Below are positions 1 through 32,084 of a DNA stretch of 32,084 bases, piece by piece; within the stretch, counting starts at the first letter, position 1; every line of letters begins with the position of its first letter. The stretch is from Oscillospiraceae bacterium (GTDB taxonomy: Bacteria > Bacillota > Clostridia > Oscillospirales > Oscillospiraceae), in NCBI GenBank assembly GCA_902775105.1, contig CACYLC010000028.1, forward strand, positions 1 through 32,084. Reading direction: 5' to 3'. A model generated the notes under the pieces. It was not told the DNA's origin. It was given only the letters and a program-made list of their open reading frames with translations, and did not search any database. Made by a program: the position numbers and the translations under genes.

Positions 1-44
1 TTTTTGACAGGTGGTCGTTTTGAGAGAATAGATGGTAAAAAAGA

Positions 45-119
45 GCGGGCGATTCATGAATCGCCCCTACGCACATCCGACGAGATTTGTCCGTAGGGGT
101 CGTTCACGAACGGCCCGCC
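45..119. repeat. Paired-palindrome intergenic repeat, copy R1
   Basis: The copy has two hairpin units facing each other. The left unit (45-70) contains a perfect 20-base palindrome, GGGCGATTCA followed by TGAATCGCCC, and ends CCTAC. The right unit (93-119) starts GTAGGGG and contains GTTCACGAAC. The outer GCGGGC/GCCCGC and inner CCCCTAC/GTAGGGG arms also pair, so the whole copy can fold as one long cruciform. It lies about 44 bases beyond the stop codon of the membrane protein gene at 164-784. There is no ORF and no T-run typical of a terminator. Confidence 0.75.
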
Positions 120-163
120 GTCAATGAGAGATTTTCAGTTCCGCACGCTATGCGGCTTTCTGA

Positions 164-784
164 TTATTTCCGTCTTGCAAAGTACCGATAGCCCAACACG
201 CAAATCGGCAGGAAGTAAATGCACCACACCTCCAGCAGGATCGTTCCAACCGCATTGCTCGTCCCCGCCGTAAACACGGGAAACATGGGTACGAAAAAGC
301 AGCTGACGAAGAACACACCATGAACCATCAGCATTCTTTTCAGCCACTTTCCTTCCCCGTTCTCTGCCTTCAAAACAGAGCCGATCAGAAAAGTGGACAG
401 TGCCATGAACCCATAGCCCAGCAGGTCGTAGTTGAAGAACAGACTCCCCAGATGTCCGTAATCAATGATGGACAGAGTTTCTTCACTCAGTCCCGGATTC
501 AGGTGGATGGTGGTACACTGCGCATAATAGACTAAAAGCACTAGCACCGCATAGACCGCCCCAAAGCCGACCCCGGCAAGGCCGCAGGCTTTTCTGTCCT
601 CCTCCGCATTGAGCGAATAGAGCGCCGACATAAAGGGCAGAAAGCCGATAGCAATAAACATGCTGGAAAGGCAGCTTGCAAACAGGGCATCTGAGAACAG
701 TCCGAAAATCATAGAGACGGCAAAGGCGAGGACTGCAAGACCGGTGACGGCGGAGCCGATCCTGCCGACAGTGGTGTTGGTCAT
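164..784 (-). CDS. Multi-pass membrane protein of unknown function
   Basis: A 206-residue protein that I do not recognise. It has about six hydrophobic segments, roughly residues 7-30, 35-55, 66-88, 115-140, 150-172 and 178-200, and a short basic C-terminal end (YRYFARRK), as in an integral inner-membrane protein. No catalytic motif is visible. Its size and layout resemble small membrane families such as DUF998 or DUF4386, but this is only a resemblance. I chose the ATG at 784 because an AAGGAG site lies nine bases upstream. The in-frame ATG at 793 directly abuts that site and the one at 832 lies before it. The gene stands alone between palindromic repeats R1 and R2, and no clear promoter was found. 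Confidence 0.7.
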   Translation of the reverse strand: MTNTTVGRIGSAVTGLAVLAFAVSMIFGLFSDALFASCLSSMFIAIGFLPFMSALYSLNAEEDRKACGLAGVGFGAVYAVLVLLVYYAQCTTIHLNPGLSEETLSIIDYGHLGSLFFNYDLLGYGFMALSTFLIGSVLKAENGEGKWLKRMLMVHGVFFVSCFFVPMFPVFTAGTSNAVGTILLEVWCIYFLPICVLGYRYFARRK

Positions 785-819
785 GTCATTCATCTCCTTT
801 TGCGAAATTGCAGTTGGTC

Positions 820-892
820 GGCGGGCGACCACGGGTCGCCCCTACCCCATAATTCCGAATCCCGGGTAGGGGCGATCCTTGATCGCCCGCCG
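820..892. repeat. Paired-palindrome intergenic repeat, copy R2
   Basis: The left unit is GGGCGACC-ACG-GGTCGCCC followed by CTACCC. The right unit is GGGTAGG followed by GGCGATC-CTT-GATCGCCC. Both hairpins have perfect 8-base arms around a 3-base loop, and the outer GGCGGGC/GCCCGCC arms pair as well. It begins about 13 bases beyond the stop codon of the PFL gene (stop at 905) and fills most of the space to the next gene. No T-run follows on either strand, so it is not an ordinary Rho-independent terminator. Confidence 0.8.
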
Positions 893-904
893 ATGATATT
901 TGTT

Positions 905-2263
905 TTAATTCCTCAGACTATGCAGCGGTGCCGGGATCCGTCCACCCCGGGCGATAAAGTCCTCTGCCGAACCCGTGTGAACCGGCATCACCGGCGCAGA
1001 GCCCAGCAGACCGCCCATCTCCACCGTGTCGCCCACGGACTTGCCCGGGGCGGGGATGATGCGGACGGCGGTGGTCTTGTTGTTCACCATGCCGATGGCG
1101 GCCTCATCCGCAATAATGGCGGAAATCGTGGCCGCCGTGGTATCGCCGGGGACGGCGATCATATCCAGTCCCACCGAGCAGACGCAGGTCATGGCCTCCA
1201 GCTTGTCCAGCGTCAACGCACCGGCACGGGCGGCAGCAATCATCCCCTCGTCCTCGGAGACGGGGATAAAAGCGCCGGAGAGTCCGCCCACATGGCTGGA
1301 CGCCATGACGCCGCCCTTCTTCACTGCGTCATTGAGCAGTGCCAATGCAGCCGTCGTCCCGTGGGTGCCGCAGACCTCCAGACCCATCTCCTCCAAAATC
1401 CGGGCGACCGAGTCTCCGATGGCGGGAGTGGGGGCAAGGGACAGATCGACAATGCCGAAGGGGGTATCCAGCCGGGTGCTGGCCTCCCGTGCTACAAGCT
1501 GACCCATACGGGTGATGCGGAAGGCGGTCTTTTTCACCGTCTCGGCAACAACGTCAAAGGGCTGACCCTTGACGGACTGCAAGGCGTGATAGACCACGCC
1601 GGGGCCGGAGACGCCCACGTTGATGACGCTCTCCGCCTCGCCGACCCCGTGGAACGCACCGGCCATAAAAGGATTGTCCTCCACAGCGTTGCAGAAGATG
1701 ACCAGCTTGGCGCAGCCGAAGCCGTCCGTGTCCGCTGTGCGCAGGGCGGTCTTTTTGACTACCTCGCCCATCGTGCGGACAGCGTCCATATTGATACCCG
1801 CCCGGGTGGAACCTACATTGACGGAGGAGCAGACGAAGTCCGTGGTTGCCAGCGCCTCGGGGATGGCCCGCATCAGCTTTTTGTCCGCCTCGGTGAGTCC
1901 CTTCTGCACCAGCGCGGAATAGCCGCCGATAAAGTTTACGCCACAGGTCTTGGCGGCCTGATCCAGTGCTGCGGCAAAGGGGACATAGTCCTCCGTCTCG
2001 CAGCCCGCCGCCACCAGGGCGATGGGCGTGACGGAAATGCGCTTATTCACAATGGGAATGCCAAACTCCGCCTCGATCTGCTCTCCGGTAGGTACCAGCC
2101 GCTCCGCCTTGCGACAGATCTTGTCGTAGATCTTCCGGCAGCAGACCTCGGGGTTGGGGTCGGCGCAGGACAGGAGGGAGATGCCCATGGTAATGGTACG
2201 GATATCCAGATGCTGCTGGTCGATCATCCGCAGGGTCTGTTGAATTTCACTTCCAGTTAACAT
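905..2263 (-). CDS. PFL family protein (UPF0210/DUF711)
   Basis: A 452-residue cytosolic protein of the UPF0210 (DUF711, 'PFL') family, which is distantly related to glycyl-radical enzymes and has no settled reaction. The N-terminal stretch after the chosen start (residues 10-30, with [13 protein letters not shown]) is the family signature, and the length is the usual one. The start at 2263 is supported by a GAGGTAAAG ribosome site in front of it. A longer frame reaching 2374 would run through the ACT gene and was rejected. It lies ten bases downstream of the ACT-domain gene at 2274-2543. This pairing is widely conserved, and the ACT protein is thought to act as a ligand sensor for the PFL protein; that role is inferred. 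Confidence 0.93.
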
Positions 2264-2273
2264 AATCTTTACC

Positions 2274-2543
2274 TCAAATGCGGTGCATGGCGTTAAAGAT
2301 ATCTTCTCGCTGGACGTGAATGGAAAGGCCGATTTTCTCTCCCTCTTCCCGCAGGTACTTGACCAGCTCGGCAAAGGGCAGTTCGGCGCCTGCGGTATCC
2401 ACCAGCATAATCATGGTAAAGTATTCCTGTAAAACGGTCTGGCTGATGTCCAGCACATTAACTTTGTTGTTGGCCAGAAGGGAGCAGACATCGGCAATGA
2501 TGCCCACTCTGTCCTGTCCGACGACGGTGACGATGGCACGCAT
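2274..2543 (-). CDS. ACT domain-containing protein (UPF0237)
   Basis: An 89-residue protein consisting almost entirely of one ACT domain (residues 3-75). It begins with the strand-helix pattern typical of GcvR-like ACT proteins ([20 protein letters not shown]), where the DRVG turn contributes to amino-acid binding in relatives. It is probably a small cytosolic regulatory subunit for the PFL protein encoded directly downstream. An AGAGGT site lies nine bases before the ATG. The upstream spacer holds repeat copies R3 and R4. I could not find a convincing promoter immediately before the gene. Confidence 0.93.
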
Positions 2544-2583
2544 AGTATTTGACCTCTTTTCTATATCGGGAACAATTTACATC

Positions 2584-2657
2584 CGTAGGAGCAATTCACG
2601 AATTGCCCGTTGGACAGATTACCGTAATTGACGGGCCGTTCATGAACGGCCCCTACG
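2584..2657. repeat. Paired-palindrome intergenic repeat, copy R3 (reversed polarity)
   Basis: The left unit starts GTAGGAG and contains CAATTC-AC-GAATTG, then CCCGT. The right unit contains the perfect 20-base palindrome GGGCCGTTCA/TGAACGGCCC followed by CTACG. Compared with R1, R2 and R4 the two units are swapped, so CGTAGG/CCTACG is now the outer arm and CCCG/CGGG the inner arm. The left unit is degenerate (GGAGC instead of GGGGC). It lies between the ACT-domain gene and yfbR. Confidence 0.7.
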
Positions 2658-2698
2658 CCCATTGATCGAATCTCTGAACGCAGGTCATCCGCTGATAT

Positions 2699-2779
2699 GC
2701 GGGCGACCAAGGGTCGCCCCTACCCGTTTCCTGCAAATTTTTCAGCAATGGGGTAGGGGCGAGCCGTGCTCGCCCGCCG
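2699..2779. repeat. Paired-palindrome intergenic repeat, copy R4
   Basis: The left unit is GGGCGACC-AAG-GGTCGCCC followed by CTACCC. The right unit is GGGTAGG followed by GGCGAGC-CGT-GCTCGCCC. Each hairpin again has perfect 8-base arms and a 3-base loop. The two units are separated by an A+T-rich 23-base middle. The copy ends about 12 bases beyond the yfbR stop codon, nearly the same distance as R2 from its gene. Confidence 0.8.
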
Positions 2780-2791
2780 ACAGCCGGAAAA

Positions 2792-3376
2792 TTACCCCTG
2801 CAATTCATCCAGCGTCAGTTCGAAGCTGGGCAGGTAGTGTACAATAAAATGTTGTAACGCCGGCAGAGGATTTTTCGTCAGGGCAGCGTAGGTCTGCTCT
2901 TTGGCCAGGCGGAACTCGTTGTTGCCCGCCTTCAGCTCCTCCACGCATTTCAGGTAGGCGGAGAGCTTGTCCGCCGCCTTGACCAGCGCCTCTACCTCCG
3001 GGTCTGTAGGCTGGAGCAGATCCTCGTACTCCCCCCGCAGCTCCTCCGGCAGCATGGAGAGCAGACGGTTCGCCGCCATGTCCTCTACCTCCTGATAGGA
3101 CGCCCGGAGGGTCTGGTTGTAGTATTTGATGGGGGTGGGCATATCGCCGGTAATGATCTCAGTGGCGTCGTGATAGAGGGCAGCCACCGCCACCATGCCG
3201 GGGTCGATCATGCCGCCGTAGTAGCGATTCTGGATCACCGCCAGAGCATGCGCCAGCACCGCCACCATGTGTGAGTGCTCCTGAATATTCTCTTTCGATG
3301 TATTTCGCATCAGCGCCCAGCGGTCAATGTTCCGCATCCGGGCGATGAGGGCGAAAAAGGCGTGGTCGTTTGCCAT
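2792..3376 (-). CDS. yfbR: 5'-deoxynucleotidase, YfbR-like HD-domain phosphohydrolase
   Basis: A 194-residue HD-superfamily enzyme that removes the 5'-phosphate from deoxyribonucleoside monophosphates and helps balance dNTP pools. It aligns along its whole length with E. coli YfbR as I remember it. The metal and catalytic residues are visible: R19, H34 in the QEHS motif, H69-D70 in the LYHDATE motif, and D136 in KAADKLSAYLKC. The GDMPTPIKYYN stretch and the AGNNEF motif are family hallmarks. The ATG at 3376 has an AAAGGAG site at normal spacing. It is transcribed away from mtaB, from a promoter that overlaps the mtaB control region. Confidence 0.93.
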   Translation of the reverse strand: MANDHAFFALIARMRNIDRWALMRNTSKENIQEHSHMVAVLAHALAVIQNRYYGGMIDPGMVAVAALYHDATEIITGDMPTPIKYYNQTLRASYQEVEDMAANRLLSMLPEELRGEYEDLLQPTDPEVEALVKAADKLSAYLKCVEELKAGNNEFRLAKEQTYAALTKNPLPALQHFIVHYLPSFELTLDELQG

Positions 3377-3400
3377 AGGCAGCTCCTTTGATTTCCGGGG

Positions 3401-3429
3401 TAGACTGATGTCTTTTTTTTCGGTATAAT
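3401..3429 (+). promoter_or_regulatory. Sigma-A promoter for mtaB
   Basis: A TAGACT -35 box at 3401-3406 is separated by 17 bases from a perfect TATAAT -10 box at 3424-3429. Predicted transcription starts near 3436, 60 bases before the mtaB ATG. The -10 box is inside the left arm (3422-3430) of a 9-base inverted repeat, GGTATAATG...CATTATACC. Confidence 0.7.
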
Positions 3430-3447
3430 GTGTGACATCAAGTAATC

Positions 3448-3476
3448 ATTATACCTTGCGCTCTGTGGGAAAGCAA
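3448..3476 (-). promoter_or_regulatory. Sigma-A promoter for yfbR
   Basis: Reading on the minus strand, TTGCTT (3476-3471) and a perfect TATAAT (3453-3448) are 17 bases apart. Predicted start is near 3441, so the transcript runs leftward through the mtaB promoter. The -10 box is the right arm of the same inverted repeat that holds the mtaB -10 box. Confidence 0.7.
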
Positions 3477-3495
3477 GGGAGAGAGTGACGAATTT

Positions 3496-4788
3496 ATGCG
3501 TTTTGCCATTTATACTCTGGGCTGCAAAGTGAATCAGTACGAAAGTCAGGCCATGCAGTCCATTCTGGAGGGCGAGGGCCATACCGCCGTTCCCTTTGAG
3601 AAGGCAGCTGACCTCTTTATCATCAACACCTGCTCCGTCACCGCCGTCAGCGACAAGAAGTCCCGTCAGGTCATCCGCCGGGTGCGCCGTCTGAATCCCG
3701 ATGCCGTGATTGGCGTCTGCGGCTGCTATGCTCAGGCGAAGCCGGAACAAGTGGCGGCGCTGGAGGTGGATGTAGTCTCCGGCACCGGCAACAAGCAGGC
3801 ATTTTTGCAGGAGGTTCAGCAGGAGGTTCGCCGCCGCCAGCCCTGGGTCAGCGTGGACGATGCCCTGCACCGCACCGATTTTGAGGTTCTTCCTGCCGGC
3901 GGGCTGGAAGGGCGTACCCGTGCCATGCTGAAGGTGCAAGACGGCTGCCGCAACTTCTGCACCTACTGCATCATTCCCTACGTCCGCGGCGCCCTCCGCT
4001 CCGAGCCGCTGGAGGCTGCCGTTTTACAGGCAAAGCAGCTGGAAAAAGAGGACTATCGAGAGATCGTTGTCACCGGCATTGAAATTTCCTCCTGGGGCGT
4101 GGAGTGGAAAAACGGGCTGTCCCTCATCCACCTCTTAGAGGCGCTGTGTACCGCCGTCCCCGATCTGCGTATCCGGCTGGGCAGTCTGGAGCCGAGGACG
4201 GTGACGGAGGACTTCTGTCAGAGAGCCTCCAAGCTCCCCAACCTCTGCCCCCACTTCCATCTGTCTCTCCAGTCCGGCTGTGACACCACTCTAAAGCGGA
4301 TGCACCGCCGCTACAGCACCGCCCGTTTTTTGGAGTCCTGCGCCCTGCTGCGGCAGTACTTTGACCGTCCCGCCATCACTACGGACCTGATCGTAGGTTT
4401 CCCCGGCGAGACGGAGGAGGAATTTCAGACCACCCTCTCCTTTCTGGAGCAGGCGAGCTTCTCCGCCATGCACATCTTCCCCTACTCCAAGCGCCCCGGC
4501 ACTCCTGCAGCCTCGGCCCCCGATCAGGTGCCGAACACCGAGAAGGAATCCCGCGCCCACCGGGCCGCAGAGGTCGCCGGTCGGATGGAACAGGACTATC
4601 TCTCCTCTTTTGTGGGTGAGACCCTCTCCGTCCTGCTGGAAGAGGAGAAGGACGGCTATTGGCGAGGTCACGCTCCCAACTATGTGGAGGTCTGCACAGC
4701 TGCGGAGGGAAATTGGCACAACGTCCTTGTCCCCATCACCGTCACAGAGGTGCGGGGGAATCGGCTTTTCGGAACAGTGGAACAATGA
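3496..4788 (+). CDS. mtaB: tRNA t6A37 methylthiotransferase MtaB
   Basis: A 430-residue radical-SAM methylthiotransferase that converts t6A at position 37 of ANN-decoding tRNAs to ms2t6A. The N-terminal domain has the three cysteines that hold one iron-sulfur cluster: C10 (TLGCKVNQYES), C46 (NTCSV) and C77 (CGCYAQ). The radical-SAM motif C151-x3-C155-x2-C158 follows (DGCRNFCTYCIIPYVRG). The C-terminal part (about residues 370-430) is a TRAM-like RNA-binding domain. The KVNQYES motif distinguishes MtaB from MiaB and RimO. It is monocistronic, with its own promoter at 3401-3429 and a hairpin terminator just after the stop. The ribosome site (AGGGAG) is weaker and further away than usual. Confidence 0.95.
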   Translation: MRFAIYTLGCKVNQYESQAMQSILEGEGHTAVPFEKAADLFIINTCSVTAVSDKKSRQVIRRVRRLNPDAVIGVCGCYAQAKPEQVAALEVDVVSGTGNKQAFLQEVQQEVRRRQPWVSVDDALHRTDFEVLPAGGLEGRTRAMLKVQDGCRNFCTYCIIPYVRGALRSEPLEAAVLQAKQLEKEDYREIVVTGIEISSWGVEWKNGLSLIHLLEALCTAVPDLRIRLGSLEPRTVTEDFCQRASKLPNLCPHFHLSLQSGCDTTLKRMHRRYSTARFLESCALLRQYFDRPAITTDLIVGFPGETEEEFQTTLSFLEQASFSAMHIFPYSKRPGTPAASAPDQVPNTEKESRAHRAAEVAGRMEQDYLSSFVGETLSVLLEEEKDGYWRGHAPNYVEVCTAAEGNWHNVLVPITVTEVRGNRLFGTVEQ

Positions 4789-4794
4789 ATATCA

Positions 4795-4826
4795 AAACCT
4801 CCGGCCTGAGCAGGTCGGAGGTTTTT
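4795..4826. terminator. Bidirectional Rho-independent terminator
   Basis: A stem AAACCTCCG/CGGAGGTTT (4795-4803 with 4816-4824) around a 12-base loop is followed by more T on the plus strand. The A-run on its left gives a T-run for the minus strand. It lies between the convergent ends of mtaB and the minus-strand gene stopping at 4831, so it can serve both. Confidence 0.85.
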
Positions 4827-4830
4827 GCAC

Positions 4831-5664
4831 TTATTTAACAGTTTTTGCCGAGCTCCACTCGCTCTGATAGGTGTTGTCCTCCACCGTCAGGTAGCTTTTC
4901 GCCCGGACATACCAGGCCTCTCCCTCACCTGGGTCGGGGAGGGAGATCTCTGTGTCATTGCCCTCATAGGAAATTGTGTCCACATTCTCCTCAAAAGCGG
5001 CGTCAGTGGAGATCTCCACGTCGTAGGCGGTGGCGTAGGTCAGTCCGGCCAGCGACAGGGTGACGGTGCCGTCCTCCTCCCGTGTGGCCGTGCGGACGGT
5101 GGGCTGGACGGGGATGATGACCGCCTCCACCGGCCCCTTTAAAAGGCCAAAGACAACGGTAGCCCCCACGCTGCGGTGGGAGAGATAAACCCGGACGGTA
5201 CGCCGCTCCACATCGATGCCCATGCCCTGTACGGTGATAAAGGGCAGAGATTTGGCGGCATCCACCCGATCCAGCGTCTCCTCCAGCTCCGCCCAGGAGA
5301 TGTCCGTAGCGGTAAAGGCACGCAGTTGAGCGCCGGCGGCGTCACAGACCGCCTGACGGTTGGCCTCTGTATTCTCCGTCAGATAGACGTTGACCAGATA
5401 CGCCCCCTCGTTTTCCACCACGCCCATACCGCCGTAGTAGTCCGGCCATTTGCCGTGCCAGCTCTCCCGGCAGGCGGCTGTCATCTGTGCGCACGCCCGC
5501 CACGCCGCAAGATACGCCTCGTCGTCAGCCTGCTCCTCCGTCAACGTGTTCTTCTCTCCGTAGACGACGGGCAGACGGGACAAGGCGCAGGCATAGACGC
5601 CGCCCCCGATGGCTGCGATCACGCCCAGCACAATGAGCCAGATGATCCATTTCCGTGTTTTCAT
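4831..5664 (-). CDS. Membrane-anchored extracytoplasmic protein with fibronectin-like C-terminus
   Basis: A 277-residue protein of unknown function. Residues 1-5 are basic (MKTRK) and residues 6-28 form one transmembrane helix, so the rest probably faces the outside. The middle (about 40-185) is mixed alpha/beta with no motif I recognise. Residues about 188-277 look like a single fibronectin type III-like beta domain, with the pattern VQPTV...GTVTLSLAGL, TAYDVEIS and YVRAKSY. The start at 5664 was chosen over an in-frame start at 5730 because AAGGA lies eight bases upstream and the hydrophobic helix then begins at once. It has its own promoter at 5730-5758. Confidence 0.75.
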   Translation of the reverse strand: MKTRKWIIWLIVLGVIAAIGGGVYACALSRLPVVYGEKNTLTEEQADDEAYLAAWRACAQMTAACRESWHGKWPDYYGGMGVVENEGAYLVNVYLTENTEANRQAVCDAAGAQLRAFTATDISWAELEETLDRVDAAKSLPFITVQGMGIDVERRTVRVYLSHRSVGATVVFGLLKGPVEAVIIPVQPTVRTATREEDGTVTLSLAGLTYATAYDVEISTDAAFEENVDTISYEGNDTEISLPDPGEGEAWYVRAKSYLTVEDNTYQSEWSSAKTVK

Positions 5665-5729
5665 ATGCAATATCCTTCCCGGCTGCCAGGGATTTCGCCG
5701 CCGTTCGATCCAAAATAGTCTGTACTCCA

Positions 5730-5758
5730 ACTATACTCTATTTTTCCCCTCCCGTCAA
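5730..5758 (-). promoter_or_regulatory. Sigma-A promoter for the fibronectin-like membrane protein
   Basis: On the minus strand, TTGACG (5758-5753) and TATAGT (5735-5730) are 17 bases apart, giving a start near 5723 and a leader of about 58 bases. It sits about ten bases beyond the stop codon of the exporter gene at 5768. Confidence 0.7.
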
Positions 5759-5767
5759 TGTGCCTGA

Positions 5768-6685
5768 TCAGGGAAAGAAGAACGACACTGCGGGAATTGT
5801 CAGAAGGCACAGCAAGGTGGAGGTGATGATCCCGCTGGTCAACGTGTCAGTATTCATGCCGTACTGGCTGGCCAGCATGACAGCCAGGTTGCCGGCAGGC
5901 ATGGCAGCCATGAGCACCAGAGCGGAGACCATCATGGGGTCGGGGAGAAAGATACGCAGTACCAGCGCCAGCAAAATGGGAAAAATCAGAATCCGCACTA
6001 CGTCAAAGACATAGATGCGCGGATCCGCCAGCACCGTTTTCATCGGCGTGGTGGCAAGGGTAATGCCCAGCACCAGCATAGAGAGGAAGGTCGTACTGCC
6101 GCTGACATAGCTCAGCGTCTGCCCCAGTACCTCCGGCACCGAGATACGGAAGAGGTAGATGGCAAGGGCAATGAAGCAGGAGACAGTGCCGGCGTTCACC
6201 ATAGAGGAGAGCTTAATGGGAATGGGCTGCTCCACCGCCTTGGAGATGACCTGATGACCGTAGGTGTAGAAAAAGATGTTATACATCACATTAAAGACGA
6301 TGACATAGGGCATGGAGGCGGGACCCAGGACGGAAAGGCTCACCGGAATGCCGATAAAGCCTGCATTTCCAAAGAGGGAGAGCATAAGATAGGAGGGCCG
6401 CTCTTTTTCGGCAACGCCGATCACCCGGGGCACCAGATACCCCAGACCGATAAAGGCCAGATAGATGAAAAGGCACACCGCCAGTGCCGTTCCCAGCGTT
6501 CCGACTGTCAGGATCGACTCGTCCGACAAGGCGTTGCTGATGATCATAATGGGACAGCAGACCTTGACAATGAGGGCGGACAGCTCCCGGCTGCCGGCGT
6601 GGGAGACGATACCCAGCCGATAGACCAGAACGCCGATGGCCAGCAGCAGGGCGATGGTGAGCATTTTACTGAAAATCAAGAGCAT
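5768..6685 (-). CDS. AEC family (auxin efflux carrier-like) transporter
   Basis: A 305-residue integral membrane protein of the AEC (auxin efflux carrier, Mem_trans) family, whose bacterial members are secondary exporters of organic acids and other small anions. About ten hydrophobic helices are arranged as two five-helix halves separated by a less hydrophobic stretch near residues 150-165. The N-terminus (MLLIFSKMLTIALLLAIGVLVYRLG) and the central GNAGFIGIPV motif, with its conserved N and P, are typical. The substrate cannot be read from the sequence. The ATG at 6685 has a GGAGGG site. It is monocistronic between a divergent M20 peptidase gene and the fibronectin-like gene. Confidence 0.9.
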   Translation of the reverse strand: MLLIFSKMLTIALLLAIGVLVYRLGIVSHAGSRELSALIVKVCCPIMIISNALSDESILTVGTLGTALAVCLFIYLAFIGLGYLVPRVIGVAEKERPSYLMLSLFGNAGFIGIPVSLSVLGPASMPYVIVFNVMYNIFFYTYGHQVISKAVEQPIPIKLSSMVNAGTVSCFIALAIYLFRISVPEVLGQTLSYVSGSTTFLSMLVLGITLATTPMKTVLADPRIYVFDVVRILIFPILLALVLRIFLPDPMMVSALVLMAAMPAGNLAVMLASQYGMNTDTLTSGIITSTLLCLLTIPAVSFFFP

Positions 6686-6715
6686 AAGAAACCCTCCAAA
6701 AAAGAGACTGTAAAT

Positions 6716-6742
6716 ATTATACTATGACCAAACATCTGTCAA
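6716..6742 (-). promoter_or_regulatory. Possible promoter for the AEC transporter gene
   Basis: On the minus strand a perfect TTGACA (6742-6737) precedes a perfect TATAAT (6721-6716), but only 15 bases separate them. With 17 bases the -10 would read TAATAT. Either both boxes are used at short spacing, which would make the promoter weak or activator-dependent, or the shifted -10 is used. Confidence 0.5.
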
Positions 6743-6812
6743 AAGAGACAAAATAGCAGAGAAAACAGCGCAAAACGCCATCCATCTTGACACCACGGAA
6801 AGGAGCCTGCCT

Positions 6813-8015
6813 GTGAGGGAAAGCGTATCCACATCCCAACTGATCGCAGAGGCAGAGGCGCTGTCCGAGCGCATGAAAAGTCTCTACCGTATCATCCATC
6901 AGAATCCGGAGCTGGGGCGAGAGGAGCGGGAGACTGCTGTCCTCGTAGAGCGAACGCTCTCCTCCATGCACTGGGAGACATCCCGTGTGGCAGACACTGG
7001 AGTCATCGGTCTCCTCCGGGGCAAAAGGCCGGGTAGGACGGCGGCGCTTCGGGCGGAGTTGGACGCACTGCCGATTCAGGAGGAGAGCGGCCTTCTCTGG
7101 TCATCCCAAAAGCCGGGAGTAATGCACGCCTGCGGACATGACTTTCATACCGCCGCTCTGTTGGGAGCGGCGCACCTTCTTGCCGCCCGCCGGGCGGAAT
7201 TGGAGGGCAATGTCAAGCTGTTTTTCCAGCCCGACGAGGAGAGAGACGGCGGGGCCGAACGAATGATTGCAGCCGGGTGCATGGAGCATCCCACGGTAAA
7301 CGCCGTCTTTGCCCTCCACTGCGACAGCGGGCTGAATGTGGGAACCGTCGCCGCCGTGTCCGGGCGGATCTGCGCCGCCTCCAATCCCTTCACCGTCATC
7401 CTCCACGGCAGAGGCTCCCACGGTGCAAAGCCGCAGGAGGGAGACGACGTCATCGTGGCGGCAGCCCAGATCATTCAGGCCATCCAGACCATTCCAAGCC
7501 GCCGCACAGCCCCCACAGAGCCGGTGGTCATTACCGTCGGCGCCCTCCACAGCGGCTCTGCAGGAAACGTCCTCCCCACAGAGGCCCGGCTCAAGGGCAT
7601 CATCCGCACCATGGGCGGCGAGCTGCGGAAGCAGATAACAGAGCAGTTTCGAACCATTGTCCAACACACCGCCGAGGCCATGGGCGTCCGGGCGGAAATT
7701 CAGATTGAGGAGAGCTACCCCGGCGTCTGCAATGACAGGGACTGTACCCGTCTGGTGCAGCGGGTGGCCGGGCAGTTTTTGGGGGCGTCCAACGTCATCA
7801 CAGACCGTCCGCCCTCAATGGGGACGGACGACTTCGGCTATTTCAGTTCCGCCGTGCCGGGGTGCTACTGGCAGCTCGGTACCTCCGACCCGGCGTGGCA
7901 GGAACGCTGGCCCAACCACACGCCCCAGTTTCGTGTCTCGGAGAAGGCACTCCCCATTGCCGCTGCCCTCCATGCGGGGATTGTGCTGGAATACTTAAAC
8001 GGGGGCGGGGTATGA
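6813..8015 (+). CDS. M20 family amidohydrolase
   Basis: A 400-residue metallopeptidase of the M20D amidohydrolase group (N-acyl-amino-acid or hippurate hydrolase type), which cleaves an acyl group or amino acid from an amide substrate in the cytosol. The metal-binding motif HACGHD (C107, H109) and the catalytic/metal acids in FFQPDEE (E142-E143) are present, and H169 lies at the expected place. The middle (about 185-300) is the dimerisation lid domain with a GRGSHGAKP motif. The start is GTG at 6813, with AAAGGAG seven bases upstream. The next gene begins inside its stop codon (ATGA), so the two are translationally coupled. The exact substrate is unknown. Confidence 0.9.
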   Translation: MRESVSTSQLIAEAEALSERMKSLYRIIHQNPELGREERETAVLVERTLSSMHWETSRVADTGVIGLLRGKRPGRTAALRAELDALPIQEESGLLWSSQKPGVMHACGHDFHTAALLGAAHLLAARRAELEGNVKLFFQPDEERDGGAERMIAAGCMEHPTVNAVFALHCDSGLNVGTVAAVSGRICAASNPFTVILHGRGSHGAKPQEGDDVIVAAAQIIQAIQTIPSRRTAPTEPVVITVGALHSGSAGNVLPTEARLKGIIRTMGGELRKQITEQFRTIVQHTAEAMGVRAEIQIEESYPGVCNDRDCTRLVQRVAGQFLGASNVITDRPPSMGTDDFGYFSSAVPGCYWQLGTSDPAWQERWPNHTPQFRVSEKALPIAAALHAGIVLEYLNGGGV

Positions 8016-8980
8016 GGGGGCTTCTCTCGCCGGGGGCGACGGTATTTCTCACGGCTCCCGCCTCCCCGGTGACGGAGGAGCAGGCGAGGCAGGGCGTGGC
8101 GGCATTGGAGCATCTAGGGTTTTCCGTACAGACGGGGCAATCCCTTTCCGAAAGCTGCAGGGGCTACGCCGCCGGGACGCCTCAGGCACGGGGGGCGGAG
8201 CTGAACCGGGCCTTTGCCGATCCCGCCGTGGATGCCGTCTGGTGCGCCAGAGGGGGGTATACGGCGGCGTCTGTCCTGCCCTTTTTGGACTATCCCCGCA
8301 TCTCCTGCCATCCCAAGCCCTTCATCGGTTACAGTGACATCACCGCCCTCCACGCGGCTCTGAACCAATACAGCGGCCTTGTCACCTGGCACGGGCCAAT
8401 GGCCTGCTCCGATTTGGCGGCCCGTCCGGAGCCGGGGACGCTGGACTGTCTTGGGGAGATGCTGATGTCAGGCGGCGTCCGGCTCTACCGCAATCCGGAC
8501 GGCAGTTCCCTCCAGGTGCTCCGGCCGGGGCGGGCAGAGGGGATCACGGTGGGAGGCAATCTCACCGTGTTCTGCTCCCTTCTGGGGACAAGGTGGATGC
8601 CGGAGACGGCGGGACGCATCCTCTTTCTGGAGGAGGTAGACGAACCCGTCCCGGCGGTGGAGCGGCTGCTGGGACAATTAGAGCGGGCGGGCGTCTTTTA
8701 CCGTGCTGCCGGGGTACTGCTGGGGTGCTTTACCCGCTGCGAGAACCGCTACTGTGCCGAATACGATGTAAATGCCCTTTTGCGGGACTTTTTCTGCCGT
8801 TTCCCCATCCCCGTGACAGGGGGACTGGAATGCGGCCACTGCTCCCCCACGGGGACGCTGCCGCTGGGGGCGCTCTGCCGGATGGATGAGGGGCAGATTC
8901 AGTTTTTCCCAGCCAACAGCCCTCCTGCAATTCAGCCAATGGAGGGGAAGTATTCTGAACGCGATGATTATTTATCGTAA
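8012..8980 (+). CDS. S66 family LD-carboxypeptidase / MccF-like serine peptidase
   Basis: A 322-residue S66 serine peptidase. Family members trim the terminal D-amino acid from muropeptide tetrapeptides during cell-wall recycling (LdcA) or cleave microcin C-type compounds (MccF). The nucleophile S108 is in the GYSDI motif, the acid is E207/E208 in FLEEVDE, and H276 is in GHCSPTGTLPLG, giving the Ser-Glu-His triad. The oxyanion-forming CARGGY loop is at about 78-83. No signal peptide is seen, so it should be cytosolic. The start at 8012 overlaps the stop of the M20 gene by four bases. A longer in-frame start inside that gene was rejected. Coupling to an amidohydrolase suggests a joint role in peptide or cell-wall fragment breakdown. 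Confidence 0.92.
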   Translation: MRGLLSPGATVFLTAPASPVTEEQARQGVAALEHLGFSVQTGQSLSESCRGYAAGTPQARGAELNRAFADPAVDAVWCARGGYTAASVLPFLDYPRISCHPKPFIGYSDITALHAALNQYSGLVTWHGPMACSDLAARPEPGTLDCLGEMLMSGGVRLYRNPDGSSLQVLRPGRAEGITVGGNLTVFCSLLGTRWMPETAGRILFLEEVDEPVPAVERLLGQLERAGVFYRAAGVLLGCFTRCENRYCAEYDVNALLRDFFCRFPIPVTGGLECGHCSPTGTLPLGALCRMDEGQIQFFPANSPPAIQPMEGKYSERDDYLS

Positions 8981-8995
8981 TACAAAGAAAAACCA

Positions 8996-9024
8996 TTGAC
9001 AAACGAAATGCGGCTGGCTATAAT
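8996..9024 (+). promoter_or_regulatory. Perfect-consensus sigma-A promoter
   Basis: TTGACA at 8996-9001, exactly 17 bases, then TATAAT at 9019-9024. The predicted start is about 9031, 27 bases before the ATG of the DUF2975 gene. It is the only promoter in the window with both boxes and the spacing perfect. Confidence 0.9.
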
Positions 9025-9057
9025 AGACACAATCTCAATTCTGATTGGAGGATCATT

Positions 9058-9537
9058 ATGGAACAAAAGGCATTATCAAAATGGCTTAAGATCATACTGA
9101 TAGATGTCGGTATCTGCGGCTTAATCGTTTACCTTATGATTATTCCGAGTTATGGTCAATCGCTGGTGTTTGATTATCCTGAATTTTCTAACCGCTTTTG
9201 GCCGTGGCTGACATTTCTATGGGCAAGCGGAATCCCCTGCTATACTGCACTCGTATTTGGATGGAAAATCTCTTCTAACATTGGCAGAGATCGGTCTTTT
9301 TCAAACGAGAATGCAAAATATCTGAAATGGATATCGTGGCTTGCGGCAGGAGACGGAATTTTTTTCTTTGTCGGAAATGTAATTTTGCTGTTTGCTGATA
9401 TGAGCCATCCGGGCGTTGCGCTTTTATCCCTACTGATTGTGTTCGCCGGAGTTGCTGTGGCAGTTGCTGCAGCAGCATTATCTCATTTGATTCAGAAAGC
9501 GGCGGTCTTGCAGGAACAGAGTGATCTTACAATTTGA
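9058..9537 (+). CDS. DUF2975 domain-containing membrane protein
   Basis: A 159-residue membrane protein with four hydrophobic helices at about residues 10-30, 48-68, 90-112 and 120-143. The SSNIGRDRSFSNENAKYLKWISWL stretch around residues 71-94 is typical of DUF2975 (in particular the GRDRSFSxEN part). The family has no known biochemical role but is regularly paired with a small Cro/CI-type regulator, as here: the next gene begins 12 bases downstream. Codon use is clearly richer in A and T than in the peptidases to the left and the ATPase genes to the right, which suggests separate acquisition. It has a good ribosome site (TTGGAGG) and a perfect promoter. Confidence 0.85.
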   Translation: MEQKALSKWLKIILIDVGICGLIVYLMIIPSYGQSLVFDYPEFSNRFWPWLTFLWASGIPCYTALVFGWKISSNIGRDRSFSNENAKYLKWISWLAAGDGIFFFVGNVILLFADMSHPGVALLSLLIVFAGVAVAVAAAALSHLIQKAAVLQEQSDLTI

Positions 9538-9548
9538 GGGAGGCACAC

Positions 9549-9764
9549 ATGGAAGGAGATATTATTTTTAACATCGATGTTATGCTTGCCAAACGTAAGA
9601 TGAGTGTTACTGAACTTGCGGATAAGGTTGGAATAACCGTCACCAATATGTCTATTTTGAAAACAGGAAAAGCTAAGGCAATAAAAGTCAGTACACTAGC
9701 TAAGCTTTGTGAAGCTCTTGATTGTCAGCCGGGAGACATTCTGGAATTTAAGGTCGATCAATAA
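9549..9764 (+). CDS. Small XRE/Cro-CI family transcriptional regulator
   Basis: A 71-residue protein that is nearly all helix-turn-helix (about residues 10-60): RKMSVTELADKVGITVTNMSILKTGKAKAIKVSTLAKLCEALDCQPGDIL has the two recognition helices and the C-terminal helix of the YozG-like regulators. The ATG at 9549 was chosen because a GAGGGAGG site lies five bases upstream. A TTG at 9534 was rejected. It follows the DUF2975 gene and probably shares its transcript. In other Firmicutes the regulator is thought to act on its own operon, and the membrane partner may sense a signal or hold the regulator at the membrane. That idea is inference. Confidence 0.9.
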   Translation: MEGDIIFNIDVMLAKRKMSVTELADKVGITVTNMSILKTGKAKAIKVSTLAKLCEALDCQPGDILEFKVDQ

Positions 9765-9781
9765 CAAAGGAGAAATTTGAT

Positions 9782-9937
9782 ATGGATGAAAGCAAGCCGG
9801 AGCATCTTCTGCCGCTGGACGGGCTGAACGGCTTTATCGTGATTCCCATGAAGCATATCATCCTTCAAAGCAGAAAGTCCTTCAAAATATGGTTTATGAC
9901 AGCGGCTGTCTCTCTGACGGCGCTCTACTTCTTTTAA
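9782..9937 (+). CDS. Small single-helix membrane ORF (51 residues)
   Basis: A short ORF of 51 codons (ATG at 9782, TAA at 9935-9937) that I translated by hand. It has an AAAGGAG site nine bases before the ATG, and it begins 17 bases after the regulator stop. The N-terminal 30 residues are polar to mixed (MDESKPEHLLPLDGLNGF...), and the last 20 (FKIWFMTAAVSLTALYFF end) form one hydrophobic segment. Unlike the two genes before it, its codons are GC-rich and host-like. I do not recognise it. It could be a real small membrane protein of the operon or the N-terminal remnant of a longer gene. A hairpin terminator follows 12 bases later. Confidence 0.5.
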   Translation: MDESKPEHLLPLDGLNGFIVIPMKHIILQSRKSFKIWFMTAAVSLTALYFF

Positions 9938-9949
9938 ACAGAAGAAACC

Positions 9950-9978
9950 GCCCCTCTCTGTTCACGGCAGAGAGGGGC
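9950..9978. terminator. Hairpin terminator between convergent operons
   Basis: A perfect 11-base stem, GCCCCTCTCTG/CAGAGAGGGGC, encloses a 7-base loop. The plus-strand side is followed by an A+T-rich stretch (AATTATTTA), and the minus-strand side by GGTTTCTTC. It lies between the small ORF ending at 9937 and the end of the V-ATPase operon at 9999. Both T-runs are imperfect. Confidence 0.75.
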
Positions 9979-9998
9979 AATTATTTAGCAGGGAAATA

Positions 9999-10685
9999 TC
10001 ACTTGTAGAGGTTGAGCGCCTTGGCAGTCTCCTGCCGCTTCTGGTTGATCGTCTCAGCCATCATCATATCCTTCACCTTCATCAGGCGGATGGTGTTGTT
10101 GCGCTCGTTCTCGTCCAGCTTCATGGAGATGGACTTGATCTTGGCCTGACAGTCGGGAATGACCACGTATTCCAGGGCGTTCACCCGGCGGCGGGTCTTT
10201 TCGATCTCCTCCGCCATGAGCTGGCAGGCCTTTTCGATCTGGGCCAGCTTGAGCATATCCTCAAACACAGAGGACAGAGCGTCCACCGCACCGTCCAGCT
10301 CGCCGCTGGTGGCGGCAAATCCGTAGGGGTAGATTTCCCCGGCGTCGGCGCTGCGGGTGGAGAACTGATACATGGGCACGTTGACGGACATGATGTTCTT
10401 GTAGCTCATGTTCAGGTCAACGCTCTGCTTGGGATAGAGCAGGGACTGCTCCAGCATCTCGCTGCTCATGACGGCGGAGGCCACGGTAAAAGACCCGTGG
10501 GCACGCATGAGCCCTTCCTCCACCTTTTTGCGCAGCGCCCGGTTTTCCCGAATCATGTCGAGAAACTGCTTCATCAGCTCGTCCCGCTTGTCTTTCAGCA
10601 GCTTATGGCCCCGGGTGGAGGTGGCCAGCTTACGCTTCTGCTTCGTCAGCTCCATGCGGGTGGCGTTTACATTTGCGGAAGGCAT
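9999..10685 (-). CDS. ntpD: V-type ATP synthase subunit D
   Basis: A 228-residue subunit D, the central rotor shaft that transmits rotation between the A3B3 head and the membrane ring. The N-terminus (MPSANVNATRMELTKQKRKLATSTRGHKLLKDKRDEL) is the family signature. The protein is mostly two long coiled-coil helices (about 10-70 and 130-200) with a short beta hairpin between. It is the last gene of the ATPase operon, starting 13 bases after subunit B, with an AAGGAGGG site seven bases before the ATG. A terminator hairpin lies just beyond. Its length is somewhat above the usual 200-215 residues. Confidence 0.96.
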   Translation of the reverse strand: MPSANVNATRMELTKQKRKLATSTRGHKLLKDKRDELMKQFLDMIRENRALRKKVEEGLMRAHGSFTVASAVMSSEMLEQSLLYPKQSVDLNMSYKNIMSVNVPMYQFSTRSADAGEIYPYGFAATSGELDGAVDALSSVFEDMLKLAQIEKACQLMAEEIEKTRRRVNALEYVVIPDCQAKIKSISMKLDENERNNTIRLMKVKDMMMAETINQKRQETAKALNLYK

Positions 10686-10698
10686 CTGTTATCCCTCC

Positions 10699-12078
10699 TT
10701 AATCCTGCTTGCCGTGGAGATACTTCTCGATAAACTCAGGCTTAATGCGCTTCAGCTCGTTCTCCGGCAGGATCTTCAAGAGCTCCCAGCCCAGATCCAG
10801 CGTTTCCGTAATGGAACGGTTTTCGTCCTGCCCCTGGGTGACGTAGCGCTTTTCAAATTCGTCTGCGAACTTGGCGTACTTCAGGTCGGTGGGGGACAGA
10901 GCCGCCTCGCCCAGAATGGCCATCAGCTCCTGATTCTCCTTGCCGGTGGCGTAGGCGGCAAAGAGCTGGTTCATGGTGCCGGCGTGATCCTCACGGGTCT
11001 TTTTGGCGCCGATGCCCTTGTCCTTCAAACGGGACAGGGAGGGCAGCACGTCTACGGGAGGCAGCACGCTCTTGCGGTACAGCTCACGGGAGAGGATGAT
11101 CTGACCCTCGGTGATATAGCCGGTCAGGTCGGGGATGGGGTGGGTCTTGTCATCCTCAGGCATGGTCAGAATGGGGATCATGGTGATGGAGCCGGGCTGA
11201 CCCAGATGACGGCCTGCACGCTCGTACATAGTGGCAAGGTCGGTGTAGAGGTAGCCGGGATAGCCACGGCGGCCGGGGACCTCCTTCTTGGCGGCGGAGA
11301 TCTCACGCAGCGCCTCAGCGTAGTTGGTGATGTCGGTCAGGATGACCAGAACATGCATCCCCTTGTCAAAGGCCAGATACTCGGCGGCGGTCAGCGCCAT
11401 ACGGGGGGTGGAGATACGCTCGGCGGCGGGGTCGTTTGCCAGATTGATGAACATGACGGAGCGGTCCAGAGCGCCGGTACGGGTAAACTCCTGCACGAAG
11501 TATTCCGACTCCTCGAAGGTGATGCCGATGGCGGCAAAGACGACGGCGAACTTGCTCTCGTCGTCCAGCACCCGTGCCTGACGGGCGATTTGAGCGGCCA
11601 ACTGGTTGTGGGGCAGACCGGAGCCGGAGAAGATGGGCAGCTTCTGACCACGGACGAGGGTGTTCAGTCCGTCAATGGTGGAGATGCCCGTCTGAATGAA
11701 CTCGTCGGGGTAGTCCCGGGCGGCGGGATTCATGGCAAGGCCGTTGATGTCCCGGTGCGCCTCCGGCAGAATGGCGGGGCCGCCGTCAATGGGCACGCCC
11801 ATGCCGCTGAACACACGGCCCAGCATATCTTCGGAGACAGCCAGCTCCAGAGGATGGCCTAAAAAGCGCACCTTGGACTCTGCCAGATTGATCCCCGCGG
11901 CAGCCTCATAGAGCTGGACGACGGCGCTGTCGCCGCTCACCTCCAGCACCTTGCCCCGGCGGAGGGAGCCGTCAGACAGCTCGATCTCTACCAGTTCGTC
12001 ATAGGTGACGCCCTGCACCCGGCGCACCACCATCAGAGGGCCGTTGATGGATTCGATGGTTTTGTATTCCTTGATCAT
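10699..12078 (-). CDS. ntpB: V-type ATP synthase subunit B
   Basis: A 459-residue subunit B, the non-catalytic nucleotide-binding subunit that alternates with A in the cytosolic A3B3 ring. The beta-barrel (residues 1-75), a nucleotide-fold domain (about 75-350) and the C-terminal helical domain are present. The P-loop position reads [19 protein letters not shown], lacking the Walker Lys-Thr, as expected for B. The ATG at 12078 shares one base with the stop of subunit A, so A and B should be made together, matching their equal stoichiometry. Confidence 0.97.
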
Positions 12079-13847
12079 CAGTCTTCCTCCCCTCTCTCGG
12101 CGATGGCCTCGATCTGCTGCTCCATATCCCTGCCGATCTGGGCGTAGGCGTTTTCGTACTCGTCCACGGGCACACTCTTGGCACGGCCGATTCCGTTCCG
12201 GGCGTCGATAGAGAAGAGAGCCTCCAAATCGGCGCCCTTCTGCAGGGCGGCTCTTGCCAGCTTGTCGTAGTCCAGAATCAGACGCAGCATCAGGAACTGA
12301 CGGCGATAGTCAGAGAACCAGTCGATGTCCACAAAGGCGTTCTGCTGGAGGAAGTCCTCACGGATCATGCGGGCGGTCTCCAGCGTCAACTGGTCGTTGG
12401 GAGACAGAGAGTCCTTGCCGACCAGCTGGACGATCTCGTTGAGGCTGGCCTCCTCCTGCAGGAGCGCCATGGCCTTGGCACGGTTTTTGGCAAAGTCAGG
12501 GCCCAGGTTTTCGTCATACCACGGACGGAGGGACTCCTCATACAGGGAGTAGGAGTTCAGCCAGTTGATGGCGGGGAAGTGACGGCGATAGGCCAGAGAG
12601 GAGTCCAGCGACCAGAACACCTTGACGATGCGCATGGTGCCCTGAGAGACCGGCTCGGACAGGTCGCCGCCCGGAGGGGAGACTGCGCCCACAGCGGTCA
12701 GGCTGCCCTTGCGCCCCTCGTCGGAGCCAATGCACTGGACGATGCCGGCGCGCTCGTAGAACTGAGCCAGACGGGAGGCCAGATAGGCGGGGTAGCCCTC
12801 CTCACCGGGCATCTCTTCCATACGGCCGGACATCTCACGCAGCGCCTCCGCCCAACGGGAGGTGGAGTCGGCGATGACGGCCACGTCATAGCCCATGTCA
12901 CGGAAGTACTCGGCAATGGTAATGCCGGTATAGACGGATGCCTCACGGGCGGCCACGGGCATATCCGAGGTATTGGCAATGAGGACGGTACGCTTCATCA
13001 GCGTCTCGCCGGTGCGGGGGTCAACCAGCTCCGGGAACTCCCGGAGCACGTCAGTCATCTCGTTACCGCGCTCGCCGCAGCCGATGTAGACCACGATATC
13101 CACGTCAGACCACTTGGCGAGGGCGTGCTGGACCACCGTCTTGCCGGAGCCGAAGGGGCCGGGGACTGCCGCCGTGCCGCCCTTTGCCACGGGGAACATG
13201 GTGTCGATGATCCGCTGACCGGACTGGAGGGGACGGTTGGGAGGATACTTCTTGGCGTAGGGACGGCCAATCCGAACCGGCCACTTCTGCATCATGGTCA
13301 GCTCTTCTGTGGTGCCGTCGTCGTGTTCCAAAACGGCGATGGTGTCCGTCACCTTGAAGGAGCCGGACTGGATGGACTTGATGGTACCCTTGCTCTTGAC
13401 GGGAACCATGATATGGTGGTTGACGGAGGGGGTCTCCTGCACGTCGCCGAGGAAGTCTCCGCCGACGACTTTATCGCCGACTTTGGCGGTGGCCTTAAAC
13501 GCCCAGACCTTGTCCCGGTCGAGGGCGGGAACCTCAATACCGCGGCTGATGTTGGAGCCGCAAATATTCATAATGCCCTCCAGCGGGCGCTGGATGCCGT
13601 CGTAGATATTCTCCAGCAGGCCGGGGCCAAGCTCTACGGAGAGCTGTGCGCCGGTGGTGACCACCTCGGCGCCGGGGCCGATACCGGAGGTCTCCTCGTA
13701 GACCTGAATGGAGGCGGCATCGCCGTTCATATTCAGGATCTCGCCGATCAGCCGCTGCTCACCCACACGAACCACGTCGGACATATTGGCATCCTGCATG
13801 CCGGTGGCGACCACCAGCGGGCCGGACACCTTGACAATTTTGCCCAT
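12078..13847 (-). CDS. ntpA: V-type ATP synthase catalytic subunit A
   Basis: A 589-residue catalytic subunit that hydrolyses (or makes) ATP. The Walker A loop [12 protein letters not shown] begins at G230 with K236 and T237, and the CGERGNEM motif at 257-264 supplies the catalytic glutamate. The non-homologous insertion typical of A subunits (about 115-190) is present, separating it from F-type beta. ATG at 13847, with a GAAGG site ten bases upstream. It follows subunit F by 19 bases and overlaps subunit B by one base. Confidence 0.97.
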
Positions 13848-13866
13848 AGGTTTCTACCTTCTTTCC

Positions 13867-14178
13867 TTACAAAATGTCGGCGCCGACCGCACGCTCCACA
13901 GAATCGGTGATGTTTTGCATCCCGATTCCCATGGAGCCGGCCTTGCCGGGAATGAGGATGATGGCCGGCATGACCTCGTCCTTATATTTTCTGATCTCAT
14001 CCTGCATCTCGGCGGCAAACTGCTCCGTCAAATAGATAATGGCAGTCTCGCCGTCCCGGGCCAGATGATGGAGGGTCTTGCGGGCGTCCTCCGCCGTCTC
14101 GGCGGGATGGACGTCCAGTCCCAGCGCCTTAAAGCCCAAAACGCTCTCCCGGTCGCCCAATACTGCGATTTTATACAT
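13867..14178 (-). CDS. ntpG: V-type ATP synthase subunit F
   Basis: A 103-residue subunit F (NtpG in Enterococcus naming), a small Rossmann-like protein that binds subunit D in the rotor stalk. It opens MYKIAVLGDRESVLGFKALG, the family signature, and its C-terminal part contains the PAIILIPG strand. I chose the ATG at 14178. An in-frame GTG at 14187 is possible but sits only four bases after its AAAGG site. The gene overlaps the end of subunit C by eight bases, which suggests coupled translation. Confidence 0.94.
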   Translation of the reverse strand: MYKIAVLGDRESVLGFKALGLDVHPAETAEDARKTLHHLARDGETAIIYLTEQFAAEMQDEIRKYKDEVMPAIILIPGKAGSMGIGMQNITDSVERAVGADIL

Positions 14179-15181
14179 AGGCGTCACGCAGCCTTTCCCG
14201 GATCACGTCGGTGGGAAGTCCCGCCAGACGGCCCGTCAGGATAATGCGGATGGCAGTCTGCTCACTGTCTCTCGCCGCCAGATAGGCGATCAACGGCTGC
14301 TCCCCGAAGGGAATCTGCTTCGCTGCGGAGATCTCGTCTATCAGGGCGTTGTCGCAGGCCTTTTCAAATGCGGTCAGCGCTCCGCCGTGGGAGACTGCCA
14401 TGCCCAGCTCCGCTGCCTCTTCCAGAGGCGTGTGGGCGTAAAGATCCGTCAGGCTGCTCTTTCCGTCTGCCACGGCAGAGAGCCGGGAGAGATCCATCGT
14501 GCCGCCCTCAAAGAGCACGGTTTTCAGGAAATCCCGATCCTTGCCCATGCGCAGCACCCGCACGGCGCTGCGGAGGTTGGCGGCGTCTACCAGAAGCTCT
14601 ACATAGCCCTTGAGAAAGTCAGAGCGGCAGTCCTCCGCCAGTGCGGCCATCTCGTGAAAATAGGCCTGATCCAGCAGAAAGTCGGACTGCTGAGGGTCTT
14701 TCGTGGCGCTCAGCAGCTCTCTGGCCTCGGGAATGGCCCTGGCTAAGGTCTCGGGAACGGCGTCATAGTCCGATTCCGCCACTGCCTTTGCCAGCACTTT
14801 TCCCGGCAGACGGCCGGCGTCCACCAGAAGGCGGTCCGGATGTTCGCCCATAGCCTCGCTTTTCAGCAGCGTCTTGGCATTGTGATAGTCGTATTTGATC
14901 TTGAAAATGTCCAGCATACGGGGGTCTTTGGCGAAGGAATTGAGATCAGCAAAGACCCGGTCCCTGGCCTCGTCCAGCATGCGGGCCACTGTGTCCACGT
15001 TGACCGTATTCAGTTCACCGTAGCCGCACTCAGTCAAAATCCTGGCGGCATCCTCCACCGTAGGTGCATCCAGCATCCGATCCATCCTCGCCTGAGTCAG
15101 CAGGCTGTTTTCCTGCGCCCGGAGATAGGCGGAAAGGAACAGATAGTCCGTATCCTTTATTTTCCTGGTTTTACGTTTCAT
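14171..15181 (-). CDS. ntpC: V-type ATP synthase subunit C
   Basis: A 336-residue subunit C (the bacterial equivalent of eukaryotic subunit d), which caps the proteolipid ring and connects it to the rotor shaft. It is a mostly helical, three-fold repeated protein. The recognisable start is KIKDTDYLFLSAYLRAQENSLLT, and the segment KIKYDYHNAKTLLKSEA at about 92-108 is characteristic. An alternative start is weaker: the ATG at 15181 has GGAGG seven bases upstream. It follows subunit E by 15 bases and overlaps subunit F. Confidence 0.95.
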   Translation of the reverse strand: MKRKTRKIKDTDYLFLSAYLRAQENSLLTQARMDRMLDAPTVEDAARILTECGYGELNTVNVDTVARMLDEARDRVFADLNSFAKDPRMLDIFKIKYDYHNAKTLLKSEAMGEHPDRLLVDAGRLPGKVLAKAVAESDYDAVPETLARAIPEARELLSATKDPQQSDFLLDQAYFHEMAALAEDCRSDFLKGYVELLVDAANLRSAVRVLRMGKDRDFLKTVLFEGGTMDLSRLSAVADGKSSLTDLYAHTPLEEAAELGMAVSHGGALTAFEKACDNALIDEISAAKQIPFGEQPLIAYLAARDSEQTAIRIILTGRLAGLPTDVIRERLRDAYV

Positions 15182-15196
15182 TTCGGTTCCTCCGGC

Positions 15197-15796
15197 TCAT
15201 GCGAACAGCACGTTTGCCACATCGCCTGAGACGGAGCCTCTGGCCAGCCGTACCAGCGTTTCGAAGGTGCAGTTGACCTCCACATCGCCATCCGCCACCA
15301 ACAGGCCGCCCTGAAAATCACGGGACTCCTGACTCAGGGTCAGCTTTGCCGTTCTGCCCGCCTGGGCCAGCAGCTTGTTGGCCTTCGTCGCCACCTTGAC
15401 GCCGTAGCGGGCCCGATCCGTCTTAGACAGGATCAGCTGTTCGGAGCCGGTGGAGGAGGCCTTGACGGTGAGCTTTGCCAGAAGGTCGATGTACGCTTCT
15501 TCCGGCAGACTGCGCAGCTTGTCCAGCGCCAGGTCGAAGGCCTTGTCCAGCACCTCCTGCTTGACGGCCAGCAGCTGATGGCGGCGCTCCATCTCGGCGG
15601 CGCTTCTCAGGCGGCTGCGGCGCTCTTCCGCCTGGGTCTTTCCCCTGGCCAGAATCTGTTCCGTCAGCTGGTCTGCCTCGGCCTGATAGCGGGCAGTGAC
15701 TACATCGGCGTCTGCCTGAGCCTGGGTGAGAATGGCATCGGCGTCCTCACGGGCGTCTGCGGCAATGCGCTGGGTGATTTTTTCAATTCCGTTCAT
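15197..15796 (-). CDS. ntpE: V-type ATP synthase subunit E
   Basis: A 199-residue subunit E, half of the peripheral stalk that holds the A3B3 head still. Residues 5-90 are a highly charged, alanine-rich helix (QRIAADAREDADAILTQAQADADVV...), which pairs with the H/G subunit. The rest (100-199) is the globular domain that binds A/B, with the QGGLLVADGDVEVNCTFETLV motif near the end. The start at 15796 follows an AAAGGCGGT ribosome site eight bases away. That site can pair with bases just after the ntpK stop (see the hairpin at 15805-15859). Confidence 0.95.
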   Translation of the reverse strand: MNGIEKITQRIAADAREDADAILTQAQADADVVTARYQAEADQLTEQILARGKTQAEERRSRLRSAAEMERRHQLLAVKQEVLDKAFDLALDKLRSLPEEAYIDLLAKLTVKASSTGSEQLILSKTDRARYGVKVATKANKLLAQAGRTAKLTLSQESRDFQGGLLVADGDVEVNCTFETLVRLARGSVSGDVANVLFA

Positions 15797-15804
15797 GCAG
15801 TTTT

Positions 15805-15859
15805 ACCGCCTTTCCACTTGAATTGGTTGTGCTTACCGTCCATAGGACAGCAAGGCGGT
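15805..15859 (-). promoter_or_regulatory. Intercistronic hairpin covering the ntpE ribosome site
   Basis: In the mRNA, ACCGCCTT (15859-15852), which begins three bases after the ntpK stop codon, is the exact complement of AAGGCGGT (15812-15805), which is the ribosome site of ntpE. The 39-base loop holds a smaller GTCC-TAT-GGAC hairpin. If formed, the stem would reduce initiation at ntpE relative to ntpK. The pairing is seen; the effect is inferred. Confidence 0.5.
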
Positions 15860-15862
15860 TTC

Positions 15863-16351
15863 TTACATGGCGTTCATCAGCATGAGGATGGAGCCCAGCA
15901 GAGACAGAATGGCGTAGAACTCGACGACGACGCAGAGGATGATACCCTTGGACCAATCGTCCGGCTTCTTCGCCACGATGTTGATGGCGGAGGCAGCCAC
16001 ACGGCCCTGATAGATGGCGGAGAGGAAGCCGCCCAGCGTCATGGGAAGGCAGGCGACAAAGATGGTCATGCCCTGAGCCAGCGTGACCTCGCCGATGCCG
16101 CCGGAGAAGGCGCCCAGTTGGAGCAGAGCAAAGAACCAGATGACCAGACCGTACAGGCCCTGGGTACCGGGCAGCACCTGCAGGATCATGCACTTGGAAA
16201 GGTGCTCCGGAGCCACAGCCAGCACGCCGGTAGCGGCCTCACCCACGATGCCGGTACCGCGGGCGGAACCCACGCAGCAGAGACCGACAGCCAGACCGGC
16301 GCCAAGGAAAGCGAGGGCGACGCCGCCAAAGAGATTGAAAAATTCAGCCAT
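15863..16351 (-). CDS. ntpK: V-type ATP synthase subunit K (proteolipid, c ring)
   Basis: A 162-residue duplicated proteolipid with four transmembrane helices (two hairpins) that forms the rotating membrane ring. The second hairpin carries the ion-binding glutamate E144 (VVEFYAIL), and the first hairpin has none, as in E. hirae NtpK. L60, T63, Q64 (in LPGTQGLYG) and Q115 (in YQGRVAAS) match the residues that coordinate Na+ in that enzyme (L61, T64, Q65, Q110 with E139). The prediction is therefore a Na+-translocating ring. The start at 16351 has an AAGGAGG site. It begins five bases after subunit I and is followed by the hairpin at 15805-15859. Confidence 0.96.
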   Translation of the reverse strand: MAEFFNLFGGVALAFLGAGLAVGLCCVGSARGTGIVGEAATGVLAVAPEHLSKCMILQVLPGTQGLYGLVIWFFALLQLGAFSGGIGEVTLAQGMTIFVACLPMTLGGFLSAIYQGRVAASAINIVAKKPDDWSKGIILCVVVEFYAILSLLGSILMLMNAM

Positions 16352-16356
16352 GATAA

Positions 16357-18312
16357 TTAGTCCTCCTTAATAATGTCTACATAGTTGGTGTTGATGGAGA
16401 GGGGGCGGAAAGCCTTTCCGCCGTCCACATAGAATCGTCCGAAGAATTCCAGGCACTGGAGCCGCAGGTCGTGGACGTAGCAGCCCAGAATGTTCAGTGC
16501 GAAGTTGAGCAGGTTGCCGAACATGGAGATGACGATAAAGATCACCACGTTGCCCGGCACGGCGCCCAAAGTGTTAAATACGCTTGCGATAATGGAGCCG
16601 GAGAGCATCAGCGCCATCAGACGGGAGTAGGACAGCACGTCGCTGAAGATTCCGGTGACCCCGTTGTAGATCGCACCGAAGAGTCCGCCCAGCGCGCCGA
16701 AGATGTTGCCCTTGCTGTTACGGAACTGCCCTGCAGCCAGCAGGACAAAACCGATGATGAGAACCACCAGTCCCACCGTCTGGCCTGCCAGAATCAGGCA
16801 GACGACGCTGATCAGGATGATCCACCAGGCCACCTCGTCAAGGAGGCCGGAGAGCGGATCGCCGTCCCTGCACTTTTTGTACACGCTGACGGCCATGCCG
16901 GTGATCGTCTGGATAAAGCCCAGCACCAGCGAGCCGATCAGAATGGTAATGGTATCATTCAGCGGCGTAAAGAGGGCCGGCAGCTCGGTGAAGGCGGTGT
17001 TGGGGTTGATGAGCTTTGCGATCTGAGGCAGGAAGTCTCCGAAGAAACCGCCGGTCAGAGCGCCGAAAATAAATGTACTGACGCCGCAGAGACCCAGCAG
17101 GCCGCCCAGATTGCCCATGGTGCCCTTGGCCTTTTTCACTCTGGTAATGAGGAACCAGCCGATGAGCATCAACAGGCCATAGCCCATATCCGCCATCATA
17201 ATGCCGTAAAACAGCACAAAAAACGGTGCCATCAGCGGGTTGGGGTCCAGAGATCCGTAAGCCGGAAGGGAGTACATCTCCGTGACCATGTTTAACGGCT
17301 GCACCAGTTTGCTGTTTTTCAGCTTTACCGGCACTTCGGGATATTCCGCCTCGGTGGGGATTTGGGACTCCCATGCGCAGGCGTGGCGGCTCAGCACCTC
17401 AAGCAGCGCCTCCTCGTCCGGGGCGCTGTACCAGCCCTCTAAGAGGAAGGTCTGGTCGGTGCACATGAGCCGCTCCCGATCCGCTTCCTTCTGCGCATCC
17501 TGTGTCAGCCGGTCAATGGTCAGCTTGATTTCGGAGCGCTCATCGCCCAATGCGGTGATGGCCGCCTCCGCCGCCGCGCGGCGCTGCCCGGCGTCTGCGA
17601 TCTGGACGTCTACGCTGCGGAGGTTTTCCGCCGCCGTGCCGGTGACGCCCTTAAACCGTACCTGAGAGAAGGAGCGGGACTTGAGCACATCCAGCGCCGC
17701 CGAGAAGTCCGCCTTGTGGCACAGCAGCATCACATACTGCTGACCCTTTTCCGCACTGACGACGATCATCTGGCTGAGAGGTGCCTTTTCCTGCAGCTCC
17801 AGATGGATGGGATCCAGCGGCGCGGAGGAGGGAATGACGCCGAGAACGATCTCGGTCTGGCTCGTACCCTCCGTCTCCAGCGGGAGATCCAGCTCCTTCC
17901 ATGGCAGGTAGCCTGCCCGCAGCGCCTGAAGCCGGTTTTCGTCCGAGACAGCTGCGCTGATTTCCGTCAGACGGCAGTTGATCTCTCCGGCCGTTTTCAG
18001 CGCCCGGTCTGCGGTTTGCCGGTTGAACAGCTCGTCTACGGTGACAACCGGGCGGGGCGTCAGCATTCCCTCTTTGACGGGGGCATACTTGTTCAGTGCA
18101 TCCAGTGCAGTGCGCAACGAAGCCAACTGTGCCGACACCTCGTCCAAGGAACTGCTCTTACGACGGAGCAGTCTGGCCCAGTCCGGTGCGTCCTCTGTGA
18201 TCTCAGGGGTAGAGATCTCTACGCAGCCCACCCGCTGCAGCTCGTCCAGCAGGGCGTCCTGCTCCTCTGAAACAGCAATCAGCCGGAGATGCTTCATTTG
18301 GACAATTGCCAT
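16357..18312 (-). CDS. ntpI: V-type ATP synthase subunit I
   Basis: A 651-residue subunit I (equivalent of eukaryotic subunit a), the stator that lets ions in and out of the proteolipid ring. The N-terminal half (1-360) is cytosolic and helical with coiled-coil segments. The C-terminal half has about seven to eight transmembrane helices, and the FFVLFYGIMMADMGYGLLMLI and GALTGGFFGD motifs (about 366-430) are typical. The last helices contain SYSRLMALMLSGSIIA, with the essential arginine of the ion channel. The ATG at 18312 shares one base with the previous stop. MKHLRL, five codons in, is an alternative start. Confidence 0.96.
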   Translation of the reverse strand: MAIVQMKHLRLIAVSEEQDALLDELQRVGCVEISTPEITEDAPDWARLLRRKSSSLDEVSAQLASLRTALDALNKYAPVKEGMLTPRPVVTVDELFNRQTADRALKTAGEINCRLTEISAAVSDENRLQALRAGYLPWKELDLPLETEGTSQTEIVLGVIPSSAPLDPIHLELQEKAPLSQMIVVSAEKGQQYVMLLCHKADFSAALDVLKSRSFSQVRFKGVTGTAAENLRSVDVQIADAGQRRAAAEAAITALGDERSEIKLTIDRLTQDAQKEADRERLMCTDQTFLLEGWYSAPDEEALLEVLSRHACAWESQIPTEAEYPEVPVKLKNSKLVQPLNMVTEMYSLPAYGSLDPNPLMAPFFVLFYGIMMADMGYGLLMLIGWFLITRVKKAKGTMGNLGGLLGLCGVSTFIFGALTGGFFGDFLPQIAKLINPNTAFTELPALFTPLNDTITILIGSLVLGFIQTITGMAVSVYKKCRDGDPLSGLLDEVAWWIILISVVCLILAGQTVGLVVLIIGFVLLAAGQFRNSKGNIFGALGGLFGAIYNGVTGIFSDVLSYSRLMALMLSGSIIASVFNTLGAVPGNVVIFIVISMFGNLLNFALNILGCYVHDLRLQCLEFFGRFYVDGGKAFRPLSINTNYVDIIKED

Positions 18313-18626
18313 CAGGCATCCACCACCTTTCTGACAATCAGTGACGCTGCTTCTTCCAGCCGTCCTTCCGCCTTGCTGCGAAGCCGGTCGGCATCCGCCA
18401 GCGCCCGGGTATGTATCTCGGCTGTGTCGTCGGCTGCGGCCGCTTCCGCCGCAGTCAGCAGCTTTGCGCTTTCCGCTTCCGCCCGCTTCCGGGCATCCGC
18501 CACCAGCTGCCGTCCGGCCTTCTCCGCTTCAGCGACCAAGCGCCGGGCATCCTGCTGAGCCTCGGCCTTTTGCAGCCTTCCCTGCTCTTCTGCCTCGGTC
18601 ACTTGCTTGACTGCTTCCAGAGACAT
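18312..18626 (-). CDS. ntpF: V-type ATP synthase subunit H/G (peripheral stalk)
   Basis: A 104-residue, almost purely helical and charged protein (MSLEAVKQVTEAEEQGRLQ...EAEKAGRQLVADARKRAEAES) that matches the small stalk subunit called NtpF, AtpH or subunit G, the partner of subunit E. Alanine, glutamate and arginine are strongly enriched and no globular domain is present. The start at 18626 was chosen because residues before it in the longer frame do not look like the family and a GGCGGTGAG-type site lies just upstream. As the first gene of the operon it is followed immediately by subunit I (one-base overlap). Confidence 0.88.
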   Translation of the reverse strand: MSLEAVKQVTEAEEQGRLQKAEAQQDARRLVAEAEKAGRQLVADARKRAEAESAKLLTAAEAAAADDTAEIHTRALADADRLRSKAEGRLEEAASLIVRKVVDA

Positions 18627-18686
18627 CGTCTCACCGCCTTTCTTTTTATAATTTCTTTCAAAAAATAGATTTTGCCAGATGTAGCC

Positions 18687-18714
18687 ATTATAGCACAAGC
18701 AGGTAAAAAAGCAA
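18687..18714 (-). promoter_or_regulatory. Promoter of the V-ATPase operon
   Basis: On the minus strand, TTGCTT (18714-18709) and a perfect TATAAT (18692-18687) are 16 bases apart, predicting a start near 18680 and a 54-base leader before the first ATG at 18626. No other good promoter is seen in the operon, so this one probably serves all nine genes. Confidence 0.7.
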
Positions 18715-18779
18715 CGGGAACTTTCTGATTCCTGTCATGGAATTCGCTCTGAAAAAATGGAGAAAATAAAAAGTCCCAC

Positions 18780-18808
18780 TTGATAATTCTCAAAAGTTAT
18801 AGTAAACT
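18780..18808 (+). promoter_or_regulatory. Promoter of the SRP RNA-dnaX unit
   Basis: TTGATA (18780-18785), 17 bases, then TAAACT (18803-18808), with a start predicted near 18815, just before the folded 5' domain of the RNA. A TATAGT at 18798-18803 has no matching -35 box. The 60-70 bases between this promoter and the divergent V-ATPase promoter hold nothing else I can name. Confidence 0.55.
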
Positions 18809-18814
18809 GTAAAG

Positions 18815-19012
18815 GCCTTGTAAAGGTCAAGACGGCTCACGGATAGCCGCACCTGTCAGGGAAGCGTTTTCTTCCCGGACCTTTGCTATGTTGTCTGAAG
18901 CGACATTCGGTGTTGACAGCCGGTCCTGCGCAATGTCAGCTCGTGAACCATGTCAGGCGGGGAACCGAGTTTGCCGCTTCAGAGAGCACAGCAAATGCGT
19001 GCGGTGTCCGTG
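18815..19012 (+). ncRNA. ffs: Signal recognition particle RNA (with Alu-like 5' domain)
   Basis: The SRP54-binding half is clear: TCCTGCGCAATG (from about 18924), TGAACC and GTCAGG (18952-18957), then a CGG/CCG stem around a GGAA tetraloop (18961-18964), as in Bacillus scRNA. Upstream, AAAGGTC (18822-18828) pairs with GACCTTT (18878-18884) around two hairpins (CGGCT/AGCCG and GGGAAG/CTTCCC), a three-way junction like an Alu domain, so the RNA is probably of the large type. A 9-base helix TCTGAAGCG/CGCTTCAGA joins the halves. A T-rich run (19015-19023) follows. Location directly before dnaX is the usual one in Firmicutes. The ends are approximate. The 3' side of the protein-binding loop is unusual (AGTTTG). 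Confidence 0.75.
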
Positions 19013-19039
19013 AATTTCTTTTTAGGAGGTGTGTCCCGG

Positions 19040-20722
19040 ATGTATCAGGCGCTCTATCGGAAATGGCGTCCCCAGAAATTTGAGGACGTGGTGGGTCAGT
19101 CCCACATTACCCAGACCCTGAAAACCCAGGTGGAGTCCGGACGCCTCTCCCACGCCTATCTGTTTACCGGTACCAGAGGCACGGGAAAGACCACCTGCGC
19201 CAAAATTCTGGCGAAAGCGGTCAACTGTCTAAACCCCAACCAGGGCGACCCCTGCAACGAATGCGCCGCCTGCCGGGGCATTGACGACGGCTCCATTTTG
19301 GACGTGGTCGAGCTGGACGCCGCCTCGAATAACGGCGTGGATCAGGTGCGTGCCCTTCGGGACGAGGCGGTCTACTCCCCCGCCGCCGTGCGCAAGCGGG
19401 TCTATATTGTGGACGAGGTGCACATGCTGTCCGTAGCCGCCTTTAACGCCCTTTTGAAAATTCTGGAAGAGCCGCCGGAGCATCTGATGTTCATTCTGGC
19501 GACTACGGAGCTGCACAAGGTACCTGCCACCATTCTCTCCCGCTGTCAGCGGTTTTCCTTCCAGCGCATCACGCCCCCGGACATTCAGGGCAGACTCTCT
19601 CAGGTGGCCGCAGCCGAGGGCATTGACCTCACCGAGGACGGCGCCGCCCTGCTGGCACGGCTGGCGGACGGAGCACTGCGGGACGGACTCTCTCTCCTCG
19701 ACCAATGCGCCGCCGCAGGCGGAAAAATTGACCGGGAGGCGGTACTGGACGCTTTGGGGCTTGCGGGCAATCTCCGCACCGCCCACCTGATGAACCACAT
19801 CCGCCGGGGCAATACCGCCGAGGCGCTGGAGGAGTTCTCCCAGCTCTACGCTGCAGGAAAGGGCATCCCCGGACTGCTGTCCGAGCTCTCCGGTCTGGTT
19901 CGGGATCTGCTCATTCGGAAAACCGCCCCCAGGGGCGGAGCGGGGCTGATGGGCGGCGGCTATGACGAGGAGACACTGAACACGCTGGGCAAAACCCTCA
20001 CCCCTCAGCGGCTGATCCAAATGCTGCGGCTGCTGCAGGACACGCAGGCCGCCCTTCGTACCAGCACCAGCCAGCGGACAGACGCCGAGCTGTGTCTCAT
20101 TCGGCTGTGCGATGAATCGCTGGACACCTCTCCCGAGGGGCTTTCCGCCCGGATTGCAAGACTGGAGGCGGCTCTGACCGGAGGTGCTCCTCTGCCCACT
20201 TTATCGGTATCTGCGCCGGAACCTCCGGTTCAGGCAGCCCCCGCTGCCCCACAAACGCTGGCTGACCCTCCCCCCTGGGACGACCCCGAACCCAGGGCGG
20301 CGGCGAAACCTCAGCCCAAGCCTCAGCCCGCCCCGGCAGCCCGGTCTCAGACGCCGATCTCTGCCGCTCCGGGCAGCGGGGATCTCTTTTGGAAGGGGCT
20401 GCTCCCCACCCTTAAGGGGCAGCTTAAGCCCTGGATCTATATGCCTTTGACAGACAGTGCCAACGTAAACGGCCGTCTGGAAAACGACACACTGGTGATC
20501 TATGCGGCAGATCTGTTCGCCTATAACACCATCAACAAGCCCGATCTCCTGCAGATCATCGGCCGGACGGCCTCCGTCAAGGCAGGCCGCCCCGTTCAGG
20601 CAGTGGCAAAGCGGGGAACGCCTCCCGCCGTCTCTGCCGGGGCAGCCGGCTCTGTCTCTCAGCCCGACCCTTTTGACCAGCTTCTGGAGACGGGACGGGC
20701 GCTGGGCGTCAAGATTGATTGA
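19040..20722 (+). CDS. dnaX: DNA polymerase III subunit gamma/tau
   Basis: A 560-residue clamp-loader ATPase that opens the beta sliding clamp and organises the replisome. The start MYQALYRKWRPQKFEDVVGQ is the family signature. Walker A is GTRGTGKT (44-51), the zinc-binding cysteines are C63, C72, C75 and C78, Walker B is YIVDEVH (122-128), and the sensor motif ILSRCQRF follows. After domain III (to about 370) comes a Pro/Ala-rich linker (about 395-455) and a C-terminal tau-like domain. The ATG at 19040 has an AGGAGGT site; an upstream in-frame ATG at 18950 lies inside the SRP RNA and was rejected. No slippery heptamer for a gamma frameshift was seen. Confidence 0.96.
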   Translation: MYQALYRKWRPQKFEDVVGQSHITQTLKTQVESGRLSHAYLFTGTRGTGKTTCAKILAKAVNCLNPNQGDPCNECAACRGIDDGSILDVVELDAASNNGVDQVRALRDEAVYSPAAVRKRVYIVDEVHMLSVAAFNALLKILEEPPEHLMFILATTELHKVPATILSRCQRFSFQRITPPDIQGRLSQVAAAEGIDLTEDGAALLARLADGALRDGLSLLDQCAAAGGKIDREAVLDALGLAGNLRTAHLMNHIRRGNTAEALEEFSQLYAAGKGIPGLLSELSGLVRDLLIRKTAPRGGAGLMGGGYDEETLNTLGKTLTPQRLIQMLRLLQDTQAALRTSTSQRTDAELCLIRLCDESLDTSPEGLSARIARLEAALTGGAPLPTLSVSAPEPPVQAAPAAPQTLADPPPWDDPEPRAAAKPQPKPQPAPAARSQTPISAAPGSGDLFWKGLLPTLKGQLKPWIYMPLTDSANVNGRLENDTLVIYAADLFAYNTINKPDLLQIIGRTASVKAGRPVQAVAKRGTPPAVSAGAAGSVSQPDPFDQLLETGRALGVKID

Positions 20723-20754
20723 ATCAGAATATGACACAAAGGAGCGAATCTCAA

Positions 20755-21117
20755 ATGGCAAAAGGATTTAACAGCCGCAACATGCGGGGCATGGGCGGTA
20801 TGGGCGGCATCAATATGAATGTGATCCGTCAGGCTCAGAAGATGCAGGCCGACATGGAGCAGATGCAGGCGAATCTGGAGCAAAAGACCTACTCCGGAAA
20901 GGCCGGCGGCGGCATGGTAGAGGCCATTGTCTCCGGTAAGAAGGAGCTGACCAAAATCAACATCAAACCGGACGCAGTGGATCCCGACGACGTGGGTATG
21001 CTGGAAGATCTGATCCTGCTGGCAGTCAACGAGGCGTTGCGGCTGGCCAACGAGGACGCTACCAACAGCATGAGCAAAATCACCGGCGGCTTGGATCTGG
21101 GCGGCTTCGGTCTGTAA
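20755..21117 (+). CDS. ybaB: YbaB/EbfC family nucleoid-associated protein
   Basis: A 120-residue DNA-binding protein of the YbaB/EbfC family, which forms dimers and coats the nucleoid. The family core VIRQAQKMQADMEQMQANLEQ (about 25-45) and the AGGGMVEAIVSGKKEL strand pair are visible, followed by DVGMLEDLILLAVNEAL. The N-terminus has a Gly-Met rich lead-in (RNMRGMGGMGG), longer than in E. coli. The ATG at 20755 was chosen because AAAGGAG lies ten bases upstream. It sits 32 bases after dnaX, the usual dnaX-ybaB order, but recR, the usual third gene, does not follow. Confidence 0.94.
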   Translation: MAKGFNSRNMRGMGGMGGINMNVIRQAQKMQADMEQMQANLEQKTYSGKAGGGMVEAIVSGKKELTKINIKPDAVDPDDVGMLEDLILLAVNEALRLANEDATNSMSKITGGLDLGGFGL

Positions 21118-21158
21118 ATTCCACACTTTGATAGAGGCGGCACCGCTTCTGTTCATTC

Positions 21159-21187
21159 GCTGCCGCACTTGTCTGCGGCAGCTTTTT
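21159..21187 (+). terminator. Rho-independent terminator after ybaB
   Basis: A perfect 8-base stem, GCTGCCGC/GCGGCAGC, with an 8-base loop, is followed at once by TTTTT. It ends the SRP RNA-dnaX-ybaB unit 42 bases after the ybaB stop. The lipoprotein ribosome site begins only six bases beyond the T-run, so the lipoprotein either depends on read-through or has a promoter I cannot see. Confidence 0.85.
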
Positions 21188-21207
21188 ATCTCAAGGAGGG
21201 TGTCAAA

Positions 21208-23076
21208 ATGAAGAGACTACTGCCTTTGCTGCTTGCCCTGCTGCTGGTGCTCTCCGGCTGCAGGGGTGCGGCAAACTCCACGCCGGACGAGGATCAACCG
21301 CCTTCCGCTGTGGAGCCGGATTCCCCGGATCAAACTCAGACACCGGCGCCCCCGGATCTGGAAACCGTCGCCATTGCCGGTGCAGCCGGACTCTATGATG
21401 TGAGTGCACTGCCCCAGCTCTCTGAGCTGCACATCTGCGCCATGGCACTGGAGGACGAGGAACATCTGATTCTGGTGGCGGGGCGCAGGTGCGAAGAGGT
21501 CTACCGGTTTTCTCTGGAGACGGGAGAGCTGAGTCTGATCTGCACGCTCCCCATTACAGAGACGGTAGACTGGCCCAGCGCTTCCATTGACTCTGTGGAT
21601 CCTCTGGTGGTCTGCGAGTATGATGATTACAAGTACTACTATATTGACGGCGAAGGCAATAGCCATGTCTTGCCCCAGTCCGATTACGACGGTTACTGGA
21701 ACGCCATCTTCACCCCGCAGGATTGCGTCTGGTACCAGTCCACCAGCGGCATCCTGTGGCGTCAGCCTCTGGACGGCGGCGAAGCGGAGGAAATCGCCCG
21801 TCTGCCTCAGGACTACTATTACATCTCTCTGGCCGGGGCGACAACAGACGGCACCGACGCGGTTTTTACCGCCACCGGAACCAAAAACGCCGACATTCTG
21901 CTCCTTCTCTCTCTGGAGACAGGGGAGATCACAGGCATGTACGAATCGCCCAAGGGTGACTACGGATATCCGACAGCAGACCCGCTGGTGAAGCAGGTCT
22001 CCATCTCTTGCGTGCAGGACGAGCAAACTCCGTCTCTCTTCCATGTGACCGCCAGGGACGCACAGGGCCACGTGGCTGCCGATTTTGATCTGACGCCGCC
22101 GGGCGACTCTGGGGACGAGGTGTGGCTGTCCGAATACGGCAGTTCCCAGTTCTGGGGCAAAACCCTTTTGACCCTCTGGAGCGGCGAAGAACAGCGCTTT
22201 CTCCTTTGGGACTACCGGGAGCTGACACCGGAGCCGGTGGAGCCGGTCACGCTGACGGAATACGTCCCCCCTGTCCCCGCCACGCCGGAGAGTCTCACCC
22301 AGCGGGCGGAGGCGCTGGAGGAGACCTACGGCATCCAGATCCACATAGGGCAGGATATGGACGCCCCCTATCCCGACTACACATTGTCCGCCTGCGAGGA
22401 CACCGAGGCCATTGACGATATGATGGACGTGATGGAGCAAGCCCTCTCCCTCTATCCGGAGGACTACTTTCAGCAGTTGGGCGGCGACAACATCCGGGGC
22501 TTCAGCTTCTACTTTTCCGGCCAGATGACCCCCATTGACCCCTCCGTCAGCATCAGCAACCCCGCCGGTCTGACCTGTCAGGTGGACGGCGTGGAGCTGA
22601 TCGCCTTTGACATTACCGGATATATCGCCGTGCAGGACGTGGTGCACGAGCTGACCCATGTGTTGGATCACTGGCTGTGGGAGGACGTTGTGCTGGACGA
22701 GGAGGTCTGGGGTTCCATGAATCCGGAGGACTTCGACTACTACTATGCCTACATTGACGGAAACGGAGACAGCTATGAGCTGACCGGTTCTGACGAATAT
22801 ACCGCCCGGGGCGACGCCTATTACGAGGGCGACATGGACAGCGTCTATTTTATTGACCCCTACTCCACCACCTATCCAACCGAGGATCGGGCACGGCTGA
22901 TGGAATATCTGCTGGCAGATGTGAACGCTGCCCCGCCCGACTACTTCGCCAGCGTCCATCTGCAGGAAAAGCTGGGCTATTACTTCCAATGCATCCGCAC
23001 GAAATTCGATACCACCAACTGGCCGGAGCAGACCTCCTGGGAGCTTCGTCTGGCCGAGGCCGCCGCAAAAGGGTAA
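21208..23076 (+). CDS. Lipoprotein with beta-propeller-like part and C-terminal HExxH metallopeptidase
   Basis: A 622-residue secreted lipoprotein. Residues 1-18 are a signal peptide ending in the lipobox LSGC, with C18 as the lipidated residue, followed by a Pro/Asp/Glu-rich linker. Residues about 45-345 show repeated strand-rich units (SLETGELSLI, YYYIDGEGN, WRQPLDGGE, SLETGEITGMY) like beta-propeller blades. Residues about 360-622 hold a zinc-peptidase motif H480-ELT-H484 (VVHELTHVLDH) and a downstream T-E559-DRARLM-E566 helix that could give the third ligand. The protein is acidic overall. The start at 21208 has AAGGAGGG seven bases upstream. The aminotransferase gene follows after 16 bases. 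Exact family and substrate are unknown to me. Confidence 0.8.
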   Translation: MKRLLPLLLALLLVLSGCRGAANSTPDEDQPPSAVEPDSPDQTQTPAPPDLETVAIAGAAGLYDVSALPQLSELHICAMALEDEEHLILVAGRRCEEVYRFSLETGELSLICTLPITETVDWPSASIDSVDPLVVCEYDDYKYYYIDGEGNSHVLPQSDYDGYWNAIFTPQDCVWYQSTSGILWRQPLDGGEAEEIARLPQDYYYISLAGATTDGTDAVFTATGTKNADILLLLSLETGEITGMYESPKGDYGYPTADPLVKQVSISCVQDEQTPSLFHVTARDAQGHVAADFDLTPPGDSGDEVWLSEYGSSQFWGKTLLTLWSGEEQRFLLWDYRELTPEPVEPVTLTEYVPPVPATPESLTQRAEALEETYGIQIHIGQDMDAPYPDYTLSACEDTEAIDDMMDVMEQALSLYPEDYFQQLGGDNIRGFSFYFSGQMTPIDPSVSISNPAGLTCQVDGVELIAFDITGYIAVQDVVHELTHVLDHWLWEDVVLDEEVWGSMNPEDFDYYYAYIDGNGDSYELTGSDEYTARGDAYYEGDMDSVYFIDPYSTTYPTEDRARLMEYLLADVNAAPPDYFASVHLQEKLGYYFQCIRTKFDTTNWPEQTSWELRLAEAAAKG

Positions 23077-23092
23077 TAAGAGGGGGAAAATC

Positions 23093-24277
23093 ATGCCAAA
23101 TGAACAGATGGTGAACTACGGTCAGGCCCGCTCCGTCATCCGGGAGCTGTTTGAATACGGCAATCAGCGGGCGAAAATTGTGGGTCGGGATAAGGTCTAC
23201 GACTTCTCTCTGGGCAATCCCAGCGTCGCCCCTCCCCCGGAAGTAGACCGGGAGCTGCGCCGCCTGCTGGATACCTCTGACCCCTGCGCCCTCCACGGCT
23301 ACACCTCCGCCCCCGGCGATCCCGAGGCACGGGCAAAAATCGCCGCCTCCATTTCCCGCCGGTTCGGGATGGACTGCGAGGCCGGCCAGCTTTATCTGAC
23401 GGTAGGCGCCGCCGCAGGGCTTTGCTGCTGCCTGCGGGGGCTGTGCAATCCGGGGGATGAAGTCGTGGTCTTTGCCCCCTTCTTTCCGGAGTACGGGGTC
23501 TTTATCCAGTCCGTGGGCGCAGTGATGAAGGTAACGCCCCCGGAAATTGAGGGCTTTCAGATCGACTTTGCCGCTCTGGAACGGCTCATCACGCCGAAAA
23601 CCAAGCTGCTCATCGTCAACTCTCCCAACAACCCCTCCGGGGCGGTCTACTCGGAGGAGACGCTGAAAAAGCTGGCCGCTCTGCTGGAGGAGAAGTCCCA
23701 CGAGTACGGCCATCCCATTTACCTCATCAGCGACGAACCGTATCGGGAGATCGCCTTTGCCGGGGTGGAGGTGCCCTACATCCCCAAGCTCTACCGGAAT
23801 ACGCTGGTGGTTTATAGCTGGTCCAAGTCCCTCTCCCTCCCCGGTGAGCGTATCGGCTACGTCTACGTGCCCGGTCAGGTGGAGGACAGCGAGACAGTCT
23901 ACGCCGCCGTGGCGGGGGCTGGCCGGGCGCTGGGGTATGTCTGCGCCCCCAGCCTCATTCAGCGGGTGGCGGCCGCCTGCTGCGACCTGACAGCAGACCT
24001 CTCCGTCTACGAGCGAAACGCCGAGCTGCTGACCCGGGAGCTGCGGGCTATGGGTTATCATGTAGTCGCTCCCGGCGGCACGTTCTACCTGTTCCCCCGG
24101 ACGCTGATCCCCGACGATGTGGCCTTTTCCGAGGCGGCGAAGGCGCTTGATCTGCTCATCGTCCCCGGCAGCGGGTTTTACTGTCCGGGGCATGTGCGGA
24201 TCTCCTACTGCGTGCCCACGGAGCGGATCGAGCGGGCGCTGCCTGCGTTCCGGAAGCTGGCGGAGCGGTATCGGTAG
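23093..24277 (+). CDS. PLP-dependent aminotransferase, class I/II
   Basis: A 394-residue fold-type I aminotransferase. Motifs in order: LGNPS (40-44), the substrate/PLP loop GAAAGL (105-110), NSPNNPSG (176-183) with N180, SDEPYRE (213-219) with D214 and Y217, and the PLP-binding lysine K245 in YSWSKSLSLPGERIGY with R253. The C-terminal arginine that binds the substrate carboxylate is in HVRISYC. The AspC-like architecture suggests a broad amino-acid/2-oxoacid aminotransferase; the exact substrate cannot be told. The N-terminal NEQMVNYGQARSVIRELFEYG is common to a group of uncharacterised clostridial aminotransferases. It probably shares a transcript with the lipoprotein gene 16 bases before it. 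The GAGGGGG site precedes the ATG. Confidence 0.92.
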   Translation: MPNEQMVNYGQARSVIRELFEYGNQRAKIVGRDKVYDFSLGNPSVAPPPEVDRELRRLLDTSDPCALHGYTSAPGDPEARAKIAASISRRFGMDCEAGQLYLTVGAAAGLCCCLRGLCNPGDEVVVFAPFFPEYGVFIQSVGAVMKVTPPEIEGFQIDFAALERLITPKTKLLIVNSPNNPSGAVYSEETLKKLAALLEEKSHEYGHPIYLISDEPYREIAFAGVEVPYIPKLYRNTLVVYSWSKSLSLPGERIGYVYVPGQVEDSETVYAAVAGAGRALGYVCAPSLIQRVAAACCDLTADLSVYERNAELLTRELRAMGYHVVAPGGTFYLFPRTLIPDDVAFSEAAKALDLLIVPGSGFYCPGHVRISYCVPTERIERALPAFRKLAERYR

Positions 24278-24305
24278 CATTTTAATGTACAAGATTAAAA
24301 AACTC

Positions 24306-24334
24306 TTGATTAATTCAGATTCCTGTGGTATTAT
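24306..24334 (+). promoter_or_regulatory. Sigma-A promoter for the small membrane protein gene
   Basis: TTGATT (24306-24311), 17 bases, then TATTAT (24329-24334), with a start predicted near 24341 and a leader of about 63 bases. The region lies in an A+T-rich stretch, which makes chance matches more likely, but spacing and boxes are good. Confidence 0.6.
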
Positions 24335-24403
24335 GAGGTAAGAGAATCCTATATTAAAATCACAATATGTGTAGTAGGATTTTAAAGAGAGAGGAGTAAG
24401 AAT

Positions 24404-24892
24404 ATGGAATCAATCAAGTACATGACATCCCTATTGACATTCTATCTTAAGGGCGAAATAAAAAGTGAACAGAATTTTATTGTTTTTAAAAATCCGAACA
24501 CTATTTTAGGTCTTATACCCTTAGGTGCCAAGACAGAGAAGTTCACTATTAACCAGATTGCATCGACATCCACTGATTTCAAGCTGAAATTAGGCAAACT
24601 GCTTATTGGTGTTATCGTTGCAATTTTGGGACTCAGCGTCATTGCAAACAGTTTCCTTGCAGGATTGATCTTGCTTTTGATTGGTGCAAACTCCGTTATT
24701 GATGCCTTTGAAATCGACTTAGTTGTTACTACAACTGCCGGTCAGCAAAAACCTATTGATTTCTTTATTTTTGAGAAAAGCAAGGCTGTCCTTGCCGAAC
24801 AGCAGATCAACGCAATGATTTCAGGGCGTTTAGATGACACCAACAATCGTCAGCAAACCGATAGAATTATTGAGGCTATTAACAACAAATGA
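24404..24892 (+). CDS. Small membrane protein, PH-like fold split by a helical hairpin
   Basis: A 162-residue protein of unknown function. Strand-rich residues 10-55 (FYLKGEIKSEQNFIVFKNP...KTEKFTINQIAS) are followed by two transmembrane helices (about 64-84 and 85-102), then more strands and an amphipathic helix (VVTTTAGQQKPIDFFIFEKSKAVLAEQQI) and a polar tail. This layout suggests a bacterial PH-like domain interrupted by a membrane hairpin, which is inference. Codon use is notably richer in A and T than in its neighbours, similar to the DUF2975/XRE pair, so it may have been acquired. It has its own promoter, an AGAGGAG site and a strong terminator, and thus stands alone. Confidence 0.75.
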   Translation: MESIKYMTSLLTFYLKGEIKSEQNFIVFKNPNTILGLIPLGAKTEKFTINQIASTSTDFKLKLGKLLIGVIVAILGLSVIANSFLAGLILLLIGANSVIDAFEIDLVVTTTAGQQKPIDFFIFEKSKAVLAEQQINAMISGRLDDTNNRQQTDRIIEAINNK

Positions 24893-24910
24893 TTTTCCAT
24901 AGCTGATAAT

Positions 24911-24945
24911 ACTTGCCCCCGGAACCTTCGGTTCCGGGGGCAAGT
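24911..24945. terminator. Strong bidirectional terminator hairpin
   Basis: A perfect 15-base stem, ACTTGCCCCCGGAAC with its complement, closes a 5-base CTTCG loop. It lies between the convergent ends of the small membrane protein gene (24892) and groL (24962). T-runs are short on both sides (CGTTTGATC and ATTATCAG), so it relies on stem strength. Confidence 0.8.
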
Positions 24946-24961
24946 CGTTTGATCTAAGAGA

Positions 24962-26590
<1,629 letters not shown>

Positions 26591-26608
26591 TTACCTCCGA
26601 TGATAGAA

Positions 26609-27025
<417 letters not shown>

Positions 27026-27045
27026 TCACGAATATTTCAAATTTG

Positions 27046-27090
27046 AAAAAGAGCGGTCTCCCCAAATTGCGCCATTCGGGGTGATCGCTC
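27046..27090 (-). terminator. Rho-independent terminator of the lipid kinase gene
   Basis: On the minus strand GAGCGATCACCCC and GGGGAGACCGCTC form a 13-position stem with two mismatches and a 14-base loop, followed by TTTTTC. It begins nine bases beyond the stop codon at 27099 and separates the kinase gene from the groS promoter. Confidence 0.8.
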
Positions 27091-27098
27091 TCTGTCAT

Positions 27099-28037
27099 TT
27101 ATCTGACCGCCGCCGTCCGGACAATCTCCGGCTCCCATCTGGCTCCCTTGGGGTAACGAAAGCGGAGCTTTTTCTCGCTCATCCGGAAGGTCAGCTCGTC
27201 CGACACCAGCTTTTCCCCGTCCAGTTGGGTGATTTCCGGCTTGGTGCAGCGGACGGTGAGCTGCTGTCCGTCCCGAATGGTGATTTCAGGTGCCTGCTCG
27301 CCCTTTCCCGCACCGTAGAGCTTTACCAGTTGGGCGGCCTTGAGGCGGCCCACGCCCTCCACCAGTACAAAGGTCAGCCTGCCATCGTCGGGCATGGCAG
27401 TGGGTATCGGGCAAAAGCCGCCGCCGTACCAGCGGCCGTTGCAGACCGCCATCAGGGTGTAGTCCCCGTCCAGCCGGGCTCCGTCCAACTCCACCTCATA
27501 ACGGTTTGAAATCCCCTTGATGACATTGGAGATCAGGCTGAGCACATAGGCAAACTTACCGGAGACCAAGGGCAGATTTTTAAAGTCCACCATGCCCACC
27601 CCCACTCGGGCGTCCAGACCCACAGAGGCAATATTCAGCGCCAACCGGCCGTTGCAGTCTATGAGATCAAAGGTGGCCGTCTCCCCGTCCAGCAGGGCTG
27701 ACAAGTGGTGAAACTTCTCCCGTCCGCGAGTGAAGATCTTGAGAAAATCATTGCCGGATCCGGTGGGACAGACGGTGACTGCCACATGATCGTATCCGGC
27801 AGCGCCGTTCACCACCTCGTTAAGGGTGCCGTCCCCGCCAAAAGCATAGATACAGAGCGGCTCGCCGCTCTCCTCGGCCGCCTCACGGGCGATCTCCTCG
27901 GCGTGGTGAGGGTACTCTGTCAATCGGATGAGATAGGGCTCGTCCCGTCCCGCCATAAGACGACGAATCTCGGCGGAAAGACGGTCAGGGTCTGTATTTT
28001 TTCCCGCAGTGGGGTTGATGAGAAACAAATGGCGCAT
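27099..28037 (-). CDS. Diacylglycerol kinase family lipid kinase (YegS/DgkB-like)
   Basis: A 312-residue soluble lipid kinase of the DAGK catalytic family, which phosphorylates diacylglycerol or a related lipid at the membrane surface. Motifs: FLINPTAG (5-12), the ATP-binding GGDGTLNEVVNG (67-78), PTGSGNDF (about 91-98), and the C-terminal lobe with LVSDELTFRMSEKKLRFRYP. There are no membrane helices. I chose the ATG at 28037; an in-frame GTG at 28046 is too close to the AAGG site. It is monocistronic, with its own terminator, between groS and xpaC. Whether it is DgkB (diacylglycerol) or another specificity cannot be told from the sequence. Confidence 0.9.
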   Translation of the reverse strand: MRHLFLINPTAGKNTDPDRLSAEIRRLMAGRDEPYLIRLTEYPHHAEEIAREAAEESGEPLCIYAFGGDGTLNEVVNGAAGYDHVAVTVCPTGSGNDFLKIFTRGREKFHHLSALLDGETATFDLIDCNGRLALNIASVGLDARVGVGMVDFKNLPLVSGKFAYVLSLISNVIKGISNRYEVELDGARLDGDYTLMAVCNGRWYGGGFCPIPTAMPDDGRLTFVLVEGVGRLKAAQLVKLYGAGKGEQAPEITIRDGQQLTVRCTKPEITQLDGEKLVSDELTFRMSEKKLRFRYPKGARWEPEIVRTAAVR

Positions 28038-28134
28038 CTGTGTCACACCTTATCTTGTCATTTCTGCCAACTTCGACTGCTTTTCGTCAAAAACGGCGCA
28101 AACCGGATGGAATTGCGCCGTTTTCATGTGGCAT

Positions 28135-29397
28135 TTACCAATTACCCAATGTATCGTAGCCCTTCTGATTCTGGGTATCGGACTCGGGTGCCGGAGCAGC
28201 TGCGGCGGAGGTACCGTTCTGATCCGGATCCAGCGTCAGCGTGGGCACATAGCCCTGAGACGCCTGCGCCTCAACGGAGCGATTGCGCAGATTGGTATCC
28301 CCGGACAGCCCGTCCCGCTGAAGCATCTTCTCCATGACATCGATGTCAGAGGAGATATCCAGCATATCGCCCTCGTAGAGCTTATCCAGCTGCAGCTCAA
28401 AGCCCTCCACGACTTTATCCAGAATCCCCTCGATCCGTCGTTTGGTGGTCTCGATGTTCTGGCCGGTCATGCCCTGTTCATCCAGCTCGGCGTAGGTATT
28501 GAGCATTTTCAGGGTGGTGGGCAGGTAGTAGTCCAGGAAGGTATGCAGCTCGTTGGAGCGCTCCGGATGCTTTTTCAGGTACTCCAGAATGGCTCTGGTG
28601 ATCTCCTCGATCCGGTTGATCTTCCGGCTGATCTCCTCGCCGGGAATGCGCTCGTTGGCTCGGCGGATCTCATAGAGGATCTTGTCCTCGGAGGAGAGGT
28701 CCATCTTCTTCTCCTTGGGCTGTGCCTTGGGCTTGGGGACAGCCGCCGGACGAGCCACGGCACTGTCTACCACCAGAGTCTCATTTGCAATGTCAATATA
28801 GGCCCGGTCACCGAAGATGCCCTCGTCAATCATCTGCTGCAAGGTCTCGCACACCTCGTCCATGCTGGCGGGAATGGACTCTGCCAGCGGACGTAGCGGG
28901 ATCAGAGGCTCGTTGCTGATGCGAGCAAGATAACGCTTGAACTTCCTGGCTCGGCGGGCACGGAACCTGCCCCAGAGCAGCATGCCCACACCGCTGAAGG
29001 TGAAAATGGAGAACGTAATGAGCTCCTCCAGATCAAACCACCAATAATTCACCATATCGGCAAGGTCGATGCCCAATATCAGTCCGAACAATCCGGCGAT
29101 GATGGCGCCGGCAATCGTCCAGCCCTTACCGTCTTTGATCCGCTTGTAGGGGAATCTCCGCCGGGCGTTAAAGCCCTTGGAGCTGCCCGTCCGCAGATCC
29201 TGACGCTGCTGCTGGGCGGCAGCGTTGGCCTGATACTGCTTCCAGTCTCTGGGTGCCGGATGGCTCTCCTTGAGCAGCTTCAAAACAAGAAGTGCGATAC
29301 CCAAAAAGCTCAGGGGCGTAAAGAACAGGAAAACGATCAGCGGCCAGGGGATGTCCGGCAGATTCTGAAAGAAGTTGTTTTTGTTCTGGTCGTTCAT
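28135..29397 (-). CDS. xpaC: XpaC family protein (5-bromo-4-chloroindolyl phosphate hydrolysis family)
   Basis: A 420-residue membrane protein of the XpaC family. Residues about 15-40 form one helix, and a pair of helices lies at about 85-110 and 122-145 (TIAGAIIAGLFGLILG, ITFSIFTFSGVGMLLWG). The cytosolic C-terminal region (about 230-365) contains the family core NELHTFLDYYLPTTLKMLNTYAELDEQG (about 290-317), mostly helical. The tail after 370 is low-complexity. The name comes from a phenotype in Bacillus; the molecular role is unknown and usually linked to the TelA toxic-anion-resistance protein. No telA is adjacent here. The ATG at 29397 has GGAGG five bases upstream. A start at 29421 was rejected. 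Confidence 0.88.
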   Translation of the reverse strand: MNDQNKNNFFQNLPDIPWPLIVFLFFTPLSFLGIALLVLKLLKESHPAPRDWKQYQANAAAQQQRQDLRTGSSKGFNARRRFPYKRIKDGKGWTIAGAIIAGLFGLILGIDLADMVNYWWFDLEELITFSIFTFSGVGMLLWGRFRARRARKFKRYLARISNEPLIPLRPLAESIPASMDEVCETLQQMIDEGIFGDRAYIDIANETLVVDSAVARPAAVPKPKAQPKEKKMDLSSEDKILYEIRRANERIPGEEISRKINRIEEITRAILEYLKKHPERSNELHTFLDYYLPTTLKMLNTYAELDEQGMTGQNIETTKRRIEGILDKVVEGFELQLDKLYEGDMLDISSDIDVMEKMLQRDGLSGDTNLRNRSVEAQASQGYVPTLTLDPDQNGTSAAAAPAPESDTQNQKGYDTLGNW

Positions 29398-29424
29398 AAC
29401 AGCCTCCAAAGCACAGTCCAAACA

Positions 29425-29447
29425 GCGGCAGTATATCGTTCTGCCGC
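29425..29447 (-). other. Leader hairpin before xpaC
   Basis: A 7-base stem, GCGGCAG/CTGCCGC, with a 9-base loop lies in the predicted 5' untranslated region of xpaC, 28 bases before the ATG. No T-run follows, so it is not a terminator. It may protect or modulate the message. Confidence 0.4.
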
Positions 29448-29469
29448 ATAATCCTCATTATTCTTTTTT

Positions 29470-29498
29470 AGTATACAACGAATCTCTGCAATTTGAAA
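29470..29498 (-). promoter_or_regulatory. Weak candidate promoter for xpaC
   Basis: On the minus strand, TTTCAA (29498-29493) and TATACT (29475-29470) are 17 bases apart, with the start near 29463. The -35 match is poor (three of six), so this call rests on the -10 box and its position after the rplQ terminator. Confidence 0.4.
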
Positions 29499-29536
29499 GA
29501 GGATTCTTGGCATTTTAATTAAAATAAAACAAAGGC

Positions 29537-29572
29537 ACAAGAAAAGGCCCTTCCAAAATATGGGAGGGCCTT
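29537..29572 (-). terminator. Terminator of the rplQ-end ribosomal operon
   Basis: On the minus strand AAGGCCCTCCC and GGAAGGGCCTT pair as a stem with a short A+T loop, followed by TTCTTGT and further T-rich sequence. It starts about 20 bases beyond the rplQ stop and closes the rpsK-rpsD-rpoA-rplQ transcription unit. Confidence 0.85.
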
Positions 29573-29591
29573 AACGTGTTGCCGTATTCGA

Positions 29592-29933
29592 TTACACCAG
29601 CTCGACAATAGCGACCTCGGCAGCGTCGCCCCGGCGGAAGCCGGCACGGACGATACGGGTGTAGCCGCCGTTGCGGTCGGCGTACTTGGGGCCGATCTGG
29701 TCGAACAGCTTCTTCGCCACATCCTCCTGAGTCAGGAAGGACAGCGCCTGACGGTAGGCAGCCAGATCGTTCTGCTTCGCCAGAGAGATCATCTTCTCTG
29801 CCAGAGGAGCCACCTCCTTGGCACGGGTGACGGTGGTCTTGAGCTGACCGTAGTTCAGCAGATCGGTGGTCAGCTGTCTCAGCAGCGCCAGACGGGCGTC
29901 GGTGGGCTTGCCCAGTTTGCGGTAACCAGCCAT
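29592..29933 (-). CDS. rplQ: 50S ribosomal protein L17
   Basis: A 113-residue large-subunit protein bL17, which lines the outside of the peptide exit tunnel. The start [26 protein letters not shown] and the [18 protein letters not shown] stretch are typical; the first residues differ from the common M(R/x)HRKLGR but keep the KLG core. The end [14 protein letters not shown] is the conserved C-terminus. AAGGAG nine bases before the ATG. It is the last gene of the alpha operon, 63 bases after rpoA. Confidence 0.97.
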
Positions 29934-29996
29934 TACAATTCACTCCTTCGTAAGTTCCATCGGTGTGGAACGTCGTACTCTTCAGGGACGAACCCT

Positions 29997-30947
29997 TTAG
30001 TTGTTGTCCTCGCTCTTGAGGGTGAGTCCCATCAGAGAGAGCTTGTTCATAACCTCTTCCAGGCTCTTCCGACCCAGGTTGCGAACCTTCATCATCTCGT
30101 CCTCTGTCTTATCGATCAGATCCTGAACCGTGTTGATGTTGGCACGCTTCAGGCAGTTGAAGGAACGGACGGAGAGATCCAGCTCTTCAATGGTCATCTC
30201 CAGCACCTTGTCCCGCTGAGCCTCGGGCTTCTCCACCACGGTGGAGCGGTTGCCCACAGTCTCGGACAGGTCGGTGAACAGAACGAAATGATCGCACAGA
30301 ATCTTGGCGCCCAGGCTGACGGCGTCACGGGCAGTGATCGTGCCGTCTGTCCAGACCTCCAGCGTCAGCTTGTCGAAGTCGGTCATGTTACCCACACGGG
30401 TGTTCTCCACAGTGTAGTTCACCTTGAGCACCGGAGAATAGATGGAGTCCACCGGAATGACGCCGATGACCGTCTGCGCAGGCTTGTTGCGGTCTGCCGG
30501 GACATAGCCTCTGCCATGGCTCATGGTGAGTTCCATGTTCAGAGAGGCGTCGGGACCAAGCGTGGCGATATGGAGCTCAGGGTTGAGGATCTCCACCTCG
30601 CCGTCGGCCTTGATGTCGCCGGCAGTGACCTCGCCCTCGCCGGAAGCCTGAATATAGACCGTCTTGGTGCCAGTGCTATACAGCTTGGCAATGATCTTCT
30701 TGATATTCAGGACGATCTGGGTCACATCTTCCTTCACACCGGGAATGGTGCTGAACTCGTGCTGAACGCCGGCGATCTTGATGGTAGTAACAGCAGTACC
30801 GGGCAGAGAGGACAGCAGGATGCGGCGCAGGGCGTTGCCCAGAGTGGTGCCGTAGCCACGCTCCAGAGGCTCTACAACATACTTGCCATAGTTGCCGTCG
30901 TCGGGATTCTCAATGCATTCGATGCGGGGCTTTTCAATTTCTACCAT
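29997..30947 (-). CDS. rpoA: DNA-directed RNA polymerase subunit alpha
   Basis: The 316-residue alpha subunit, which dimerises to assemble RNA polymerase and binds UP elements and activators. The N-terminal domain (1-230) includes [25 protein letters not shown] (27-51), the dimerisation and assembly motif. The C-terminal domain (about 245-310) has the helix-hairpin-helix DNA-binding region [39 protein letters not shown]. Length is normal. GAGGAGGG precedes the ATG. It lies between rpsD and rplQ, the usual order. Confidence 0.98.
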
Positions 30948-31030
30948 TAACTTATACCCTCCTCGTCGATGGGGCGTTTTAATTCCCCTTGGTTGTACAG
31001 CTTACCAATATGAGGAAGCACTGATTCAAC

Positions 31031-31068
31031 GGGCGGCAGGCGGCCTCAGGCGGCCACCCGCTCTGCCC
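31031..31068 (-). other. GC-rich hairpin in the rpsD-rpoA spacer
   Basis: In the 160-base spacer between the rpsD stop and the rpoA ATG, the minus strand can fold GGGC...GCGGG...GGCC against GGCC...CCTGC...GCCC with a 6-base GCCTGA loop and two internal mismatched positions. GGCGGCC occurs twice (31039-31045 and 31049-31055). No T-run follows, so it is not a terminator. It may be a processing or regulatory site between the two genes. The rest of the spacer shows nothing I can name. Confidence 0.4.
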
Positions 31069-31107
31069 TTCTTTCTATTGACTCAGAGGTTCCTTGAGGG
31101 TGGTCTG

Positions 31108-31713
31108 TTACTTGGAGTACAGCTCGACGATCAGGTGCTCTTCCACAGGGAAGTCCACGTCGGCACGCTCAGGCAGACGGGCAACCGTGCCCTTCAGCGC
31201 TTCCTTCTCCCGCTCAAGCCAGGCGGGCGTGGTCACGGCAATGGCGTCCTCACCCAGGAAACGCTTGAACTGGACGGAAGAACGGCTGCTCTCCTTGACC
31301 TCGATGACATCGCCGGCCTTCACCAGGTAAGAGGGAATGTTGACCCGCTTGCCGTTGACGGTAAAGTGGCCGTGATTCACCAGCTGACGAGCCTCACGGC
31401 GGGTCAGGGCGAAGCCCAGACGGAACACGACGTTATCCAGACGGCGCTCCAGCGTGGTCAGCAGGTTGTCACCGGTGACGCCGGGTGCGCGGTCGGCCTT
31501 CTCGTAGTAGGAGCGGAACTGCTTTTCCAGCACGCCGTAGATGAACTTGACCTTCTGCTTCTCCTGAAGCTGGAGGGCATACTCGCTCTTCTTCTTACGC
31601 AGCTGATTCTTGGCAGTACGCTTGTTGCTCTTCTTGCCGTTATAGCCCAGAACGGCGGGAGAAATGCCCAGAGCCTCGCAGCGCTTGGCGATGGGCTGAG
31701 AATTCTTAGCCAT
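31108..31713 (-). CDS. rpsD: 30S ribosomal protein S4
   Basis: A 201-residue small-subunit protein uS4, one of the first to bind 16S rRNA. The S4 RNA-binding domain (about 92-155) is clear: [42 protein letters not shown]. The N-terminal region lacks the four-cysteine zinc knuckle of the C-plus form, having only C12, so it is the zinc-independent form. AAAGGAGG precedes the ATG. It sits 23 bases after rpsK and is followed by a 160-base spacer before rpoA. Confidence 0.97.
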
Positions 31714-31736
31714 AGTCTATTTCCTCCTTTTCCTGA

Positions 31737-32084
31737 TCAGACACGTCTTCTCTTGGGAGGACGGCAGCCGTTGTGGGGAACAGGAGTGACGTCCTTGATC
31801 AGCGTCACTTCCAGGCCCACGCCCTGCAGGGCACGGATCGCGGCCTCACGGCCGGCGCCGGGACCCTTGACATAGACCTCGACGGTCTTCAGGCCGTACT
31901 CCATGGCTGCCTTGGCAGCAGTCTCAGCAGCGGTCTGAGCGGCGAAGGGAGTGGACTTACGGGAGCCACGGAAACCCAGACCGCCGGAGGACGCCCAGCT
32001 CAGGGCGTTACCCTGCAGGTCGGTGACGGTAACCATGGTGTTGTTAAAGGAAGAGCGGATATGCACAGCGCCCTTCTCTACGTT
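31737..32084 (-). CDS. rpsK: 30S ribosomal protein S11 (5'-partial)
   Basis: The last 115 codons of uS11, running off the right edge of the window. The reading frame is open to the last base, beginning [22 protein letters not shown]. The GTG at 32066 that would give a shorter frame is an internal valine, not a start. The C-terminal segment [23 protein letters not shown] is the conserved S11 end. S11 lies on the 30S platform near the mRNA exit site. The missing 5' part should contain about 15 more residues. Confidence 0.96.

Follow-up and report, generated by a model that had tools for sequence, protein, structure and literature searches.

The stretch of DNA analysed here (the window; 32,084 nucleotides, contig C28 of an Oscillospiraceae bacterium) carries in its first 2.8 kb four paired elements, R1 to R4, made up of eight short hairpin units. 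Read on the strand that gives GTAG (the other strand from CTAC), by which each unit is assigned, a unit consists of GTAG, an 8-bp stem, a 3-4-nt loop and GC or GT. The units are of the REP type, and a gene for a REP-associated tyrosine transposase (RAYT) lies on another contig of the assembly, C17. The features are:

45..70, minus strand: R1a, REP of the 26-nt class, stem GGGC-GATT, 8/8 paired, GTAG end at 70
93..118, plus strand: R1b, REP of the 26-nt class, stem GGGT-CGTT, 7/8 with one non-Watson-Crick pair, GTAG end at 93
45..118, no strand: R1, REP pair, TT (GTAG ends inside), spacer 22 nt
821..845, minus strand: R2a, REP of the 25-nt class, stem GGGC-GACC, the same as both copies within the RAYT gene
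866..890, plus strand: R2b, REP of the 25-nt class, stem GGGC-GATC
821..890, no strand: R2, REP pair, TT, spacer 20 nt
2585..2610, plus strand: R3a, REP of the 26-nt class, stem GAGC-AATT, 7/8 with one mismatch
2631..2656, minus strand: R3b, REP of the 26-nt class, stem GGGC-CGTT
2585..2656, no strand: R3, REP pair, HH (GTAG ends outside), spacer 20 nt
2699..2723, minus strand: R4a, REP of the 25-nt class, stem GGGC-GACC
2753..2777, plus strand: R4b, REP of the 25-nt class, stem GGGC-GAGC
2699..2777, no strand: R4, REP pair, TT, spacer 29 nt

The REPs of the window sit between ORFs or at ORF ends: R1 lies 45 nt past the stop codon of ORF 164-832 (minus strand), R2 14 nt past that of ORF 905-2374 (minus strand), and R4 14 nt past that of ORF 2792-3376 (minus strand), whose product appears HD-domain-like by eye. 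All eight units that the earlier note had described as four paired palindromes were located by pattern, and a scan of the whole window gave 8 matches, all in R1-R4, in agreement with its statement that the rest of the window has no further copies. The elements measure 70-79 bases rather than the 75-80 first given; the shared outer GCGGGC and inner CCCCTAC arms hold for R1, R2 and R4 but not for R3, with its GTAG ends outside; and the description of every hairpin as intact was too strong, since only 7 of the 8 stem positions are paired in units 93-118 and 2585-2610, and only 6 in four of the genome's copies. An Rfam search of window positions 1-3500 returned four matches, all below gathering scores and taken as chance.

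The genome (1.81 Mb, 103 contigs) contains 54 matches versus 1 for a reversed control (these and the other REP counts are pattern and script counts), 46 of them outside the window; the total is well clear of the ten or so copies below which the earlier note would have doubted the family. GTAG is present in 54/54 units by construction of the search pattern, which fixes stem pairing only partly; 6 to 8 of the 8 stem positions are paired. The units fall into a 25-nt class (n = 24) and a 26-nt class (n = 30) and are mostly arranged as close opposite pairs, in the manner of BIMEs and REPINs, with 12 TT, 7 HH and 1 HT among the 20 neighbouring pairs within 200 bp. The two units of a close opposite pair outside the RAYT gene belong to the same length class in 17 of 18 cases and usually differ in stem (same 4-nt arm in only 3 of 18).

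When 3' arms were redistributed among units (2000 shuffles), the inner four stem pairs proved to be Watson-Crick far more often than in the shuffled sets, both in the 25-nt class (96%; shuffled mean 75%, maximum 87.5%; n = 24) and in the 26-nt class (85%; shuffled mean 52%, maximum 66%; n = 30). The claim that stem bases change in pairs extends to the 46 units outside the window, which with classes pooled are 88% Watson-Crick versus a shuffled maximum of 59%. If each distinct arm pair is counted once, little margin is left (0.906 versus a maximum of 0.875 for 8 types; 0.792 versus 0.75 for 12 types).

GTAG-tagged REPs, as described in the main text of Di Nocera et al. 2013 (PMC3733652), have an unpaired GTAG foot, a 6-13 bp stem and a short loop, divide into sub-families by complementary stem changes, form HH and TT dimers mostly 20-100 bp apart, and occupy sites close past gene ends. 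The window family shares the foot, stem, loop, sub-families, HH and TT dimers and gene-end sites of that super-family, and the features by which GTAG-tagged REPs are recognized were found together here: a GTAG foot beside a stem-loop, high copy number with dimers, and a RAYT in the genome. The copy number of 54 is below the >100 per genome called usual in the abstract of PMC2817692. Co-varying stems alone therefore do not define a new class, because GTAG sub-families with complementary changes are already on record in PMC3733652. The main text of that paper contains neither "Firmicutes" nor "Clostridi-", whereas the host here belongs to the Clostridia. The REP family is apparently new as a sequence, of an already described kind and with an unusual partner gene, though it may yet coincide with one of the 24 consensus families in Figure 1 of PMC3733652. 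The earlier remark that no family could be named applies to the sequence, for which no published family was seen, but not to the kind.

The gap between the HD and ACT genes is 251 bp long in this genome and holds four REPs (R3 and R4). Of nine congeners in which the same genes flank the gap, eight have 25-125 bp there and no such REPs; in the closest congener (HD protein 96% identical) a 150-bp gap carries a different GTAG hairpin twice. Such REPs are therefore not needed in this gap.

One RAYT gene is present in the genome (C17:18817-19302), a Y1 partner of the sort that the earlier note had envisaged. Its product exceeds the cut-off of Pfam Y1_Tnp and matches NCBIfam NF047646 REP_Tyr_transpos at 2.4e-19 and 69.7 bits, short of the curated 80-bit cut-off; related proteins score 77.6 and 79.5 bits without internal REPs and 70.5 and 54.2 bits with them. 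The protein has the motifs NHIH, WQ and YIENNP of TnpAREP subclass 2.4 (Table 1 of PMC6006769), and the structure model of a relative has as its best match 4er8 (TnpAREP with REP hairpin). An IS200-like transposase on C30 (L001, gene 392-667) was rejected as the partner: the nearest match lies at 3891, and it scores as IS200/IS605.

The coding sequence of the C17 RAYT itself holds two in-frame REPs in opposite orientation, one before the HUH motif and one after, and the surroundings of the gene, out to 700 bp, yielded no GTAG hairpin. Both internal REPs have the GACC stem type, the arm that recurs most often in the genome (10 of the 52 units outside the gene); the other 42, including all 30 of the 26-nt class, have another stem. 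The assembly yielded no RAYT that holds REPs of the 26-nt class; such a RAYT may have been lost or may lie in the assembly's missing tenth, or the C17 enzyme may handle both classes.

A sample of 150 RAYT loci (30 + 40 + 80, the 80 drawn from at least 576 confirmed relatives found by peptide patterns) yielded 145 non-redundant and 139 full-length genes, and 138 after removal of one locus (L107) with no HUH match by pattern; further relatives, mostly short or fragmentary, and the RAYT loci of the genus stand outside the 138. In this sample, ranked by likeness to a protein that itself has the inserts (the peptide patterns lie outside them), 98 of the 138 full-length genes carry a REP at both internal places, the pair enclosing 127-253 bp of coding sequence. 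The two copies within one gene are 0.94 identical versus 0.54 when shuffled among genes, and share the same 5' arm in 72 of the 98; between genes they are diverse, with 75 distinct site-1 sequences among the 98. Orientation is nearly constant, being "+" alone at site 1 in 101 of 104 genes and "-" alone at site 2 in 109 of 114. REPs within 300 bp of the gene accompany 23 of 98 genes with the internal pair versus 16 of the 18 with neither copy (P = 2e-7); where a locus stops at a contig end, as some do, REPs beside it can escape notice.

Across the genus, the median REP count is 23 in genomes where a RAYT match, fragments included, is present (13 genomes) and 3 in the others (19 genomes; P = 0.003); the exceptions are five congeners without a detected RAYT that have 20-65 matches (G046, G164, G166, G155 and G134). 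REP arms are equal to that of the internal REP in 31 of 34 units of G150, 32 of 41 of G154 and 14 of 22 of G159. The internal arm of G087 recurs in a single one of the 15 other units, counted in the 25-nt class alone, and that of G091 (58 matches) in none of the other units among the matches listed. A loose pattern run over 150 genomes of the family was too noisy for REP counts, the control often equalling or exceeding the matches, and plays no part in the RAYT/REP relation given here.

R1-R4 are BIME/REPIN-like pairs of GTAG-tagged REPs, very probably spread by the C17 enzyme, a Y1 single-strand transposase with subclass 2.4 motifs. The link between enzyme and REPs is one of association, no insertion event being resolved at base level. 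The enzyme would bind GTAG and the folded hairpin on single-stranded DNA, and would cut and rejoin hairpin DNA, so copying or moving REP pairs into intergenic gaps. Stem changes would survive as pairs because the folded hairpin is what is recognised, which would give rise to many stem subtypes; a copying mechanism acting on the folded form, as suggested earlier, would by analogy be consistent with known RAYT behaviour. It is unlikely that the intergenic REPs are instead kept as gene-end elements (terminators, mRNA stabilisers or protein-binding sites) to which the RAYT is incidental. R1, R2 and R4 do lie 14-45 nt past stop codons, as REPs do elsewhere (PMC3733652, main text), and REP-rich genomes without a detected RAYT exist, but the same HD-ACT gap lacks such REPs in eight congeners and the REP type tracks the internal type of the RAYT in three. 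The host may still have put them to use later. A MITE of a DDE transposon, integron attC-like sites or CRISPR-like repeats can hardly account for the units, short, palindromic and dispersed though they are, given the asymmetric GTAG foot, the presence of a RAYT gene that holds the same hairpins, a layout unlike attC or CRISPR arrays as judged by eye, and no Rfam family at gathering score in window 1-3500. Of the "REP/BIME- or MITE-like" affinity first given, the REP/BIME part stands, with GTAG-tagged pairs and a RAYT present, and the MITE part is very improbable.

The internal REPs admit of several readings. We tentatively propose, at somewhat short of even chances, that the RAYT gene has its substrate built in: a REP pair, matched and inverted, within an ORF of ~490 bp, around the HUH half, that replaces flanking REPs, evolves in concert (in stem, rarely in orientation) and sets or tracks the REP type of the genome. 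We think that this would be the cognate pair of the enzyme, corresponding to the ends that lie outside the gene in other RAYTs, and that enzyme and substrate would therefore be inherited together. Possible too, if on the doubtful side, is that the internal REPs are neutral strays of an enzyme acting near its own gene, where only two surface loops tolerate in-frame REPs, which comes closest to the view of Quentin et al. 2018 (PMC6006769, main text). The model places both sites in loops (pLDDT <50 at residues 43-49; the other loop at residues 94-106), the genes with neither copy mostly have REPs nearby, and seven genus loci (L242, L245-L248, L251 and L252, several of them fragments) have no such hairpin within the locus. 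The both-sites state is also scattered on the RAYT tree (138 genes, 131 columns), with at least 28 changes of both-versus-rest against a shuffled mean of 34.7, though only 4 of 500 shuffles are as low; gain and loss of the pair are indistinguishable because the tree has low resolution, with 14 of its 135 inner branches starred. Against strays stand the match of the copies within a gene, the fewer adjoining REPs, and the nearly fixed and opposite orientation at the two sites when the CTAC orientation is open in more reading frames than the GTAG orientation, although target-site preference could still explain the last. That the internal REPs act mainly as an RNA brake, mRNA hairpins (RAYT-bound or not) that hold transposase output low with movement secondary, seems improbable. 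The hairpin-forming sequences that 98 of 138 genes have at the two places would suit it, matched inverted copies could pair with each other, and down-regulation of RAYTs by REP hairpins is suggested in the main text of PMC3733652, but such a brake requires neither a GTAG foot nor the stem agreement with genomic REPs that G150, G154 and G159 show.

If the gene does carry its own substrate, enzyme and recognition site form one heritable unit in a single ORF of ~490 bp, and the 98 genes here, alike within and varied between, make up a ready-made range of enzymes with matching substrates. Such sets bear on what RAYTs read, on RAYT-REP matching and on shifts in REP specificity. The second site, used in all three reading frames, bears on DNA-level signals within coding sequence.

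Rickettsia palindromic elements are in-frame palindromic repeats in various host genes. The internal REPs resemble them in being read in frame within proteins, and differ in occupying fixed positions within their probable transposase; the presence of the Rickettsia elements inside genes is mentioned in PMC3733652. REPINs are inverted REP doublets with compensatory changes, taken to be the probable unit of replication (Bertels and Rainey 2011, PMC3116915, main text), and inverted doublets with compensatory changes are found here as well. Unlike REPINs, the close intergenic doublets here mostly join two unlike stems (3 of 18 alike in this genome; 2 of 19 neighbouring pairs in G090, hand-picked among the matches listed), and the intragenic pair, mostly alike, has 127-253 bp of coding sequence between its units. 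TnpAREP subclass 2.4 (Bertels group 4) is characterized by the motifs NH[IFV]H, WQ and YIxNNP and by GTAG REPs, and a 2018 paper describes in-frame REPs inside its genes, as a rule between HUH and Y, with possibly little impact on activity (PMC6006769, main text). Different from that text, there are here two set sites, one of them before HUH, with opposite orientation, matched stems and mostly no REPs within 300 bp outside. Open-licence PMC articles, apart from supplementary files such as Figure S10 of PMC6006769, gave no description of such a matched and inverted pair at two sites, mostly lacking REPs on the flanks. Common to subclass 2.4, as described there, and this lineage are the motifs, GTAG REPs, in-gene REPs and double-foot REPs, one of which was seen in congener G172.

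A pattern search recovered all eight palindromic units that the earlier note had claimed for the window, at the same positions. They form four pairs of REPs (GTAG-tagged hairpin units), with the GTAG ends inside the pair (TT) or outside it (HH):

Window 45-118: R1, two units, TT
Window 821-890: R2, two units, TT
Window 2585-2656: R3, two units, HH
Window 2699-2777: R4, two units, TT

On its GTAG strand, a unit comprises GTAG, an 8-base arm (GGGC plus four variable bases in most units), a loop of 3 or 4 bases and the complementary arm, and it ends in GC or GT; there are two length classes, of 25 nt and 26 nt. The genome (1,811,887 bases in 103 contigs, 90% complete) contains 54 matches to the pattern GTAGGRGYN{9,14}GCCCGY (24 with 25 nt, 30 with 26 nt), versus 1 match to the same pattern reversed across the 103 contigs. 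Twenty neighbouring pairs less than 200 bp apart comprise 12 TT, 7 HH (one of them within a transposase gene) and 1 head-to-tail.

The paired stem changes first noticed in the window extend to the 46 units outside it, where 88% of stem cells are Watson-Crick with the classes pooled and 0 of 2000 shuffles rose above 59%; the accompanying claim that every hairpin is intact fails for two window units, which have one imperfect pair. At the four inner stem pairs, 96% (25-nt class) and 85% (26-nt class) of cells are Watson-Crick, versus means of 75% and 52% with shuffled 3' arms. Counting each distinct arm pair once leaves little margin over the best shuffle (0.906 vs 0.875; 0.792 vs 0.75). Close opposite pairs outside the transposase gene unite units of the same length class in 17 of 18 cases and of the same arm in 3 of 18 (within-class mixing expects a mean of 3.1), and in the related genome G090 the two units are alike in 2 of 19 neighbouring pairs (near neighbours hand-picked among the matches listed). 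Members of close pairs thus seldom have the same arm, and the window pairs are mosaics of unlike subtypes. Units with arm GAGG form a sub-family whose fourth variable position is a G-A mismatch, partnered three times with CGG types (CGGG or CGGA; contigs C44, C48 and C69).

The genome encodes two Y1 transposase domains. One belongs to an IS200-like gene on contig C30 (NCBIfam transpos_IS200; L001:296-700, reverse strand). In its 134-aa product, residues 12-103 align with Y1_Tnp and residues 78-129 with the end portion of an ISL3-type transposase profile, so the ORF perhaps joins pieces of two unlike transposases. The other, on contig C17, is a REP-associated tyrosine transposase (RAYT), the kind of Y1 partner gene that the earlier note had proposed looking for:

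C17:18817-19302: RAYT, 162 aa, NCBIfam and Pfam profile matches
C17:18937-18961: in-gene REP 1, GTAG strand forward, in frame, peptide VGATRGRP
C17:19103-19127: in-gene REP 2, GTAG strand reversed, in frame, peptide GGRPRVAPT

This RAYT scores 69.7 bits against NCBIfam REP_Tyr_transpos (below the cut-off of 80) and 25.5 bits against Pfam Y1_Tnp (above the cut-off of 23), and its motifs NHIH, WQ and YIENNP are the set listed for TnpAREP subclass 2.4 in Table 1 of PMC6006769. The two REPs inside its coding sequence are identical, and a script search found no GTAG hairpin outside the gene within 700 bp.

RAYT relatives are present in 45 of 150 family genomes and, among the 80 analysed out of 576 confirmed relatives, also in records with the titles Spirochaetes, Chitinispirillales, Synergistaceae, Chloroflexi, Capnocytophaga, Omnitrophota and Deltaproteobacteria. 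Among 138 full-length, non-redundant RAYT genes filtered from 150 loci, REPs occupy both sites, before (site 1) and after (site 2) the HUH transposase motif, in 98 genes, site 2 alone in 16, site 1 alone in 6 and neither in 18. Of the 104 genes with a REP at site 1, 101 have a single '+' copy there; of the 114 with one at site 2, 109 have a single '-' copy. The median spacing between the two copies is 145 bp (range 127-253). In the RAYT of L151 both copies have the orientation opposite to that in almost every other gene, yet they are mutually identical. An additional REP lies within 300 bp of 23 of the 98 two-copy genes versus 16 of the 18 zero-copy genes (Fisher P=2e-7), and in L101, L118, L137, L171, L202, L109, L122 and L135 one copy is inside the gene and its partner just outside, with relative orientation kept. 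Outside this census, a script found matched in-gene pairs in the genus loci L235-L241 and L244/L250 (one gene). By the same script L249 has two hairpins, L243 has one, and no such hairpins occur in L242, L245-L248, L251 and L252, a group that includes several fragments; L247 (G178) and L248 (G150) are full-length second RAYTs without them. Two opposite in-gene REPs are also seen in L181 (an Omnitrophota record) and L143 (a Chitinispirillales record; both counted before the HUH match); provided these records are clean, the arrangement thus spans phyla, through either descent or transfer.

The two copies in one gene agree at 0.938 of positions, versus 0.538 for shuffled partners (maximum of 2000 shuffles, 0.592); they are identical in 42 of 98 genes and have a common 5' arm in 72. 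With one gene per 60%-identity cluster (n=62), agreement is 0.932 within and 0.530 between genes (0.641 if limited to equal REP length), and a copy's own partner is its best or tied-best match in 44 of 62 genes and strictly best in 32. The same site compared between genes of 40-50% protein identity agrees at just 0.52. Stem differences between copies of one gene number 43 positions, with both copies Watson-Crick at 27. The opposite orientations give the two copies differing peptides, and their likeness within genes and unlikeness between genes points to upkeep at the DNA level, for which gene conversion, repeated replacement from an active family and selection for a matched pair are candidate routes, in no order of preference.

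GTAG REPs, stem sub-families and dimers (excerpts of PMC3733652) and REPs within subclass 2.4 genes (excerpts of PMC6006769) are known already. The matched inverted two-site pair, in most cases with no REP next to the gene, did not turn up in the excerpted open-licence PMC literature and on that ground is taken as new within a known kind of element. Other RAYTs bind GTAG plus hairpin strand-specifically in single-stranded DNA and cut at short sites beside it (excerpts of PMC8266576), and by analogy the C17 RAYT probably does likewise. Recognition of the folded form would then explain why stem subtypes appear and are retained as paired changes, REP pairs would be copied into intergenic gaps, and the in-gene pair would serve as the enzyme's own ends or as reference copies, passed on with the RAYT gene and presumably kept by function. 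A serious rival is that in-gene REPs are neutral insertions into tolerant loops, with orientation set by the target. A relative, L123, was modelled with AlphaFold (48-row alignment, mean pLDDT 86); there the site 1 stretch falls in the loop that leads from the first strand to the first helix (pLDDT <50 at 43-49) and the site 2 stretch (94-106) in the loop joining the third strand to the next helix. The top PDB match of this model is 4er8, a complex of TnpAREP with a REP hairpin. All three reading frames are used at site 2 (77, 24 and 15 of 116) and mostly one at site 1 (99 of 106), where coding tolerance leaves the GTAG-forward orientation unexplained because more frames are open to the reverse one.

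R3 and R4 lie in a 251-bp gap between genes that we take, by eye, to be HD-like and ACT-like. Nine congeners have the same neighbours, eight of them with gaps of 25-125 bp without such REPs (two with the same sequence). The nearest congener (G172, L204; HD-like protein 96% identical) has a gap of 150 bp containing two tandem copies of a different GTAG hairpin, GTAGGGGTGCGGCTTGCCACACCCC; a TAC after one of them creates a CTAC end, as in a double-foot REP. The different hairpins argue that the gap was filled separately in the two genomes; no single exact insertion event was resolved at this gap in the window and nine congeners. Window 4831-31875 presumably carries, as judged by eye, V-type ATPase genes, a GroES/GroEL pair and, at the right end, rpoA with ribosomal protein genes.

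Across 32 genomes of the genus, this one included, the median number of REP matches is 23 in the 13 with a RAYT match (fragments or broken genes only in G161, G172, G176 and G177) versus 3 in the 19 without (Mann-Whitney P=0.003; P=0.005 with the window's genome left out). Against this, 5 of the 19 RAYT-negative genomes have 20-65 REP matches. In G155, a congener with no RAYT detected, 22 REPs were counted; most have a GCAC or GGCC stem, and these two types are mixed neighbours three times, 164-180 bp apart. Among genomes with a full list of matches, the variable arm of the in-gene REP is shared by 31 of the 34 other units of G150, 32 of the 41 of G154, 14 of the 22 of G159, 10 of the 52 of the window's genome and, for the 25-nt class only, 1 of the 15 of G087. 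In G091 it recurs in none of the other units among the matches listed. The 90% complete assembly holds no RAYT for the 26-nt class; in-gene REPs of this class do occur in RAYTs elsewhere (GATTCACGAATC in L098, L114 and L176).
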